Part shown: positions 1 through 64,000 of the stretch, piece by piece
Layout of the letters: each line of letters starts with the position of its first letter
How positions within the stretch are numbered: the first letter of the stretch is position 1
Source of the DNA: Tistrella mobilis KA081020-065
GTDB taxonomy: Bacteria > Pseudomonadota > Alphaproteobacteria > Tistrellales > Tistrellaceae
Assembly (NCBI RefSeq): GCF_000264455.2
Contig: NC_017958.1
Location: 935,001-999,000 of the forward strand
Length of the DNA stretch: 64,000 nt
Direction of reading: 5' to 3'
The notes under the pieces: generated by a model
What the model saw: the letters and a program-made list of their open reading frames with translations, nothing else
Database searches by the model: none
Told to the model about the DNA's origin: nothing
Position numbers and translations under genes: made by a program

Positions 1-1829
1 AGCTCCTTGCAGCCGCCCCAGCCCGGCACCACGCCGACGCCGACCTCGACCAGGCCCATATAGGTCTCGGCATGGGCCTGGACGGCATCGCAATGGAGCA
101 GGATTTCGCAGCCGCCGCCCAGCGCCATGCCGGCCGGCGCGCCGACCACCGGGAAGGGCGCGTATTTCAGCGCCTTGTAGGCTTCCTGGCCCATGCGGAT
201 CATGCCGTCGATCATGTCCCAGGCGGCGATGTTCGAGGCGAAGAGCGCAAGGCCGACATTGGCGCCGACCGAGAAGTTGTCGGCCTCGTTATAGACCACC
301 AGCGCCTTGTAGCCGCCGCGCACGATCTCGGTCGACTTCGCGACCATCTCGAGCACGCCCGGATCGATCGCATTCATCTTGGTGTGGAATTCGAGGCAGA
401 GCACGCCGTCGCCCAGATCCCACAGGCTGGCCGACCCGTTGCCGTCCACCCGCTTCGAGCGCCGCTTGACGTCGGAGAGACGCAGCACGCCTTCCGGCAC
501 CGGCACCGGGGCATAACCGCCGGCACGGGTGGCGAATTCGAGCACGCCGTCCGAGACCCGATAGAAGCGGCCGGTCCCGTTGCCGGCGACGGCGGCCAGG
601 ATCTCGGGCACCTTGCGGCCCTCGGCCGTCAGCCGGTCGGCGAACCAGCCGGCACCCATGCGGTCGATCAGCTCGAACGGACCATATTTCCAGCCATAGC
701 CGAGGCGCATCGCCTCGTCGATCGCCGGCACCTCGTCGGCGATCACGCCGACCAGATCGGCGGTGTAAGAGAGCGCCGCCGAGATCACCGCCCAGGCATA
801 GGCGCCACCGGCATCCTCGTGCGAGACCAGCGCGCGCAGATCCTTTGCGCCGGCACGGATGCTGGCGAGATCGGGCTTGCGTTTCGCCCGGTATTCGCCG
901 GTCGAAAGATCGAGCGCCTCCTGAACGGTCTGACCACCGTCCTTGCGCCGGCGGTAGAAGCCGCCCTTGCCCTTCCGGCCGGTATAGCCCTCGGCGATCA
1001 TCTTCCGGAACAGGTCGCTGTCGCGGTAGATGGCGTGATAGGCGTCATCGGCCGGCAGGGTCGCCTTCATGCTGGCGGCGACATGGGGCATGAGGTCGAG
1101 ACCGACCAGATCGATCAGCCCGAACACGCCGGTCTTGGGAATGCCGACCGGCTTCGAGAGCAGCGCGTCGACCGCCTCGACATCGAGCTTGCGGTCCATG
1201 GCCTCGGTCACCGCCGCCTGCATCCAGAAGGTGCCGATGCGGTTGGCGATGAAGCCGGGGGTATCCTTGCAGTCGACCACGCCCTTGCCGAGCGCATGGT
1301 CGCCGAAGGCGCGGATCGTCTCCACCGCATCCGGCCGGGTCTCGGGGCCGGCGACCAGCTCCAGCAGACGCATATAGCGCGGCGGGTTGAAGAAATGGGT
1401 GATCAGGAAATCGCCCTTGAACGCCGCCGACCGGTCCTCGACCAGCAGGCCGAGCGGAATGGTCGAGGTGTTCGACGACACGATCGAGCCGGGCTTGCGA
1501 ACCTCGTCGAGCGTCGCATAGAGCCGGCGCTTGATGTCGAGGTTTTCGATCACCGCCTCGACGATCCAGTCGACATCGGCCAGCTGGCCCAGATCGTCTT
1601 CCAGATTGCCGGTGGTGACGAGCTTCGCGCGGCTCGGATGCATGAAGCTCTTGGGTTTGGTCTTCAGCATCTTCTGGACCGCGCCCTCGGCGAGCGCATT
1701 CCGGTTCTCGGCGCCTTTGGGCACGATGTCGAGCAGCACCACCGGCACGCCGGCATTGGCGATATGGGCCGCGATGCCGGCGCCCATGACGCCGGCGCCG
1801 ATCACGGCCGCCTTCTTGATTGCAGTCAT
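1..1829 (-). CDS. 3-hydroxyacyl-CoA dehydrogenase/enoyl-CoA hydratase fusion, 3' end cut by window edge
   Basis: Bifunctional beta-oxidation enzyme that hydrates 2-enoyl-CoA and oxidises 3-hydroxyacyl-CoA with NAD. Reading inward from the ATG at 1829, a Rossmann motif GAGVMGAGIA lies near residues 10-19. The NAD-binding and C-terminal 3-hydroxyacyl-CoA dehydrogenase domains follow (SNTSTIPLG, HFFNPPRYM, KDTPGFIANRIG). A crotonase segment (EFHTKMNAID, GMALGGGCE) comes last before the window edge. This dehydrogenase-then-hydratase order is the FadN-like arrangement, the reverse of E. coli FadB. About 609 codons are visible; relatives run to roughly 770, so only the C-terminus is missing. It is the last visible gene of the fadD-merR-thiolase unit, starting 45 bp after the thiolase stop. 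The domain order and family are clear; the exact chain-length specificity is not visible. Confidence 0.9.
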   Translation of the reverse strand, partial: MTAIKKAAVIGAGVMGAGIAAHIANAGVPVVLLDIVPKGAENRNALAEGAVQKMLKTKPKSFMHPSRAKLVTTGNLEDDLGQLADVDWIVEAVIENLDIKRRLYATLDEVRKPGSIVSSNTSTIPLGLLVEDRSAAFKGDFLITHFFNPPRYMRLLELVAGPETRPDAVETIRAFGDHALGKGVVDCKDTPGFIANRIGTFWMQAAVTEAMDRKLDVEAVDALLSKPVGIPKTGVFGLIDLVGLDLMPHVAASMKATLPADDAYHAIYRDSDLFRKMIAEGYTGRKGKGGFYRRRKDGGQTVQEALDLSTGEYRAKRKPDLASIRAGAKDLRALVSHEDAGGAYAWAVISAALSYTADLVGVIADEVPAIDEAMRLGYGWKYGPFELIDRMGAGWFADRLTAEGRKVPEILAAVAGNGTGRFYRVSDGVLEFATRAGGYAPVPVPEGVLRLSDVKRRSKRVDGNGSASLWDLGDGVLCLEFHTKMNAIDPGVLEMVAKSTEIVRGGYKALVVYNEADNFSVGANVGLALFASNIAAWDMIDGMIRMGQEAYKALKYAPFPVVGAPAGMALGGGCEILLHCDAVQAHAETYMGLVEVGVGVVPGWGGCKE

Positions 1830-1874
1830 CTCAAAGCATCTCCGGTCGCTTGGGACAGCCGTCTGGTTCCTGCG

Positions 1875-3014
1875 TCAGAGCGCTTCGAGGACCGTGGCGA
1901 TGCCCTGGCCGCCGCCGATGCACTGGGTGGCCAGCGCATAGCGCCCGCCTTCCCGCTTCAGCAGCGCCGCCGCCTTGCCGGTGATGCGGGCGCCGGTAGC
2001 GCCCAGCGGATGGCCGAGGGCGATGGCGCCGCCATCCAGGTTCACCCGCGCCGGATCGAGGCCCAGATCCTGGATGCAGGCAAGCGCCTGCGAGGCGAAG
2101 GCCTCGTTCAGCTCCACAACGTCCAGATCACCGGCCTTTACGCCGGCGCGGTCCAGCGCCTTGCGGCTGGCCGCCACCGGGCCGATGCCCATGATCTCGG
2201 GTGCGCAGCCGGCAACGGCCACCGAGCGGATGCGGGCGAGCGGGGTGAGGTTGTTCTTCGCCGCATATTCTTCAGTGCAGACCAGGCAGGCCGAGGCGCC
2301 GTCGGTCAGGGGCGACGAGGTGCCGGCGGTGACCACGCCATCCTTCCTGAAGGCGGGGTCGAGCCCGGCCAGACCCTCGACCGAGGCGTCGGGACGGATG
2401 CAGCCGTCGGCATCGACCGCCGGGCCCTTCTTCTGGGTGATCGCGACGATCTCGTCGGCAAACCGGCCCTGCTCGCGCGCTGCGGCCGCCTTCTTATGCG
2501 AGGCGACGGCGAATTCCTCCTGGGCAGCGCGGCTGATCTGCCACTTCTCGGCGACGTTCTCGGCCGTGATGCCCATCGGCATATAGGCGCCGGGCATCAT
2601 CTCGGCCAGCACCGGGTTCGGCGCCGGGTTGAAGCCCATCATTGGCACGCGGGTCATCGATTCGACGCCGGCCGCGATGAAGGCTTCGCCCGCACCCAGC
2701 TGGATGGCGCCCGCCGCCATGTGCACCGACTGCATCGACGAGCCGCAGAAGCGGTTGACCGTCGCACCTGCCACCGATTGGGGCAGGCCGGCCAGCAGGC
2801 CGATCAGACGGGCGGCATTGAAGCCCTGCTCACCCTCGGGGAAGGCACAGCCCAGGATCAGGTCTTCGATCGTCTCGGGATCGATGCCGCTCCGCTCGAC
2901 CAGGCTCTTGACCACCTGGGCTGCCAGATCGTCCGGACGGACCTTGGTCAGCGCGCCCTTGCGCGCGAAGTGGAAAGGCGAACGGGCATAGCCCGCGATC
3001 ACGACGCTCTTCAT
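1875..3014 (-). CDS. acetyl-CoA C-acyltransferase (thiolase)
   Basis: Thiolase that cleaves 3-ketoacyl-CoA to acetyl-CoA in the last step of beta-oxidation. All three thiolase signatures are present. The nucleophilic cysteine is in NRFCGSSMQS, the catalytic histidine in GGAIALGHPLGATGAR, and the second cysteine in ATQCIGGGQG near the C-terminus. From the chosen ATG the protein is 379 residues, normal for the family. The frame is open further upstream to 3083, but that extension (Arg/Pro-rich) does not resemble a thiolase, whereas MKSVVIAGYARSPF does, and AGGAG lies about a dozen bases upstream. It sits between the MerR regulator and the dehydrogenase/hydratase fusion, so it is probably the beta subunit partner of that fusion. 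Confidence 0.93.
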   Translation of the reverse strand: MKSVVIAGYARSPFHFARKGALTKVRPDDLAAQVVKSLVERSGIDPETIEDLILGCAFPEGEQGFNAARLIGLLAGLPQSVAGATVNRFCGSSMQSVHMAAGAIQLGAGEAFIAAGVESMTRVPMMGFNPAPNPVLAEMMPGAYMPMGITAENVAEKWQISRAAQEEFAVASHKKAAAAREQGRFADEIVAITQKKGPAVDADGCIRPDASVEGLAGLDPAFRKDGVVTAGTSSPLTDGASACLVCTEEYAAKNNLTPLARIRSVAVAGCAPEIMGIGPVAASRKALDRAGVKAGDLDVVELNEAFASQALACIQDLGLDPARVNLDGGAIALGHPLGATGARITGKAAALLKREGGRYALATQCIGGGQGIATVLEAL

Positions 3015-3147
3015 GGGGGCCCTCGGCTCCTGGATTGTCTCTCCCGTGCGCCGGTTCGCCGGCGCGCGTGGTTTCTTGGACATGTGGTCTTACATGGTGG
3101 CGCGGGAACAATGACGGTTCCGCGATGCCTCTGGCGACATCCGCCAA

Positions 3148-3540
3148 TCAGCCGGCGGCATCGACGCCCTTGACGGCAAGCGCCGCCAGCACCTGGGCCT
3201 CGATGTCGCGCAGCTCGTCGAGGGTCACCATCAGGTCGCTCAGCTGGCCCTGGAGCTGCTCCATCCGCTCGGTGACCGCACTGCGCAGCTGGCGCAGCTG
3301 CTCCACCTGGGTGCGGTCGGCCTCGTAGAGGTCCAGGAACTCCTTGATCTCCGCCAGGCTGAATCCCAGCCGCTTGCCGCGCAGGATCAGCTTCAGCCGT
3401 GCGCGGTCGCGATAGGAATAGACCCGGTTCATGCCCTCCCGTGCGGGCTTGATGAGGTGCTGATCCTCGTAGAACCGGATCGCCCGGGGCGTGATCGAGA
3501 ACTCCTCGGCCAGCTGGGTGATCGTGAAGGTGTCCGGCAT
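3148..3540 (-). CDS. MerR-family regulator, LiuR-like
   Basis: DNA-binding regulator of about 130 residues. The N-terminal winged helix reads FTITQLAEEFSITPRAIRFYED, the classic MerR recognition region. It is followed by a wing (VYSYRDRARLKLILRGKRLGFSLAEI) and a coiled-coil dimerisation helix to the C-terminus. There is no C-terminal cysteine cluster, so it is not a metal-sensing MerR. The location among fadD, thiolase and a FadN-like fusion, and a perfect TTGACGTTTAC palindrome 119 bp upstream, fit the LiuR group that controls branched-chain amino-acid and acyl-CoA catabolism in proteobacteria. The ATG at 3540 is chosen because the upstream in-frame extension to 3639 is low-complexity. Autoregulation through the upstream site is inferred. 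Confidence 0.88.
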   Translation of the reverse strand: MPDTFTITQLAEEFSITPRAIRFYEDQHLIKPAREGMNRVYSYRDRARLKLILRGKRLGFSLAEIKEFLDLYEADRTQVEQLRQLRSAVTERMEQLQGQLSDLMVTLDELRDIEAQVLAALAVKGVDAAG

Positions 3541-3658
3541 GCGCTCCCCCGCTTGTGCACAGGCCCGGCGGGCCTCGGGGGCGGTGCCACTGCCCCGGGC
3601 CCGGTTCTTCGCCTGTGCGGCTCTTCGCCTGTGTGCCATCCCGACCCGGGCATGTTAA

Positions 3659-3680
3659 TTGACGTTTACGTAAACGTCAA
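3659..3680. promoter_or_regulatory. perfect 22-bp palindrome, probable LiuR-type operator
   Basis: TTGACGTTTAC followed directly by its reverse complement GTAAACGTCAA, with no mismatch in 22 bp. It lies between the 3' end of fadD (3701) and the start of the MerR gene (3540). It therefore most likely governs merR, the thiolase and the fusion gene. MerR-family proteins bind dyads of this size, and LiuR-type sites share the ACGTTTACGT core. Confidence 0.75.
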
Positions 3681-3700
3681 CTAACTCCGGATCACGCCGT

Positions 3701-5431
3701 TCAACCGGCCGCCTTGCGGCGCGCCTCGTATTTCTCCTTCTCCTCCTGCACCAGTTCCTTCTTCGACAGCTTGCCGATCAGGGTCTTGGGCAGGGCGTCG
3801 CGGAACTCGATCTGCTTGGGCATCTCGATCGGCGACAGCCGCTCCTTCAGGAAGGCGGTCAGTTCGGCCGCGGTCAGATGGGCGCCGGCCTTCAGCTTCA
3901 CGAAGGCCTTGACCGTCTGGCCGCGATATTCGTCGGGAATGCCGATGACGGTGCATTCCTCCACCAGATCATGCAGATAGACCGCCTCTTCCACCATGCG
4001 CGGATAGACGTTGTAGCCGCCGGCGATGATCAGATCCTTGATCCGGTCGACGATGAAGGCATAGCCGTCCTCGTCCAGATAGCCGACATCGCCGGTGTGC
4101 AGCCGGCCGCCGGCCATGGTCTTTGCGGTCTCTTCCGGTTTGTTCCAGTAGCCGGCCATCACCTGGGGCCCGCGGATGCAGATTTCGCCGCGGCTGCCCT
4201 GGGGCAGCACGGTCTCGCCATCCTCAAGATCGACGATCTCGATCGTGGTGCCCGGCATGGGCAGGCCGATCGAGCCTTCCTTGCTGATGCCGTTGAACGG
4301 GTTGCAATGGGTGACGGGCGAGGTCTCGGTCAGACCATAGCCTTCGACCAGGGTGCAGCCGGTCAGCTTTTCGAAGGTCTGCTTCACCTCCAGCGGCAGC
4401 GGCGCACCGCCCGACAGGCAGTAATTGATCGACGAGAGATCGAACGCGCGGATCTTCGGATGATGGGCGATGGCCGTGTACATGGTCGGCACGCCCGGAA
4501 ACAGGCTGGGCTTCTTCTTCGCCAGCGTTTCCAGCACCTGGTCCAGTTCGAAGCGCGGCAGCATGATCATGCAGGCGCCGGCCAGCACGGAATAATTCAT
4601 GCAGACCGTCATCGCGAAGACATGGAACAGCGGCAGCACCACCATGGTGCGCTCCTGCCCCGGACGCGCATCCGGGAACCAGGCCTCCAGCTGCCGGGCA
4701 TTGGCGTGCAGATTGGCATGGGTCAGCATCGCGCCCTTGGGCAGGCCGGTGGTGCCGCCGGTATACTGCAGCACCGCCACTGCGGTTTCAGGGTCGATCT
4801 GAACCGGGGCATAGCGCCCGTCATTCTGCATCAGCGCCTTGTGCTGAACGATCCGGGCGCTCTTTTCGACCTTGCCGATCTCCTTACCCTTCACCAGCGG
4901 GAAGAGCAGGTTCTTAGGGAAGGGCAGCACGCCGGCCATGGGGCAGACGATGATCCGCTCCAGACAGGTCTTGCCCAGCAGCTCGTGAACCTTGTCGTAG
5001 ACCACCGCCAGGTCCAGCGTCACCATCACCCGGGTGCCGCTGTCATTAACCTGATGCTCGATCTCGCGCAGCGCATAGAGCGGGTTGAAGTTGACGATCG
5101 TGGCGCCGATGGTCAGCGCCGCATAGTAGTAAACGATCGAATAGGGGGTGTTGGGCAGAAACAGCCCCACCCGGTCGCCGGGCTTCACGCCGATCTGCTG
5201 CAGCCCTTTCGCGGCTTGGCCGACCATCCGCCCGATCTCGCCGAAGGTCAGGATCTTGCCCAGGAAGTCGACCGCCGGCCGATCCGCGAAGGTCTTGACC
5301 GCGTGATCCATCAGCGATGTCAGCGGCGCGGGCGAAATCGTCTTGCGCCAGTTCACGTCGGCAGGATATTTGCGCAACCAGACCGGCTCGGCTCCGCCGG
5401 GATCGATCCCGGCACCCATCATCTGTGTCAT
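3701..5431 (-). CDS. fadD: long-chain fatty acid--CoA ligase
   Basis: ATP-dependent acyl-CoA synthetase that activates fatty acids for the beta-oxidation genes downstream. The adenylate-forming motifs are present: the phosphate-binding loop YTGGTTGLPKGAML, VEGYGLTETSPV (A5), GYWNKPEET and LHTGDVGYLDEDG (A7), DRIKDLIIAGGYNVYP (A8 hinge), and the A10 lysine in KTLIGKLSKKEL. The protein is 576 residues, standard for FadD. The ATG at 5431 has GGGAGG a few bases upstream; the frame is open to 5587 but the extra residues are not FadD-like. It is the first gene of the unit, with a degenerate copy of the LiuR-like site about 95 bp upstream, suggesting co-regulation with the downstream genes. Confidence 0.93.
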   Translation of the reverse strand: MTQMMGAGIDPGGAEPVWLRKYPADVNWRKTISPAPLTSLMDHAVKTFADRPAVDFLGKILTFGEIGRMVGQAAKGLQQIGVKPGDRVGLFLPNTPYSIVYYYAALTIGATIVNFNPLYALREIEHQVNDSGTRVMVTLDLAVVYDKVHELLGKTCLERIIVCPMAGVLPFPKNLLFPLVKGKEIGKVEKSARIVQHKALMQNDGRYAPVQIDPETAVAVLQYTGGTTGLPKGAMLTHANLHANARQLEAWFPDARPGQERTMVVLPLFHVFAMTVCMNYSVLAGACMIMLPRFELDQVLETLAKKKPSLFPGVPTMYTAIAHHPKIRAFDLSSINYCLSGGAPLPLEVKQTFEKLTGCTLVEGYGLTETSPVTHCNPFNGISKEGSIGLPMPGTTIEIVDLEDGETVLPQGSRGEICIRGPQVMAGYWNKPEETAKTMAGGRLHTGDVGYLDEDGYAFIVDRIKDLIIAGGYNVYPRMVEEAVYLHDLVEECTVIGIPDEYRGQTVKAFVKLKAGAHLTAAELTAFLKERLSPIEMPKQIEFRDALPKTLIGKLSKKELVQEEKEKYEARRKAAG

Positions 5432-5525
5432 TGGTCCTCCCGAGACCTTGTCGCGACCCCGGTGCCCGCCCCTGCCCGGCCCGGACCCCGTACCGCTTCC
5501 TTGATGAGCCGTCCCCCAACGGCAA

Positions 5526-5547
5526 AACCGGTTTCCGTATACGTCAA
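5526..5547. promoter_or_regulatory. degenerate second copy of the LiuR-like operator upstream of fadD
   Basis: The core GTTTCCGTATAC matches 10 of 12 positions of the perfect site's core GTTTACGTAAAC. The right flank GTCAA is identical, while the left flank AACCG is not conserved. It is placed 95 bp upstream of the fadD ATG in the 292-bp gap between higA and fadD. That gap otherwise shows nothing recognisable. Confidence 0.5.
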
Positions 5548-5723
5548 CCGGCCGTTCGACTATCCCAGGACACGCGCCCCGGATCAACAGTCACGCCGCG
5601 AACCGGCGCCGGATTCTTTAGCCGGCCGCATATGCCCGGACGCAACCATGGGTCCGCCCTCAACCCAGAGTTACAATACCCGTAATCATGTCTCAAGACA
5701 GGTCGGAACGATCGGGAGGATTG

Positions 5724-6092
5724 TCAATCGGATCGGGGCGACGGGATGGAGGCCTTGCCACTTTCCGCAGAGGCAGAAGGCCTCTCGCCAGGGGCGGCAA
5801 ACGGAGCGACGTTCACCGCACCCCCGGCCTTGCGCATTTCGGCGATGTCATGGGCCATCTGCATCCGCATCAGCGTCTCCATCGCCACACCGAACGCCTT
5901 TTCGATCCGCAGCGCCATCTCAGGGGACAGGCGCGCCCGCTCATTGACCAGCGCCGACAGTGCCGGCCGGGTGACACCAAGAATGCGCGCAGCATCTGTC
6001 ACGGTCAGTTCATAACCGGCCATGATGTCTTCACGGATGAAGGCCCCGGGGTGGGCCGGCGACTTCAGTCTCAGACCTTCAGGACGGTGCAT
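5724..6092 (-). CDS. higA: HigA-family antitoxin (XRE helix-turn-helix)
   Basis: Antitoxin and autorepressor of a type II toxin-antitoxin pair. The HigA signature is plain: LKSPAHPGAFIREDIM, then a helix-turn-helix VTDAARILGVTRPALSALVNERARLSPEMALRI, then AFGVAMETLMRMQ. After about residue 90 the protein carries an Ala/Pro/Ser-rich tail (to residue 122), longer than the roughly 100 residues usual for HigA. The start lies 12 bp after the end of the toxin frame, whose terminal TGA overlaps a GAGGAG ribosome site, the normal higBA arrangement. Because its toxin frame is interrupted, the antitoxin may now act only as a regulator. Confidence 0.9.
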   Translation of the reverse strand: MHRPEGLRLKSPAHPGAFIREDIMAGYELTVTDAARILGVTRPALSALVNERARLSPEMALRIEKAFGVAMETLMRMQMAHDIAEMRKAGGAVNVAPFAAPGERPSASAESGKASIPSPRSD

Positions 6093-6104
6093 GATGCCGG
6101 CTCC

Positions 6105-6395
6105 TCAATGGTAATCCTCATAGTTCAGATCGACAATTTCGACTGCATCGTCGTCGATATAGAATGTTAGCCGTCAGTTGCGAGTCACCGACAATGCCCA
6201 GCTTCCCTTCCGGTCACCGGACAGTCGATGAGGTTTCCAGCTGGCGACGGCAAGAAGCTCATCTTCATGAGACATGGCCTGCAGGAACGAGATCATTCGT
6301 CGGAGTTTTCCGAGAACGGCAGGGTCGAGACCTGATGGATCATCCGACTGGACGAAGCGGCGCAGACCTTTGTGAAGAATGTTCCTGATGAGCAT
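6105..6395 (-). pseudogene. higB: HigB-family toxin with an in-frame stop codon
   Basis: RelE-superfamily mRNA interferase that normally cleaves ribosome-bound mRNA. The frame from the ATG at 6395 reads IRNILHKGLRRF, then KPHRLSGDRKGSWALSVTRN, and is then cut by TGA at 6174-6176 (codon 74). After that TGA the same frame continues with RLTFYIDDDAVEIVDLNYEDYH and ends at TGA 6105-6107. That is exactly the HigB C-terminus; the lost codon is the tryptophan of the family's NWRLTF motif. A single TGG to TGA change explains it, with no frameshift. The truncated product lacks the last beta-strands and a C-terminal histidine, so it is probably inactive unless UGA is read through. A sequencing error cannot be excluded. 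Confidence 0.85.
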
Positions 6396-6422
6396 GATAT
6401 ACCCGATCGCCTGTGCCGTCGT

Positions 6423-6443
6423 GTGTAAAGTTACACTTTACAC
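6423..6443. promoter_or_regulatory. inverted repeat upstream of higBA, probable HigA operator
   Basis: GTGTAAAG and CTTTACAC form a perfect 8-bp inverted repeat around a 5-bp spacer TTACA. It lies 28 bp upstream of the higB start, where HigA autorepressor sites are normally found. Confidence 0.6.
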
Positions 6444-6482
6444 TCTCTCGACGCGGCATAATCGCACATCAAGATGCCGCTG

Positions 6483-6597
6483 GACTATATATATTCGAGC
6501 CTTTCAGGGCCACTTTTTGAAATATACATCCATATATATCAATCGGAAACAGAAATTATACGTAGAGAATAAATGGTCAATCCATCTTATTACTTAG
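6483..6597. other. AT-rich intergenic island upstream of higBA
   Basis: About 115 bp rich in A and T (repeated tatata runs) in an otherwise roughly 70% GC window. It separates the higBA promoter region from the next minus-strand gene, whose last codons it overlaps. No gene or repeat was recognised in it. Such islands often accompany horizontally acquired modules. Confidence 0.6.
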
Positions 6598-7032
6598 GTC
6601 ACGCAGCATCTTCACTGTCGCAACCACCCCAAGCACCACCTGCCCGGGCACGAAAATCATCCGCGCCATGCCGCTGAAGGCATTGGCGTCCTTGTAGATG
6701 AAGGGGGTGATCTGTTCGGCCGAGCCGATATGGAGGTAGAGATACCAGCCGAGGCAGGCCCGGCCCAGCGTCAGAGCGGCGCAGGCTGCCGCCAGCAGCC
6801 AGCCGGGGCGCCCCGCCAGTCTGAGGGTGAGGAAGACCAGCGCGAGCAGGCCGCAGACGGTCAGTTCGACCATGAAAAAGGCGACGTCGACGATGTCGTA
6901 GGTCGCATGCATCCCCTGAGGCGGGGCACGCAGCAGGGCCAGGAAATCCAGCACCTCGACCAGCAGAAAGGCCGCATAGCCGCCATAGGCGGCCGTGACG
7001 AGGCCAAGGATGCGGCGCAGGGCGGCGGTCAT
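6577..7032 (-). CDS. small four-helix membrane protein of unknown function
   Basis: I do not recognise a named family. The protein has about 150 residues and four hydrophobic stretches consistent with transmembrane helices: around residues 8-25, 45-70, 75-95 and 122-140. Hydrophilic joints such as RAPPQGMHATYD and HIGSAEQITPF separate them. The ATG at 7032 is preferred because it starts just after the upstream gene's stop (7043-7045). An ATG at 7065 would overlap that gene. It is co-directional with the two exported paralogues upstream and could share their transcript. The last codons run into the AT-rich island. Function is unknown. Confidence 0.65.
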   Translation of the reverse strand: MTAALRRILGLVTAAYGGYAAFLLVEVLDFLALLRAPPQGMHATYDIVDVAFFMVELTVCGLLALVFLTLRLAGRPGWLLAAACAALTLGRACLGWYLYLHIGSAEQITPFIYKDANAFSGMARMIFVPGQVVLGVVATVKMLRDLSNKMD

Positions 7033-7042
7033 CCGACTGCCG

Positions 7043-7675
7043 TTATCCCTGGGGTTGGAGCGCACGCAGCCGCTCCATATGGGGCCGCACCGCCTCCAGC
7101 TCGGCCGCGGGGATCGCCATCACCGGGCGGTTCATCTCTTCCGACGGGCCGTAGCTCTGCAGCAGCTGCTGCTTCTGGGCGTCGGTCAGCTGGTCGCTGT
7201 CGCGGATCCGCGTTCTCAGGACATCGCGCTCGGCCCGCGCGGCAACCGATGCCGCGCTGTCGTAATCGAGCGTCAGATAAGCCTGCATGATCCGGTCGCC
7301 GGTCGCGGCCCAGGCAGCGAGATCGGCAAAACCGCGCTTCATCATCATGGCCGAGGCCTCGTGCCATTCCGGCATGCCCTCGATCGCGGCGGTCATCGCC
7401 GCAAGATCTCGGCCCGGCTGCGTCGGCGTCGCGGCCCGATGATCGCGGATCGCCTGGCCAATCTCCGCGCGCCGATCCGGCGGCAGAGCCCCCGACCAGG
7501 CCGTGAACGCCTGCCAGCTGTCGAGCCAGCGGCTCACCACCTCGCCGGTCAAAGGACCGTCCTGGGCGACAGCTGCCTCCCCGGCGGCATGCGCGGCGCG
7601 GGGGGCGGCCACGAACGCGGTCATCGGAAGGGCGGTGGCAAGCGCCAGAACCAGCAGGCGGCGGGCGATCTGCAC
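7043..7675 (-). CDS. exported protein of unknown function, paralogue of the 7773-8429 gene
   Basis: The GTG at 7675 (AAGGAT six bases upstream) gives about 210 residues. It begins with a clear signal peptide: positive VQIARR, hydrophobic LLVLALATALPMTAFVA, and cleavage near AHA-AG. The mature part is helical and aligns by eye with the next gene. Shared blocks are SRWLDSWQAFTAWSGALPPDRR, a KRGFADLAAWAATGDRIMQAY block, LTDAQKQQLLQ and a C-terminal PHMERLRAL. It is probably periplasmic. No catalytic motif or metal-binding cluster is visible, and I do not recognise a characterised homologue. Confidence 0.75.
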   Translation of the reverse strand: MQIARRLLVLALATALPMTAFVAAPRAAHAAGEAAVAQDGPLTGEVVSRWLDSWQAFTAWSGALPPDRRAEIGQAIRDHRAATPTQPGRDLAAMTAAIEGMPEWHEASAMMMKRGFADLAAWAATGDRIMQAYLTLDYDSAASVAARAERDVLRTRIRDSDQLTDAQKQQLLQSYGPSEEMNRPVMAIPAAELEAVRPHMERLRALQPQG

Positions 7676-7772
7676 GGGCGGATCCTTGTGGCGGTGAAGG
7701 CTGGGCGGTGAAGGCAGGCCGCGCGGGCCGCCGCCCGCATGGCAGCAGCCCGCCCGAACCGTCACGGACCGG

Positions 7773-8429
7773 TCATTCGGTGCCGTTCATGCTCCGGATG
7801 CGCTCCAGATGCGGCTGCACCGCGGCGATGTCGGCCGGATCGGCCTTGCCGGCCTGGTCCATCATCGCCCCGGCATTGCCCAGCATCTGCAGCATCATCT
7901 TCTTCTGCTCGGCGGTCATGTCGGGCGAGTTCATGATCTGGCTGCGCGCCGCCTCCATCTCGGCCCGCTGGCCCTGGACGTCCTCGCCCTGCATCTCGAT
8001 CGCCATATAGGCCTGCATCACGCGGTCGCCGACGGTCGCCCAGTCGTCGAGGCCCGAGAAGCCGTGTTTCGAGACGATGCCCGCCGCCTGCGCCGCCTCG
8101 GGCGCGCCGGCCATGCGCGACACGGCGGCAGAGAGCATGCGTCCGTCGGCCATATCTCCCATCATGGCCGCGGGGTCGCCGGCCCCGTCCAGCGCCTCGC
8201 GACGGTCTTCGGGCAGGGTATCGCTCCAGGCTTCCAGCGCCTGCGAAGCATCGAGCCAGCGGCCAACCGTGCCGCTGTCGAGGCCGGCCGCGCGGGCGGG
8301 GCCGGCAAGGCCCAACGGCAGCGCCACGGTCAGAGCCGCAGGCAGTGCCAGGGGCAACGTCGCGGCCAGGCTGGCCGTGGTGGCGCGGAAGGCGGCCGCG
8401 GCAAGGCGGCGGCGAAGGATCGCGGTCAT
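7773..8429 (-). CDS. exported protein of unknown function, paralogue of the 7043-7675 gene
   Basis: About 218 residues from the ATG at 8429. A signal peptide (ILRRRLAAAAFRATT then a long Ala/Leu stretch ending PARA-AG) precedes a mature domain. That domain shares the order GRWLDASQALEAWSDTLPEDRR, KHGFSGLDDWATVGDRVMQAY, MTAEQKKMMLQ and PHLERIRSM with the downstream gene. The 97-bp spacing and same orientation indicate an old tandem duplication; the two are now well diverged. The mature protein is methionine-rich around residues 150-190 (EQKKMMLQMLGNAGAMM). Function is unknown. Upstream, 8430-8567 separates it from meaB and shows nothing notable. Confidence 0.75.
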   Translation of the reverse strand: MTAILRRRLAAAAFRATTASLAATLPLALPAALTVALPLGLAGPARAAGLDSGTVGRWLDASQALEAWSDTLPEDRREALDGAGDPAAMMGDMADGRMLSAAVSRMAGAPEAAQAAGIVSKHGFSGLDDWATVGDRVMQAYMAIEMQGEDVQGQRAEMEAARSQIMNSPDMTAEQKKMMLQMLGNAGAMMDQAGKADPADIAAVQPHLERIRSMNGTE

Positions 8430-8567
8430 CGTCCAGACGTCTCCCATCCAGGCGGGCCTTCTGCCCGCCGGCACGATCGGACCGGGGCCCCGGGCCGGTG
8501 GATCCGGCCTCTTGCGGTCCTGATGCGATGCATCACCCGACTATACTGCCGGACCGGCACGCCCGCG

Positions 8568-9557
8568 TCAGCGGTCGAGACGCGCGGTCAGCTCTTCCGC
8601 CGCGGCGGCCAGACGCCGGAACGGCCCCTGCCCTGCCGGGGCACCGGCATCCGCGCGGCCCAGGCGGCGCAGACCCTCGGTTCCGAAACGATCCTTGAGC
8701 GACGACGCGATCCAGCCTTCGGCCTGGGCCGCGCGCCGCGGCGCCAGCCGGTCTTCGGCGACCATCCAGTCGTGATGGCGGTCGGCGGCGGCGATCAGAT
8801 CCCCGATCCCCTCGCCCGTCGCCGAGGCAACCTTCAGCACCGGCACCTTCCAGCCGTCAGCCCTGAGGCCCACGGCCTTGAGCGCGGTTGCGACATCGGT
8901 GCGGGCGCGTTCCGCCGCAGGCCCGATATCGGCCTTGGTCACCACCGCCAGATCCGGGATCTCCATGATCCCCGCCTTCATGAACTGCAGGCTGTCTCCC
9001 GAGGCGGGCTGGACGCAGAACAGCACCGTGTCGGCGACCTCTTCCACATCGGTCTCGGACTGGCCGACGCCTACCGTTTCGACCAGCACCACATCGAACA
9101 CCGCGCGCATCAGCACGGTGGCGGCGATGGTCAGATCGGCAAGCCCGCCCAGCCGGTCGCGGGCGGCCATGGAACGGATGAACACGCCCTGGTCTTCAGG
9201 ATCGGTCTGGATGCGGGTCCGGTCGCCAAGCAGCGCGCCCTTGGTACGCTTCGACGACGGGTCGACGGCGATCACGCCCACGCTGCGGCCCTGGTCGCGA
9301 TAGGACCGGATCAGGGCCGAAAGCAGCGAGGATTTGCCGACGCCGGGCGGGCCGGTGATGCCCAGAACCCGGGCGGCCGGCGCCTCGTGCGCGGCATCGA
9401 GCAGGGCCGCGGTCTCGGGCCGCCCGGCCCGGCTTTCCAGCTCGGCGAGCGCACGGGCCAGCGCCGGCTTGCCGCCGCCCCGGATGGCGTCGAGACGGCG
9501 GAGGCCGGCAGCGCTGCTGCCGGCCTCCATCCTGTTCCCGTCGGAACCGCCTGTCAT
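8568..9557 (-). CDS. meaB: methylmalonyl-CoA mutase-associated GTPase MeaB (ArgK/MeaB family)
   Basis: G-protein chaperone that protects and loads the adenosylcobalamin cofactor of methylmalonyl-CoA mutase. The P-loop GPPGVGKS lies near residues 69-76. VDPSSKRTKGALLGDR, FIRSMAARDRLGGL and DVVLVETVGVGQSE are the MeaB switch regions, and VVTKAD supplies the base-specificity NKxD-type motif. It is 329 residues, normal for the family. The start at 9557 lies 16 bp after the ppdK stop. The mutase subunits are at 48015-52113, about 40 kb away in this window, so the chaperone and its client are not in one operon. The downstream dimerisation arm runs to residue 329. Confidence 0.93.
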   Translation of the reverse strand: MTGGSDGNRMEAGSSAAGLRRLDAIRGGGKPALARALAELESRAGRPETAALLDAAHEAPAARVLGITGPPGVGKSSLLSALIRSYRDQGRSVGVIAVDPSSKRTKGALLGDRTRIQTDPEDQGVFIRSMAARDRLGGLADLTIAATVLMRAVFDVVLVETVGVGQSETDVEEVADTVLFCVQPASGDSLQFMKAGIMEIPDLAVVTKADIGPAAERARTDVATALKAVGLRADGWKVPVLKVASATGEGIGDLIAAADRHHDWMVAEDRLAPRRAAQAEGWIASSLKDRFGTEGLRRLGRADAGAPAGQGPFRRLAAAAEELTARLDR

Positions 9558-9573
9558 GCCGCTGTCCCGGCCG

Positions 9574-12240
<2,667 letters not shown>

Positions 12241-12248
12241 CGGTCGAC

Positions 12249-14324
12249 TCACCCTTCGATCTTCGAAAAATCGGCCACGGCTTCCAGCGCCGCCCGGATC
12301 TCGGACAGCAGGTGGAGCCGGTTGCGCCGACGCTCCGGCATATCGCAATTGACCGTCACACGGTCGAAGAACGCGTCGACCGGCACCCGGATCCCCGCCA
12401 GAGCCGTCATCGCCCGCTCGTACTCCTCCCCGGCCAGCGCCGCAGCGATATCCGCCCGCGCCTGCACGAGGGCGCCGTGAAGCGCCACCTCTTCGGGTTC
12501 GACCAGCAGCGCCGCATCGGCGTCGCCACCATAGGTCGTCCCGTCCTTCTTCTCTTCGATACGCACGATGTTGCTCGCCCGCCGGTACGCCGCCAGCAGG
12601 TTCGCCCCATCCTCGCCGTCCAGGAACGACTGCAGGGCCCGCACGCGCGCCAGCAGCCGAACGACATCGTCGTCATCCACACCGGCCAGCGTCGCCGCGA
12701 TCAGATCATGGCGCACGCCGCGGTCGCGCATCAAGACCTTCAGCCGATCGGCGAAAAAGCCCATCAGATCGCCATGCAGGCGGTCGATGTCGATCTCGCC
12801 CAGGATCGGCCGATAGCCTTCGGCCGCCGCCGAAATCGCCGCCTTGAGCGGCAGACGCACGCCGGTCTCGATCAGGATGCGCAGCACGCCGAGCGCCGCG
12901 CGGCGCAGCGCGAACGGATCCTTGGACCCCGTCGGCTTCTCGTCGATCGCGAAAAAGCCGGCCAGGGTGTCGAGCTTGTCGGCCAGCGCCACCGCCACCG
13001 ACAAGGGGGCGGTCGGCACGCCGTCCGACGCACCGGCCGGCGCATAGTGATCACCGATCGCCTGGGCGACCTCGGCGGGCTCGCCGTCATGGGTGGCGTA
13101 GTAGCGCCCCATGATGCCCTGGATCTCGGGGAATTCGCCGACCATGCCGGTGACGAGATCGGCCTTGGCCAGCCGGCCCGCCCGCTCCGCCAGCGCCGGA
13201 TCGGCACCCGGCACATGGGCCGCCAGCTGCCGGGCCAGCGCCGCGATCCGCCCGGCCTTGTCGGCGACGGTGCCGAGCTTCGCCTGGAACAGGATCGCGG
13301 ACAACCGGTCGAGACGCGCATCCAGGCGGGTCTGACGGTCGGTGTCCCAGAAGAACTTGGCGTCGGCGAGGCGCGCGCGCAGCACCCGCTCGTTGCCGTG
13401 CACGATGACCTTCGCGCCCTCGGCGTCGGGGGCGAGATTGCTCACCAGCACGAAGACCGGCGCCAGACGGCCATGGGCGTCCTCGGCGACGAAATAGCGC
13501 TGATGGGTGCGCATGGCCGAGACCAGAACCTCGGACGGCACATCCATGAAGGCATCGTCGATGCGGCCGGCGAGCACGGTCGGCCATTCGACCAGGCCGG
13601 CCACCTCTTCCAGCAGGCCTTCATCGGCGCGCAGCATCAACCCCAGATCCGAGGCGAGTGCCGCGGCGTCCGATGCGATCTTCCGCCGCCGCTCGGCCGC
13701 ATCCAGCACCACATGGGCGCCGGCCAGCGCCGCGCGATAGCCGGCGAAGTCGTGCACCTCGATCGTGGCCGGCGCCAGGAAGCGATGGCCCTGGGTGGTG
13801 TTGCCCGCGGTCAGATGGCCGAAGCGGACCGGCACCACCGCCCCGCCGAACAGGCAGAGGATCGAGCGCAGCGGCCGCACCCAGCGGATCTGATGGGCGC
13901 CCCAGCGCATGGATTTGGGCCAGGGCAGATCGCCAAGTGCGCCCGCGATCAGCTCGGGCAGCACCTCGATGGTCGGGCGGCCCGCCTCGAACACGTCGAG
14001 GAACCAGAAACTGCCCTTGGGCGTCTCACGCTCGATCAGTGACGAGCGATCGGCATTGTTGGCGGCGAGGAACCCCGCCAGCGCCTGTTCGGGCGCACCG
14101 ACCCGCGGACCGCGACGCTCTTCCGCCCGGTCGGGCTGGGCGTCGGCCAGATCGTGGATCACCAGGGTCAGGCGGCGCGGGGTCGAAAAGGCCTCGGCCC
14201 GGCCGAAGGTGATCCGCTGGGCGGTCAGCCGCTCGGTCACCAGGCGCGCCAGATCGTCGGCGGCCCGACCCTGCATGCGGGCGGGGATCTCTTCCGACAG
14301 AAGTTCGAGAAGCAGTTCGGCCAT
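12249..14324 (-). CDS. glyS: glycine--tRNA ligase beta subunit
   Basis: tRNA-binding beta subunit of the tetrameric (alpha2 beta2) bacterial glycyl-tRNA synthetase. It is 691 residues. The start MAELLLELLSEEIPARMQ is characteristic, followed by STPRRLTLVI and FLSMD-type sequences typical of GlyS (WGAHQIRWVRPLRSILCL, GNTTQGHRF). An HD-like central region and the C-terminal anticodon-binding helices come next. The ATG at 14324 lies 4 bp after the glyQ stop, so the two subunits are translationally coupled. The frame is open upstream to 14426 but that overlaps glyQ and is not GlyS-like. Confidence 0.96.
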   Translation of the reverse strand: MAELLLELLSEEIPARMQGRAADDLARLVTERLTAQRITFGRAEAFSTPRRLTLVIHDLADAQPDRAEERRGPRVGAPEQALAGFLAANNADRSSLIERETPKGSFWFLDVFEAGRPTIEVLPELIAGALGDLPWPKSMRWGAHQIRWVRPLRSILCLFGGAVVPVRFGHLTAGNTTQGHRFLAPATIEVHDFAGYRAALAGAHVVLDAAERRRKIASDAAALASDLGLMLRADEGLLEEVAGLVEWPTVLAGRIDDAFMDVPSEVLVSAMRTHQRYFVAEDAHGRLAPVFVLVSNLAPDAEGAKVIVHGNERVLRARLADAKFFWDTDRQTRLDARLDRLSAILFQAKLGTVADKAGRIAALARQLAAHVPGADPALAERAGRLAKADLVTGMVGEFPEIQGIMGRYYATHDGEPAEVAQAIGDHYAPAGASDGVPTAPLSVAVALADKLDTLAGFFAIDEKPTGSKDPFALRRAALGVLRILIETGVRLPLKAAISAAAEGYRPILGEIDIDRLHGDLMGFFADRLKVLMRDRGVRHDLIAATLAGVDDDDVVRLLARVRALQSFLDGEDGANLLAAYRRASNIVRIEEKKDGTTYGGDADAALLVEPEEVALHGALVQARADIAAALAGEEYERAMTALAGIRVPVDAFFDRVTVNCDMPERRRNRLHLLSEIRAALEAVADFSKIEG

Positions 14325-14328
14325 GGGA

Positions 14329-15222
14329 TCAGGCCTTTCCGGCGGCGGAGACGGAGGGGCTGCCCGCAATCCAGGCCTCGCAGCAGCCCTTGGCCAGCGC
14401 CCGCACCCGGCCGATATAGGCCGCACGCTCGGTCACGCTGATCACGCCGCGCGCGTCCAGCAGGTTGAAGAGATGGCTGGCCTTGATGCACTGGTCATAG
14501 GCCGGCTGGGCCAGACGTGCCGCCAGCAGGCGGGCGCATTCGGCCTCGGCGTCGGCGAAGTGCCGGAACAGCATGCCTGTGTCGGCGTGCTCGAAATTGT
14601 GCGCCGAATAGTCGCGCTCCGCCCTGAGGAAGATGTCGCCATAGCGCACGCCGCGGTCGTTATAGGCCAGGTCGTAGATGTTCTCCACGCCCTGAATGAA
14701 CATCGCCAGGCGTTCCAGGCCATAGGTCAGCTCACCCGAGACCGGCTCGCATTCAATGCCGCCGACCTGCTGGAAATAGGTGAACTGCGACACCTCCATG
14801 CCGTCGCACCAGACTTCCCAGCCAAGCCCCCAGGCGCCGAGGGTCGGGCTCTCCCAGTCATCCTCGACGAAGCGGATGTCATGGACCAGCGGGTCGATCC
14901 CCAGAACCGCCAGGCTGCCCAGATACAGCTCCTGCAGGTTCTCGGGCGACGGCTTCATGATCACCTGGAACTGGTAATAATGCTGCAGCCGGTTGGGATT
15001 CTCGCCGTAACGACCGTCGGACGGCCGGCGCGACGGCTGGACATAGGCCGCATTCCAGGCCTCGGGGCCGAGTGCCCTGAGCGTGGTGGCCGGATGGAAA
15101 GTTCCTGCGCCGACTTCCATGTCATAGGGCTGCATGATGACGCAGCCCCGCTCCGACCAATAGTGCTGGAGACGGAGAATGATCTCCTGGAAAGACGGCG
15201 CGCCTTTGCGCTCTGTCGCCAT
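14329..15222 (-). CDS. glyQ: glycine--tRNA ligase alpha subunit
   Basis: Catalytic class II subunit that adenylates glycine and charges tRNA-Gly. It is 297 residues from the ATG at 15222. Diagnostic sequence includes [41 protein letters not shown] (motif 2 region), [12 protein letters not shown] and [22 protein letters not shown]. The C-terminus ends with helices rich in Ala. It is the first gene of the glyQ-glyS-ppdK-meaB run. The upstream 226-bp gap holds hairpins but no recognisable tRNA-sensing leader. Confidence 0.96.
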
Positions 15223-15361
15223 GCTCAGCCCGCTGATGCGTGTCGGCAATCCTGCCGCCGACCGGTTCGTTTGGTGCGGCGCGAACATAGCCGCCGGCCG
15301 GTTGAGGGTCAAGGATCGCGCGCTTCGCGCAAGATGCGTGCGCAGCCGGGCCACCCCGCCT

Positions 15362-15398
15362 TCCCCCCGTTTCCGGGGGAGATGCGGCGGCGCATCTA
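15362..15398. other. two adjacent hairpins between glyQ and the small zinc-ribbon gene
   Basis: A C-run/G-run hairpin (TTCCCCCCGTTTCCGGGGGA) is followed immediately by GATGCG-GCGG-CGCATC, a perfect 6-bp stem. It lies in the 226-bp gap 15223-15448. There is no T-run on either strand, so it may be a weak terminator for the minus-strand unit above or simple leader structure. Nothing else was seen in the gap. Confidence 0.35.
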
Positions 15399-15448
15399 TG
15401 ATTAAGGGTTAGTTAACGTCTTCAATGCACGCCACAGATGCATCGGTC

Positions 15449-15700
15449 TCATCCGATCGGACAGTCGGCGCGGCCACAGGGGCCGGCGCCGGGCACTACG
15501 AAGCTGCCGCAGCGGGCGCAGCGGTCGGCATCGGCCACCTCGCGCGCGGCCCGGCGGCGGCGCGGCACATGGCGCGGTTCCCGCCGGTCTTCGCGGCGAA
15601 TCGTCTCGCGCCGCTGGCCGAAAATCCGCGCCAGACGCGCCCCGGTGAACACCGCCAGCACCACCAGCACCAGCAGCAGGATCTTCGACAGGCTGAGCAT
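15449..15700 (-). CDS. small membrane-anchored zinc-ribbon protein
   Basis: An 83-residue protein starting 12 bp after the S49 protease gene and clearly in the same unit. One N-terminal transmembrane helix (ILLLVLVVLAVFTGARL) is followed by a strongly basic linker of Arg-rich sequence (about residues 28-56). A C-terminal metal-binding motif CARCGSFV with a second Cys pair (GPCGRADC) looks like a minimal zinc ribbon. I do not recognise a named function. The tight linkage suggests a partner or regulator of the membrane protease. Confidence rests on spacing, hydrophobicity and the cysteine pattern. Confidence 0.7.
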   Translation of the reverse strand: MLSLSKILLLVLVVLAVFTGARLARIFGQRRETIRREDRREPRHVPRRRRAAREVADADRCARCGSFVVPGAGPCGRADCPIG

Positions 15701-15712
15701 GGCCTCGTGTCC

Positions 15713-16588
15713 TCAGAGTCCGTAGCGCGACCACAGCGCGCGGGATTCGACCTGTTCGACCAGCCCGGCGACGGCGGCCGAACCGGCGCGCTCGGCCTGC
15801 AGCCCCAGCCTGACCCGGCCGAACAGGCCGCTGCGCTCTTCGATCTGCGCGAAGCGGACCTCGTCACCGAAGCGGCTGCGCATCACGCTGCGCAGATCGC
15901 CCAGCCCGTCGGCCAGCCCCAGTTCCACGGCCCGGGCGCCGACCCAGACATCGCCTTCGAACAGCGGCGTGTCGCCGGCTTTCCCGAGCCGTTCCCCCCG
16001 GCGCTCGCGCACCACCTCGATGAAGCGCTGGTGCACCTGCTCCTGGATGCCGCCCAGCCAGGCGATGTCCTCGGGCTTCTCGGGCTGGAACGGATCGAGC
16101 CGCATCTTGGAATTGCCCATGGTATAGACCCGGCGGTCGAGCCCGAGCCGCGCCATGGCCCGGTCGAAGCCGAAGCCGGCCGACACCACGCCGATCGAAC
16201 CGACCATCGAGGTTTCGTCGACGAAGATCTCGTCGCCGGCCATCGCCAGCCAGTAGCCGCCGCTCGCTGCGACATCCTCGACGAAGGCGATCACCGGCAG
16301 CTTCTTTTCGGCGGCCCGCGCCCGGATATGCTTCCAGATCAGCGAGGACTGGGCCGGCGAGCCGCCGGGGGAGTTGATCACCAGCGCCACCGCCTTCGCC
16401 TCGGGCACCTTGAAGGCGCGCTCGATCAGCGGCTTCACGGCCTCGTACGACAGGTTCGCCTGAAAGCTGCGGCCGGACATGATCATGCCCTCGAGCCGCA
16501 GCACGGCCACGACCGGCGGCGGATTGCGGAACCGCTTCACCGGCAGCAGGCGGAGCAGGCGGCGGAAGCGGCTGGGCTTGTCGGTCAA
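15713..16588 (-). CDS. sppA: S49-family signal peptide peptidase (SppA, 36K type)
   Basis: Membrane-associated serine protease that degrades cleaved signal peptides. It is 291 residues, the short SppA form. The Ser/Lys dyad is visible: Ser109 in VAASGGYWLA and Lys161 in MGNSKMRLDP. The oxyanion and substrate strands include INSPGGSPAQ (residues 72-80) and MVGSIGVVSAGF. There is no strong N-terminal helix; the basic start SRFRRLLRLLPVKRFR may bind the membrane surface, and the small TM protein downstream could supply anchoring. It starts about 60 bp after the methyltransferase gene and is co-directional with it. Confidence 0.9.
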   Translation of the reverse strand: MTDKPSRFRRLLRLLPVKRFRNPPPVVAVLRLEGMIMSGRSFQANLSYEAVKPLIERAFKVPEAKAVALVINSPGGSPAQSSLIWKHIRARAAEKKLPVIAFVEDVAASGGYWLAMAGDEIFVDETSMVGSIGVVSAGFGFDRAMARLGLDRRVYTMGNSKMRLDPFQPEKPEDIAWLGGIQEQVHQRFIEVVRERRGERLGKAGDTPLFEGDVWVGARAVELGLADGLGDLRSVMRSRFGDEVRFAQIEERSGLFGRVRLGLQAERAGSAAVAGLVEQVESRALWSRYGL

Positions 16589-16647
16589 GGCGGCATGTCT
16601 CCCGGATAAAGAGGTTGGGGATCATATCGAGTGGCGGGCAGCGGCTG

Positions 16648-17460
16648 TCAACGCCGGGAGGGCGCGGCAAGAGGCAGCGGCGCCGCATCCTCAAGCACGG
16701 CCCCAGCCTGCAGTGTCCAGTCCCGCCCCTCCCCCGCCAGCACCAGCGGCGCCAGCAGGGTGAGCGGCGTCCGCCGGCCCTTGCGGGCCTGAACGATCAC
16801 CCGGCCGGCCGGCCGGCCGTCGTCCACCGTGTGCACCGGCAGAACGCGGATGTCACCGGCGGGCCCGGCCAGCGCGGTCAGGATCTCGGCCAGCCGGTCG
16901 GCGCGCATGACGATGGTGAAGCTGCCGCCGGGCTTCAGCCGCCTGAGCCCGGCCGCGATCCAGGCGCCGAGGCCGGTCCCGCCCTCGACATGGGCGGCAC
17001 GGCGGCCCGGATCCGGCGGCGGATCGGCGCGGACCTCCTCGAGAAACGGCGGGTTGGTCAGAACATGGTCGAAGGGCTCTGTCCGCGGATCGTCCGGCCC
17101 CTGCAGCCGGGCACCGACATCCGTCTCCACCACGGTCAGCGCCGCACCGGCCAGCCCGGCATTCACCCGCGCAAGCGCGGCCGCACCGGCATCGCGTTCC
17201 ACGCCGACCAGTCTGAGCCCGGGCACACGGGCGGCGAGGCAAAGACTTGCCGCCCCGGTGCCGAGGCCCAGATCCAGCACCCGCTGCCCCGGTTCCGCCG
17301 GCACGGCGGCGGCCAGCAGCACCGGGTCGACCGCGGCACGATAGCCGCGGATGAACTGAACGAGTTGCACCCGTCGGCCCAGAAGATGATCCAGGCTGAC
17401 CGCCGACGGATCGATGCCATGACGGGTGAGCCTGTCCTGAAGATCGATCGGCGTCGCCAT
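16648..17460 (-). CDS. SAM-dependent N6-adenine-type methyltransferase (TrmN6-like)
   Basis: Probable tRNA or rRNA adenine-N6 methyltransferase. A SAM-binding loop VLDLGLGTGAASLCLA lies at residues 61-76. The catalytic NPPF motif is at residues 136-139 (HVLTNPPFLEEV), characteristic of the YfiC/TrmN6 group that methylates tRNA1(Val) A37. It is 270 residues, slightly longer than YfiC. The ATG at 17460 sits 2 bp after the stop of the DUF2007-type gene; an in-frame GTG at 17466 would overlap that stop. Substrate assignment is by motif only. Confidence 0.85.
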   Translation of the reverse strand: MATPIDLQDRLTRHGIDPSAVSLDHLLGRRVQLVQFIRGYRAAVDPVLLAAAVPAEPGQRVLDLGLGTGAASLCLAARVPGLRLVGVERDAGAAALARVNAGLAGAALTVVETDVGARLQGPDDPRTEPFDHVLTNPPFLEEVRADPPPDPGRRAAHVEGGTGLGAWIAAGLRRLKPGGSFTIVMRADRLAEILTALAGPAGDIRVLPVHTVDDGRPAGRVIVQARKGRRTPLTLLAPLVLAGEGRDWTLQAGAVLEDAAPLPLAAPSRR

Positions 17461-17462
17461 GT

Positions 17463-17771
17463 TCACCGTCTGGGCCCCAGCATGCGCGCCACCAGCCCGG
17501 CCAGACCGCCCGTGGCCTGCGGTGCCGGCCGGCGCGGCGGGGCCGAGATCGGCGCGGTCTCCCCCAGCCCCTGCGCCGCCTCGTCGAGCAGGCGGCGGGC
17601 GCGCGGCGCCAGGGCGTCATCCACCATCAGCCGGCGCGGAAAGGCACCGATGGAACCTTCGGCCAGGCTCATCTGTTCGTCGAAGACCAGGCTGTCGATG
17701 CCTTCGGCGGCCAGAACCGCGCGTGCCCAGGACAGGCGCACCGGATCGGTGGTCAGCAATACGACATCCAT
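17463..17771 (-). CDS. DUF2007-type putative signal-transducing protein
   Basis: A 102-residue protein. The N-terminal half, VVLLTTDPVRLSWARAVLAAEGI then a short strand and RRLMVDDALAPRARRLLDEA, matches the small DUF2007 fold (PII-like ferredoxin-like domain). The last 35 residues are Pro/Ala/Arg-rich. It is translationally coupled to the methyltransferase: its stop TGA is 2 bp before that gene's ATG. This pairing occurs in other alphaproteobacteria, as far as I recall. The ATG at 17771 is the only start with homology; the open frame above it reads through purine-rich repeats. Confidence 0.8.
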   Translation of the reverse strand: MDVVLLTTDPVRLSWARAVLAAEGIDSLVFDEQMSLAEGSIGAFPRRLMVDDALAPRARRLLDEAAQGLGETAPISAPPRRPAPQATGGLAGLVARMLGPRR

Positions 17772-17817
17772 CAGCGGCGATCCCGGGAAGGTGAGGTCAT
17801 GGCCGCCTCCCGGCCAG

Positions 17818-17881
17818 GCGCTGAACGAAGGGCGCTGAACGGAGGGCGCGGAAGGGAGGGGGCGGAAGGGAGGGGGCGAAG
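17818..17881. repeat. 14-bp-period purine-rich repeat
   Basis: Two near-identical units GCGCTGAACGAAGG and GCGCTGAACGGAGG are followed by two identical units GCGGAAGGGAGGGG and a partial GCGAAG. All have a period of about 14 bp. It lies in the 352-bp gap 17772-18123 between the divergent DUF2007 gene and ispB. Confidence 0.8.
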
Positions 17882-17993
17882 TGAAGAGACGGTGACGGGC
17901 ACCAGACAGACGCGCAGCGGCTTGTGCAACGCACACGAGCGCGGCAGGATGTGCGGCGACACACTATACCCACCCCTCGCGTCGCTGCGCATC

Positions 17994-18023
17994 TTGACCG
18001 CGCCGCGCGCCACTTCATATGCT
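17994..18023 (+). promoter_or_regulatory. candidate sigma-70-type promoter of ispB
   Basis: TTGACC (17994-17999), an 18-bp spacer and TATGCT (18018-18023) lie about 100 bp upstream of the ispB start. The resulting leader of roughly 95 nt contains a duplicated 14-mer. Confidence 0.45.
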
Positions 18024-18064
18024 CCCCAGCGCCGTGCGGAGCGTCAAGCCCTGCCGGCCCCGGG

Positions 18065-18096
18065 TCCAACGTTGCCCTCTTTTCCAACGTTGCCCT
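18065..18096. repeat. 14-bp direct repeat in the ispB leader
   Basis: TCCAACGTTGCCCT occurs exactly at 18065-18078 and again at 18083-18096 (period 18 bp), separated by CTTT. Each unit contains the palindrome AACGTT. It lies between the candidate promoter and the coding region. Confidence 0.8.
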
Positions 18097-18123
18097 GAAA
18101 CAAGACGGATCGGCTGCTCTCTC

Positions 18124-19125
18124 GTGGATGCGCGCGCACATTCCTCGCAAGAGGTCCTCTCGACCCTTCAGGCTCTGGTGGCAGATGACCTGAAGCGTGT
18201 CAATCAGGTCATCATCGACAACATGCAGAGCCAGGTGGGGCTCATCCCCCAACTGGCCGGCCACATCGTCTCGTCCGGCGGCAAGCGGCTCAGGCCCCTT
18301 CTGCTGCTGATGTCGGCCCGGCTCTGCGGCTATGCCGGCGACCGGCATGTTCCCCTCGCAGCCTGTGTGGAGTTCATCCACACCGCAACACTGCTCCACG
18401 ACGACGTCGTGGACGAAAGCGAGCTGCGGCGCGGCAAGGCCACCGCCAATGCGGTCTTCGGCAATAAGGCCAGCGTGCTGGTCGGCGACTTCCTGTTCAG
18501 CCGCGCCTTTCAGCTGATGACCCGCGACGGCTCTCTGGAGGTGCTGCGCATCCTGTCGGATGCCTCGGCGGTGATTGCAGAGGGCGAGGTGATGCAGCTG
18601 CTCACCTCCAACGATCTGGAAACCGACGAAGCGGCCTATCTGCGCGTCATCGAAAGCAAGACCGCCAAGCTGTTCGAGGCCGCCTGCCAGATCGGCCCGG
18701 TGGTCGCCGACCGTCCGGCTGCGGATATCGAAGCGCTGGCGCGCTACGGCATGGCGCTGGGCGTGATCTTCCAGCTGACCGACGACCTGCTGGACTACTC
18801 GGCAGAACAGGCGGCGCTGGGGAAGACCATCGGCGACGATTTCCGCGAGGGCAAGATCACCCTGCCGGTGATCGTGGCCCACGAGCGCGGCACGGCCGAG
18901 GAACGGGCCTTCTGGTCCCGGACCATGGAAGAGCTGGACCAGCGCGAGGGCGATCTGGAACAGGCCATCGAACTGATGCGCCGCCACGACGCTTTCGGCG
19001 AAACCCTGCGCCGCGCCGAGACTTATGGCGAGATCGCCCGCGCCTCGCTGCAGGGCTTCGCAGACGGGATCGAACGCCGCACCCTGGACGAACTGATCTC
19101 GTTCTGCATCGCCCGCGGATTCTGA
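18124..19125 (+). CDS. ispB: polyprenyl (probably octa- or decaprenyl) diphosphate synthase
   Basis: trans-Prenyltransferase that makes the ubiquinone side chain from FPP and IPP. The first aspartate-rich motif DDVVD is at residues 93-97 and the second DDLLD at 220-224. GGKRLRPLLL (52-61) and the Lys/Gln motif before the second DDxxD (VIFQLTDD) are also present. It is 333 residues from the GTG at 18124, close to the family's 320-340. The frame is open to an ATG at 18019, but that stretch spans the repeated leader and the candidate promoter's start region and lacks homology, so the GTG is preferred with moderate certainty. Chain length of the product cannot be read from motifs alone. Confidence 0.9.
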   Translation: MDARAHSSQEVLSTLQALVADDLKRVNQVIIDNMQSQVGLIPQLAGHIVSSGGKRLRPLLLLMSARLCGYAGDRHVPLAACVEFIHTATLLHDDVVDESELRRGKATANAVFGNKASVLVGDFLFSRAFQLMTRDGSLEVLRILSDASAVIAEGEVMQLLTSNDLETDEAAYLRVIESKTAKLFEAACQIGPVVADRPAADIEALARYGMALGVIFQLTDDLLDYSAEQAALGKTIGDDFREGKITLPVIVAHERGTAEERAFWSRTMEELDQREGDLEQAIELMRRHDAFGETLRRAETYGEIARASLQGFADGIERRTLDELISFCIARGF

Positions 19126-19137
19126 TCGAAAACCTGC

Positions 19138-19166
19138 TTGCAGGGGCCGCCGGATCCCGCTATAAG
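19138..19166 (+). promoter_or_regulatory. promoter of tRNA-Pro
   Basis: TTGCAG (19138-19143), exactly 17 bp, then TATAAG (19161-19166). It starts 12 bp after the ispB stop and 18 bp before the tRNA 5' end, so the tRNA can be transcribed independently. Confidence 0.7.
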
Positions 19167-19183
19167 GCGCCCCACGGACGCAC

Positions 19184-19260
19184 CGGAGTGTAGCTCAGCC
19201 TGGTAGAGCACCGTCTTCGGGAGGCGGGGGCCGCAGGTTCGAATCCTGCCACTCCGACCA
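19184..19260 (+). tRNA. tRNA-Pro (anticodon CGG)
   Basis: A 77-nt cloverleaf. The acceptor stem CGGAGTG pairs with CACTCCG, followed by discriminator A and an encoded CCA. The D arm is GCTCAGCCTGGTAGAGC. The anticodon stem CCGTC/GGCGG (one T-G pair) encloses loop TTCGGGA with anticodon CGG, which reads CCG proline codons. The T arm is GCAGGTTCGAATCCTGC. No integrase or duplicated 3' end is nearby, so there is no sign of an attachment site. Confidence 0.97.
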
Positions 19261-19281
19261 ACTTCGGTATGTCCGATCGAC

Positions 19282-19317
19282 ACGCCCCGGCAGGTTTTCC
19301 TGCCGGGGCGTCGTTGT
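19282..19317 (+). terminator. rho-independent terminator after tRNA-Pro
   Basis: A perfect 13-bp stem (ACGCCCCGGCAGG with its complement) closes a TTTT loop at 19295-19298, followed by cgttgttt. It begins 22 bp after the tRNA CCA end. Confidence 0.8.
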
Positions 19318-19512
19318 TTCAGGGTCCGGTCATCGCATAATGCCACCACATCGGCGGTTTTTTTGCGGCACGGCATTTTGCGAGGGCAAATGTCGACTCA
19401 CATTGCAACCTGATGGTGATCGCGGCACCATCATGCAATGCATACGGATCAAATGTGACGCGGTCGTGCCACATCCCCGGTCTGTCATCCTGAACCACCG
19501 GACCCCTCTCTC

Positions 19513-20805
19513 ATGGCTGACGGAGAAGCCCTCGACGACACGATGGAAGACCGCGTGCAGCATGCCGACCGGCTGCTGCGCATGGCGGTCAACCGGATTC
19601 CGGAAGCGGTGATCATCTACGACACCGATGATCGCGTCGCCTTCGTCAATCAGGCCTATTGCGATTTCTTCCCCTATATGCCCCCGGTCGGGGAGCTGAT
19701 GGGCCAGAGCTTCGAAGACGTCATCCGCCACAGCATGGTGGCACCGGGTGTCGTGCTCGATCCGCTGGCCCGGACCGATCCGGATGCCTATATCGCCAAG
19801 CGCCGCCACCGGCTGCACAACCCGCAGCCCCAGCCCTTCGAGCAGTTGACTGCCGGACGCTGGCATCTGGTCCGCGAGGTCAGGGTGCAGGGCGTCGGCT
19901 TTTTCGGCCTGCGCAGCGACATCACCGACATCAAGCAGCGCGAGATCGAGCTGAAGATGGCGCGCGACCATCTGGCACGCCAGACCCAGCAGTTGGCAGA
20001 AGCACGCGAGGTGGCGGTCCGCGCCCGCGAGATCGCGATCGCCGCCCGCCTGGAAGCCGAGCGGGCCAACACCGCCAAGTCTGAATTCCTGGCCCGGGTC
20101 AGCCACGAGCTGCGCACGCCGCTGAACGCGATCCTGGGCTTTTCCGAAATCATCCGCGATCAGCTGCTGGGCGATCGGTCGCCACAGCGCTATGCCGAAT
20201 ACGCCGCCGACATTCACCACGCCGGCTCCCATCTGCTGAAGCTGATCGACGACATCCTCGACATGGCCAAGATCGAGGCCGGCCGGCTGGAGCTGCTGGT
20301 CGACGACGTGGATCTCCATGGCCTGCTGCGCGAGTTGATGCACACCTGCCGGCCACTGGCCCGCAGGAACGACAACCGGTTCGAGACCCATATCCCCAAC
20401 GACATCGGCACGCTGAAAGGCGACGTCACCCGGCTGCGGCAGGTGGTGCTGAACCTTCTGTCCAATGCCTGCAAATTCACCCGCGGTGGCGCCGTGACCC
20501 TGGCCGCACGGCGGCTCGGCTCGGTCGACGGCCGGAGCGATCTGGTGGAGATCACGGTCACCGACACCGGCATCGGCATGACCGAGGCACAGCTTGCCCG
20601 GGTTTTCGAGGATTTCATCCAGGCCGATGCCGCGATCGCCCGCACCTATGGCGGCACAGGGCTCGGCCTGCCGATCTGCCGACGACTCTGCCTGCTGATG
20701 GGTGGAGATATCCGCCTGGACAGCAGCCCCGGCAGCGGTACCACCGCCCGGGTGATCCTGCCGGTCTCAGGCCCGCCCTGCTCCCCCTCCCTCCCGGTCG
20801 GCTGA
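19513..20805 (+). CDS. PAS-domain sensor histidine kinase
   Basis: Cytoplasmic hybrid-free sensor kinase of 430 residues. An N-terminal PAS domain (about 20-140: RIPEAVIIYDTDDRVAFVNQAYCDFF, FGLRSDITDIKQRE) leads into a helical coiled coil (145-190). The H-box SHELRTPLN follows with the phosphoacceptor His198, then the N-box with Asn318 (NLLSNACKF), G1 DTGIG at 351-355 and G2 GGTGLGL at 380-386. There is no transmembrane helix and no receiver domain. No response regulator gene is adjacent, so it is an orphan kinase. The 187 bp upstream hold the tRNA terminator and nothing else I recognise. Confidence 0.92.
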   Translation: MADGEALDDTMEDRVQHADRLLRMAVNRIPEAVIIYDTDDRVAFVNQAYCDFFPYMPPVGELMGQSFEDVIRHSMVAPGVVLDPLARTDPDAYIAKRRHRLHNPQPQPFEQLTAGRWHLVREVRVQGVGFFGLRSDITDIKQREIELKMARDHLARQTQQLAEAREVAVRAREIAIAARLEAERANTAKSEFLARVSHELRTPLNAILGFSEIIRDQLLGDRSPQRYAEYAADIHHAGSHLLKLIDDILDMAKIEAGRLELLVDDVDLHGLLRELMHTCRPLARRNDNRFETHIPNDIGTLKGDVTRLRQVVLNLLSNACKFTRGGAVTLAARRLGSVDGRSDLVEITVTDTGIGMTEAQLARVFEDFIQADAAIARTYGGTGLGLPICRRLCLLMGGDIRLDSSPGSGTTARVILPVSGPPCSPSLPVG

Positions 20806-20857
20806 CACAGCTTGCAACTGTAAGACGTTGCATCCCGCGACACGTCTCCGACAGCGC

Positions 20858-20887
20858 TTGCCATCTCTCGCATTGGTTGTTTATATA
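20858..20887 (+). promoter_or_regulatory. candidate promoter of the desaturase gene
   Basis: TTGCCA (20858-20863), an 18-bp spacer and TATATA (20882-20887) lie within a local AT-rich patch (about 20870-20915). The patch is 40-80 bp upstream of the desaturase ATG. Confidence 0.45.
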
Positions 20888-20952
20888 GTATTCAAAATAA
20901 TATTAAGGTTTTAGGTGACCGCGGCCGGCAGACGGATGCGGACGAAGGGGGG

Positions 20953-21948
20953 ATGATGTCGTCTGACACGCCGACCGGCGGATCGACCCGCCCCGGAGGG
21001 GGGAGCGGTCTGGATCCGCGTCTCAGACGGGCACAGGCCCGTCACGCCTTTGCGATTCTGGTGCTGCCCGCCATCGGCAGCCTGATCGCCATCGGCATCG
21101 CCGTCCATGACGGTGGCGTCCCGGCCGCGGCCCTGGTGATTCTGCTCGTGTCCTATATGGCCACCTATGCCGGCATCACCGTCGGGCTGCACCGGCTGTT
21201 CGCCCATCGCGCCTTCGAGACCACGCCCTGGCTGCGCGCGGTGTTCGCCGTGCTCGGCTGCATGGCGGCCCAGGGACCGGCGATCTATTGGGCCGCCAAT
21301 CATCGGGTCCATCACATCCGGTCGGACCGTGACGGCGACCCGCACAGTCCGCGGATCGCGAACGGGCGGCAGCTGGGACGCTGGGAAGGGTTCTGGCACG
21401 CGCAGGCCGGCTGGACCTTCAGCCATCGCCCGGCCGATGTCTTCGCCGTGACCCGCGACCTGACCCGCGATCGGCGGCTGATGTGGATCAACCAGCGCTA
21501 TCTGTGGTGGGTGGCCCTGGGGCTGATCCTGCCGGCGCTCGCCGGTGCGCTCGCCATCGGCGGCATCCGGGGCGCGGTGTTGGGCCTGCTATGGGGCGGC
21601 GCGGTGCGGCTGACCCTCAGCTATCACTTCACCAATGCGATCAATTCGCTCACCCACATGATCGGCACCCGGCCCTTCGGCGGCCGGAATACATCCACCA
21701 ATCTCTGGCCGATCGCCCTGCCGACCCTGGGTGAGGCCTGGCACAACAACCACCATGCCTTCCCCACCTCCGCCCGCTTCGGCCTGGCGGTCTGGGAGGT
21801 GGATATCGGCTGGTGGATCATCCGCAGCCTGGAAGCCGTGGGGCTTGCCTGGAATGTCCGCCGCCCCCTGCCCGAGAGCATAAGCGCCAAGCGCGCCGCA
21901 GCCGCCGCGGGCATGCAGGTCGACGACGACGACCGCGTGACGGCCTGA
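20953..21948 (+). CDS. membrane fatty acid desaturase (delta-9/acyl-CoA desaturase family)
   Basis: Integral-membrane di-iron desaturase that introduces a cis double bond into an acyl chain. The three histidine boxes are intact: HRLFAH (80-85), HRVHH (117-121) and HNNHH (264-268). Two hydrophobic hairpins (about 32-75 and 183-230) place the boxes on the cytoplasmic face. It is 331 residues. The tandem ATGATG at 20953 is preceded by GAAGGGGGG; use of the second ATG would differ by one residue. It lies directly upstream of the ACP/FAAL cluster on the same strand but with a 191-bp gap holding a hairpin and a new promoter-like region, so it may be a separate unit. Acyl-CoA, acyl-lipid or acyl-ACP could be the substrate. 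Confidence 0.92.
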   Translation: MMSSDTPTGGSTRPGGGSGLDPRLRRAQARHAFAILVLPAIGSLIAIGIAVHDGGVPAAALVILLVSYMATYAGITVGLHRLFAHRAFETTPWLRAVFAVLGCMAAQGPAIYWAANHRVHHIRSDRDGDPHSPRIANGRQLGRWEGFWHAQAGWTFSHRPADVFAVTRDLTRDRRLMWINQRYLWWVALGLILPALAGALAIGGIRGAVLGLLWGGAVRLTLSYHFTNAINSLTHMIGTRPFGGRNTSTNLWPIALPTLGEAWHNNHHAFPTSARFGLAVWEVDIGWWIIRSLEAVGLAWNVRRPLPESISAKRAAAAAGMQVDDDDRVTA

Positions 21949-21958
21949 ACGCCCCGCC

Positions 21959-21979
21959 CGGCCGCCCCGATTGCGGCCG
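21959..21979 (+). terminator. hairpin after the desaturase gene
   Basis: CGGCCGC and GCGGCCG form a 7-bp stem around a 7-nt loop, 11 bp after the stop codon. No T-run follows, so it is a weak or rho-assisted terminator at best. Confidence 0.35.
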
Positions 21980-22003
21980 CATTTCACCCCGGGGGCCCGA
22001 TCG

Positions 22004-22032
22004 GAAATTATCGCGCTGAACGCGAAATTTTC
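22004..22032. promoter_or_regulatory. imperfect inverted repeat upstream of the ACP cluster, candidate operator
   Basis: GAAATTATCGCG and CGCGAAATTTTC (10 of 12 positions complementary) flank a 5-bp spacer CTGAA, about 110 bp upstream of the ACP ATG. A TATATC hexamer follows at about 22047. No regulator gene is adjacent, so the binding protein is unknown. Confidence 0.4.
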
Positions 22033-22139
22033 TCTGTTCTTAGGTCTATATCATGTGCATATCAACCCAAGATTGAGTGTTTTCCAGCCTCTCAGACCCT
22101 TCCAACGCCGGGCGCAGCCCGCAGCCGGAGACCTGTTCC

Positions 22140-22436
22140 ATGAACACCCAGACCACGCTTCCTGGCGCCCAGCAGGCCGCCGCTGGTGCCCGGGCGGCCA
22201 CCCGCCCCGATGCCGCTGCCATCGAGGCCTGGCTCGTCGACTATCTGGCCGACCGCCTGGGCCGCGATCGCTCTGAAATCCGACGGACCGAACGCTTCGA
22301 GCGCATGGGCGTCGACTCGCTCGCCGTCGTTTCGATGACCGGCGAGCTGGAAGAATGGCTCGGCCGTAAGGTGGAGCCCACACTCGCCTATGATCACCCC
22401 ACCGTCCAGGATCTTGCAGCCGCCCTTGCCGGCTGA
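22140..22436 (+). CDS. acyl carrier protein, stand-alone, PKS/FAAL type
   Basis: A 98-residue carrier protein. The phosphopantetheine attachment Ser60 lies in RMGVDSLAVVSM, followed by the typical helix II/III sequence GELEEWLGRKVEPTLAYDHPTVQDLAAAL. This YDHPT-type ending is that of carriers from polyketide/FAAL systems and not of the housekeeping AcpP. An N-terminal Ala/Gln-rich tail of about 25 residues precedes the four-helix domain. The ATG at 22140 is used; the frame is open to 22077 without homology. It is the first gene of a co-directional cluster (22140-27502) and presumably receives the acyl chain from the fatty-acyl-AMP ligase. Confidence 0.9.
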   Translation: MNTQTTLPGAQQAAAGARAATRPDAAAIEAWLVDYLADRLGRDRSEIRRTERFERMGVDSLAVVSMTGELEEWLGRKVEPTLAYDHPTVQDLAAALAG

Positions 22437-22463
22437 GGCCGTGCCCCGACCGGAGTTCGCGCC

Positions 22464-23363
22464 ATGTCACCTGATACCAACCAGATCCATCCCACCAGCC
22501 CTGCCGGCGGCCACCCCGGCACGTCGTCGGATGCGCTGCGCTCGCATTACGACATCGGGACCGACTTCTTCGGTCTGTGGCTCGACCCGTCGCTGACCTA
22601 TTCCTGCGCGCTCTACGAGGCCGGCGATACCGATGATCCGGCGGGCTTCCTGGCCGCCCAGACCCGCAAGCTGGACTTCCACATCGACCAGGCCCATGCC
22701 GCCGGCGCAGAGCGGGTGCTGGATATCGGTTGCGGCTGGGGGTCGATGATGCGGCGGCTGGCGGAACGCGGCGCAGGCCACGTCACCGGCATGACCATGA
22801 CCGAGGCCCATCGCACCCATGTGACGGGCTTCGGCGATCCCAGGCTCGAGGTCGCCCTGACCCCCTGGGCGGGGTTCGAGCCCGAGGCGCCCTATGACGC
22901 CATCGTGTCGCTGGAGGCTTTCGAACATTTCGCCCGGCTGGACTCGACCGAGGCGGAAAAAAAGGCCGGCTATCGTGCCTTCTTCGAACGCGCCCATTCC
23001 TGGCTGAAGCCCGGCGGGCGGATGTCGATCCAGACCATCGTCTACGGCCGGGCGACCAAGGCGGATTTCAGCACCTTCTGCGCCGCCGAGGTCTTCCCCG
23101 ACAGCGACCTGCCGCGCCTGCACGAGATCATGGAAGGCTGCGACCGCCTGTTCGAGGTGGAGCGCCTGCGGTGTGACCGCCAGATGTATGTCCGCACCTT
23201 CCAGAGCTGGCTCGACGGGCTTCGGGCCAATCGCGCGGCGGCCGAGACCATCGTCGGTCCCGCCGTGGTCGATCGGTTCGAGAAGTATTGCGGCGTGTTC
23301 ATGATCGGCTTCCACACCGGCGCCATGAATCTGGCCCGGATCGGCTTCCGCAAGGCCGGCTGA
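22464..23363 (+). CDS. cyclopropane-fatty-acid synthase-family SAM methyltransferase
   Basis: 299 residues. The CFA-synthase hallmark HYDIGTDFFGLWLDPSLTYS lies at about 28-47, followed by the SAM loop VLDIGCGWGS (85-94) and later the SLEAFEHF and LKPGGRMSIQTI segments. CFA-family enzymes add a methylene or methyl group across a cis double bond of an acyl chain. This one lacks the N-terminal lipid-binding domain of E. coli Cfa (about 90 residues), as is usual for the mycolic-acid-type and natural-product members. Set between an ACP and a FAAL gene, it probably acts on an ACP-bound or lipid-bound unsaturated chain. The exact reaction cannot be read from sequence. Confidence 0.85.
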   Translation: MSPDTNQIHPTSPAGGHPGTSSDALRSHYDIGTDFFGLWLDPSLTYSCALYEAGDTDDPAGFLAAQTRKLDFHIDQAHAAGAERVLDIGCGWGSMMRRLAERGAGHVTGMTMTEAHRTHVTGFGDPRLEVALTPWAGFEPEAPYDAIVSLEAFEHFARLDSTEAEKKAGYRAFFERAHSWLKPGGRMSIQTIVYGRATKADFSTFCAAEVFPDSDLPRLHEIMEGCDRLFEVERLRCDRQMYVRTFQSWLDGLRANRAAAETIVGPAVVDRFEKYCGVFMIGFHTGAMNLARIGFRKAG

Positions 23364-23378
23364 GCGAAGGGGGCGTCG

Positions 23379-25163
<1,785 letters not shown>

Positions 25164-25166
25164 CGG

Positions 25167-26330
25167 ATGGAACCTGCCTGGTCGGCGCAAGAGGAGCTGC
25201 GCATCTTCCGCCATGCCGTGCGCGGCTTTCTGGCCACGGAATTCGTACCCCGGCTCGACGCCTGGCGCGCGCAGGGTATCGTCGACCGCCAGACCTGGAC
25301 GGCGGCGGGTGCGATGGGCCTGCTGCTGACCGAACACGACCCGGATCTGGGCGGCGGCGGCGGCAGTTTCGCGACCGAGGCGATCGTCTACGAAGAGCTG
25401 GCGCGGATCGGCGACACATCCTTCTGCAAGGGCGTGCATGAATGCTGCGCGGGCTATATCCGCGCCTATGGCACGCCCGAACAGCAGCGCCGCTGGCTGC
25501 CGGACCTTGCCGCCGGGCGGCGCATCGGCGCCATCGCCATGACCGAGCCCGGCAACGGATCGGATCTGAAGGCGGTGCGCACCACCGCCCGGCCGCAGGG
25601 GGACCATTATCTGGTCTCGGGCTCCAAGACCTTCATCTCCAACGGCGCCTCGGCCGATCTGATCCTGCTGGTGGCGACGGTGGACCCGGCGGCGGGCGCG
25701 AAAGGCGTCACCCTGCTGGTGCTGGAAACCGACGACCTGCCCGGCTTCCGCCGCGGCCGGCGGCTTGCCAAGATGGGCCAGTGCGGCCAGGACACCTCGG
25801 AACTCTTTTTCGACGACATGATCGTGCCGGCCGCCAATCGGCTGGGGGCGGCGGATGGTCTGGGGTTCGGCCAGCTGATGTCGCAGCTGGCCTATGAACG
25901 CCTGATCATCGCGGTGCAGGCGGTGACCTTTGCCGAGCGCGCGCTGGCGCTCGCCGTCGACCATGCCATGACCCGCGAGACCTTCGGCCGGCCGCTGATC
26001 GACCATCAGGCGCTGCGCTTCTCCCTGGCCGATGCCCGCACCGAAGCCCATACCGGCCGGGTGCTGGTCGACGACTGCATCGCCCGCATCATCCAGGGCC
26101 GGCTGGACGCCGAAACCGCGGCCATGGCCAAGCTCTGGACCACCGAGATGCAGGGCCGTGTGGTCGATGCCTGCCTGCAGGTCTTCGGCGGCGCGGGCTA
26201 CATGGCCGAACACCCGCTGGCACAGATGTATGTCGATGCCCGCGCCCAGCGGATCTATGCCGGCTCCAACGAGGTGATGAAGGAAATCGTCGCCCGCGGT
26301 CTGGCGACATTGAAGGGGTCCCTGCAATGA
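25167..26330 (+). CDS. acyl-CoA dehydrogenase-family flavoprotein
   Basis: FAD enzyme of 387 residues that introduces an alpha,beta double bond into an acyl thioester. FAD/substrate motifs AIAMTEPGNGSDL and FGGAGYMAEHP, and the C-terminal RIYAGSNEVMKEIV, are clear. The glutamate that acts as base in medium-chain enzymes (Y-E-G) is alanine here. Glu244 in LAYERLII matches the alternative helix-G base of isovaleryl- and long-chain dehydrogenases. It starts 3 bp after the FAAL gene and its last 4 bases overlap the next start (ATGA). In this setting an ACP-bound substrate is plausible, as in other FAAL-linked dehydrogenases, but CoA cannot be excluded. Confidence 0.92.
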   Translation: MEPAWSAQEELRIFRHAVRGFLATEFVPRLDAWRAQGIVDRQTWTAAGAMGLLLTEHDPDLGGGGGSFATEAIVYEELARIGDTSFCKGVHECCAGYIRAYGTPEQQRRWLPDLAAGRRIGAIAMTEPGNGSDLKAVRTTARPQGDHYLVSGSKTFISNGASADLILLVATVDPAAGAKGVTLLVLETDDLPGFRRGRRLAKMGQCGQDTSELFFDDMIVPAANRLGAADGLGFGQLMSQLAYERLIIAVQAVTFAERALALAVDHAMTRETFGRPLIDHQALRFSLADARTEAHTGRVLVDDCIARIIQGRLDAETAAMAKLWTTEMQGRVVDACLQVFGGAGYMAEHPLAQMYVDARAQRIYAGSNEVMKEIVARGLATLKGSLQ

Positions 26331-27502
26331 CCGATATCCGGCCGCTCGACGAGGCGCGCATGGCGGAAGCCCGCGCGCTCTACGACCACCTGACCGGCAA
26401 TGGCAGCCGGTTCCTGCGCGTGGGGGAGCTGCTGACCGCAGGGGCGGAAACGGCCCCCGGGCTGCTGCCGGATGCGCAGACCCTTGCAGCCGAAGCCGCC
26501 CGGCCGCTTTCGGCCAAAACCGGGGTGGAGATGGCCCAGGCGCTGTTCCTGCAGGCGATCTTCGCCGACCGCGCCCGCGGCCTGCATCTTTGCCATGCGA
26601 TGCAGTTGCCCCGCCCCGAGGCCGCCGCCAATGCCGCGCGGCTCGCCCGGGACGGCGTGCTGGATCTGGGGCTGGTCCGGGTGGAACGGCACGGCCGGCT
26701 GCTGGTGGTGGAGAACCGCAATGCCGGCCGGCTGAATGCCGAGGACGTGCCCACCATCGACGCGCTGGAACATGCGGTCGATGCCGCCCTGTTGGACGAG
26801 GAGAGCACCGCCTGCATCCTGCGCGGCGGCGTGGTCGACCATCCCCGCTATGCCGGGCGCCGGCTGGCGGGGGCCGGGCTGAACCTCACCGATCTCTACG
26901 AGGGCCGCGTGCCCTATGTGATGTATATCGAGCGCGAAATGGGCTGGGTCGCCAAGGTCTTCCGCGGCCTGGCGGCCCCCGACCGCCTGCCCGACGAACT
27001 GGCCGAGACGCGCGAGAAGGCCTGGATCGGGGTGATCGACGGCTTCGCGATCGGCGCGGCCACCCAGGCGCTGCTGGTCTGCGACGCGGTGGTGGCAGAG
27101 GCCGGCAGCTGGTTCAACGTGCCCGCCCGCAAGGAAGGGCTGGTGCCGGGGTGCACCAATCTGCGCCTGCCGCGGATCATGGGCGACCGGCTGGCCCGCC
27201 AGATCATCATGAACGGCCGCACCATCCGCGTGGACGAGCCCGAAGCCCGGCTGCTGATCGACCGCGTGGCCGAACCCGACGGGCTGGAGACGGCGATCGA
27301 CGAGGTGGCGGCCGATCTGGTCGATGGCGGCGTGGTCTCGATCGCCGGCAACCGCCGCGCCTTCCGGGTGGCCCAGGAACCGCTGGACCTGTTCCGCGCC
27401 TATCTTGCAATCTATACCCGCGAGGTGGCGGTCTGCCATCTGAGCCCGGCGCTGGTTGCCAATCTGGAACGGCACTGGACCGGGCGGAAGGCGCGCGGCT
27501 GA
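26327..27502 (+). CDS. DpgC-like crotonase-fold enzyme (possible cofactor-free dioxygenase)
   Basis: 391 residues overlapping the dehydrogenase by ATGA. The N-terminal helical half (1-100) precedes a crotonase core with LVVENRNAGRLNAEDV, ILRGGVVDHPRYAGRRLAG, IDGFAIGAATQALLVCD and VPARKEGLVPGCTNLRLPRI. The order and many residues resemble 3,5-dihydroxyphenylacetyl-CoA 1,2-dioxygenase DpgC, which uses O2 without cofactor and releases CoA while making a glyoxylate. The helical N-domain, absent from ordinary hydratases, supports this over enoyl-CoA hydratase. No dpgA/B/D genes are nearby, so the substrate is not the DpgC aromatic. An acyl thioester from this cluster is inferred. Confidence 0.75.
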   Translation: MTDIRPLDEARMAEARALYDHLTGNGSRFLRVGELLTAGAETAPGLLPDAQTLAAEAARPLSAKTGVEMAQALFLQAIFADRARGLHLCHAMQLPRPEAAANAARLARDGVLDLGLVRVERHGRLLVVENRNAGRLNAEDVPTIDALEHAVDAALLDEESTACILRGGVVDHPRYAGRRLAGAGLNLTDLYEGRVPYVMYIEREMGWVAKVFRGLAAPDRLPDELAETREKAWIGVIDGFAIGAATQALLVCDAVVAEAGSWFNVPARKEGLVPGCTNLRLPRIMGDRLARQIIMNGRTIRVDEPEARLLIDRVAEPDGLETAIDEVAADLVDGGVVSIAGNRRAFRVAQEPLDLFRAYLAIYTREVAVCHLSPALVANLERHWTGRKARG

Positions 27503-27507
27503 GCGCC

Positions 27508-28218
27508 TCAGGCAGTGGCGACCCAGCCCCGCCAGGTGAAGGCGGCGAAAAACAGGCTGACGTCGCGGAAGCCGCCCTCCTCCAGGATCGCGGTGTCGGT
27601 GGCGGGGTCAAAGGTCATCAGGCTGCGGCGCACCGCTTCGCAGGCACCATTGGTCTGTTCGACATCCGCGCCCATCGACACCGCATAGGCGGCATAGCGC
27701 GACAACCAGAGATCGCGTTCCGCCGCCTCTTGCGGAAAGCTGGAATGGGCGGCGACGAACGGCGCACCGGGCACCAGGCGGCGGTGGATCTCCGCCACCG
27801 TCCGTCGGCGTTCGGCCGCGTCCAGAAAATGCAGGGTCAGCAGGCAGGTTGCGGCATCGAAGGGCCCCTCGGGTGCATCGTCGATATGGCCCTCGACCAG
27901 ATCGACCCGCGCGGCCAGCTTCCCCAGCGTGCGGCGGGCCAGCCCCAGCATTTCGGATGATGGATCCACGCCGGTGAAGCGCCAGCCGGGCTGTGCCTCG
28001 GCCATGGCCTTCAGCTCCAGCCCGCCCCCGGCGCCCAGCACCAGGATCCGGGCATCGGCCGGCACCCGTTCGGCCAGCAACAGCCAGGTCATGCGGTGCA
28101 GCGCCTCCAGCCCCGGCACGAAGCGCCGCGGGCCGTCGGCATAGGCGGCCACCGCCTCGGGGTTGCAGAAATGGCTGACGAGATCGGCCGTGCCGCCATC
28201 GGCAGGGGTGTCCGACAT
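27508..28218 (-). CDS. class I SAM-dependent methyltransferase
   Basis: 236 residues. A SAM-binding stretch ILVLGAGGGLELKAMA lies near residues 58-73, then the acidic strand end FTGVDPSSEMLGLARR and the post-motif LTLHFLDAAERRRTVAEIHRRL. It is a small-molecule type Class I methyltransferase; the substrate is not identifiable. It converges on the DpgC-like gene with 5 bp between stops, so its link to that cluster is only positional. The ATG at 28218 is preferred; the extension to 28281 crosses the palindromic operator-like sequence. Confidence 0.82.
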   Translation of the reverse strand: MSDTPADGGTADLVSHFCNPEAVAAYADGPRRFVPGLEALHRMTWLLLAERVPADARILVLGAGGGLELKAMAEAQPGWRFTGVDPSSEMLGLARRTLGKLAARVDLVEGHIDDAPEGPFDAATCLLTLHFLDAAERRRTVAEIHRRLVPGAPFVAAHSSFPQEAAERDLWLSRYAAYAVSMGADVEQTNGACEAVRRSLMTFDPATDTAILEEGGFRDVSLFFAAFTWRGWVATA

Positions 28219-28241
28219 GAGATGCTGTCCTCCGGATCCTA

Positions 28242-28266
28242 ATTCGTAACTTACGATGATACGAAT
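28242..28266. promoter_or_regulatory. nested palindrome upstream of the methyltransferase gene
   Basis: TCGTAACTTACGA (28244-28256) is a perfect 13-bp dyad. ATTCGTA (28242-28248) and TACGAAT (28260-28266) form a second inverted repeat using the same left arm. It lies 24-48 bp upstream of the minus-strand start, the position of a repressor site. No regulator gene is adjacent. Confidence 0.4.
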
Positions 28267-28312
28267 ATGGATGAAGGTCAACAGGGGGGATCGCGCGGCG
28301 GCGGCGGTCGGG

Positions 28313-28819
28313 TCAGACCGCCTCGGCCGGGGTGTCGAACAGGAAACAGCCGGTGATGCGGTGCCGGCCGTCGATCACTTCCAGCGTGTAGACCGCCATC
28401 ACCACCCCGCCTTTACGGGTCTGCAGTATGGCCCGCTGGACGAAGCGGCCGTCGGCAAGGCGCCAGGCCGGGCCGTAATCCACCCGCACGGGCCGGATGA
28501 CCGCCGGATAGGCATGGTGCACCATGCGCAGGAAGCGGTCGGGCGTGCCGAACCGGGCCTGAAGGGCGGGTGCCGCCATGGCGAAGGCGGCGGCGGCATC
28601 GTCGCGGGCCAACGCCGCAAGCTGACGGTCGATGGCCGCGATCACCGCCGACCGCTCGGCCGTATCGGCCGCCACGGCCACGGGAGCCGCGGTCCGGGCC
28701 GGATGATCCGCCCGCGGGTGATCGGCCGCAACCACCACCAGCGCCGTGCCGATCAGCAGCGATGCCGCGATCTTGATCCACCCCCGGCCCATGGCCGGCA
28801 AGCCTTGCTGACGGGACAT
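28313..28819 (-). CDS. DUF4864-like exported or membrane-anchored protein
   Basis: 168 residues from the ATG at 28819, preceded by GGGGGGAGG. One N-terminal hydrophobic segment (IAASLLIGTALVVVAAD) can serve as a signal peptide or anchor. The rest, SAVIAAIDRQLAALARDDAAAAFAMAAPALQARFG followed by strands ending VMAVYTLEVIDGRHRITGCFLFD, has the NTF2-like layout of DUF4864 proteins. No catalytic residues are obvious. It lies between two other small minus-strand genes and shows no strong regulatory signal. Confidence 0.75.
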   Translation of the reverse strand: MSRQQGLPAMGRGWIKIAASLLIGTALVVVAADHPRADHPARTAAPVAVAADTAERSAVIAAIDRQLAALARDDAAAAFAMAAPALQARFGTPDRFLRMVHHAYPAVIRPVRVDYGPAWRLADGRFVQRAILQTRKGGVVMAVYTLEVIDGRHRITGCFLFDTPAEAV

Positions 28820-28897
28820 CTCCGGGCCTCCCCCCTGTCGCCGCGCGCGCACCCCATGTTCATGACATGGGGTGCCGCGGGGGAAGATCCAGGGTGA

Positions 28898-29293
28898 TCA
28901 GGCAGTTGCAAGGTGCGGCTGGCGAAGGCCCAGGAGCTGAAGCTCGGCCAGCATCGCCACCACCACCGCCTGGCCGATGACCAACGCATAGCCGGGGCCC
29001 GTTGGCTCCACCCAGCCCAGAACCAGAAGGGCGATGCTGTCGACGACCCAGAGCAGGTTCAGGATGGCGAGCGTGCGCACCGCCTTGCGAGGCAGCGGAT
29101 CGCGCGTCGCAATCAGCAGAATGCCGCCCGCGATCACGACGAGGGCGATACCGGTAGCGGCCAGCAGCCCGCGCGGCAGGCCAGTCAGTTCGGCGACCGG
29201 GCCGCCGGCGATCAGGAACAGGGCAGCCATGCCAAGCCCGCTCAGGGCATCGAACCAGAGCACGCGGCGCAGCAGGGTCGGGTTGACGGTCAT
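28898..29293 (-). CDS. small four-helix integral membrane protein
   Basis: 131 residues, almost entirely hydrophobic. Four predicted transmembrane helices lie at about 12-35, 43-63, 73-93 and 98-122, with charged joints such as RDPLPRKAVRT. I do not recognise a family with known function. The start at 29293 is followed by MTVNPTLLRR and preceded by a purine-rich GGAGACCC. It is divergent from the HD-domain gene across a 266-bp gap. Confidence 0.72.
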   Translation of the reverse strand: MTVNPTLLRRVLWFDALSGLGMAALFLIAGGPVAELTGLPRGLLAATGIALVVIAGGILLIATRDPLPRKAVRTLAILNLLWVVDSIALLVLGWVEPTGPGYALVIGQAVVVAMLAELQLLGLRQPHLATA

Positions 29294-29420
29294 GACGGGT
29301 CTCCTTCAGGGAGCAGTGCCGGACGGGGCCCCTTGCCCGCCGTCCTGCCCCCATCAGACACCGGCGATCCCCCGCCGGCGATTATGCCGGAGGTAATGAT
29401 CACGATGACGTTATGCCCCC

Positions 29421-29446
29421 TTGTCATGAGGCTTTGTCATGAGGCT
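29421..29446. repeat. perfect 13-bp tandem duplication
   Basis: TTGTCATGAGGCT occurs twice head to tail in the gap between the divergent membrane protein (29293) and HD-domain gene (29561). It could be a duplicated regulator site or replication slippage. Confidence 0.75.
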
Positions 29447-29518
29447 TTCATCGATGTGGCCGCATCATGACCCGCGACGAAACCGGAAACGCTCCCCATA
29501 TATAGTCGTCCCACCCGA

Positions 29519-29537
29519 GGCCGCAGCTCTTGCGGCC
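29519..29537 (+). other. hairpin in the 5' leader of the HD-domain gene
   Basis: GGCCGCA and TGCGGCC form a 7-bp stem around GCTCT, ending 23 bp before the ATG and just upstream of the GGACAGG ribosome site. A TATAGT hexamer at about 29501 could be its -10 element. Confidence 0.4.
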
Positions 29538-29560
29538 ACCTTCGGAACGGACAGGAAAAC

Positions 29561-30175
29561 ATGACCGATGCCGAGCTTCATGGCTGCCTCGACTTTATCC
29601 GTCAGACTGAAAAGCTGAAGGACGTCCTGCGCAATTCCTACACCGCCTCCGGCCGCCACGAGAGCACTGCGGAGCACAGCTGGCGTCTGGCCCTGATGGC
29701 GATGGTGCTGGGCCCGGATCTGGGCCGGGATGGCGAGCCGGTCGACCTGCTGCGCGTGCTGAAGCTCTGCCTGATCCACGACCTGGGCGAGGCGATCGGC
29801 GGCGATGTGCCGGCGATCCGGCAGACCGGCGGACCAGACAAGGCGGCGCAGGAACGCGCCGACCTGATCACTCTTCTGGAACCGCTTGATGCCGCACGCC
29901 GCGCCGAATTCCTGGCGCTCTGGGACGAATACGAAGCGAGCTCGACCCCTGAGGCCCGGATGGTCAAGGCGCTGGACAAGATGGAAACCATCATCCAGCA
30001 CAATCAGGGTGCCACCGCCCCCGATTTCGATCATGGATTCAACCTGGATTACGGTCGCCACTATGCCGAGGGCCACCCGCTGCTGGCCCGGCTGCGCTGT
30101 CTGGTCGATGCCGACACCCGCGCACGGATGGCGGAGGCAACCCCGCCGCCCCGGCGCACCGGCTCGGAGGGGTGA
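29561..30175 (+). CDS. HD-domain phosphohydrolase (YfbR/HDDC2-like)
   Basis: 204 residues. The metal ligands of the HD fold are in order: His33 in GRHESTAEHSW, His39, the HD pair at 74-75 in CLIHDLGEAIGGD, and an Asp in MVKALDKMETI. This pattern is that of 5'-deoxynucleotidase YfbR and HDDC2 proteins, which hydrolyse nucleoside monophosphates. It ends 12 bp before the convergent TetR gene. The C-terminal 15 residues are disordered (PPPRRTGSEG). Substrate is inferred from family only. Confidence 0.87.
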   Translation: MTDAELHGCLDFIRQTEKLKDVLRNSYTASGRHESTAEHSWRLALMAMVLGPDLGRDGEPVDLLRVLKLCLIHDLGEAIGGDVPAIRQTGGPDKAAQERADLITLLEPLDAARRAEFLALWDEYEASSTPEARMVKALDKMETIIQHNQGATAPDFDHGFNLDYGRHYAEGHPLLARLRCLVDADTRARMAEATPPPRRTGSEG

Positions 30176-30187
30176 TCGGCCACCGCC

Positions 30188-30820
30188 TCAATCCGGCATG
30201 ACCTGATCGGGCATGACCTGATCGACCATGGCCAGCAGCTCGTCGCGCCCGGCGCCGTCGCGGGCCTGGATCGACATGCCCTGGATGACGGCGCCGTAAA
30301 GCCGGGCGAGCGCCCCGGCATCGGTTCCCGCAGGCCAGCGCCCGGCAGCGATGCCGCGGCGGATGCAGGCGGCGATGGCCGCAATGGTATCGCGGCGCAG
30401 CCGTGCGGTCTCCGCCGCCACCGCGTCGTGCTCGGGCGCGCAGGTGATCAGGGCGGTGGAGATCAGGCAGCCGGCGGGTTGGCCGGGATCGGTGAAGGCG
30501 ATGGCGGTTTCGCGCAGCAGCCGCCGGATCGCCGCCCGGGGGTCGGGCTCCTCGTCCAGCGCGCGGATCGTGAACAGCCCCGGCCCCGCGCGATAGGCAG
30601 CCATCACCTCGCGATACAGCTCTTCCTTCGACCCGAAAGCGGCGTAGAGGCTGGGCGGGGTGATGCCCATCGCCTGGGTCAGGTCGGCAACCGAGGTGCC
30701 CTCATACCCCCGTTCCCAGAACAGGCGCATGGCTTTGGCCAGGGCCGCATCACGATCGAAGCTGCGCGGGCGGCCACGGCCCTGACGCGGGGTCGGGGAT
30801 GGGGATGACGGGCTTTTCAT
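30188..30820 (-). CDS. TetR-family transcriptional regulator
   Basis: 210 residues. The N-terminal HTH reads RSFDRDAALAKAMRLFWERGYEGTSVADLTQAMGITPPSLYAAFGSKEEL, the consensus TetR DNA-binding domain of the AcrR/NemR-like type. A ligand-binding helical domain follows. The last residues contain a duplicated DQVMPD. The ATG at 30820 overlaps an ATAGCGATCGATAT near-palindrome and is divergent from the serine hydrolase gene, whose promoter holds a second such site. It therefore probably represses itself and that gene. Confidence 0.88.
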   Translation of the reverse strand: MKSPSSPSPTPRQGRGRPRSFDRDAALAKAMRLFWERGYEGTSVADLTQAMGITPPSLYAAFGSKEELYREVMAAYRAGPGLFTIRALDEEPDPRAAIRRLLRETAIAFTDPGQPAGCLISTALITCAPEHDAVAAETARLRRDTIAAIAACIRRGIAAGRWPAGTDAGALARLYGAVIQGMSIQARDGAGRDELLAMVDQVMPDQVMPD

Positions 30821-30832
30821 AGCGATCGATAT
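30819..30832. promoter_or_regulatory. TetR operator-like near-palindrome at the regulator's own start
   Basis: ATAGCGATCGATAT is one base away from the perfect dyad ATAGCGATCGCTAT and overlaps the TetR start codon. A related perfect inverted repeat sits at 30872-30885 on the serine-hydrolase side. Confidence 0.45.
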
Positions 30833-30871
30833 ATATTTCTGTTGCGCGGGGACAGGCATCTGCTCATTAAT

Positions 30872-30885
30872 ATAGCGACTGCTAT
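30872..30885. promoter_or_regulatory. TetR operator-like inverted repeat before the serine hydrolase gene
   Basis: ATAGC-GACT-GCTAT is a perfect inverted repeat 17 bp upstream of the serine hydrolase ATG. It shares the ATAGCG half-site with the near-palindrome at 30819-30832. Confidence 0.5.
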
Positions 30886-30902
30886 TTAAATGGAGAAGCG
30901 CC

Positions 30903-32150
30903 ATGCGCAGCCTGTCCGTCGCCGCATCCCTTGCGGCGGTCACGCTCCCCCTCGCCCTGACGCCGGCCGCAGCCGACGACAAGACTAAGGCCGACAAGAC
31001 CACGGGAGAGAAGACCTTGGGCGCCCGGATCGACCGGGTGGTCGACACGGCGATCGCCGAGGGGCAGATCGCCGGTGCCGTGATCCTGGTCGCCGAGGAC
31101 GGTCGGCTGATCCATCGCCGCGCCGCCGGCCATCTGGACCGCGAGGCGGGCCTGCCGATGCGCGAGGATGCGATCTTCCGCTTCGCCTCGGTCAGCAAGC
31201 CCTTCGTGGCGGCAACAGCATTGGCCCTGGTCGATGACGGGGTTCTGGACCTCGACACGCCGATCACCCGCCATCTGCCGGATTTCCGTCCGGCGACCGG
31301 CGACGGCGACCGGCCGGTCATCACCCTGCGCCAGCTGTTGAGCCATACCGCCGGGCTCGATTACGGTTTCTTCCAGCCGGCCGACGGCCCCTATGCCCGG
31401 GCGGGGGTCTCGGACGGGATGGATGACCGTCCCGGCCTGACCCTGGCTGAAAACCTGCGTCGACTCGCCATGGCACCTCTGCGCAACCGCCCGGGCGCGG
31501 CCTGGCATTACTCGCTGGCAATCGACGTGACCGGCGGGCTGATCGAGGCTGCAACCGGCCGCACCCTGCCCGATGTGGTCCGCGAGAAGGTGACCGCACC
31601 GCTCGGCCTTGAAGACACCGGCTTCACCGTCGCCGACACCACGCGGCTGGCGGTGCCCTATGTCGACGGCCCAGAGGGCGGCGTACCGCGGCGGATGGCG
31701 GCGGCCGAAGCGGTGCCCTTTGGCGGCAGCGCCGTGCATTACGCGCCCGGCCGCATCCTCGATCCCGATGCCTGGCCCTCGGGCGGTGCCGGCATGGCGG
31801 GCACCGCCGCCGATGTCCTGGCGTTGCTGGAAGCCATCCGCACCGGCGGCGGCGGGGTGTTGAGCCCCGGGATGGCCGCAGCCTTCGTCCGCCCGACCAC
31901 CGGCGACCTGCCCCTCGATGTGACGGGCCCCGGCTGGGCCTTCGGGCTTGGTGCCTCGGTGCTGATCGACCCGGCCCTTGCCGGCAGCCCGCAAAGCCCG
32001 GGCACATGGGCCTGGGGTGGTGCTTATGGCCATTCCTGGTTCGTCGATCCGGTCCGCAAACTGACCGTCGTGGCGATGACCAACACCGCCCTCGCCGGCA
32101 TGACCGGGGCTTTTCCCGACGCGCTGCGCGATGCGATCTATGCCGACTGA
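30903..32150 (+). CDS. exported serine hydrolase (class C beta-lactamase fold)
   Basis: 415 residues. The signal peptide RSLSVAASLAAVTLPLALTPAAA is followed by the beta-lactamase/esterase fold. The SxxK motif SVSK is at 96-99 (Ser96 nucleophile, Lys99). A Tyr-containing AWHYSL near residue 201 occupies the YxN position with Leu instead of Asn. The WGGAYGHSW segment near 375 supplies the third motif. Length and motifs fit esterases/D-amino peptidases of family S12 better than a true beta-lactamase. The TATGGAGAAGCGCC leader gives a good ribosome site. Divergent from a TetR gene. Confidence 0.88.
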   Translation: MRSLSVAASLAAVTLPLALTPAAADDKTKADKTTGEKTLGARIDRVVDTAIAEGQIAGAVILVAEDGRLIHRRAAGHLDREAGLPMREDAIFRFASVSKPFVAATALALVDDGVLDLDTPITRHLPDFRPATGDGDRPVITLRQLLSHTAGLDYGFFQPADGPYARAGVSDGMDDRPGLTLAENLRRLAMAPLRNRPGAAWHYSLAIDVTGGLIEAATGRTLPDVVREKVTAPLGLEDTGFTVADTTRLAVPYVDGPEGGVPRRMAAAEAVPFGGSAVHYAPGRILDPDAWPSGGAGMAGTAADVLALLEAIRTGGGGVLSPGMAAAFVRPTTGDLPLDVTGPGWAFGLGASVLIDPALAGSPQSPGTWAWGGAYGHSWFVDPVRKLTVVAMTNTALAGMTGAFPDALRDAIYAD

Positions 32151-32743
32151 CCAGCCCCGCCCTCACAAACCCCACTCTCGGGCCAGAGGGCCGCAGCCGT
32201 TCGGGCCACGATGGCCGGCACGGTGTCGCCGGGCGCGATGGCCAGCCGGCCGTCGATGATCAGCATCGACAGCCCATGGACCAGCGCCCAGCGCGCCCGG
32301 GCCAGATCGGGATCGATGTCGGGGGTGGCCCCCATCGCATGGGCGGCTTCGGCATCGGCGGCGATCAGCTGTTTCTGGGCCGGATCGAGCGGCCCGACCA
32401 TCAACCGAAACAAGCCCGGATTTACGCAAGCGAAGCCGACATAGGCCTGCGCCTGCGCCAATGATCGCGACCGGGGATCAACCCCCTGATCGGCCGCGCC
32501 TTTCAGCGCCGCCCCCAGCTCGCGAAAGCCCTGCGCGGCCAGCTCGGCGAGCAGCGCCTCGCGGTTCTCCACATGGCGATAGGGCGCCATGGCCGAAACG
32601 CCCGCCTGGCGTGCCACCTCGCGCAGCGACAGCCGGTCATGGCCGTCCGCCTCGACCAGGCGGCGGGCGGCCGCGATCAGCACCGGCTTCAGATCGCCGT
32701 GATGATAGCCGTCGGAGTGTCGTGCCGCACCCGTCTCCCCCAT
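32138..32743 (-). CDS. TetR-family transcriptional regulator (WHG-type C-terminus)
   Basis: 201 residues. The HTH is GDLKPVLIAAARRLVEADGHDRLSLREVARQAGVSAMAPYRHVENREAL. The C-terminal domain includes RARWALVHGLSMLIIDGRL, the WxLVHGL signature of the WHG subclass. It converges on the serine hydrolase with a 13-bp overlap of their 3' ends. It is divergent from the glutathione S-transferase gene, with an 8-bp perfect inverted repeat between them, so it is the likely regulator of that GST. Confidence 0.88.
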   Translation of the reverse strand: MGETGAARHSDGYHHGDLKPVLIAAARRLVEADGHDRLSLREVARQAGVSAMAPYRHVENREALLAELAAQGFRELGAALKGAADQGVDPRSRSLAQAQAYVGFACVNPGLFRLMVGPLDPAQKQLIAADAEAAHAMGATPDIDPDLARARWALVHGLSMLIIDGRLAIAPGDTVPAIVARTAAALWPESGVCEGGAGQSA

Positions 32744-32766
32744 TGACGTCCCTCTCCTTCGCCCTA

Positions 32767-32785
32767 ATGTTTACAATGTAAACAT
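32767..32785. promoter_or_regulatory. TetR-type operator between the regulator and GST genes
   Basis: ATGTTTAC and GTAAACAT form a perfect 8-bp inverted repeat separated by AAT. It is 24 bp from the TetR start and 58 bp upstream of the GST start, placed to control both divergent promoters. Confidence 0.6.
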
Positions 32786-32842
32786 ACGAGGGGCGGCCAG
32801 TCCAGTCGCCGGCAAGAGACAGGGTCAAGGGGTCGAGGCATT

Positions 32843-33511
32843 ATGATCGTCGTGCATCATCTGAACAATTCGCGCTCGCAGCGCGTGCTCTGGCTGTTGG
32901 AAGAGCTGGGGCTCGACTACGAGATCCGGCGCTATGAGCGCGACCCGGCAACCATGGAGGCGCCGGCCAGCCTGAAGGCGGTGCATCCGCTGGGCAAGTC
33001 GCCGGTGATCACCGATGGCGACGTCACCGTGGCCGAGACCGGCGCCATCGTCGACTACATCCTGGAGCGCTATGGCGAGGGCCGGCTGGTGCCGGCCGCC
33101 GGCACGCCGGAGCGGCTGCGCTGGCGCTATTGGATGCATTATGCCGAAGGCTCGGCGATGCCGCTGCTGGTGATGAAGCTGGTGCTGATGCGCGCCCCCG
33201 ACCGCACCCCGGCACTGATCCGGCCGCTGGCGCGCAAGATCACCGGCGCGATCAATGCCGGCTTCGTCGACCCCCGGCTCAACACCAACCTCGCCTTCTG
33301 GGAAGCGGAACTCGCCCGCGGCCCCTGGTTCGCCGGGCCCGACTTCACCACCGCCGACATCATGATGAGCTTCCCGGCCGAAGTGTCGGCACAGCGGATC
33401 GAAGGCGCGCGCAACGCCACACGCGTGCAGGATTTCGTGAAACGCATCCACGCCCGCCCGGCCTTCCGCCGCGCCCTGGAGCGCGGCGGCGCCTATGCCT
33501 ATGCCGACTGA
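32843..33511 (+). CDS. glutathione S-transferase family protein
   Basis: 222 residues. An N-terminal thioredoxin-like domain (IVVHHLNNSRSQRVLWLLEELGLDYE, then the cis-Pro segment GKSPVITDGDVTVAETGAI with the conserved ESGA-like ETGA) precedes an all-helical C-domain (about 88-222) including ADIMMSFP. The active residue is probably Ser or Asn at positions 9-10 of the HLNNSRSQ loop. It conjugates or reduces electrophiles with glutathione. A strong GC hairpin follows at 33551-33576. Paired with a divergent TetR regulator. Confidence 0.88.
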   Translation: MIVVHHLNNSRSQRVLWLLEELGLDYEIRRYERDPATMEAPASLKAVHPLGKSPVITDGDVTVAETGAIVDYILERYGEGRLVPAAGTPERLRWRYWMHYAEGSAMPLLVMKLVLMRAPDRTPALIRPLARKITGAINAGFVDPRLNTNLAFWEAELARGPWFAGPDFTTADIMMSFPAEVSAQRIEGARNATRVQDFVKRIHARPAFRRALERGGAYAYAD

Positions 33512-33550
33512 CGCCCGCCCGAAAGCCCCGCGCCCCCTCTGAAGGTCCCC

Positions 33551-33576
33551 GCTCCCGCACGGGACCGTGCGGGAGC
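33551..33576 (+). terminator. strong hairpin after the GST gene
   Basis: GCTCCCGCACGG and CCGTGCGGGAGC form a perfect 12-bp stem with a 2-nt loop, 40 bp after the GST stop and just before the repeat array. No T-run follows. Confidence 0.5.
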
Positions 33577-33579
33577 AAG

Positions 33580-33772
33580 CCGCCATTGAGGCGGCGGCCA
33601 AGGGCGCGGAAGCGCCCGCCCGGCGAGGGGCTATTAAAGACTCCCGCCATTGAGGCGGCGGCCAAGGGCGCGGAAGCGCCCGCCCGGCGAGGGGCTATTA
33701 AAGACTCCCGCCATTGCGGCGGCGGCCAAGGGGTGCGGAAGCACCCCGCCCGGCGAGGGACCACAAAGACTA
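33580..33772. repeat. tandem array of three 64-bp palindromic repeat units
   Basis: Units start at 33580, 33644 and 33708, each opening CCGCCATTG(A/C)GGCGG. The core GGCCAAGGG then a hairpin (GGGCGC-GGAA-GCGCCC or GGGTGC-GGAA-GCACCC) and CCCGGCGAGGG follow. Units 1 and 2 are nearly identical. Unit 3 has compensating changes on both sides of the hairpin (GC to TG and CA). The array lies between two convergent genes, ending next to the stop of the DUF4394 gene. Single copies occur at 35045-35097 (opposite orientation) and 59871-59963. This is a REP-like extragenic repeat, not CRISPR: there are no unique spacers. Confidence 0.9.
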
Positions 33773-34588
33773 CTCCATCCAGGCGACGTCGGTGATGGGC
33801 GCCGGTGCGCCATCCACCGGGCGAAGCGGCGTGGCGTTGCCGGTGGCCAGATCCAGTTTGTGGATCACCCCGCCATTGACCATCCAGCCGGCCTCGCCGC
33901 CCATCTCGGTCGAGACGATGTTGAAGGCGATGGGGCTGTCGACGGTGACGCCCAGCCGGCCGATCGCGGTCAGCACGCCGTCATTCGGCGGTGCCTGCTT
34001 CACCAGGGCGCCGATCGTGGCGTCGATGTCGTAAAGCGCGGTGGCTTCGGCCTTCCGGCCGGTGCGCGAATTGGTATAGGCGCCGGCCACGATGTTCGGG
34101 GTCTCGCCCTTGTGCATGTCGGCATAGGCGAGCCGGCCATCGACCACCGCCTTGCCGTCGTCGACATTGACCCTGAGATTGGTGCCGTCGGGCGTCATCA
34201 CCCGCAGCCGGTCGGCGGCCGGGTTGAAATCGACCGTCACACCATGGCGGGCCGACAGCTTCTCCGACAGGGTCGCCCGCACCGTCGCCTCGCCGGTGCC
34301 GGGATCGATGGTGACGATCCGGCCATCGCCCGCCAGGCCGTAGAGCCGGCCATCCGCTGGCCGGACATCGATGCCGACCAGGCCGGGCACGCCCGAAATC
34401 GGAACCATGCCGGTCACCTTGCCGGTGGCCGGGTCGATCTGCACCAGACTGCTGTCGCCCGCAAGCCCCACCAGCATGCCGGCGGAGGCCGTGGTCATGC
34501 CCGGCATCATCGCCAGCATCGGCAGGGCCAGAGCGGCCGTGGCAGCAGCCCGGGCGGCGCCGGTCTTCAGGTATTGAAAGCGTGTCAT
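33770..34588 (-). CDS. DUF4394 domain-containing exported protein
   Basis: 272 residues from the ATG at 34588. A signal peptide (ARAAATAALALPMLAMMPGMTTASA) precedes a beta-propeller-like domain. Repeated D-P-x-T-G motifs (VQIDPATGKVTG, IVTIDPGTGEATVRA, LDLATGNATP) and the DUF4394 core DFNPAADRLRVM, TNLRVNVDDG and FNIVSTEMGG are present. It is probably periplasmic or outer-surface. Function is unknown for the family. The repeat array begins immediately after its stop. Confidence 0.85.
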   Translation of the reverse strand: MTRFQYLKTGAARAAATAALALPMLAMMPGMTTASAGMLVGLAGDSSLVQIDPATGKVTGMVPISGVPGLVGIDVRPADGRLYGLAGDGRIVTIDPGTGEATVRATLSEKLSARHGVTVDFNPAADRLRVMTPDGTNLRVNVDDGKAVVDGRLAYADMHKGETPNIVAGAYTNSRTGRKAEATALYDIDATIGALVKQAPPNDGVLTAIGRLGVTVDSPIAFNIVSTEMGGEAGWMVNGGVIHKLDLATGNATPLRPVDGAPAPITDVAWME

Positions 34589-34782
34589 GGTCGGCGTCTC
34601 CCTCTCGTTCGGGGGCGGCGTCGACGGGACGATCAGGCCCCGCTCCACCCATCAGGGAAACAACGCTGCGACCGGTCGGGACGGATGCACGGTCGTGGCG
34701 GATTTTTCCGTCCAGGCCTGCCCGGGCTGCCGGCGGGCGGGCCGGGTTGGACATTCTGCAATGCATTATTTCAAACGTTCAA

Positions 34783-34811
34783 TTGACTCACGAGAAACTT
34801 TCCCCTACATA
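34783..34811 (+). promoter_or_regulatory. strong sigma-70-type promoter of a candidate small RNA
   Basis: TTGACT (34783-34788), exactly 17 bp, then TACATA (34806-34811), the best-spaced promoter I found in the window. It faces no recognisable protein-coding gene on its strand but leads to a strong terminator about 225 bp downstream. Confidence 0.65.
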
Positions 34812-34958
34812 AGACCTGCGCTCACGAAAGGATCGGTCAGGAAACCCGGCGGACACTGTCGGAAACGGCCGGTCCCTGTTGAACGCCCTGATGACTGGCA
34901 ATTCGGCGGCGCAGGCTGCGTCTCCCCGGCAGATCCGCCGCCGTTGCTCATCCGTCAT
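34788..34958 (-). CDS. possible 56-residue ORF antisense to the candidate sRNA
   Basis: The ATG at 34958 is preceded on the minus strand by GGAGGGGG seven to eight bases upstream, an almost ideal Shine-Dalgarno sequence. The protein begins MTDEQRRRICRGDAACA, is Arg-rich and has two cysteines; I do not recognise it. The start codon is inside a 12-bp hairpin. The U-rich terminator faces the plus strand, which argues for the sRNA. Either reading is possible. Confidence 0.25.
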   Translation of the reverse strand: MTDEQRRRICRGDAACAAELPVIRAFNRDRPFPTVSAGFPDRSFRERRSYVGESFS

Positions 34959-35044
34959 CGGTCCCCCTCCTCTCCCCCATGAGTGAGCGGTGACGGATGT
35001 CGTCTCGGACGCCCGGCCCCTGGTGGCCCGGGCGTCCTTTTTTT
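34818..35044 (+). ncRNA. candidate small regulatory RNA with a C/U-rich loop
   Basis: The transcript would run about 225 nt from the promoter above to the terminator at 35007-35044. Three stems are visible: CGGCGGC (34904-34910) with GCCGCCG (34937-34943); CATCCGTCATCG (34949-34960) with CGGTGACGGATG (34988-34999, one G-T pair); and the terminator stem. The middle stem presents an unpaired CCCCCTCCTCTCCCCC (34963-34978), an anti-Shine-Dalgarno-like loop of the kind used by trans-acting sRNAs in alphaproteobacteria. No Rfam family was recognised by eye. An antisense 56-codon ORF with a good ribosome site occupies the same DNA, so the strand assignment is not certain. Confidence 0.55.
35007..35044 (+). 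terminator. rho-independent terminator of the candidate sRNA
   Basis: GGACGCCCGG (35007-35016) and CCGGGCGTCC (35028-35037) form a perfect 10-bp stem, followed directly by seven T. It is the clearest intrinsic terminator in the window. Confidence 0.85.
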
Positions 35045-35097
35045 GGCCCTCGCCGGGCGGGCGCTCCGCGCCTTTGGCCGCCGCCGCAATGGCGGGG
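35045..35097. repeat. single inverted copy of the REP-like element
   Basis: GGCCCTCGCCGGGCGGGCG, a CCGCGCC segment, TTTGGCCGCCGCCGCAATGGCGG: the reverse complement of one 64-bp unit of the 33580 array, with its inner hairpin partly changed. It begins right after the sRNA terminator and lies about 55 bp from the 3' end of the PhzF gene. Confidence 0.75.
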
Positions 35098-35150
35098 GGA
35101 GCTTGCGGGGACGAGTGGAGCCTCAGGAACAACGATCTGAGATGTCGGCG

Positions 35151-36011
35151 TCAGCCGATGGGGGCGGTCAGGCCGGAGATGCGGATGGGGCTGCCGGGTT
35201 CGGGGCCGAAGCTGGCGTGGATCAGGCTGGGGCGGCCCATGTCTTCGCCCTGCACCACCTGGATCGCCCCCTCCTCCAGCCAGCGGATGTCGCGCAGATA
35301 GCCGGCCAGCGCCGCCGCCGCCGCGCCGGTTGCCGGGTCCTCGTAGACCCCGCCGATGGCGAAGGGGTTGCGGGCGTGGAAGCGGGTGCGGCTTTCCGCG
35401 GTCACGAAGATGAAGGTGGCAAGCGACTGTTCCGCCTGCAGCGCCGCACCGCGCCGGAAGGCATAACCCAGCTGCGACAGGCGGCGGCGATCCTTCAGCG
35501 CCACCACCAGATGGTTGGCACCGGCATGGATCAGGCGCACCGGCAGATGCGGGTCCAGGTCGGCGTCCGTCAGCCCGAATTCCTCCAGCACGCGCCGCAC
35601 ATAATCCGCCGGCGGCAGCCGGGTCCAGGTCGGCGGCGAGGTCAGCGCCGCGGCCCAGCCATCGCCTTCCGGGATCGCCTCGACCGTGATCCGGCCGGCA
35701 TTGAGGGTAAGATCATAGACCCCCGCCCCCATCCGCGCACCGAGTGCCGCCCCGAGCGCGATGGTGGCATGGCCGCAGAACGGCACCTCCTGGCGCGGCG
35801 CGAAATAGCGCACCCGCCAGCCGCCCGCTGCCCCGCCCTGATCGGGAACCGCAAAGGCGGTTTCGGAATAGCCGACCGCCTTCGACACGGCCAGCATCTC
35901 GGTCTCGGTCGGCCAGCTGTCGGCAAAGACCACCCCGGCCGGGTTGCCGCCGTCGGCATCGATGGTGGTCCGGGTGAAGGCGGCGATCTTCAGCACCGTA
36001 TCGGGGGTCAT
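35151..36011 (-). CDS. PhzF-family isomerase/epimerase
   Basis: 286 residues. The twin hot-dog-like PhzF fold is shown by FTRTTIDADGGNPAGVVFAD, YSETAFAVP with the conserved catalytic Glu, VRYFAPRQEVPFCGHATIALGAAL, and the second-half repeat FHARNPFAIGGVYEDPATGAAAAALAGYL. PhzF proteins isomerise small metabolites; only a few act in phenazine synthesis, and no phz genes are here. The ATG at 36011 is used because the frame above it crosses an operator. It is divergent from a MocR regulator with an inverted repeat between them. Confidence 0.88.
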   Translation of the reverse strand: MTPDTVLKIAAFTRTTIDADGGNPAGVVFADSWPTETEMLAVSKAVGYSETAFAVPDQGGAAGGWRVRYFAPRQEVPFCGHATIALGAALGARMGAGVYDLTLNAGRITVEAIPEGDGWAAALTSPPTWTRLPPADYVRRVLEEFGLTDADLDPHLPVRLIHAGANHLVVALKDRRRLSQLGYAFRRGAALQAEQSLATFIFVTAESRTRFHARNPFAIGGVYEDPATGAAAAALAGYLRDIRWLEEGAIQVVQGEDMGRPSLIHASFGPEPGSPIRISGLTAPIG

Positions 36012-36056
36012 GAGCGTCACTCCGGTTGCAGCTGCATTGAGGATGACCGTATGATG

Positions 36057-36089
36057 GTGACACTTGGCGCTCAATCTCTATAGTGTCAC
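36057..36089. promoter_or_regulatory. inverted repeat overlapping the MocR promoter
   Basis: GTGACACT (36057-36064) and AGTGTCAC (36082-36089) are perfect inverted copies 17 bp apart. The left arm supplies a -35-like GTGACA and the right arm overlaps a -10-like TATAGT (36079-36084, spacer 16). This is the layout expected for autoregulation by a dimeric MocR factor. Confidence 0.55.
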
Positions 36090-36120
36090 GGTACACTTTC
36101 AGCCGAAAGGCAGGACACGA

Positions 36121-37512
36121 ATGCGGCGCCCCTCGGACTGGACCCCCCGCCTGGCTGCGGGTGACGGCGCGCTGGCCGAGCGGCTGGCCGCAGCCCTTGC
36201 CGACGACATCGCCCGCGGCCGCATCGCCCCGGGCGACCGGCTGCCGGCCCATCGCGATCTGGCCTGGCGACTGGAAATCGGCCTCGGCACAGTCACCCGC
36301 GCCTATGCCCTGTTGGAACGGCGCGGGCTGGTGGTGCCCGAACGCGGCCGCGGCATGTTCGTGGCGGTGCCGCCCGCCCAGGCCCCAGGGCCGGTGGATC
36401 TGTGCGTCAACACGCCGCCGCGCATGCTCGATACCCAGGCGCTTCGTGCCTCTCTGGCCCGGCTGGCGGCACGGATCGACATGTCGGGTTTCGGCAGCTA
36501 CACGCCCTCCGCCGGCACGCCGCAGCATCGGGCGATGATGGCGCGCTGGCTGGCCCGCGACCGGCTGGAGCTGCCGCCGTCGCGGCTGATGCTCACCTCG
36601 GGCGCCCAGCATGCCCTGGCGGTGGCGATCGCCACCACCACCGGCGGCCGGCCGGGCACGATCCTGACCGAAAGCCTGACCTATCCCGGCATCATCACCA
36701 TCGCCCGCCATGCCGGCCACCGGCTGCAACCGGTCATGGTTGATGACCAGGGCATGTGCCCCGACGCGCTGGACCGCGCCCTTCACACGGCACTGCGGGA
36801 TGGGCGCCCCGGACAGCGGCTGATCTACGTCACCCCCACCCTCCACAACCCCACCGCAGCCAGCATGAGCCGCACCCGGCGCGAGGCGATCCTCAGCGTT
36901 GCCGCAGCCCATGATGCGGTGATCGTGGAGGACGACGTCTATGGCGTGTTTGCCGCGGGCGACATGCCGCCGCTCACCGCACTCGCGCCCGATCGCTGCC
37001 TCTATGTCTCGGGCCTGTCGAAGAGCCTGAGCCCGGGGCTGCGCATCGGTGCCCTGGCGGTGCCGCCCGCCTTCCTGGAAGCCGCGGCCGATGCGCTTGC
37101 CGCCAGCGCGACCATGGCCCCGCCGCTCGGCTGCCTGCTGATGGAAAGCTGGCTGGAAGACGGAACTGCAGAGGCCGTGGAGCAGGCCGTCCGGGCGGAA
37201 AGCCGCGCGCGCACCACCCTCGCCCGCCGGCTGCTCGGCAAACATGTCGCGCCCCAGGAAACACCCGGCTTTCACATCTGGCTGCCGATGCCGCGCCCGC
37301 GTGCCGAAGCCCTGGCCATGGCCGCTGCCACCCGCGGCATCCGCGTCACTCCACCCTCGGCACCGATGGTCGATGATCACCCGGGCGCCCCTGCGGGCCT
37401 GCGCCTCTGCCTGGGCGGGCCATCAGCCGAGGCGTTGACCACCGCCCTCAACGACATCGCCCGTCTTGTTGAGGAACGGGACACGGATCCGGCTGCCTAT
37501 GTTGCAATTTAG
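36121..37512 (+). CDS. MocR-family regulator (GntR HTH fused to aminotransferase domain)
   Basis: 463 residues. An N-terminal GntR winged helix (GDGALAERLAAALADDIARGRIAPGDRLPAHRDLA, GLGTVTRAYALLERRGLV) occupies about residues 12-80. A full class I aminotransferase fold follows, with the PLP Schiff-base lysine at about 301 (VSGLSKSLSPGLRIG) and SGAQHALAV near 160. Such regulators sense PLP or an amine. The divergent PhzF gene is the likely target. The ATG at 36121 is preferred; the frame is open to 36064 but that lies within the promoter. Confidence 0.9.
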   Translation: MRRPSDWTPRLAAGDGALAERLAAALADDIARGRIAPGDRLPAHRDLAWRLEIGLGTVTRAYALLERRGLVVPERGRGMFVAVPPAQAPGPVDLCVNTPPRMLDTQALRASLARLAARIDMSGFGSYTPSAGTPQHRAMMARWLARDRLELPPSRLMLTSGAQHALAVAIATTTGGRPGTILTESLTYPGIITIARHAGHRLQPVMVDDQGMCPDALDRALHTALRDGRPGQRLIYVTPTLHNPTAASMSRTRREAILSVAAAHDAVIVEDDVYGVFAAGDMPPLTALAPDRCLYVSGLSKSLSPGLRIGALAVPPAFLEAAADALAASATMAPPLGCLLMESWLEDGTAEAVEQAVRAESRARTTLARRLLGKHVAPQETPGFHIWLPMPRPRAEALAMAAATRGIRVTPPSAPMVDDHPGAPAGLRLCLGGPSAEALTTALNDIARLVEERDTDPAAYVAI

Positions 37513-37612
37513 GCCAGACAACGGGAAGAAGTGACGACCAACATACGCTATGATGCGTCGCAGGCCCCCGACGGATGGGACGATGAGCCCAACAGCCTGC
37601 AAGGACATCATC

Positions 37613-39163
37613 ATGCGCGGATCGATCAGACATCATGCGGCCGCGGCTGTCATGGGTGCGGTTGCCTTCCTGTCGGCAGCCACGGCCGATGCCAAAAGCC
37701 TGGATTTCGACGTCACGGCCTACACCGACAACCAGACGCTGCATCCAAGCTTCTATTGCGAGCAGACCGGCGGGTCCAGCACCACGCTCTCCTACCCCTA
37801 CAAGGCTTCGGGTATCGAGTTCATGGGGACGACAGAGTCGGGCACCTGCGACGTCTCCACCTATCTGGAGCCGCACAGCGCCTTCAATTTCCACGCCATG
37901 GCCGGCAGCACCAGCGCCCGGGAAGTCTCCTATCAGATCAATCTCTACAATGACGAGATCGAGGGTACCCAGATCACGCAGCAGGCGGCGCAGTTCTTCA
38001 CCTACGGCAATGCGTCCTATGTGCTGAATTATGGCATCACCGACCTGCCGATGCCGTTCAACGACACAGCCTATCTCTATATCGGCAACGACCAGTCGGA
38101 CTGGATGGCGGAACTGACCGGCAGCAGCGGCTATGCCGACATCACCTTCGGTGATCTGGTCCTGCCCGCCGCGCATGATGCCGGCATGTTCCAGATTTCG
38201 GACAGCAACGCCGCCACCAGCAATCTGAAAGGGGTGTGCGGCACCAACGTGCCGGCCGAGTTCAACTTCCTGTGCCAGGAGGCGGAGTACGGCGCAACCG
38301 CGCTTCAGAACGCATCGCTGACCCAGAAAGATGTGATCTACGACCAGCTGCGCATCGGTACCCGCTATTTCGACATCCGCCCGGGCTATCCGATCGGCGA
38401 TGCCAAGGCCAACGACACCAACACCACCCATATCCACAACTTCATTCCGGGCGCACCGCTCGCCGGCATGCTGGACGACGTCTCGCGCTTCCTGGGTGAA
38501 CATACCGGTGAAATCGTCGTGCTGCGGATCCAGAGCAACGGCATCGATCACGGCTACTATCAATTCATCTCCAGCACGGATCTGACCGCGGCGCTGGATC
38601 GCCATATCGCCGCCGGCATCGGCTATCGCCTGGTCGATGACCTCTCGACCCTTTCGGGCCAGTCGTTGAAATCAATCGTCGGCGCCGGCAAACGGGTGAT
38701 CGTGGTCTATGGTGCGGAGAAATCCGCAACCAACCCGACAGGCATCCCTGACATCAACGACAGCTATGACGATAACGACTATCAGGCGTCGATCCACAGC
38801 CCCACAGCGGTCAACGGCGACGTTGCCACCACGCTGCAGGCCTGTTCCGGCGGCGGGGCCCAATACACGCTGCTGCAATTGCAGGACACCGCCAGCGGCG
38901 CATTGCTGCCATTCTACACCCAGACGCAGTACACCCCTCTGATCCTCGATGCGTCAGAGGTGATCGGCAACAGTGACTTCGGCAACATCCTGCAGGGCAC
39001 CAAGCCCTGGTTCGATGCGGTCAACTATCCCTGGCTGCAGAGCAGCGCCGCGCTGGCCAGCCTCGTCGCCTGCCACATGCCGGTGGTGATCCAGAATGAT
39101 TTCGTGGATGTGGCCCTCACCTCGCATGCGATCGGCCTGTCCAAATACCGCCACGATAATTGA
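37613..39163 (+). CDS. secreted phosphatidylinositol phospholipase C X-domain-like protein
   Basis: 516 residues with a signal peptide (IRHHAAAAVMGAVAFLSAATADA). The N-terminal 160 residues are a Thr/Ser/Tyr-rich beta domain that I do not recognise. The C-terminal part has the PI-PLC X-box: LVLPAAHDAGMF (His near 188), QLRIGTRYFDIRPG and a second His in THIHNFIPG near residue 274. The enzyme class cleaves phosphoinositides or GPI-type lipids by acid-base histidines. AAGGA lies seven bases before the ATG at 37613. Its base composition looks less GC-rich than the neighbours, which may indicate acquisition. Confidence 0.78.
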   Translation: MRGSIRHHAAAAVMGAVAFLSAATADAKSLDFDVTAYTDNQTLHPSFYCEQTGGSSTTLSYPYKASGIEFMGTTESGTCDVSTYLEPHSAFNFHAMAGSTSAREVSYQINLYNDEIEGTQITQQAAQFFTYGNASYVLNYGITDLPMPFNDTAYLYIGNDQSDWMAELTGSSGYADITFGDLVLPAAHDAGMFQISDSNAATSNLKGVCGTNVPAEFNFLCQEAEYGATALQNASLTQKDVIYDQLRIGTRYFDIRPGYPIGDAKANDTNTTHIHNFIPGAPLAGMLDDVSRFLGEHTGEIVVLRIQSNGIDHGYYQFISSTDLTAALDRHIAAGIGYRLVDDLSTLSGQSLKSIVGAGKRVIVVYGAEKSATNPTGIPDINDSYDDNDYQASIHSPTAVNGDVATTLQACSGGGAQYTLLQLQDTASGALLPFYTQTQYTPLILDASEVIGNSDFGNILQGTKPWFDAVNYPWLQSSAALASLVACHMPVVIQNDFVDVALTSHAIGLSKYRHDN

Positions 39164-39172
39164 ACCCGGCGG

Positions 39173-39616
39173 TCAGGGCCGGTGGCACCGGGTGATCGCA
39201 CGATAGTCCTTGCGCGGTCCCCGCACCCGGATGTCGGTGGTGAACGCCCGCGGCAGCTCCAGCGTTATGCTGGCCTCGTAGAGATCGGCGCCGCAGAGAT
39301 GGCTGTCGGCCGCCTGCAGGCCGCCCGCGTCATCGGCCGCGAAATCCAGCGTGACGAAGCGGGCGCCGGGGGTGGCACCGTCGGCGAAATCGATCGCGAT
39401 CCGGCCATCGCCCAGCAGCCGCCAGGTATAGGCTCGAAAAACATCGAGCCGGCGGCCATCGGGCAGTTCCAGCGTGCCGGTCTCGCGATAATGCAGCGCC
39501 CAGCGATCGTCGCCGGGGGTGAACACCGCCCCGCCGCTCATCCGGCCCTGGTCAGGGATCTCTCGGGCAAGCCGCCAAGCCCCGGCAAGTCCCGCAAAAG
39601 CTGCCGCCGCATCCAC
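39173..39616 (-). CDS. DUF6314-family protein
   Basis: 147 residues, start GTG at 39616 only 5 bp after the stop of the monooxygenase gene. The sequence AFAGLAGAWRLAREIPDQG, WALHYRETGTLELPDGRRLDVFRAYTWRL and a final GPRKDYRAITR has the beta-barrel character of DUF6314 proteins. No catalytic residue is evident. It is translationally coupled to the flavin monooxygenase and may bind its product or cofactor. Confidence 0.72.
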   Translation of the reverse strand: MDAAAAFAGLAGAWRLAREIPDQGRMSGGAVFTPGDDRWALHYRETGTLELPDGRRLDVFRAYTWRLLGDGRIAIDFADGATPGARFVTLDFAADDAGGLQAADSHLCGADLYEASITLELPRAFTTDIRVRGPRKDYRAITRCHRP

Positions 39617-39621
39617 CCGTC

Positions 39622-41226
39622 TCAGTCCTCCTGCTGCTGGCTGAAGCCCTCCTGGCCAAGGCCTCCTTGGCCAAAGGCATCCTGACCGAACAGCACCGCC
39701 ACTTCGGCCAGGGTACCGAGGGCGATGTCGGGTCGGGCATGCCGGCCGCTCAGCCGATATTGCGCCGGAAGCACCGGTCCATGCCAGAGGAAGCGGCCAA
39801 GCCCGGTGCCGTCATGGAGCAGATCGGGCATCACCCCCAGCTTTTCCGCCAGCGCATCACACATGGCGGGATAGTCGGCATGGGGGAATTGCGGCCGCGG
39901 CCGGACATCGCGGATCGTCCGTTCCGCGGCAACCGCGCGCTCCAGATCGAGCGGGTCTGGCCGGGGCAGTTTCCCCGCCAGCACCGCCGCCGCCCAGCGC
40001 GCCTGAAGCTCCATCACCCCGAAATAGGGGCCGCGATACATGCCGACAAAGGCCAGATCGGGCACACCCTCAGGGAAGACGCAATGGCCGAGCAGAACCG
40101 GTTGCAGCCGGTCATGAGGGTCGTAACCGATCGCCTCCAGAATGCCCGGGGCCAGCATGGCGAGAGAGGGGCGATAGCCGGTGGCACAGATCAGCACGTC
40201 GAACCGGCTCTCGCGCCCACCTTCCTGCAGCGTGAGCCTGGCCGGGTCGAAATCCACCGCCCGTGCCAGCTCCAGCCGCCCCGACCGTACCGCTGCCGGC
40301 AGGGCATCCGAAATCACCATCGGCGCCGCCAGGTCGTCCTCAGGCACATCGAGCAGCGGGTGCAGGCGGCGCTGGTCACCGGCGATGCCGTAGAGCCAGG
40401 ACCAGCGTTCCCGCCCGGCGGTCGCCCCGTCCAGCGCGGCCAGGCGCTGGGCCCGTGCGCGGGAATTGATCACCAGATCCATCGGCAGACGCAGGCGGAT
40501 GCGGTCGTCGCCGGCATCGGCCGGCATGAAGCCCGCCTCGGGCAGCACCGGCACCGCCCGCGGCACATACCAGGCCGGCCGACGCATCAGCATCACCGTG
40601 CGCTCGGCCACCCCGGCAATCTCGGCGGCGATGTCGGCCCCGGAAAAGGCGCTGCCCAGCACCGCCACCCGCTTTCCGGCAAAGACGGCCGGGTCGCGAT
40701 AGGCGGCGGCATGCATCACCGCCCCGCCGATCGTCAACCCCTGGGGCATCAGCGCCTCGGCGAAGACGCCCGAGGCCACGATCACCGCATCGGTGTCGTG
40801 GGTCTCGATCCGTCCGTCCGCTTCCACCATCAGGCGGAAACCGGGGGTGCGCGGGATCACCGCCATCACCCGGTGGCCGGGGCGGATCGCCTCGTCCAGG
40901 CCGAAACGGGCGGCATAGCCGGCAAGATAGGCGGCGACCCGCCGCCCCTCGGGGAAAAGCGGCGTGGTCCGATCATGGGGATGGTCGGAAAAGACGCAGC
41001 TGTAGCGCGACAGATTGGTGCGGAGGCTGTTCCAGACCAGGCCGGGCTCGGTCCATAGCCCGCCCGGCCTGTCCTTGGCTTCGAAGGCGACCGCTTCCAG
41101 CCCCTCTTCCCGCGCGGATTTGAGCGCGGCAAGACCTGCGGGCCCCGCCCCGATGATCGCGACCCTGCGTGCCAATTGCCCGTCCCTCATCCCTCGGTCG
41201 ATGCCGTGTCCGGAAACCTCCGCCAT
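39622..41226 (-). CDS. flavin-containing monooxygenase-type oxidoreductase
   Basis: 534 residues. An FAD-binding GAGPAGLAALK lies at about 26-36, then GGLWTEPG. A central FMO-like segment VMHAAAYRDPAVF is followed by the NADPH-binding GSAFSGADIAAE, and a late ICATGYRPSLAML motif closes the fold. It would oxygenate a nucleophilic N, S or ketone group. The C-terminal 22 residues are a Gly/Gln repeat (FGQDAFGQGGLGQEGFSQQQ) unlike the family. The ATG at 41226 is used, with an alternative at 41190. It follows the BCCP gene by about 90 bp on the same strand. Confidence 0.85.
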   Translation of the reverse strand: MAEVSGHGIDRGMRDGQLARRVAIIGAGPAGLAALKSAREEGLEAVAFEAKDRPGGLWTEPGLVWNSLRTNLSRYSCVFSDHPHDRTTPLFPEGRRVAAYLAGYAARFGLDEAIRPGHRVMAVIPRTPGFRLMVEADGRIETHDTDAVIVASGVFAEALMPQGLTIGGAVMHAAAYRDPAVFAGKRVAVLGSAFSGADIAAEIAGVAERTVMLMRRPAWYVPRAVPVLPEAGFMPADAGDDRIRLRLPMDLVINSRARAQRLAALDGATAGRERWSWLYGIAGDQRRLHPLLDVPEDDLAAPMVISDALPAAVRSGRLELARAVDFDPARLTLQEGGRESRFDVLICATGYRPSLAMLAPGILEAIGYDPHDRLQPVLLGHCVFPEGVPDLAFVGMYRGPYFGVMELQARWAAAVLAGKLPRPDPLDLERAVAAERTIRDVRPRPQFPHADYPAMCDALAEKLGVMPDLLHDGTGLGRFLWHGPVLPAQYRLSGRHARPDIALGTLAEVAVLFGQDAFGQGGLGQEGFSQQQED

Positions 41227-41318
41227 AAATCAGGCAGCCTGATCCTGAGGCGCGATCATCCATGAATGATCATAAACCAGACGTCACCAGAGATGCGAGA
41301 GCCGAGGGACGGGAAAGT

Positions 41319-41537
41319 TCAGCCGAGGCGCGCCAGGATCTGATCCTCGGCCACCGTGTCGCCCTCGGCGACCAGGATTTCGGTCACGGTGCCGTCCACC
41401 GGCGCATTGACCGGGATCTCCATCTTCATCGATTCCAGGATCAGGATCGGCTCGTCGGCCGCAACCCGGCCACCGGCCGGCACCTCGATCTTCCACACCT
41501 TGCCGGCGATCTCGCTGCGGATCACGGTATCGGCCAT
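41319..41537 (-). CDS. stand-alone biotin carboxyl carrier protein
   Basis: 72 residues, a bare biotinyl domain. The biotin lysine is Lys38 in LESMKMEIPV. It begins MADTVIRSEIAGKVWKIEV and ends VAEDQILARLG, with none of the Pro/Ala-rich N-terminal extension of AccB. The ATG at 41537 is 52 bp after the biotin carboxylase stop, so the two are an operon. No carboxyltransferase gene is adjacent, so its acceptor substrate is unknown. Confidence 0.9.
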   Translation of the reverse strand: MADTVIRSEIAGKVWKIEVPAGGRVAADEPILILESMKMEIPVNAPVDGTVTEILVAEGDTVAEDQILARLG

Positions 41538-41589
41538 GGCACGTCTCCTCTGTTGTCTTTTTGGGGGATGGTCTTCGGACGGCATCCGG

Positions 41590-42933
41590 TCAGGACGCCA
41601 GGATCTTGGCCGTCAGACCGGTATGAACCCGGCCGGCGCGGAAGGCTGGATGGCCGATGGCACGGCGCAGGAAGGGGATGTTGGTCCGGATGCCCTCGAT
41701 GACGAAGCCGGCCAATGCGGCATCCAGCCGGTCCAGCGCCTCGTCGCGGGTGGCGCCGCGCGCGATCACTTTGGCGACCAGAGGATCGTAGAACGGCGTC
41801 ACCCGGCCGCCCTCGCGATAGCCGGTATAGACCCGGACGGCCTCGGCGACGGGGGGCGCGAAACGGGTCAGCCGGCCGGCCGAGGGCAGGAAGCGCACGG
41901 GATCTTCGGCATAGATGCGGGCCTGCACGGCATGGCCGCGCGCCTCGGGCCGCCGGGGCAGAACCTGGTCCAGCGGCTCGCCCAGAGCCAGGCGGATCTG
42001 GGCGGCGACGATGTCGGTGCCGGTCACCTCCTCGGTGACGGCGTGTTCCACCTGCAGCCGGGTGTTGACCTCGAGGAAGGCGAAGCCCGTGCCTTCCTCC
42101 CACAACATCTCGACCGTGCCGAGATTGTCGTAGCCGAGCGCCCCCATCATGCCGGCGATGCGATCGCCCAGCGCCCTGACTTCGCCCCGGTCGAGCCCGG
42201 GGGCCGGCGCCTCCTCGATCACCTTCTGGTGGCGGCGCTGCAGCGAGCAGTCCCGTTCGGACAGGCAGACCGCCCCGCCCCGGCCATCGGCCAGGATCTG
42301 GAATTCCACATGGCGCGGCCGTTCCATCAACCGCTCCAGATAGATCTCGGCCGAGCCGAAACTGCGCGCGGCCATGGTCCGCGCCCGCTCCAGCGCCTTG
42401 TCGAGTTCCGCCGCATCGCGCGCCGCCAGCATGCCGATCCCGCCGCCGCCCTGGGCGGGCTTGACCAGCACCGGATAGCCGATGGCATCGGCGGCGGCAC
42501 GGGCCTCGGCCGGATCCGCGCCCAGAAGGCCGCTGCTCGCCCCCATCGGCATGCCCTGTCCGGCCATCAGCCGGCGGGCCCCGGTCTTGTGGCCCATCGC
42601 CTCCAGCCAGCGGGCATCGGGGCCGATGAAGCAGAGCCCGGCCGCGCGCACCGCGGTGGCGAAGGCGGGGTTTTCCGACAGGAAGCCATAGCCCGGATGC
42701 ACCGCGGTCGCCCCGGTGGCGGCCGCTGCCTCCAGCAGTTTCGGGATCGACAGATAGCTGTCGGCCGGTGTCTCGCCACCCAGCGCATAGACGTCATCGG
42801 CCAGGTCCAGCCAGCCCCCCTCGGCATCGGCGTCGGAATGGACCACCGCCACGCCCAGCCCCAGGCGCCGGCAGCTTTCGATGACGCGCGGCACCACCGC
42901 GCCCCGATTGGCGATCAGGACCTTGGCAGACAT
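41590..42933 (-). CDS. biotin carboxylase subunit (AccC-like)
   Basis: ATP-grasp enzyme of 447 residues that carboxylates biotin. VLIANRGAVVPRVIESCRRLG, the VHPGYGFLSENPAFA loop, KPAQGGGGIGMLAA (ATP loop), ERDCSLQRRHQKVIEEAPAP and EVNTRLQVEHAVTE (catalytic Glu/Arg/Gln) are all in place. The start at 42933 faces an AT-rich TTTTAAACGTTTG stretch. It pairs with the 72-residue BCCP and not with an accB/accD. This marks an accessory acyl-CoA, urea or 2-oxo-acid carboxylase and not the housekeeping ACC; which one cannot be told. Confidence 0.92.
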   Translation of the reverse strand: MSAKVLIANRGAVVPRVIESCRRLGLGVAVVHSDADAEGGWLDLADDVYALGGETPADSYLSIPKLLEAAAATGATAVHPGYGFLSENPAFATAVRAAGLCFIGPDARWLEAMGHKTGARRLMAGQGMPMGASSGLLGADPAEARAAADAIGYPVLVKPAQGGGGIGMLAARDAAELDKALERARTMAARSFGSAEIYLERLMERPRHVEFQILADGRGGAVCLSERDCSLQRRHQKVIEEAPAPGLDRGEVRALGDRIAGMMGALGYDNLGTVEMLWEEGTGFAFLEVNTRLQVEHAVTEEVTGTDIVAAQIRLALGEPLDQVLPRRPEARGHAVQARIYAEDPVRFLPSAGRLTRFAPPVAEAVRVYTGYREGGRVTPFYDPLVAKVIARGATRDEALDRLDAALAGFVIEGIRTNIPFLRRAIGHPAFRAGRVHTGLTAKILAS

Positions 42934-42954
42934 GGGCGTTTCCCCGGCAGATTA

Positions 42955-42976
42955 TTTTAAACGTTTGTTTGTGTTG
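42955..42976. promoter_or_regulatory. AT-rich putative promoter/operator upstream of the biotin carboxylase
   Basis: A 22-bp AT-rich stretch ending TTGTGTTG, containing the palindrome AAACGTTT, lies 22 bp upstream of the biotin carboxylase start in the divergent gap 42934-43072. Confidence 0.3.
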
Positions 42977-43036
42977 AAAGGCTAGCCCATGCCCCGGGGT
43001 GAGACAAGCGCCATCCCCATCCCATCCTCGACGGAA

Positions 43037-43066
43037 TTGACAGGAATAATGTTATGTTATTACATT
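43037..43066 (+). promoter_or_regulatory. TTGACA promoter element with Zur-like palindrome
   Basis: A perfect -35 TTGACA (43037-43042) is followed by an imperfect 19-bp palindrome (43048-43066). It reads AATGTTAT, GTT, ATTACATT, with 7 of 9 base pairs matched. It resembles proteobacterial Zur boxes (AATGTTATA/ATAACATT). It covers the spacer and -10 region and ends 6 bp before the DUF1826 ATG. Confidence 0.5.
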
Positions 43067-43072
43067 GCAGGC

Positions 43073-43747
43073 ATGATTGATGCCGCCGCCCTGCCCCATC
43101 CTCTGTCGCCCAAGGTCACGCTCCTGCGTCCGCATGCAGAGAGCGCCCCCGCTCTGCCGTATCTGCCGGGTGTGGTGGTCACCAGCTGCGACCGCGCGCC
43201 AGGCCTGGCGCTGGCCGCGCGTGACACCGCGATCGGCATCTGGTGGCGGGATCCGCCGCCGGTGGTGGCACTGCTGGATCAGGCGGCAGATGCCGCCCTG
43301 CCCGACGGGCGGCTGACCGTCGGGGCGGATCCCGCAACGATCGCCGCGGCCGCGGAGGACCTGGTCGGCACCGGCAGTCTGGCACTCCCGACGGCGCAGG
43401 CGCTGATCGCCGACCTGACCCAGGTGCTGACGCGCTTCGCCGCCGTCTCGCGGGCCCGTCATCTGGCGATCCGGCTGGAGGTGGTGTCGGGCCCGGCCTG
43501 CCGGCGCTTTCATCAGGACCATGTCCGGGCGCGGCTGCTGTGCAGCTATCGCGGCCCCGGTACCGAGCTGGCCCCCGAGACCGTGGACCGGGATTCAGGG
43601 TCGGCGGCCCTGTGCCTGGGCACCGGCCATGTGGCGGTGCTGCGCGGCCATCGCCACCCGCTGGGGGCCGGCCGGGTGCTGCACCGCTCGCCCCAGGGCG
43701 TGACCGGCCGGCGGCTGTTGCTCGCGGCCGATGCCGACCCCGACTGA
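43073..43747 (+). CDS. DUF1826-family protein
   Basis: 224 residues from the ATG at 43073. Upstream ATGs at 43049 and 42989 lie inside or before the operator-like palindrome, so they are not preferred. The DUF1826 pattern is FHQDHVRARLLCSYRGPGTE, then LCLGTGHVAVLRGHR and VLHRSPQG. A conserved His/Cys/Asp set (CRRFHQD, HRSP) resembles the metal-site layout of cupin-like dioxygenases. In other bacteria DUF1826 genes often sit beside COG0523 zinc chaperones, which fits the Zur-like box. No such chaperone is adjacent here. Confidence 0.8.
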   Translation: MIDAAALPHPLSPKVTLLRPHAESAPALPYLPGVVVTSCDRAPGLALAARDTAIGIWWRDPPPVVALLDQAADAALPDGRLTVGADPATIAAAAEDLVGTGSLALPTAQALIADLTQVLTRFAAVSRARHLAIRLEVVSGPACRRFHQDHVRARLLCSYRGPGTELAPETVDRDSGSAALCLGTGHVAVLRGHRHPLGAGRVLHRSPQGVTGRRLLLAADADPD

Positions 43748-43833
43748 AGCTGCGGACCGATCACAGCTGCCGATTGATCCGGGGCGCCGGCTTCCCGACA
43801 ATGGCGGGGTCCGCCACCCAGGAAGGCCCCGGC

Positions 43834-44655
43834 ATGAGCACCGCCCGCGCACGGACGACGGCCCACAAGGCCGCCTCTTTCGGTGACCTGCTGCGCGACT
43901 GGCGCCAGCGCCGCCGGTTGAGCCAGCTGGCGCTGGCCAGCGAGGCCGGGATCTCCACCCGCCATCTCAGCTTCATCGAGACCGGCCGCGCCATGCCGAG
44001 CAGGACCATGGTCCTCAGGCTGGCCGAACAGCTGGAGGTGCCGCTGCGCGAGCGCAACGCGCTGCTGGTCGCGGCCGGCCATGCGCCGGAATTCGTCGAG
44101 CGCCGCCTGGACGATCCGGCGCTCGGCCCGGCGCGACGGGCGGTCGATCTGGTGCTGAAGGCCCATGAGCCTTTCCCGGCGATCGCGCTGGACCGGCACT
44201 GGACGATCATCGCCACCAATGATGCGGTGGCGCCGATACTGGAAGGGGTGGCGCCGCATCTTCTGGCCGGCGCCATCAATGTGATGCGGCTGTCGCTGCA
44301 CCCCGAAGGGCTGGCGCCGCGGATCCTGAACCTGGCCGAGGTCCGCGCCCATCTGCTCGACCGGCTGCGCCGGCAGATCGACATGAGCGCCGACCCGGTG
44401 CTGATCGATCTGATGGCCGAGGTGAAATCCTGGCCGGCGCCGATCCATATCGCCACTGCCGCCCTCGCCCACGACCCCTATGGCGGACTGGTGGTGCCGG
44501 TGAAGCTGGCGAGCCCGGCCGGCCCGCTCACCCTGTTCAGCACCACCACCGTCTTCGGCTCGCCGCTCGACATCACGCTTGCCGAACTTGCGATCGAGAC
44601 TTTCTTTCCCGGCGATGAAGCAACGGCCCGGGCCTTCCGCGGTCAGCGACCGTAG
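43834..44655 (+). CDS. XRE-family regulator with MmyB-like ligand-binding domain
   Basis: 273 residues. An N-terminal XRE helix-turn-helix (GDLLRDWRQRRRLSQLALASEAGISTRHLSFIETGRAMPS, about 17-56) precedes a C-terminal MmyB-like PAS domain. That domain is shown by LDRHWTIIATNDAVAPILEGV and LINVMRLSLHPEGL-type sequence (MRLSLHPEGLAPRI). Members bind fatty acids or other small ligands. The start at 43834 is chosen for AGGAAGG seven bases upstream over an in-frame ATG at 43801. Its 3' end overlaps the convergent PEBP gene by 13 bp. Confidence 0.87.
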   Translation: MSTARARTTAHKAASFGDLLRDWRQRRRLSQLALASEAGISTRHLSFIETGRAMPSRTMVLRLAEQLEVPLRERNALLVAAGHAPEFVERRLDDPALGPARRAVDLVLKAHEPFPAIALDRHWTIIATNDAVAPILEGVAPHLLAGAINVMRLSLHPEGLAPRILNLAEVRAHLLDRLRRQIDMSADPVLIDLMAEVKSWPAPIHIATAALAHDPYGGLVVPVKLASPAGPLTLFSTTTVFGSPLDITLAELAIETFFPGDEATARAFRGQRP

Positions 44656-45209
44656 CGCACCTCCAGCACGGCCTTATCCAGCGCATGGGCGTTGGCGAAA
44701 AAGCCGATCAGGGCCGGCATGGCCTCGGGCGTCGCCACCGGCAGGGCCTCCATGCCCAGCGCCGTCAGGGTGAAGACATAGCGATGCTCGCGCCCCTCGG
44801 GCGGGCAGGCGCCGCCATAGCCGGGGAGGCCGAAATCGGTGCGGGTTTCGACCGCACCGGCGGGCAGGCGTGCGGCATTGCCCGAGGCGCCGGTATCGAG
44901 GCCCTGCGCATCGGCCGGAATATTCGCCACCACCCAATGGGTCCAGCCGATGCCGGTGGGGGCATCCGGATCGTGCACCGTCAGCACGAAGCTGCGGGTG
45001 CCGGCGGGCGCCCCCTCCCAGGTCAGCGCGGGAGACCGGTTGTCGCCGTCGCAGCCGAAGCCGTATGCGGCCGAAAGCACCTGCGCGGCCGGCATCCGGC
45101 CATCGGGCATGTCGGGGCTGGTCAGGCGGAAGTCGCCGGCAGATGCAGGCATGGCGATCATGGCCGCCATGGCGGCGGCGGCGACGGTGGAACAGATCCT
45201 GGCAGGCAT
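44643..45209 (-). CDS. YbhB/YbcL-type PEBP (Raf-kinase-inhibitor-like) exported protein
   Basis: 188 residues. A signal peptide (ARICSTVAAAAMAAMIAMPASA) precedes the PEBP fold. The conserved HDPDAPTGIGWTHWV ligand motif, GGACPPEGREHRYVF (PPxGxHRY) and the buried NIPADAQGL strand are present. Periplasmic PEBPs bind phosphoryl groups, but no enzymatic role is known. Two Cys residues (GCDGDN, GGACPP) may form a disulfide. The gene lies between an XRE gene (convergent) and an AraC gene (same strand). Confidence 0.87.
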   Translation of the reverse strand: MPARICSTVAAAAMAAMIAMPASAGDFRLTSPDMPDGRMPAAQVLSAAYGFGCDGDNRSPALTWEGAPAGTRSFVLTVHDPDAPTGIGWTHWVVANIPADAQGLDTGASGNAARLPAGAVETRTDFGLPGYGGACPPEGREHRYVFTLTALGMEALPVATPEAMPALIGFFANAHALDKAVLEVRYGR

Positions 45210-45277
45210 TGGGGAGCACCTCGCAGCGGGTTGTCACACCTGCGATGGTGCCCGCCTATGCATGCCGACGCGCGCCC

Positions 45278-45307
45278 GATCCGATCGGATCGCGTGCCGA
45301 TCCGATC
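45278..45307. repeat. 14-bp palindrome followed by a repeated half-site
   Basis: GATCCGATCGGATC (45278-45291) is a perfect dyad, followed by GATCCGATC (45299-45307). It sits 70-100 bp upstream of the PEBP start, just at the AraC gene's stop. It could be a regulator site or simple repeat. Confidence 0.35.
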
Positions 45308-46193
45308 AGGCCGAGAGACGTGTCGGGGCCGGGGTCGGAGTCGGGGCCGGTACCGGCTCGGTCTGGTCGCGGATCGCTGCGGATTCCGTCTGGTCGCGAA
45401 TCGCTCCGGGCGGATGGCCGAAGCGCTGGCGGAAGCGGGCGGCGAAGCGCGAGGGGCTGTCATAGCCGACCAGGGCCGCGACGGTCGCCACCGGCTGGTC
45501 GGTCACCTGCAGCAGCATCAGCGCATGGGCCATGCGGGTCTCGGTGACCAGATCGGTGAGCGAGGTGCCTTCGGCCGCCAGCCTGCGGCGCAGCGTCGCC
45601 TCGCTCATCGCAAGCTGCGAGGCGACCTCTGCCGCCCGCCAGGGGGCCGCCAGATCGCCTGCGACCAGGGCGCGGATCCGCTGCGCGATGGCCGGCGGCA
45701 CCGGCGGCGGGAAGGCACCGCCATGATGGGCGATCCAGCCCAGCACCTCGCGCATCCGCTGCACGGCCACGGTTTCCGGCACCGCGGCCGGATCGGCGAC
45801 TGCTGCCCGCGCCCGCTCATAGGCCTCGAGGAAATCCGGCGCCATGGCCGGGATGGTGAGGGCTCGGGCAATCGGCCGCACAGCGTCGGGCACCGCGAAG
45901 CCCGCGATCACGGCCTGATCGATGACCAGGAAATCGGCGGCATAAACCCCGTTGTCCGGTCGGTTGACCACGTCGAAGACCTCGCCGCCCGCAATCGCCG
46001 CCGCCCCGCCGGCCGGGATCACCGTCTCCGTCCCGGCCGCGCGCAGCAGCTTGAGACCGCGGCGGACCACCATCAGGGTCGGCTGATCGACCGCGATCCG
46101 GGTCAGCAGCAATTCCCGGCGCTGCAGCACCCGGGCGATCACCCCCACCCCGTTGCGCAGGATCACCCGGCGATCCGTCAGCATGTCTTTCAC
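45306..46193 (-). CDS. AraC-family transcriptional regulator
   Basis: 295 residues. The N-terminal half is a cupin-like sensor (GVIARVLQRRELLLTRIAVDQPTLMVV, AGGEVFDVV). The C-terminal tandem HTH reads WRAAEVASQLAMSEATLRRRLAAEGTSLTDLVTETRM and VATVAALVGYDSPSRFAARFRQRFGHPPGAIRD (PSRFARRF-like). It ends in a low-complexity tail with a duplicated AIRDQTE and PAPTPTPAPT, absent from relatives. It is divergent from a DMT exporter, its possible target. Confidence 0.87.
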   Translation of the reverse strand: MKDMLTDRRVILRNGVGVIARVLQRRELLLTRIAVDQPTLMVVRRGLKLLRAAGTETVIPAGGAAAIAGGEVFDVVNRPDNGVYAADFLVIDQAVIAGFAVPDAVRPIARALTIPAMAPDFLEAYERARAAVADPAAVPETVAVQRMREVLGWIAHHGGAFPPPVPPAIAQRIRALVAGDLAAPWRAAEVASQLAMSEATLRRRLAAEGTSLTDLVTETRMAHALMLLQVTDQPVATVAALVGYDSPSRFAARFRQRFGHPPGAIRDQTESAAIRDQTEPVPAPTPTPAPTRLSA

Positions 46194-46344
46194 CTCTCAC
46201 CGCGCCTGCGATCGCCCCGGGGCGTGGGACGGGGCTTCCCGTGCACGCCCGGCGCGCTATGCTGCGACCCCGACGAGATCCCTTGCCCGGGCCGATGCTG
46301 TCCGGACAGTCTTCCCCCGCCGGCACCGGCTTCGCAAGGCTTGC

Positions 46345-47268
46345 ATGTTCATGGCGCTCTCCATACAGGCGCGCGGCACCGCGCTTGCCACCGCAGGCAT
46401 TCTGACCCTTACACCAGACACGCTTCTGGTGCGGTTGATCGCCGCCGATCCCTGGCTGCTGCTGTTCTGGCGCGGCGGGCTGATGGCGCTGACCATCCTG
46501 ATTGCCTGGTGGGCGGTGACCCGGGAACCGCCCTGGCGGGCGCTCACCCGCATCGGCCGCACCGGCTGGGCCTCGGGCATGGCGCTGGGGCTGGGATCCG
46601 TCTGCTTCATCCTGTCGCTGAACTACACCGCGGTCGCCAACACGCTGGTGATCATTTCCTCCGGCTCGCTGTTCGGCGCGCTGCTGTCGCGCGCCTTTCT
46701 GGGCGAGCCGGTGCCGCTGCGCACCTGGGCCGCCATCGGTGCGGCCCTGGCGGGCATCGCCCTTCTGGTCTTCGGCGGCCGGATCTTCGGCGACGACGCG
46801 GCCGGCCAGACCGGCAGCCGGCTGGGCGACCTGATCGCCCTGGTCGCCGCCCTGCTGATGGCGATCCATCTGGTGATCCTGCGCGCCAGCGGCGGCCGCA
46901 TCCCGTCCACCCCCGTGGTCGGGGTGGGCGGGCTCACCTGCTGCATCACCGGCCTTGCGGTCGCACTGGGCCTTGGCCTGCGGCCGCTGCTGCCGGATGC
47001 GGATGTCGTGCCGCTGGTGCTGGTCTACGGGCTGGTGGTGCTGCCGGTCTCTTTCGCGCTGATCTCGTCCGCGCCCCGCTACATCCCGGCGGCAGAGGTC
47101 AGCCTGATCATGCTGGCCGAGGCGGTGATCGGCCCGTTCTGGGTCTGGCTGGCGGTCGATGAAGTGCCGCCCACCGCCACCTTCGCGGGCGGTGCGGTGG
47201 TGCTGACCACCCTGGTCCTGCACGGCGTCGCCGGCTTCCGCGCCGAGCGGCGCCGGCGTCTGGCATAG
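46345..47268 (+). CDS. EamA/DMT-family drug-metabolite exporter
   Basis: 307 residues with ten predicted transmembrane helices and the two EamA repeats: first half up to about residue 140 (NYTAVANTLVIISSGSLFGALLSRAFLGE), second half from about 160 (SSAPRYIPAAEVSLIMLAEAVIGPFWVWLAVDE). The conserved FxGExP-like FLGEPVPL and AEVSLI segments are present. Substrate is unknown. The ATG at 46345 (AAGG five bases upstream) is preferred over an open frame to 46153 that would overlap the divergent AraC gene. Confidence 0.87.
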   Translation: MFMALSIQARGTALATAGILTLTPDTLLVRLIAADPWLLLFWRGGLMALTILIAWWAVTREPPWRALTRIGRTGWASGMALGLGSVCFILSLNYTAVANTLVIISSGSLFGALLSRAFLGEPVPLRTWAAIGAALAGIALLVFGGRIFGDDAAGQTGSRLGDLIALVAALLMAIHLVILRASGGRIPSTPVVGVGGLTCCITGLAVALGLGLRPLLPDADVVPLVLVYGLVVLPVSFALISSAPRYIPAAEVSLIMLAEAVIGPFWVWLAVDEVPPTATFAGGAVVLTTLVLHGVAGFRAERRRRLA

Positions 47269-47271
47269 GGG

Positions 47272-47913
47272 TCAACCGGGACTCCGGCGCATCAACGCGG
47301 TGGCGAGCCCCGCCCCGATCATCAGCGTGCCGCCGGTGCGGTTGACCGCCCGCTGCACGACCGGCCGCCGGATCACCCGCCGCGCCCGCGCGGCCGCGAG
47401 CCCGTAGAGCGACACATTGAGGATGGCGAGGCCGATGAAGGTCGCCTCCAGGATCACCATCTGCGGCAGCAGCGGCGCCGTGGGGTCGATGAACTGCGGC
47501 AGGAAGGCCACGAAGAACACGATGCCCTTGGGGTTGAGCGCGGTCACCAGCCAGGCATGCAGGAACACCCGGCCGAGCCGGGTTTCAGCGGGCGGCGCCT
47601 CGGCGACCAGCCCCGCCGCATCGACGGCGACCGGCGCCCGCCAGAGCTTCAGCCCCAGCCAGACCAGATAGGCGGCGCCCGCGATCTTCACGATGGTGAA
47701 GACGGTGGCCGAGGTGGCGAGCAGCGCCCCCGTGCCGGCCATCGACGCCGTCATCGCGGTCAGATCCCCCAGCGCCACCCCGCCCACCACCGCGCCGGCG
47801 GTGCGGCGGCCATGGGACAGCGCATAGGAGATGACCAGCAGCACGGTCGGCCCCGGCATGACGAGCAGCGCCGCCGAGGCGGCGGCGAAGGCGATCCAGG
47901 TTTCGGGCGACAT
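47272..47913 (-). CDS. LysE-family amino acid exporter
   Basis: 213 residues, six predicted transmembrane helices. The family start SPETWIAFAAASAALLVMPGPTVLLVISYALSHGRR and the ALNPKGIVFFVAFLPQFID loop are diagnostic of the RhtB/LysE superfamily, which exports amino acids such as homoserine, lysine or threonine. It converges with the DMT exporter with 3 bp between stops. The 70 bp upstream lead to the duplicated end of mutB. Confidence 0.9.
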   Translation of the reverse strand: MSPETWIAFAAASAALLVMPGPTVLLVISYALSHGRRTAGAVVGGVALGDLTAMTASMAGTGALLATSATVFTIVKIAGAAYLVWLGLKLWRAPVAVDAAGLVAEAPPAETRLGRVFLHAWLVTALNPKGIVFFVAFLPQFIDPTAPLLPQMVILEATFIGLAILNVSLYGLAAARARRVIRRPVVQRAVNRTGGTLMIGAGLATALMRRSPG

Positions 47914-47984
47914 GAAAAACTCCCCTCCCGATGGTCTCGGGAGAGGAGCAATCCACGGATCCGCGTCCGCGACAAGAGGCAGTT

Positions 47985-48035
47985 GGTCTCAGTCCGCGAA
48001 GGCAGAGCCCGGTCTCAGTCCGCGAAGGCAGAGCC
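47985..48035. repeat. 25-bp tandem duplication of the mutB 3' end
   Basis: An exact 25-mer beginning GGTCTCAGTCCGCG occurs at 47985-48009 and 48011-48035, separated by one C. The right copy holds the last codons and stop of mutB (48015 onward). The left copy is a non-coding duplicate downstream of the gene. Confidence 0.9.
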
Positions 48036-50204
48036 TTCGGGCCGCGGCTGGGTATAACCCAGGCGCAGGTTCAGCTTCTCAAGCAGGTCGATCGCCGCCT
48101 CGGCGATGACCGTGCCGGGCGGGTAGACCGCGGCGGCGCCGCCGTCCAGCAGGGCCTGGAAGTCCTGGGGCGGGATCACGCCGCCGACCACGATCATCAC
48201 ATTGTCCTTGCCCTGGGCATCCAGTTCCGCCCGCAGTTCCGGCACGAGCGTCAGATGGCCGGCGGCCAGAGAGCTGGCGCCCACGACATGGGCATCGGTT
48301 TCGGCGGCGGCCTTGGCGGCCTCTTCCGGGGTCTGGAACAGCGGGCCGATCTCGACGTCGAAGCCCAGATCCGAGAAGGCCGTGGCGATCACCTTCTGGC
48401 CGCGGTCATGACCGTCCTGGCCCATCTTGGCGAGCATAATCCGCGGCGCGCGGCCGTCCAGATCCTTGAAGGCGCGGATCATCTCGCGCGCCCGCTCGAC
48501 CACCGCATTGCCCTCGCCCACTTCCGGCAGATAGATGCCGCTGTTGACGCGGATCTGCGCGGCATGGCGGTTGAAGACCTTCTCCAGCGCGAAGGAAATC
48601 TCGCCCACCGTCGCCTTGGCGCGGGCGGCCGCGACCGAGAGTTCCAGCAGGTTGCCATTGCTGCGGGCGCCGGCTTCCAGCGCGGCCAGCGCCGCATCGA
48701 CATCGGCCTGGCTGCGCTCGGCCTTCAGCCGCGCGAGCTTTTCCAGCTGCTGGCGCCGCACGCCCTCGTTGTCGACCTTCAGCACCGGAATATCGTCGTC
48801 CTGTTCCGGGCGGTAGCGGTTGACGCCGACCACGCTCTGCCGGCCGCTGTCGATCCGGGCCTGGGTGCGCGCGGCGGATTCTTCGATCCGCAGCTTGGGC
48901 ACGCCAGCCTCGATCGCCTTGGTCATGCCGCCCAGCGCCTCGACCTCTTCGATATGGGCCAGCGCGCGCTGGGCCAGATCATAGGTCAGCCGCTCGACAT
49001 AATGGCTGCCGCCCCAGGCGTCGATCAGCTTCGTCAGGCCGCTTTCGGTCTGCAGGAACAGCTGGGTGTTGCGGGCGATGCGGGCCGAGAAATCGGTCGG
49101 CAGCGCGATCGCCTCGTCCAGCGAATTGGTGTGCAGGCTCTGGGTCTGGCCGGCGGCCGCCGCCATCGCCTCGACGCAGGTGCGCGCGACGTTGTTGAAC
49201 ACGTCCTGCGCCGCCAGCGACCAGCCCGAGGTCTGGCTGTGGGTGCGCAGCGACAGCGAGCGCGGATCCTTGGGGTTGAAATGCTGCTTCACGAGCTTCG
49301 CCCAGAGCAGGCGCGCCGCCCGCATCTTGGCCGTCTCCATGAAGTAGTTCATCCCGATCGCCCAGAAGAAGCTGAGCCGCGGCGCGAACCGGTCGACATC
49401 CATGCCGGCGGCGACACCGGCGCGGATGTATTCGATGCCGTCGGCCAGCGTATAGGCCAGTTCCAGATCGGCCGAGGCGCCGGCTTCCTGCATGTGGTAG
49501 CCGGAGATCGAAATCGAGTTGAAGCGCGGCATTTCCTTCGCCGTATAGGCGAAGATGTCCGAGATGATCCTCATCGACGGCGCGGGCGGATAGATGTAGG
49601 TGTTCCGCACCATGAATTCTTTGAGGATGTCGTTCTGGACCGTGCCGGTCAGCTTGTCGTGCGGCACGCCCTGTTCTTCGGCCGCCACGATATAGAGCGC
49701 CATCACCGGCAGGATCGCGCCGTTCATGGTCATCGACACGCTCATCTGATCGAGCGGGATGCCGCTGAACAGGGTGCGCATGTCGTAGATCGAATCGATC
49801 GCAACACCGGCCATACCGACATCGCCCTTCACCCGCGGATGATCGCTGTCATAGCCGCGATGGGTGGCAAGGTCGAAGGCGACCGACAGGCCCTTCTGAC
49901 CGGCCGCGAGATTGCGGCGGTAGAAGGCGTTGGAGTCCTCCGCGGTCGAGAAGCCCGCATACTGGCGGATCGTCCACGGATTGGTGGCATACATGGTGGG
50001 ATAGGGGCCGCGCACATAGGGCGCCACACCCGGATAGCTGCCGGTGAAGTCGATGCCGGCCAGCGCATCGGGCCCGTAGGCCGGCTTCACCTCGATGCCT
50101 TCGGGCGTGACCCAGGGCTCGACCGCGGCCGCCACATCGGGGGCGGCGGCGGGGGTCACGGCGTCGAAATCGAGGGCGGCGAAATCGGGAAGCGTACGTG
50201 CCAT
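48015..50204 (-). CDS. mutB: methylmalonyl-CoA mutase large subunit
   Basis: Adenosylcobalamin enzyme interconverting methylmalonyl-CoA and succinyl-CoA. It is 729 residues. The TIM-barrel half shows [27 protein letters not shown] and the substrate loop [13 protein letters not shown]. The C-terminal B12 domain has the cobalt-ligand His at about 599 in [12 protein letters not shown], then GASSLAAGH and [10 protein letters not shown]. The ATG at 50204 lies 4 bp after the mutA stop. The C-terminal RPEGSAFAD codons are duplicated just downstream. Its chaperone MeaB is at 8568-9557. Confidence 0.95.
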
Positions 50205-50208
50205 CGGA

Positions 50209-52113
50209 TCAGGCCTCCGTACCGACAGAGGGGGTCGCCACGGCCACATGAGCCTCGGCAAGCAGAGCGAGCGCATCCATGCCGGCGGCCAGGAAGCGCG
50301 AGATACCGGCCCCGGTCAGCGCCGCCTCCAGCTCGCCCGGACGGCCGGCCAGCCAGACATGGACGGCACCGGCCGCCTTCAGCGCAGCGGCCGCGGCGGA
50401 CGCTTCTTCGGCATAGCGGGCATCCGACGAGCAGAGCACGGCAAGGCGCGCACCGGCCGGCAGACCATCGGTGCCATCATGAATATCGGCATCGATACCG
50501 CCCGCGGCCAGAAGGTTGCGGGTGAAGGTCAGCCGGGCGGTATAGTCGGCCGGCGTGCCCAGCGTCACCAGCAGCGCCTTCGGGTACGAGCCGTCGGCCG
50601 TGAGGCCGCGGGCGGCCTCGCGCAGCCGCTCGTAAGGCTCGGCCAGGCGCATGGGGGCAAGCGGGGTGCAGGCGGATGCCGGGCCGTCGGCCGCGATCTC
50701 TGGCATCGGCCGGGCGAAGGACGCGGGGTCGACCTCGTCCATGCTGGGCGCGACATCGCCCAGATTGGGGAATTCCGACACGCCGATCAGGCCGGTCTGG
50801 CGCTTCGCCACCGCGGCCTCGATCGCGGCCCGGGTGGCGGCGGCACGCTCCTGCACGATGCCGGCTTCCAGCGCCGCGATCAGGCCGCCGGCCTGCTCGA
50901 TCGCCTGGAAGGCGGCCCAGCCGGCGCGGGCGAAGCCGTCGGTCAGCTGCTCCAGCGCCCAGGCGCCGGCGGCGGGGTCGGCAACCCGGCCCAGATGGCT
51001 TTCCTCCATCAGCACCAGCTGGGTGTTGCGGGCCTGGCGGCGGGCAAGCGCGCCCGGATGGCCGATCGCATCGGTGAAGGGGGCGAGCACGACCACATCG
51101 GCGCCGCCCACCGCACCGGCGAAGCCGGCCGCGGTCAGCCGCAGCAGGTTCACCCAGGGGTCGACCTTCGAAAGCATGCGTGCCGACGACCGCGCCTCGA
51201 TCCGGGCCGGAACCTCCACGCCGGAGGCGGCGGTGATCCGCCCCCAGATCGCCCGCGCCGCACGAAGCTTGGCAAGCGAGGTGAAATACTCACCATCGAC
51301 CGCAAGGCCCAGAGTCACGCGGGCGAAGGCCTCGTCGACGCCGAAACCCGCCTCGACCAGCGCCTTCACGTAAAGCACGGCGGCCGCCGCCATCACGCCC
51401 AGTTCCTGGGCCTCGCCGCCGCCGGCCTCGTGGACCACCTGGCCCGAGGCGCGCAGGAAGCGGGCCTCCAGCAGGTCCGGTGCCAGGCGCTTCGCCAGCG
51501 CCGCCGCCCGGGCGACGCGGGCCGCGACCGATCCGGGGGCCGTGCCGCTGGCCGCGAAGGCCGAAACCGGGTCCATGTTGAAGGCGAGCGGCGCGCGGAT
51601 GGCGCCGGGCTGGCTGCGGGCGAAACCGGCGAGCCAGCCGGCCGCCTCGACATCGAGCGCGCCGGCATCGAGCCCGACCGGCGCCAGGTCGATCATCACG
51701 CCATCGAGCACCGTCGCCAGATCCTCGGCCGAGACCGCGGCGATGCCGTCGCGGCCGGTCGGATCCAGGCGCAGCAGCACCGAGGCGGCGCCATTCTCCA
51801 GATCCTCGAGCACCTGGGTATTGGCGGTGGCGGGATCGGGGTGGCGGATCAGCGTGCGCAGATCCCAGGGCCGCGCCGCATCACCCGTGGCGGGGCGCGG
51901 CAGCATCCGGGCGGCGATGCCGTCTTCGGGCGTGTAGAGCGGCTCGACGCTCAACCCCTCCCGGGTCTTCCAGCGCAGCTTCTTCTCGTAGGGTGCGCCC
52001 TTCAGCGTCTTCTCGACCAGGGCCATCCAGGCATCCCGCGACGGCGGATCGAAATCCGCGGCCAGCGGGGTGGCGGGTTCGAGGGGATTGCTCGTCTGCA
52101 CAGGTTTCACCAC
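50209..52113 (-). CDS. mutA: methylmalonyl-CoA mutase small subunit
   Basis: 634 residues from a GTG at 52113. It pairs with MutB but lacks a functional B12 site (no DxHxxG). The barrel half shows [38 protein letters not shown] and LYTPEDG. The middle includes [13 protein letters not shown] and [27 protein letters not shown]. All candidate starts are GTG (52176, 52113, 52110, 52101). 52113 is chosen for GGA spaced seven bases upstream, but the true start may be a few codons either way. It is 4 bp from mutB, so translation is coupled. Confidence 0.9.
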
Positions 52114-52368
52114 GGTTTTTTCCGATCCGGCATCTTCTGGCGCCTTCGGACGCGGCCCCGCGGGCGCTGCCTGCACGGGTCTGCCGAAGGCGGGTTCGGC
52201 GTTTCCTTATCCTTGCGTCCGGAACCGGGCAATGCACCGTCGTCCGGACATGGGTCGCAAGACATATACCGCAAAGCGGTAGCAGACTGGAAACACGAAC
52301 CGCATCGCAGCAACACCCGGCACGTCGGGAACCGCGTGCGAATATGCACGGCGGCGCGGCGGAGGGGG

Positions 52369-53058
52369 TCAGCGCAGCGTCGCCAGATCGGCTGCCAGCC
52401 CGTCCAGTGCCGCGCGGATCAGGGGGCCGCGCAGCCGCGCCTTGGTTGCGGCATAGGCGGCGGGCGACAGACGCTCGGCCAGATCCCGGGCCATGCGCTC
52501 CGCCCGGGCGACGGTGCTGGCGGGGTCGACCTCGATATCGTCGATCAGATTCTCGGCCAGCGCCGCCTCGGCCGAGAAGGCTTCCGCATGCAGCAGCGCC
52601 CGCGCCTCCAGATGCCGCGGCACCACGCTCTGCGCCACCATCAGCATCCAGGCCGGCAGCGGCATGCCGATCGCAGTCTCGTTCAATTGCAGCCGATAAG
52701 GGCCGGCGGTCATGCAGCGCATGTCGCAGGCATAGGCCAGGATCGCGCCGCCGGCGATGGCATGGCCGGTGAGCGCTGCGACCGTCGGCAGGCCCAGCCC
52801 GTGCAGCCGCAGTACCAGCCGCGAGAACTGCTCGAAGAAGGCGATGAACTCCGGGCCCGACAGCCCCGGCAGGATCTTGAGGTTCAGCCCGGCTGAAAAC
52901 ATGCCGTCGCGCCCCGCCAGCACCAGGGCGCGGGCGTCCGCCGCCTCGACCTCGTCCAGCGCCGCATCCAGCCGGGTGAACCAACCGGCGTCGAGCGCAT
53001 TGGCCTTGCCGTCGTCGAAGCGGACGGTGGCGACCCCGTCCCGGAAGCTGGTCTCCAT
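52369..53058 (-). CDS. enoyl-CoA hydratase/isomerase-family protein
   Basis: 229 residues. A crotonase fold beginning METSFRDGVATVRFDDGKANALDAGW includes the oxyanion-hole region LVLAGRDGMFSAGLNLK and the second loop GHAIAGGAILAYACDMR. The usual catalytic Glu pair is not obvious: the GGAILAYACD segment carries Ala where hydratases often have Glu. It may therefore be an isomerase or a non-hydratase member. The ATG at 53058 is used, as the open frame to 53247 has no homology. It faces mutA across a 255-bp gap holding nothing I recognise. Confidence 0.82.
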   Translation of the reverse strand: METSFRDGVATVRFDDGKANALDAGWFTRLDAALDEVEAADARALVLAGRDGMFSAGLNLKILPGLSGPEFIAFFEQFSRLVLRLHGLGLPTVAALTGHAIAGGAILAYACDMRCMTAGPYRLQLNETAIGMPLPAWMLMVAQSVVPRHLEARALLHAEAFSAEAALAENLIDDIEVDPASTVARAERMARDLAERLSPAAYAATKARLRGPLIRAALDGLAADLATLR

Positions 53059-53206
53059 GGAATGCGTCTCCCTCCCTGACACGACCGCAGCCTCCCATAT
53101 GACGGCGGCCCCCGCCCTGCCCTCTGATCCGGGGCAGATGCGGGGGCCGCCATCATAGCGCGTCCGGGTGGAAGTCGTCACGGGGACGCCGGCCCCGGAC
53201 GTTGCA

Positions 53207-53638
53207 TCAGCTGCCGCGGCTGCGCGGCTGGATGCCCAGCCAGCCACCGCCGCCGGTGCCGCCGGCGCCGATGGTGTTGCCGTTGCCGCCGGTGCCCTCG
53301 ACGCTGTCGGTCACGCCCTTCAGGATCGAGGTGGCGCGGTTGAAGCCGTCATCGGCGTGATAGGTGATGGTCACCACCTCGCCGCGCGCGACCTCGGTCA
53401 TCCGCGGGTCGCCGATCAGGAAGGCGGTGCCGTCCATCAGGGTCAGGAAAGCGCCGTCGGCCTGATAGACCACGCCCTGCTTGGTATGGGTCCCGTCGAC
53501 ATCGGCTGCCGCGGCGGCAAGCGGCGCAGCGGCGGCCTGCTCTGGCGTCACTGCATGGCGCTGGTCGGTGGCGGCGCCGGCGATGCCGGCACCGGCGAAG
53601 GTGAAGGCGGCGACAAACAGGGGGAGGGACTTGCGCAT
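53207..53638 (-). CDS. DUF1344-type exported protein
   Basis: 143 residues. A signal peptide RKSLPLFVAAFTFAGAGIAGA precedes a small beta domain (TKQGVVYQADGAFLTLMDGTAFLIGDPRMTEVARGEVVTITYHADDGFNRATSI). That is the DUF1344 pattern of a short OB/SH3-like barrel. The Gly-rich tail GGTGGGGWLGIQPRSRGS matches the tail of the neighbouring gene (GGGGQMGAQPRAKGS). Periplasmic; function unknown. The pair lies between a fatty-acid gene and the iron-type TonB operon. Confidence 0.8.
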   Translation of the reverse strand: MRKSLPLFVAAFTFAGAGIAGAATDQRHAVTPEQAAAAPLAAAAADVDGTHTKQGVVYQADGAFLTLMDGTAFLIGDPRMTEVARGEVVTITYHADDGFNRATSILKGVTDSVEGTGGNGNTIGAGGTGGGGWLGIQPRSRGS

Positions 53639-53878
53639 GATCTTGGGTCCTCTGTTCCGGGGACGGTGCCGTCGGGCACCGCATGCCCCTCGAAACCCCG
53701 GGCGCCCGCACCCGTTCCCGGGGTCATGGTTTTGCCCCGATCTCGTCGCAGCCCCGCGCGCCGGCCATCAAAATGCCGCAGCCGACACGCGAACGCCCGC
53801 CATCCCGGGGGCAGTCCGGGATGACGGGCGTCCTCGATCGGCATCAGGGATGCCGAAAGGCATTAAGCGGCTGACGGG

Positions 53879-54373
53879 TCAGCTGCCCTTGGCGCGGGGC
53901 TGAGCGCCCATCTGGCCGCCGCCACCGGTCGCCGACGAGCCGGTGGTGGTCGAATCGGTGCCGGTGCCGCTCAGGCTGTCGGTCGCACCCTTGCGCACCG
54001 AGGTGGCCTTGTTGGTGCCGCCGTCCTGATTGTAGGTGACGGTGACCTTGTCGCCGGCCTTCACGTCGCTCATCTGAGGGTCGTCGACCTGGAACTTCGT
54101 GCCGTCTTCCAGGGTCACGCTGTCGCCGCTGACGCTGGCGACGGTGCCCTGCTTGGTCATGGTGCCGGCGCCGGCACCCGTGCCGCCCGGCGCGGCAGCG
54201 CCCGAGCCGGTGCCAATGCCCGGCGTGGTGCCCGGATTGGTCGGATTGGCGTTCTGCGAACTGCCGGTGGTTCCGCCGGCGCCGGACGGCGTGCCGGAGG
54301 TGCCGGCCGCGGTGGCGAGCGAGGCGCCGCCGAGCATGAGGGCGGTCACGAGAACGGGCAGGGTCTTGCGCAT
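53879..54373 (-). CDS. DUF1344-type exported protein, paralogue of the 53207-53638 gene
   Basis: 164 residues from the ATG at 54373. A signal peptide (MRKTLPVLVTALMLGGASLATA) is followed by a low-complexity Gly/Thr/Ser linker (about 22-75). The DUF1344 beta domain is TKQGTVASVSGDSVTLEDGTKFQVDDPQMSDVKAGDKVTVTYNQDGGTNKATSV. It shares both the domain and the GGGGxxGxQPRxxGS tail with its downstream neighbour, a tandem duplication with a 240-bp gap. Function unknown; secretion is predicted. Confidence 0.8.
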   Translation of the reverse strand: MRKTLPVLVTALMLGGASLATAAGTSGTPSGAGGTTGSSQNANPTNPGTTPGIGTGSGAAAPGGTGAGAGTMTKQGTVASVSGDSVTLEDGTKFQVDDPQMSDVKAGDKVTVTYNQDGGTNKATSVRKGATDSLSGTGTDSTTTGSSATGGGGQMGAQPRAKGS

Positions 54374-54596
54374 CGGGGGAGTCTCCGTTGGTGCTTGGCA
54401 ACTGCATTGCGGGCCATTGAGCCGGAGCAACTGCGTTGCGGGGGTCTGAGGCGTGGCGGGGTGCCATCCGCCTCTTGCCCCCTTCAACGGATGGGGGCCA
54501 CGACCGTTCCGCTCCCTGCCCGAATTATTCGCCAGGCCCCTCCCCCATCGACGGGCTTGGCATCGCCATCCTGCGCGAGTATGTTCACGCAATCTT

Positions 54597-54615
54597 GATA
54601 ATAAGAATCATTCGC
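54597..54615. promoter_or_regulatory. Fur-box-like sequence upstream of the TonB receptor
   Basis: GATAATAAGAATCATTCGC matches the 19-bp Fur consensus GATAATGATAATCATTATC at 15 positions by eye. It lies 45 bp upstream of the receptor ATG, inside an AT-rich patch. Confidence 0.55.
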
Positions 54616-54659
54616 AATTGAGAGACGAGTCCCTTCCAACGAGAAAGGGATCGGTCCGA

Positions 54660-56966
54660 ATGAACACCACACGGCTGACGAACGGCCTCGGCCATGGGCT
54701 GCTGGCCCTCTGCCTCACCCTGCCCGCCACCGCCTTCGGCCAGAGCGCGGCACAACCGGTGGCCGCAGAACGTGAAGACGACGACAGGACGGAAGGCGCA
54801 GACGCGCCTGCGGGCACAGGCGAAAGACTGCCGCCGCTGTCGGTGATCGCCACCCGCGGCACCCGATCGGTCGACGACATCCCCGGCAATGTGACGGTGA
54901 TCGACAGACAGGAGCTGGACCTGCGCATGGTCGAGGATATCGGCGAACTGGTCCGGCACCTGCCGGGCATCCAGGTCGACCGCCAGACCAGCGGCACCAA
55001 CCCCTTCGGCGATCGCACCGGCTTCACCATCCGCGGCGTGTCGGGCAACCGCATCCTGACCCTGGTCGACGGCAGCCGGACCCTGGAGCGGATCACCGAC
55101 AACACCCGCGACGTGGTCGAGCTGACCCATATGAAACGGGTGGAGATCCAGCGCGGCCCGGCCTCGGCACTCTGGGGCAGCGATGCGCTGGGCGGCGTGG
55201 TCGCCTTCGAGACCATGGACCCGGAGGACTATCTGGCGGTCAGCGGCCGCGACACCGCCTTCCGCTTCGACACCACCCATTCGACGCTGGACGACGCGAC
55301 CGGCGGCGTCGGGGCGGCGGCGCTGCGCTATGGCGATTTCGCGGCCTCGCTGTCGCTGGGCCGGCGTGTGGGCCACGAGCCCGAGAACCGCAATGCCCGC
55401 AGTTCCAAAGCGGCCGGGGCGGTCTGGGACTGCTATCGCAATCCCGGCGCCACGCCCTGCGGCCAGCTCGATCCGGCCGATATCCGCGCGGACAATGTGC
55501 TCGCCAAACTGGTCTGGACACCCGGCAGCGATCACCGCATCGGCCTGACGCTGGAGCATTTCGAGCGCGAGACCGAGGTCGAGCAACTTTACGACCACGG
55601 CTACGACACGGCCGGCAATTTCGTCGCGAATTACGACCGGACCCAGACGCTCAGCCGGCAGCGCATCGCGCTGGAGCACGACTGGACGGTCGATATCGGC
55701 CCGATCGAGACCATCCGCTGGCAGCTCTCGCATTCCCCGCAGAAGAGCAGGCGCGAGGGGACGCGCGATCGCATCCTCGCGAACGGCAGCAGCGAAACCC
55801 GCTACGATTATCTTGAATACGAGGAAGCCTTTACCGAATTCGACGCCCAGTTCGATGGTGGGTTTGCGACCGGCCCGCTCAGCCATCGCCTGACCTGGGG
55901 CGTCGACGGCGACTATACCGAAACCGACTACGAGCGCGTCGACACCACGGTCAACCACACCACCGGCACCACCACCGTGGCCCGCGCAGGCGGGTTCAAC
56001 TTCGCCAATGCCACCACGATCCGCGCCGATGCCTATGTCCAGGACGAGATCGGGCTCTGGAACGGAAGGCTGCGGGTGACCCCGGCGCTGCGCCTGGCGC
56101 ATTACGCGATCGATCCCCATCCGAATGCCGATTACAAGCCGGTGGACGGCGCCGAACCGCGCAAGGTGACCGAGACCGAGCCGACCTGGAAACTGGGCGC
56201 GGTGCTGGATCTGGACGATACCTATTCGGTCTATGCCCAGTATGCCGAAGGTTTCAAGATGCCGACCGCCCAGCAGCTTTATACCTCGCTGCCCAGCACG
56301 AGCTTCAACCTGGTGCCCAATCCGAACCTGCGCCCGGAATCGGTGAAGAATTACGAGGCGGGCCTGCGCGGACGCTTCCGCGACGGCAGTTTCTCGGTGG
56401 GCGGCTTCTATGCCGACTATACCGATTTCATCCAGTCCTTCGTCTTCCTGCCCAATGGCGACATCACCTATGACAACCTGACCACGGTGAAGGTCTGGGG
56501 CGTCGAAGCCTCGGGCGAACTCTATCTGGACGATCTCTGGAGCGTGACCGGTGCGCTCTCGGCCCAGCACGGCAAGCAGCAGGCCGCGCCGGGCGAGGAT
56601 ACCACCGCCTTCGACGGCGCCATTCCGCTGGGCGGCACGCTGGGGCTGCATTACGACGACAGCGCGATGGGGCTGCGTGCCAGCCTCTACGGCACCTTCC
56701 AGCGCGGCGTGACCCGCACCGCCAGCAGCGACGCCTACAAGCCCGGCGGCTATGGCGTGTTCGATTTCGCCGCCGCCTGGACGCCCGCGCACTGGATCAC
56801 GCTCCGCCTCGGCATCGACAACATCTTCGACAGGCGCTATTTCCCGAGTTCGGCCACGGCCTATGCCGCCCAGCCCTCCAGCACCTCGGTCGCCAACACC
56901 AACCCGATCGAGGCCCAGGTCCAGCCGGGCCGCGCGTTCTCGCTCGGCGCAACGCTGACCTTCTGA
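54660..56966 (+). CDS. TonB-dependent receptor (haem/haemoglobin-type)
   Basis: 768 residues. The signal peptide LTNGLGHGLLALCLTLPATAFG is followed by a TonB box-like LPPLSVIATRG near residues 57-70. The plug domain (to about 180) includes DIPGNVTVIDRQELD and IQRGPASALWGSDALGGVV. The C-terminal 22-strand barrel ends GRAFSLGATLTF. The VVAFETMDP and NPNLRPESVKNYEAG motifs fit the TonB-haemoglobin/lactoferrin subfamily. A Fur-like box lies upstream, so it is probably iron-repressed. The partner ABC gene starts 4 bp after the stop, unusual for this receptor class. Confidence 0.92.
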   Translation: MNTTRLTNGLGHGLLALCLTLPATAFGQSAAQPVAAEREDDDRTEGADAPAGTGERLPPLSVIATRGTRSVDDIPGNVTVIDRQELDLRMVEDIGELVRHLPGIQVDRQTSGTNPFGDRTGFTIRGVSGNRILTLVDGSRTLERITDNTRDVVELTHMKRVEIQRGPASALWGSDALGGVVAFETMDPEDYLAVSGRDTAFRFDTTHSTLDDATGGVGAAALRYGDFAASLSLGRRVGHEPENRNARSSKAAGAVWDCYRNPGATPCGQLDPADIRADNVLAKLVWTPGSDHRIGLTLEHFERETEVEQLYDHGYDTAGNFVANYDRTQTLSRQRIALEHDWTVDIGPIETIRWQLSHSPQKSRREGTRDRILANGSSETRYDYLEYEEAFTEFDAQFDGGFATGPLSHRLTWGVDGDYTETDYERVDTTVNHTTGTTTVARAGGFNFANATTIRADAYVQDEIGLWNGRLRVTPALRLAHYAIDPHPNADYKPVDGAEPRKVTETEPTWKLGAVLDLDDTYSVYAQYAEGFKMPTAQQLYTSLPSTSFNLVPNPNLRPESVKNYEAGLRGRFRDGSFSVGGFYADYTDFIQSFVFLPNGDITYDNLTTVKVWGVEASGELYLDDLWSVTGALSAQHGKQQAAPGEDTTAFDGAIPLGGTLGLHYDDSAMGLRASLYGTFQRGVTRTASSDAYKPGGYGVFDFAAAWTPAHWITLRLGIDNIFDRRYFPSSATAYAAQPSSTSVANTNPIEAQVQPGRAFSLGATLTF

Positions 56967-56970
56967 CCCG

Positions 56971-58755
56971 ATGACGGTCACCGCCGATCCCGGTCGCCCA
57001 GGCGGCCGGGCACGCGGCACCGCCCGCCGCCATCGCGGCGGGCGGCTGCGTTGTTTCCTGCGTCTGGCCCTGCCCTTCTTCCTCAGGCCTGCGGGCCGGG
57101 CGGCGGCGCTCAAATTCACCCTCGCCTTCGGCCTCGCCATCGCCGCGGTCTGGATCGGCTTCGAACGCAATGCCTGGAACCAGACCTTCTTCGGCGCGCT
57201 GGAGCGGCGCGATGCCGACGCCGTGTTTCGGGCGACGCTCGACTGGATCTGGCTGCTGGCGCTGCTGGTCGGCGTTTCGGTCCAGCGGGCCTATCTGGAA
57301 CGCATGGTGGAGATCGAATGGCGGACCTGGCTGACCCGCCGCCTGCTCGACCGCTGGCTGGGGCGCGGCGGGCTCTGGCGGCTGGAAAGCGCCGGCCGGA
57401 TCGACAATCCGGACCAGCGGGTGGCAGAAGATGCCCGGCTGCTGTCGTCGCTGACCGTGGAACTGACGCTGCGGGTGCTGCTCGACGTGGTCGAACTCGG
57501 TCTCTATATCGGCGTGCTCTGGTATCTGTCGGGCACGCTCGCCCTGCCGCTGCCGGGGGGCGGCAGCCTGGATCTGCCTGGTTATATGGTGATCGCAGCG
57601 GTGCTCTATGCCGGCATCGCCAATCTGGTCGCCCATCGTCTGGGCCGGCCGCTCGCCGGGCTCGCCGCCCGGCAGCAGCATCGCGAGGCCGATTTCCGCT
57701 TCGGCCTTGCGCGGCTGCGCGATGCGGCGATAGAGGTCGCCCTGCTCGGCGGCGGCCGGCGCGAGGCCGGGCTTGCCGCCGGCCGGTTCGACGCCGTGCG
57801 CCGGAACGCGCTCGACCTTGCCCGCCGCCACCGGATCTATGCCCTGTTCCAGACCCCGTTCAGCTACACCGTGCTCAACATCTCGATGTTCGTAACGGCA
57901 CCCGCCTATCTGGCCGGCCAGCTGGATCTGGGCGGCATGATGCAGGCGCGCGGCGCCTTCTCGACCGTGGTCGCAAGCTTCGCGACCCTGGTCTTCGTCT
58001 ATCCGAAAGTCGCCGAGCTGATGGCGGTGCTCGGGCGGCTGGAGGCCTTCGAACAGGCGCTGGCCGATCGCGGCCACCGCCTCTGCCCGCATCCGGCGGC
58101 GCGCGCCGCGGCATCGGATGCGCTGGTGCTGGAGGGGGTGGCGGTCACGACCTCCGACGGACAACCGCTGACCCGGCCGATCGATCTGGTGCTGCGGCCG
58201 GGCGAGAAAGTCGCGCTCACCGGCGCGTCGGGCACGGGCAAGAGCCTGCTGCTCTCCGCCATCGCCGGCGCCTGGCCGCATGTCACCGGCAGGATCGACC
58301 GGCCCCGGACAGGCTGGCCGCCGGTGGTCGTGCCCCAGCGTCCCTATCTGCCCGGTCTCGCCCTCGGCGACGCCCTGCTCTACCCGGCAGACGGCGACCT
58401 GCCGGAGAGCCGGGCGGAAGCCGCACGGCTGCTGGAGGCCGTGGGGCTCGGCCGGCTGGTGGCCGATCTGGACGGCCCGCCCCGCGACTGGGACCGGCAG
58501 CTTTCACCCGGAGAGCGTCAGCGCCTGGCCCTGGTCCGCGCCCTGCTGCGCCGGCCGCGCTGGCTGCTGATCGACGAGGCGACCTCGGCGCTGGATGCCG
58601 AGGCCGAGACACGGGTGCTGGCGCTGATCGACCGGATGCACCCGCCGCCGGCGGTGCTGATGGTGGCGCACCGCCCGGTGGCGATCGCCGCCTGCGACCG
58701 GGTGGTGGAGTTGTACCCGGCAGCAGATGTTCCGCCGGATCAGGCGCCGGCCTGA
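56971..58755 (+). CDS. ABC transporter with fused permease and ATPase (YddA/BacA-like)
   Basis: 594 residues. An N-terminal ABC_membrane_2-type domain (about 35-345) has six predicted helices and the conserved WRTWLTRRLLDRWLGRGGLWRLE, RIDNPDQRVAEDARL segments. The ATPase half has Walker A GASGTGKS (418-425), the signature LSPGERQ from residue 511, Walker B WLLIDEATSALD and the switch His in MVAHRP. Members of the SbmA/BacA/YddA and Rv1819c group import cobalamin or peptides. Placed 4 bp behind an iron-type TonB receptor, it may carry the receptor's ligand across the inner membrane. Confidence 0.9.
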   Translation: MTVTADPGRPGGRARGTARRHRGGRLRCFLRLALPFFLRPAGRAAALKFTLAFGLAIAAVWIGFERNAWNQTFFGALERRDADAVFRATLDWIWLLALLVGVSVQRAYLERMVEIEWRTWLTRRLLDRWLGRGGLWRLESAGRIDNPDQRVAEDARLLSSLTVELTLRVLLDVVELGLYIGVLWYLSGTLALPLPGGGSLDLPGYMVIAAVLYAGIANLVAHRLGRPLAGLAARQQHREADFRFGLARLRDAAIEVALLGGGRREAGLAAGRFDAVRRNALDLARRHRIYALFQTPFSYTVLNISMFVTAPAYLAGQLDLGGMMQARGAFSTVVASFATLVFVYPKVAELMAVLGRLEAFEQALADRGHRLCPHPAARAAASDALVLEGVAVTTSDGQPLTRPIDLVLRPGEKVALTGASGTGKSLLLSAIAGAWPHVTGRIDRPRTGWPPVVVPQRPYLPGLALGDALLYPADGDLPESRAEAARLLEAVGLGRLVADLDGPPRDWDRQLSPGERQRLALVRALLRRPRWLLIDEATSALDAEAETRVLALIDRMHPPPAVLMVAHRPVAIAACDRVVELYPAADVPPDQAPA

Positions 58756-59690
58756 TCCAGCGCCGTCATCTCTTCGGCGGTCAGCGACAGATCCAGCGCC
58801 TTCACCAGGCTGTTCAGCTGGTCGAGGCTGGTGGCGCTGGCGATCGGCGCGGTGACGCCGGGGCTGGCGATCATCCAGGCCAGCGCAACCTCGGCCGGGG
58901 TCGCGCCATGGGCCTCCGCAACCCCGTCGAGGGCGGCCAGGATGGCGAAGCCCCGCGGGTTCAGATATTTGCCGACCCGGCTGCCGCGCTGGCTCTGCGA
59001 GAGATCGGCCTCCGACCGGTACTTGCCCGAGAGGAAGCCCGAAGCCAGGCTGAAATAGGGGATGACGCCCAGCCCGCGGGCCATGCACAGATCCCTGAGC
59101 GGACCTTCGAAGCCGCTGCGGTCATAGAGATTGTATTCCGGCTGCAACGTCTCGTAGCGGGCAAGCCCGCCGGCGGTGGAGATGTCGAGCGCTTCCGACA
59201 GCTGATCGGCGGTGAAGTTCGAGGCGCCGATCGCCCGCACCTTGCCGGCCTTCACCAGCCGGTCGAAGGCTTCCAGCGTCTCGTCCTGGGGCGTGTCGGC
59301 ATCGGGATAATGGGCCTGATAGAGATCGATATGATCGGTCTGCAGGCGGCGGAGCGAGGCCTCGACGCAGCGCTCGATCCGCACGGCCTTCAGCCCCTTG
59401 TCGTCGGGCCGCATCGGGGCGCCGACCTTGGTCAGGATCTTGACCTTCGCCCGCTTCGCCGGGTTGGCGGCCAGCCATCTGCCGATGATGGTCTCGGACT
59501 CGCCACCCTCATGCCCATCGACCCAGACCGAATAGACGTCGGCGGTGTCGATCGCATCGATGCCGGCATCGACCAGGGCATCGAGCAGGGTGAAGGAGGT
59601 CGGCTCGTCGGCGGTCCAGCCGAACACGTTGCCGCCGAAAACCAGGGGCACGATTTCAAGGCCGGACTGGCCGAGCTGGCGCGTCTGCAT
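58740..59690 (-). CDS. aldo/keto reductase
   Basis: 316 residues, a TIM barrel of the AKR11/12-like type. The tetrad is readable: Asp and Tyr in DAIDTADVYSVW, Lys in KILTKVG and His in YQAHYPD. GASNFTADQLSEAL and the NADP-binding IPYFSLASGFLSGKY follow. It reduces aldehydes or ketones with NADPH. The ATG at 59690 is used; the open frame above it is Pro/Arg-rich. Its stop overlaps the ABC gene by 16 bp (convergent). Confidence 0.9.
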   Translation of the reverse strand: MQTRQLGQSGLEIVPLVFGGNVFGWTADEPTSFTLLDALVDAGIDAIDTADVYSVWVDGHEGGESETIIGRWLAANPAKRAKVKILTKVGAPMRPDDKGLKAVRIERCVEASLRRLQTDHIDLYQAHYPDADTPQDETLEAFDRLVKAGKVRAIGASNFTADQLSEALDISTAGGLARYETLQPEYNLYDRSGFEGPLRDLCMARGLGVIPYFSLASGFLSGKYRSEADLSQSQRGSRVGKYLNPRGFAILAALDGVAEAHGATPAEVALAWMIASPGVTAPIASATSLDQLNSLVKALDLSLTAEEMTALDQAGA

Positions 59691-59870
59691 GGGGGAACCT
59701 CTCCTGATCCAGGAACGCCCGCAGATGCCGCCTCCCCGGAAAAGCTCCGGGGCCGGCTGCGGGCGACCCATGGTCGCGCGCCCCCGGCCCCGTATGCAAG
59801 CCGTCAGCGTCCCCAGCCCTCACCACTCACACGGATGCGCATGGCCCCGGATGGCGAGATGTACCCCCAC

Positions 59871-59963
59871 CCGCCATTGAGGCGGGGGCCAAGGGCACGG
59901 AGTGCCCGCCCGGCGAGGGACTAAAAAGACTCACCCGCCCGGCGAGGGACCAGACAGACTCCT
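59871..59963. repeat. REP-like element, one full and one partial unit
   Basis: A unit starting CCGCCATTGAGGCGG contains hairpin GGGCAC-GGAG-TGCCC and CCCGGCGAGGGAC, then a second CCCGCCCGGCGAGGGACC. It is the same family as the 33580 array, with the hairpin arms changed in a compensating way. It ends beside the stop of the SDR gene. Confidence 0.8.
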
Positions 59964-59965
59964 TC

Positions 59966-60724
59966 TCAGATGCAGCGCCCGCCATCGACTTCCATGCAGA
60001 CGCCGGTCAGGAACGAGGCGGCATCCGAAGCGAGGAAGGCGGTGGCTTCGGCCACGTCGCGGGCCGAAGACAGGCGGCCGAGCGGAATGGTCTCGATGAT
60101 CTTGGCGCGCGCCTCGGGCGTGTCGGGCTGGCCGAGGAAGGCGCTGGTCAGGCCGGTCGGGCCCATCACCGGGTTGACGGCGCAGACCCGGATGTTGTCG
60201 GGCGCCAGTTCCACCGCCATGGTCTTGGTGATGACCACGGCCGCGCCCTTGCTGCCGTTGTACCAGACCAGACCCGGGCGCGGACGCACGGCGGCGGTGG
60301 AGGCGATGTTGATCATCACGCCGCCCTTCTGGGCGCGGAACACCGGCACGGCATGCTTCGCGGCCCAGAACAGGCTCTTGACGTTGACGTCGAAGACCTT
60401 GTCGAAGGTCGCCTCGTCGACATCGGTCATGGGCCCGCGGTTGTGGGTATAGCCGGCATTGTTCACCAGCACGTCCAGCCGGCCGAAGGCATCGGTCGCC
60501 GCCTTGATCATGCCCGCGGTGCCGGCATCGGTCGCCACGTCGGCATGCACATAGACCGCCTCGGCGCCGGTCGCCTTGATCTCGGCCGTCACCCGCTCGC
60601 CGCCGGCATCGTTGATGTCGGCGACCACGACTTTGGCGCCCTTCTCGGCGAACAGCCTGGCGATGCCCTCGCCGAAACCCGAACCGCCGCCGGTGACGAT
60701 CGCAACCTTGCCCGTCAGGCTCAT
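59966..60724 (-). CDS. short-chain dehydrogenase/reductase (SDR)
   Basis: 252 residues, classical SDR. The cofactor loop TGGGSGFGEG is at 11-20, NNAG at 88-91, catalytic Ser142 and Tyr155/Lys159 (WYNGSK), and a terminal GVCMEVDGG segment. It resembles glucose 1-dehydrogenase or 3-hydroxyacyl reductase types; the substrate is unknown. AGGAG lies nine bases upstream of the ATG. A hairpin GGCCGGTG-CCC-CACCGGCC sits 26 bp upstream in the leader (60750-60768). Confidence 0.88.
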   Translation of the reverse strand: MSLTGKVAIVTGGGSGFGEGIARLFAEKGAKVVVADINDAGGERVTAEIKATGAEAVYVHADVATDAGTAGMIKAATDAFGRLDVLVNNAGYTHNRGPMTDVDEATFDKVFDVNVKSLFWAAKHAVPVFRAQKGGVMINIASTAAVRPRPGLVWYNGSKGAAVVITKTMAVELAPDNIRVCAVNPVMGPTGLTSAFLGQPDTPEARAKIIETIPLGRLSSARDVAEATAFLASDAASFLTGVCMEVDGGRCI

Positions 60725-60749
60725 CTTCTGCTCCTCTCCTGGAACGATC

Positions 60750-60768
60750 GGCCGGTGCCCCACCGGCC
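60750..60768 (-). other. hairpin in the SDR gene's 5' leader
   Basis: A perfect 8-bp stem GGCCGGTG/CACCGGCC with a 3-nt loop, 26 bp before the SDR start. The remaining gap 60725-61112 (388 bp) also holds an isolated TTGACA at 61033-61038 with only a weak -10 candidate before the NHLRC2-like gene. Confidence 0.35.
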
Positions 60769-61112
60769 ACGGCATCCGGCCCCCGTCTGATGGTGCGGGC
60801 GGGGTTTCCGGACCGGCCTCCGATCTCCCGTCCACCTCCGGCGACGGGGCGTCCACTCTCGGAAAACGCGAGCGGACAGCGAAGACATTCGCGGACAATA
60901 GCACGTCGGACGGCGCTGGGAAGAGCCTGCCCACGCCTCTGAACCCAAGGAAATCCGCCGATGCCCGCCTTGCGCGGAGCGTGCGGCGCACCATTCCCGC
61001 CGCAGTCCCTGGGCACAACCATTCGTTTCAAATTGACACAGAAACTTGCCGCCCGCACAGTCGACCGCAACGGCCAAAAGCAACGGCCGGCAGAATAGGG
61101 AGAACACGTCTG

Positions 61113-62576
61113 ATGGCGATCCGCGCCCCGCATTTCCCCACCGACGGCGTCACCTGGTTCAATCTCGCAGGCCCGCCGCCAACCCTGCAGGACCTGCGCG
61201 GCCGGCTGGTGATCCTGGATTTCTGGACCTTCTGCTGCATCAACTGCATGCATGTACTGCCGGTGCTGGCCGAGATCGAGCGGCGCTATCCCGACACCGT
61301 GGCGGTGATCGGCGTCCACAGCCCGAAATTCACCGCCGAGCGCGACCCGGCCAAGGTCGCCGGCGCGATCGCCCGCTACGGCATCACCCATCCGGTGATC
61401 CACGACCCCGAGATGCGGATGTGGCGCGAATATGCCATCCGCGCCTGGCCCACGCTGGGTTTCATCGGCCCCGACGGCGCCTATCTGGGGGCTGCCCCCG
61501 GCGAGCCGGCGCTGGAGAAGCTGGTGGAACTGGTCGATCGGGTGCTTGAAGAGGCGCGCGAGGGCGGCAGCCTTGCGCCCGCCACGCTCGATCTGGCGCC
61601 GGCCCCCGAACCCGCGCGGCTGCTGCGCCACCCGGCGAAGCTCAAGGAATTCCGCTATGGCCGCGGCTCTGCCGGCTGGGCGATCGCCGATGCCGGCCAT
61701 CACCAGATCGCGCTGTTCGACAATGCCGGCAACGAGATCCGCCGGGTGGGATCGGGCGAGCCCGGGCTGGTCGACGGGCCGGCCGAAAGCGCACGCTTCC
61801 AGCGGCCGCAGGGGCTGATCGCCGCCGATGGCGCGATCTTCGTCGCCGATACCTGGAACCACGCCGTGCGCCGGATCGATGTGGCGAGCGGCGAGGTCAC
61901 CACCATCGCCGGCACCGGCCGGCGTGGCCCGATCCTGAAGGCACCAGCCCCCGCCATCGACTCGGCTCTCGCCAGCCCCTGGGATCTGGAATATCGCGAG
62001 GGTGTGCTGTATGTCGCCAATGCCGGCACCCATCAGCTGGCGCGGATCGATCTTGAGACCGGCGTGCTGGAACCGCTGGCCGGCACCGGCGCCGAGGCGC
62101 TGGTCGACGGGCCGGCCGATCAGGCGGCGCTGGCCCAGCCCTCGGCGCTGGCGCTGAAGGAAGATCGGCTCTGGTTCATCGATGCCGAAACCTCCAGCCT
62201 GCGGCGGCTGGATCTTGCGGGCGGCACGGTCTCGACCCTGGTCGGTGACGGTCTGTTCGAGTTCGGCATGGTCGACGGACCGGCACGGACCGCGCGCTTT
62301 CAGCACCCGCTCGGCCTCTGCTTCGACATGAACGGCAACATTCTGGTCGCCGACGCCTATAATGATGCGATCCGGGTGGTGGATCCGGAAACCGGCATGG
62401 TCTCCAGCCTCGACGATCCGCCCTATGACTGTTTCGACGATCTCTGCCGTCCGCTGTCGGAACCGGCCGGGGTTGCGGTGGATGACGACGGGGTGGTGTT
62501 CGTGGCCGATACCGGCAATGACCGGATCTTCCTGTATCACGACGTGTTCCGGACCAGCCGGACGTGGGCGGAATGA
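61113..62576 (+). CDS. thioredoxin-like/NHL-repeat protein (NHLRC2-like)
   Basis: 487 residues. An N-terminal thioredoxin-fold domain carries WTFCCINC (Cys41, Cys42, Cys45), a CCxxC variant of CxxC, then HSPKFTAERDPAKV. A six-bladed beta-propeller of NHL repeats follows, such as PQGLIAADGAIFVADTWNHAVRRID and PLGLCFDMNGNILVADAYNDAIRVVD. This is the NHLRC2 arrangement, found in bacteria and animals. No signal peptide is evident, so it is cytoplasmic. The open frame upstream to 60576 is antisense to the SDR gene; the ATG at 61113 begins the homology. Confidence 0.88.
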   Translation: MAIRAPHFPTDGVTWFNLAGPPPTLQDLRGRLVILDFWTFCCINCMHVLPVLAEIERRYPDTVAVIGVHSPKFTAERDPAKVAGAIARYGITHPVIHDPEMRMWREYAIRAWPTLGFIGPDGAYLGAAPGEPALEKLVELVDRVLEEAREGGSLAPATLDLAPAPEPARLLRHPAKLKEFRYGRGSAGWAIADAGHHQIALFDNAGNEIRRVGSGEPGLVDGPAESARFQRPQGLIAADGAIFVADTWNHAVRRIDVASGEVTTIAGTGRRGPILKAPAPAIDSALASPWDLEYREGVLYVANAGTHQLARIDLETGVLEPLAGTGAEALVDGPADQAALAQPSALALKEDRLWFIDAETSSLRRLDLAGGTVSTLVGDGLFEFGMVDGPARTARFQHPLGLCFDMNGNILVADAYNDAIRVVDPETGMVSSLDDPPYDCFDDLCRPLSEPAGVAVDDDGVVFVADTGNDRIFLYHDVFRTSRTWAE

Positions 62577-62604
62577 CGCAGACGGGTGCGGAATGACGCA
62601 GACC
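62569..62604. repeat. 16-bp direct repeat spanning a stop and the next start
   Basis: GCGGAATGACGCAGAC occurs at 62569-62584 and 62589-62604 (period 20). The first copy contains the TGA of the NHLRC2-like gene; the second contains the ATG used for the GNAT gene. Confidence 0.85.
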
Positions 62605-63120
62605 GGGCCCCGGGCGGATGACCTGCTGATCCGCCCCGCCCACCCCGACGAGGCGGCGGCGCTGGCCGCGATCGAGGATGCGGCGGCGGCACAATTCGCC
62701 CGGATCGGGATGGATCTGGGTGCTGCCGCCTCGGATCCGGCCGCCATCGCCGCACGGGTGGCCGAGGGGGCCGTGCTGGCCGCAAGCCTGGGGGGCCGGC
62801 TGACGGGCTTTGCCATCGTCACCGTGGTGGACGGCAACGCTCATCTCGCGGAACTCGACGTGGCGCCGGATGTCCAGCGCCGGGGCATCGGCCGCCGCCT
62901 GATCGAGGCCGTGGCCGATCGGGCGCATGCGGCGGGCCCTCACCGCCTCACCCTCACCACCTTTCGCGACGTGCCCTGGAACGGCCCCTGGTACCGCCGG
63001 CTGGGGTTCACGGAGCTTGAACCCGCTGCCCAGGGGCCGGCGCTCAGGCAGATCCGTTTGGCCGAAGCCCGGCGGCTCGACCCGCTCGGACCACGGATCG
63101 CCATGGCGAGACCGCTCTGA
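62593..63120 (+). CDS. GNAT-family N-acetyltransferase
   Basis: 175 residues. The GNAT core is LAELDVAPDVQRRGIGRRLIEAV (acetyl-CoA pyrophosphate loop QRRGIG) with a WYRRLGF strand downstream. The ATG at 62593 lies in the second copy of a direct repeat; the first copy has an ATG at 62573 out of frame. It follows the NHLRC2-like gene by 16 bp and is probably co-transcribed. Substrate unknown. Confidence 0.87.
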   Translation: MTQTGPRADDLLIRPAHPDEAAALAAIEDAAAAQFARIGMDLGAAASDPAAIAARVAEGAVLAASLGGRLTGFAIVTVVDGNAHLAELDVAPDVQRRGIGRRLIEAVADRAHAAGPHRLTLTTFRDVPWNGPWYRRLGFTELEPAAQGPALRQIRLAEARRLDPLGPRIAMARPL

Positions 63121-63126
63121 TCCGGC

Positions 63127-63882
63127 TCAGAGCCGGCCGAGCAGCTCGTCGACGAAAGCGGGGACGATCAGGCTTGCCGGGCCGTAGCGGGTTTCGGCGA
63201 ACAGGCTGGCGCCTTCCGACGGCTCAAGGTTCAGTTCCAGCGTATGGGCCATGCCGCGATGGCGGACATCGGCCACGAAACCCGCCGCCGGATAGACCGT
63301 GCCCGAGGTGCCGACCGAGACGAACAGCCCGCACCCGGCCAGCGCCGCCCATATCCGCTCCATCTCGAACGGCATTTCGCCGAACCAGACGATATGCGGC
63401 CGCATCCGCCCGGTCGATCCGCAGCCGCCGCAGGCCGAGGCCTCGTCGAGATCGGCCAGGTGATGGGCGACCGCCTCACACTCCAGACAGCGCACCTTGG
63501 CCAGTTCGCCATGCATATGGATCAGATTGCGGCTGCCTGCGCGCTCGTGCAGGTCGTCGACATTCTGGGTCACCACCAGAACCCCGCCCGGCCAGGCCGC
63601 CTCCAGACGGGCCAGCGCCTGATGCGCGGGATTGGGCTGAACGGTCGCCAGCTGGGTGCGCCGGCTGTTGTAGAAGCCCTGGACCAGAGCCGGGTTGCGG
63701 GCAAAACCTTCGGGCGTCGCCAGGTCTTCCAGGCTGTGGCGCCGCCACACCCCGTCGGCATCGCGGAAGGTGTCGAGCCCGCTTTCCTTCGAAATGCCGG
63801 CCCCCGTCAGCACCACGATCGGCAGGTCGGGGGTCACGTCGTCCAGGCTCGTCTCAGGGTCGAAACGGTCGATCCAGCGCAT
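63127..63882 (-). CDS. cobB: Sir2-family NAD-dependent deacylase
   Basis: 251 residues. The NAD-binding GAGISKESGLDTFRD lies at 27-41. Catalytic His124 is in HMHGEL, with QNVDDLH at 106-112. Zinc Cys132, Cys135, Cys151 and Cys154 follow, and IVWFGEMP is a conserved strand. The YxxR pair (Tyr71, Arg74 in FYNSRR) places it in the class III group that removes succinyl or malonyl as well as acetyl groups. It may deacylate acyl-CoA-metabolism enzymes, which fits the lipid theme of the window, but that link is inferred. Confidence 0.92.
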   Translation of the reverse strand: MRWIDRFDPETSLDDVTPDLPIVVLTGAGISKESGLDTFRDADGVWRRHSLEDLATPEGFARNPALVQGFYNSRRTQLATVQPNPAHQALARLEAAWPGGVLVVTQNVDDLHERAGSRNLIHMHGELAKVRCLECEAVAHHLADLDEASACGGCGSTGRMRPHIVWFGEMPFEMERIWAALAGCGLFVSVGTSGTVYPAAGFVADVRHRGMAHTLELNLEPSEGASLFAETRYGPASLIVPAFVDELLGRL

Positions 63883-63933
63883 CGGGGCTCACTCGCGAGA
63901 AGAGGACGAGAGGAAAAAATGCGGCACTGCGGC

Positions 63934-64000
63934 TCAACGCCGCAGCACCTGCCGGCAGTCGGGCCGGCGGTCCTGCCAGCCCTGGCGCTCCAGCTCCGGC
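63934..64000 (-). CDS. partial CDS, C-terminal fragment only
   Basis: The last 21 codons before TGA at 63934-63936 read PELERQGWQDRRPDCRQVLRR, and the frame is open to the window end. The tail is basic and contains one Cys. The product is not recognisable from this fragment. Coding status rests only on the open frame and its spacing to the cobB gene. Confidence 0.4.
   Translation of the reverse strand, partial: PELERQGWQDRRPDCRQVLRR

What the first reader, a model, noticed from the sequence alone, without database searches (positions are those of the whole stretch)
22140..27502. ACP / CFA-methyltransferase / FAAL / acyl-CoA dehydrogenase / DpgC-like cluster with no named product
Five co-directional genes, coupled from the FAAL onward (3-bp gap, then ATGA overlap), encode a dedicated acyl pathway. 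The FAAL loads the stand-alone ACP (Ser60). The flavoenzyme makes an alpha,beta-enoyl thioester and the CFA-type enzyme adds a methyl or methylene group. A DpgC-type crotonase could oxygenate and release the chain as an alpha-keto acid. There is no polyketide synthase, thioesterase or reductase to hand the chain on, so this is not a standard hybrid cluster. I do not know a described system with this set. A previously undescribed lipid modification or signal-molecule pathway is possible.
Basis: partly seen in the sequence, partly recalled or inferred. Interest (0 to 1): 0.85.

Follow-up and report, generated by a model that had tools for sequence, protein, structure and literature searches.

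The report
Fatty-acid tailoring operon with oxygenase exit
Six neighbouring bacterial genes appear to load a fatty acid onto a carrier protein, desaturate and methylate it, and then perhaps release it with an unusual oxygen-using enzyme, a combination for which no described pathway was found.

Summary
The five genes are real and where stated: ACP (22140-22436, Ser60), CMAS/CFA-type methyltransferase, FAAL, LCAD-like acyl-CoA dehydrogenase and DpgC-like crotonase (to 27502), with the 3-bp gap and ATGA overlap. All six keep their order in 3 of 3 genomes held of the family, under purifying selection. Outside it the DpgC-like protein occurs without CMAS, desaturase or ACP (0 of 11 loci read). The CMAS protein's six strict plasmid relatives all lie next to an ACP and within 3 kb of a FAAL, four of six also next to the desaturase, but with other exit genes: P450 plus thioesterase, ketosynthase PKS, or a LuxI signal synthase. 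Tistrella has the dehydrogenase/DpgC pair there. Best reading: a carrier-bound, desaturated, perhaps methyl-branched chain is made allylic by the dehydrogenase, oxygenated at C2 and released as a 2-oxo acid. Loading and tailoring are well supported by sequence; oxygenolytic release is a guess (about one in three), because the oxyanion loop and N-terminal arm depart from DpgC.

The parts
   Evidence: PF00487 80 bits; three His boxes HRLFAH 80, HRVHH 117, HNNHH 264; conserved in 3 of 3 family genomes; its 3 strict plasmid hits (E<=1e-40) lie 0.28-0.45 kb from the CMAS relative in the same records
22140..22436 (+). stand-alone acyl carrier protein (98 aa, Ser60 attachment site); a longer GTG start at 22077 is possible
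   Evidence: PF00550 56.7 bits, scanned from the GTG; GVDSL Ser60
22464..23363 (+). CMAS/CFA-type SAM methyltransferase (299 aa), perhaps a methylase rather than a cyclopropane synthase
   Evidence: PF02353 178 bits; Gln190 at the position of His in mycolic CMAS
23379..25163 (+). fatty acyl-AMP ligase that loads the ACP (594 aa)
   Evidence: PF00501; solved relatives 7r7g 502, 3kxw 400, 3pbk 275 bits; CoA-rejection residues W217, M224, F272 with the EcFAAL spacing 7 and 55
25167..26330 (+). acyl-CoA/acyl-ACP dehydrogenase, LCAD-like (387 aa); supplies a C=C next to the thioester
   Evidence: PF00441, PF02771, PF02770; 2pg0 307 bits, mitochondrial LCAD 8w0t 289 bits; Glu244 in the ER motif, Ala365 at the MCAD base position
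26327..27502 (+). DpgC-like crotonase (391 aa), proposed oxygenating release enzyme
   Evidence: DpgC structures 5kag/2np9 263 bits over residues 14-364; NF042432 321 bits; residue table
22011..22025 (+). small GC hairpin followed by a T-rich tail between desaturase and ACP; possible terminator of the desaturase transcript, at chance level
   Evidence: 2 terminator-like sites found, 2.3 expected from shuffles; the three genomes' stretches were compared by eye

Best explanation
A self-contained, carrier-protein-bound fatty-acid tailoring pathway. (1) FAAL adenylates a free fatty acid and loads the holo-ACP. (2) The membrane desaturase puts a double bond in the chain. (3) The CMAS-like enzyme transfers a methyl group to it, perhaps giving a methyl-branched alkene. 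(4) The LCAD-like dehydrogenase puts a second double bond next to the thioester, either C2=C3 or, as predicted for TamT of tambjamine biosynthesis, C3=C4. (5) The translationally coupled DpgC-like enzyme removes a proton to give a thioester dienolate, adds O2 at C2, and releases the ACP as the peroxide collapses, giving a beta,gamma-unsaturated 2-oxo acid, the end product or a signal precursor. The allylic C=C would do what the aryl ring does in the DpgC substrate (dihydroxyphenylacetyl-CoA): make C2 acidic enough to react with O2. Shown by sequence only: the six families, their order and conservation. Inferred with fair confidence (about 0.75): steps 1-3. Inferred with moderate confidence (about 0.6): step 4. 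Guess (about 0.35): step 5 as oxygenation rather than another crotonase reaction.
For: Six-gene order and purifying selection. FAAL-specific CoA-rejection residues present, which favours an ACP-bound chain. Sister modules: 6 of 6 strict plasmid relatives of the CMAS protein have an ACP directly upstream and a FAAL within 3 kb; 4 of 6 have the desaturase; 5 of 6 have a candidate exit gene (PF00975 thioesterase in Thalassospira and Pseudonocardia, ketosynthase PKS in Polaromonas, LuxI-type synthase in two Sphingobium, PF00765 tested in one), while Tistrella has only the dehydrogenase/DpgC pair there. DpgC residues E189, R254, Q299, A319 are identical in 19 of 19 rows. Two Streptomyces operons with a family member in the pglA position of a phenylglycine-like gene order suggest, by inference, that an unhydroxylated arylacetyl-CoA can be a substrate of the family. 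A dehydrogenase acting on a FAAL-loaded chain at C3-C4 has a predicted precedent, TamT (PMC5939613, passages). ATGA coupling of dehydrogenase and DpgC-like genes.
Against: The DpgC-like protein scores below the DpgC cut-off (321 against 530 bits). Gly296 and Gly297 of the oxyanion loop are both Ala, a combination in none of the other 18 rows, and the N-terminal arm present in 16 of 17 other family loci is missing. No DpgC-family member is known to me to take an aliphatic or ACP-bound substrate (recalled). Several proteobacterial relatives sit near CoA ligases, crotonases or dehydrogenases, which suggests CoA rather than ACP substrates. The paper that calls PglA a dioxygenase on phenylacetyl-CoA lists pglA in its Table 1 as phenylglycine dehydrogenase, and I did not check that PglA is a DpgC-family protein (PMC7089894, passages). 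The ten window genes scanned with Pfam include no electron-transfer flavoprotein or phosphopantetheinyl transferase; the rest of the genome was not searched for them. The predicted structure failed (mean pLDDT 47.7), so the pocket was not examined.
Confidence: 0.3

Rival explanations
1. Same tailoring pathway, but the DpgC-like protein is not an oxygenase: it isomerises, hydrates or hydrolyses the enoyl-ACP (as RpfF-type crotonases do for DSF signals; recalled) and releases an unsaturated or hydroxy fatty acid, perhaps a diffusible signal.
For: Altered oxyanion loop and missing arm; score below the DpgC cut-off; the sister module in Sphingobium is tied to a LuxI synthase and a small HTH protein, i.e. 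to signalling.
Against: The DpgC model is far above the next crotonase model (321 against 55 bits), and L237 and A319, O2-pocket residues of DpgC as I recall them, are kept.
Confidence: 0.34
2. The ACP chain made by desaturase, CMAS and FAAL is used by an NRPS or PKS coded elsewhere in the genome; dehydrogenase and DpgC-like protein only finish the starter unit.
For: The genome has 33 condensation-domain matches, 14 of them on the same contig at 674-724 kb; FAALs commonly prime PKS and NRPS (PMC11837247, passages).
Against: The nearest is about 230 kb away, and the NRPS regions hold AMP-binding domains 31-37% identical to this FAAL (C3 349 kb, C4 683 and 709 kb). Of the sister modules only Polaromonas has a PKS beside it.
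Confidence: 0.14
3. Membrane-lipid modification: the desaturated, methylated acyl chain is passed to phospholipids.
For: UfaM-type enzymes act on phospholipid chains (PMC7380195, passages).
Against: This CMAS is 299 aa against 415-416 aa for the two own-genome paralogues, one CFA-type and one UfaM-type, so the genome already has such enzymes; it is paired with FAAL and ACP; no acyltransferase in the set.
Confidence: 0.07
4. Catabolic use: dehydrogenase and DpgC-like protein are a CoA-linked degradation pair placed by chance beside a separate FAAL/ACP module.
For: Several proteobacterial DpgC-like relatives lie near CoA ligases and crotonases; the dehydrogenase's 15 listed plasmid relatives (of 1,894 records, 52-55% identical) are annotated as plain acyl-CoA dehydrogenases where annotated, three of them beside a MaoC gene.
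Against: 3-bp gap and ATGA overlap link FAAL, dehydrogenase and DpgC-like genes, with the same spacing in the two other genomes.
Confidence: 0.12

Closest known systems
DpgC (3,5-dihydroxyphenylacetyl-CoA 1,2-dioxygenase)
   Same: 263 bits to DpgC structures over 350 residues; E189, H222, L237, R254, Q299, A319 kept; thioester cleavage plus C2 oxygenation would fit the missing exit step
   Different: no DpgA/B/D, aminotransferase or NRPS beside it; oxyanion loop GAA; no N-terminal arm; presumed aliphatic ACP substrate
TamA/TamT (tambjamine): FAAL-ACP plus dehydrogenase predicted to install the 3,4 double bond
   Same: FAAL loads ACP, an FAD enzyme acts on the carrier-bound chain (PMC5939613 passages)
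   Different: no desaturase, methylase or DpgC-like gene is mentioned in the passages read; release there by a thioester reductase/transaminase
MbtL/MbtM/MbtN (mycobactin ACP, FAAL, acyl-ACP dehydrogenase; recalled, NCBIfam names MbtM and MbtN)
   Same: ACP + FAAL + dehydrogenase triad
   Different: the dehydrogenase here scores 122 against a 700-bit MbtN cut-off; no siderophore genes among the six
Jamaicamide-type FAAL/ACP/desaturase starters
   Same: FAAL, ACP and desaturase (PMC11837247 passages)
   Different: feeds PKS/NRPS; lacks a methylase and DpgC-like gene as I recall it
UfaM/UfaD/UfaO furan fatty acid pathway
   Same: SAM methylation of an alkene, further desaturation, then O2 chemistry (PMC7380195 passages); Gln in place of His shared with proteins that I call UfaM-type by their DUF1365 neighbours
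   Different: acts on phospholipid chains; UfaO is a DUF1365 protein, not a crotonase; UfaM-type proteins lack the Cys that is kept here
Desaturase-ACP-CMAS-FAAL modules of Polaromonas, Thalassospira, Pseudonocardia, Rhodococcus (and ACP-CMAS-FAAL with LuxI in Sphingobium)
   Same: homologous core, CMAS 37-51% and desaturase 38-49% identical
   Different: different exit genes, the two searches that bear on them, listed no paper on such a module

Membership tests
FAAL | bulky residues that block the CoA pocket (EcFAAL W224, M231, F279) | tested here: met
   W217, M224, F272 with identical spacing 7 and 55; matched by motif and spacing, not by an alignment to 3PBK
FAAL | similarity to solved FAALs | tested here: met
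   7r7g 502, 3kxw 400, 3pbk 275 bits
FAAL | NCBIfam FAAL model cut-offs | tested here: not met
   every FAAL model among the 25 of 102 matches shown stays below its cut-off, e.g. 378 against 600 bits
DpgC | score above NCBIfam NF042432 cut-off | tested here: not met
   321 against 530 bits
DpgC | active-site residues (E189, H222, L237, R254, Q299, A319; list recalled) | tested here: met
   all six kept
DpgC | Gly-rich oxyanion loop GGGxQ | tested here: not met
   GAATQ; Gly296 kept in 17 of the other 18 rows, Gly297 in 16 of 18
DpgC | N-terminal arm of about 50-60 residues | tested here: not met
   absent; present in 16 of 17 other family loci (L009 also lacks it; the PDB row was cut); in-frame upstream codons show no arm by eye
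DpgC | co-location with DpgA/DpgB/DpgD | tested here: not met
   none among the neighbouring genes scanned
DpgC | O2-dependent conversion of an arylacetyl-CoA | not testable with these tools
   needs enzyme assay
Cyclopropane synthase (CMAS/CFA) | CMAS fold and SAM site | tested here: met
   PF02353 178 bits, LDIGCGWG
Cyclopropane synthase (CMAS/CFA) | bicarbonate ligands Cys, Glu, His, Tyr (recalled from CmaA1) | tested here: not met
   Cys48, Glu154, Tyr242 kept, His is Gln190; Gln in 7 of 7 cluster enzymes; His in 19 of 19 CFA-type and Gln in 31 of 31 UfaM-type proteins, 50 of 67 matches examined; Cys in 19 of 19 CFA-type and 0 of 31 UfaM-type
Acyl-CoA dehydrogenase, LCAD/IVD type | catalytic Glu on helix G, none at the MCAD position (recalled) | tested here: met
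   Glu244 in AYERL, Ala365 in IYAGSNE
MbtN acyl-ACP dehydrogenase | NF037942 cut-off | tested here: not met
   122 against 700 bits

The most novel reading that the evidence does not exclude
A cofactor-free dioxygenase of the DpgC family has been recruited to an ACP-bound aliphatic chain: a partner dehydrogenase supplies the C=C that replaces the aryl ring, and O2 cleaves the carrier thioester to give a beta,gamma-unsaturated, methyl-branched 2-oxo acid. It is one exit of an exchangeable cassette (desaturase, ACP, CMAS-like methylase, FAAL) that occurs in Pseudomonadota and Actinomycetota with at least four different exits (dehydrogenase/DpgC, P450/thioesterase, ketosynthase PKS, LuxI), so that the cassette makes a family of undescribed lipid signals or effectors.
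Probability: 0.25. Interest if true: 0.82.

Novelty: new variant of a known kind. Interest (0 to 1): 0.62.

Why it matters
FAAL/ACP pairs are mostly read as starters for PKS or NRPS. Here the pair appears to serve a complete small-lipid pathway, and the same core occurs in two phyla with exchangeable exits, including a quorum-sensing synthase. If the DpgC-like step is an oxygenation, cofactor-free O2 chemistry would reach aliphatic acyl-ACPs for the first time that I know of (recalled), and the dehydrogenase/oxygenase pairing would give a simple chemical reason (vinylogous acidity) that can be tested in one assay.

Tried and rejected
Structure prediction of the DpgC-like protein from a 4-row alignment gave mean pLDDT 47.7 and was not used; no fold search was run.

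Idea that the CMAS Gln marks only ACP-linked enzymes: rejected, because two stand-alone CMAS proteins (L050, L051) and all 31 UfaM-type proteins carry it. Against a plain UfaM reading: 0 of these 31 have Cys at the position of Cys48, while 19 of 19 CFA-type proteins do; among the seven cluster enzymes four have Cys and three Ser. The 50 proteins are related, so the Gln/His split may be one evolutionary event; it is a correlation. The UfaM-type label rests on DUF1365 genes in the flank of 20 of 31 and on the paper's statement that UfaO holds DUF1365; R. sphaeroides UfaM itself was not aligned.

Idea that the DpgC-like gene marks the cluster outside the genus: rejected. DpgC-like matches: 9 of 385 genomes of the class at E<=1e-40, three of them the genus itself; 3 of 398 of the phylum at E<=1e-60, one of them the window's own; 3 loci in genome contigs; in the 11 non-genus loci read (L009-L011, L023-L029, L053) no CMAS, ACP or desaturase match at E<=1e-3. 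The genome-contig scan uses exact peptide patterns and misses distant relatives. The alignment holds the 10 non-genus loci then held and 7 of the 14 plasmid records that cover 80% of the protein; the other 7 were not fetched, and the two other genomes of the genus and L052 are not in it.

CMAS matches at E<=1e-60: 5 of 385 genomes of the class, three of them the genus; 1 of 398 of the phylum, the window's own.

Regions read that added nothing: Tsukamurella plasmid beside the nearest dehydrogenase relative, Streptomyces L040 and L049 (records without usable annotation), Streptomyces L043.

Phage link: PHROGs gave no family for the DpgC-like protein. Sigma-70-like promoters: none; terminators at chance.

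Paper searches: (all 10 used). None of the listed titles and abstract starts described this gene set. Papers opened, passages only: PMC11837247, PMC11301661, PMC7089894, PMC7380195, PMC12089945, PMC5939613, PMC8460268, PMC10548524. Most subscription papers are not in that library.

Full report
Where it is. The window is bases 935001-999000 of contig C4 (1,126,962 bases) of a 6.5-Mb, five-contig genome. From memory, not from a call, this size fits plasmid pTM3 of Tistrella mobilis KA081020-065, and the NRPS genes at 674-724 kb of C4 fit its didemnin cluster. I use the names Tistrella and, for its class, Alphaproteobacteria on that recalled basis.

What is there. Six co-directional genes: desaturase 20953-21948, ACP 22140-22436, CMAS-type methyltransferase 22464-23363, FAAL 23379-25163, acyl-CoA dehydrogenase 25167-26330, DpgC-like crotonase 26327-27502. 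A gene on the other strand follows tail to tail (27508-28281), so the operon probably ends there. It belongs: at E<=1e-40 its only three plasmid relatives (Polaromonas, Rhodococcus, Pseudonocardia) lie 0.28-0.45 kb from the CMAS relative in the same three records. A small hairpin between desaturase and ACP is at chance level; separate transcription is possible.

Conservation. Three genomes of the family are held; 3 of 3 have the DpgC-like gene and all six genes in order, at 94.6-99.0% protein identity. NG86 dN/dS between the window and G162 is 0.10, 0.04, 0.05, 0.12, 0.07, 0.08 for the six genes in order; against G033, which is closer, 0.11, 0.04, 0.07, 0.22, 0.10, 0.30. All ratios are well under 1.

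The core recurs, the exit changes. At E<=1e-45 the CMAS protein has six plasmid relatives. Six of six have an ACP directly upstream and a FAAL within 3 kb; four of six have the desaturase (Polaromonas, Thalassospira, Pseudonocardia, Rhodococcus; no match in the stretches of the two Sphingobium records). Exits: P450 + PF00975 thioesterase in Thalassospira and Pseudonocardia; in Rhodococcus a P450 (read by eye) at the same place, while the ORF in the thioesterase place gave no Pfam match; ketosynthase PKS in Polaromonas, where an insertion sequence also lies between FAAL and desaturase; a LuxI-type synthase in the two Sphingobium records (PF00765, 89 bits, tested in L039; the L042 protein is alike by eye). 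Tistrella has dehydrogenase + DpgC-like protein. Two CMAS relatives in another genus of the class show none of the other five genes in 16 kb, so the methylase is not always ACP-linked.

FAAL and ACP. The FAAL resembles solved FAALs (502 bits to 7r7g) and has the three bulky residues that close the CoA pocket in FAALs (PMC8460268, passages; found by motif and spacing). The ACP has GVDSL at Ser60. So an ACP-bound chain is the likely working form.

Methyltransferase. It has Cys48, Glu154 and Tyr242, but Gln190 in place of the His of mycolic CMAS (the roles of these residues are recalled). Seven of seven cluster enzymes have this Gln. As a control I took 50 of the 67 matches (58 genomes of the class): 31 of 31 in the UfaM-like group have Gln, 20 of them with a DUF1365 gene in the flank; 19 of 19 in the CFA-like group have His, none with DUF1365. 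UfaM makes a methylated alkene without a ring, and UfaO holds DUF1365 (PMC7380195, passages). Against this: Cys48 is as in 19 of 19 CFA-like proteins and in 0 of 31 UfaM-like ones. A methyl-branched product is mildly favoured, not shown.

Dehydrogenase. Nearest solved relatives are 2pg0 and mitochondrial LCAD 8w0t (307 and 289 bits); the base is of the LCAD type (the rule is recalled). TamT, which acts on a FAAL-loaded chain, is predicted to make a 3,4 double bond (PMC5939613, passages). Whether this one acts at C2-C3 or C3-C4 is unknown.

DpgC-like protein. 263 bits to DpgC structures, 42.5% identical over 348 aligned positions. In 19 rows (window, 17 loci, PDB stretch) E189, R254, Q299 and A319 are invariant. 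Departures: GAATQ for GGGxQ (Gly296 is Ala only here and Ser in one row; Gly297 is Ala only here and His in two Burkholderiales rows), and no N-terminal arm (present in 16 of 17 loci). Two Streptomyces loci (L045, L046) put a family member before PDH alpha/beta, a hydrolase, MbtH and an aminotransferase. Apart from MbtH this is the order of pglA-E of phenylglycine biosynthesis. The text of PMC7089894 says that the dioxygenase PglA turns phenylacetyl-CoA into benzoylformyl-CoA, but its Table 1 calls pglA a phenylglycine dehydrogenase (passages). That L045 and L046 are phenylglycine operons, and that their DpgC-like protein oxygenates phenylacetyl-CoA, is my inference; PglA itself was not compared. 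If right, the family does not need a hydroxylated ring, only an activated C2.

Mechanism. In the DpgC substrate the aryl ring stabilises the C2 carbanion. A saturated chain would hardly react. A 3-enoyl thioester (or a 2-enoyl thioester deprotonated at C4) gives a dienolate, which can meet O2 at C2 in the same way. This would explain why dehydrogenase and DpgC-like gene are coupled, and why no thioesterase is present. It is inference; the altered oxyanion loop may instead mean a changed reaction (isomerase, hydratase or hydrolase), which I rate as about equally likely.

Relatives without the core. Outside the genus the DpgC-like gene is found beside a CoA-ligase-like gene and a crotonase (L053), a CoA-ligase-like and a CoA-transferase-like gene (L011; read by eye in part), or a dehydrogenase 30% identical to this one (L025, L026). 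None of 11 loci read has CMAS, ACP or desaturase. The gene was probably recruited from CoA-linked metabolism.

Verdict. A real, conserved six-gene pathway for which I found no description; a new combination of known parts with a recurring core. The oxidative release is open and cheap to test.

Noticed in passing
L039:4216-8764 and L042:6191-10639 (Sphingobium plasmids): A LuxI-type synthase (PF00765, 89 bits in L039), preceded in L039 by a small protein with sub-cut-off LuxR/sigma-type HTH matches, is directly followed by ACP, CMAS-like methylase and FAAL: a homoserine-lactone synthase that seems to have its own FAAL-loaded, methylated acyl supply. One paper search listed nothing on it.
   Followed up: partly
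L045:6758-12798 and L046:6767-12599 (Streptomyces plasmids): DpgC-family gene in phenylglycine-like operons (PDH E1 alpha/beta, hydrolase, MbtH, aminotransferase, NRPS), annotated only as enoyl-CoA hydratase/isomerase.
   Followed up: partly
L054 (own genome C1:2939400) and L058-L107: Gln/no-Cys versus His/Cys at two CMAS positions separates UfaM-like from CFA-like enzymes cleanly in 50 proteins of the class; could serve as an annotation rule.
   Followed up: partly
L035:1753-16674 (Polaromonas JS666 plasmid 2): The sister cluster is framed and split by IS1380, ISL3 and IS21 elements and its second ketosynthase protein is only 518 aa, so it may be decaying.
   Followed up: no
L053:7612-11790: CoA-ligase-like, DpgC-like and crotonase genes in a row, with an SDR gene next, in a genome of the window's class: looks like a CoA-linked oxidative degradation operon.
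   Followed up: no
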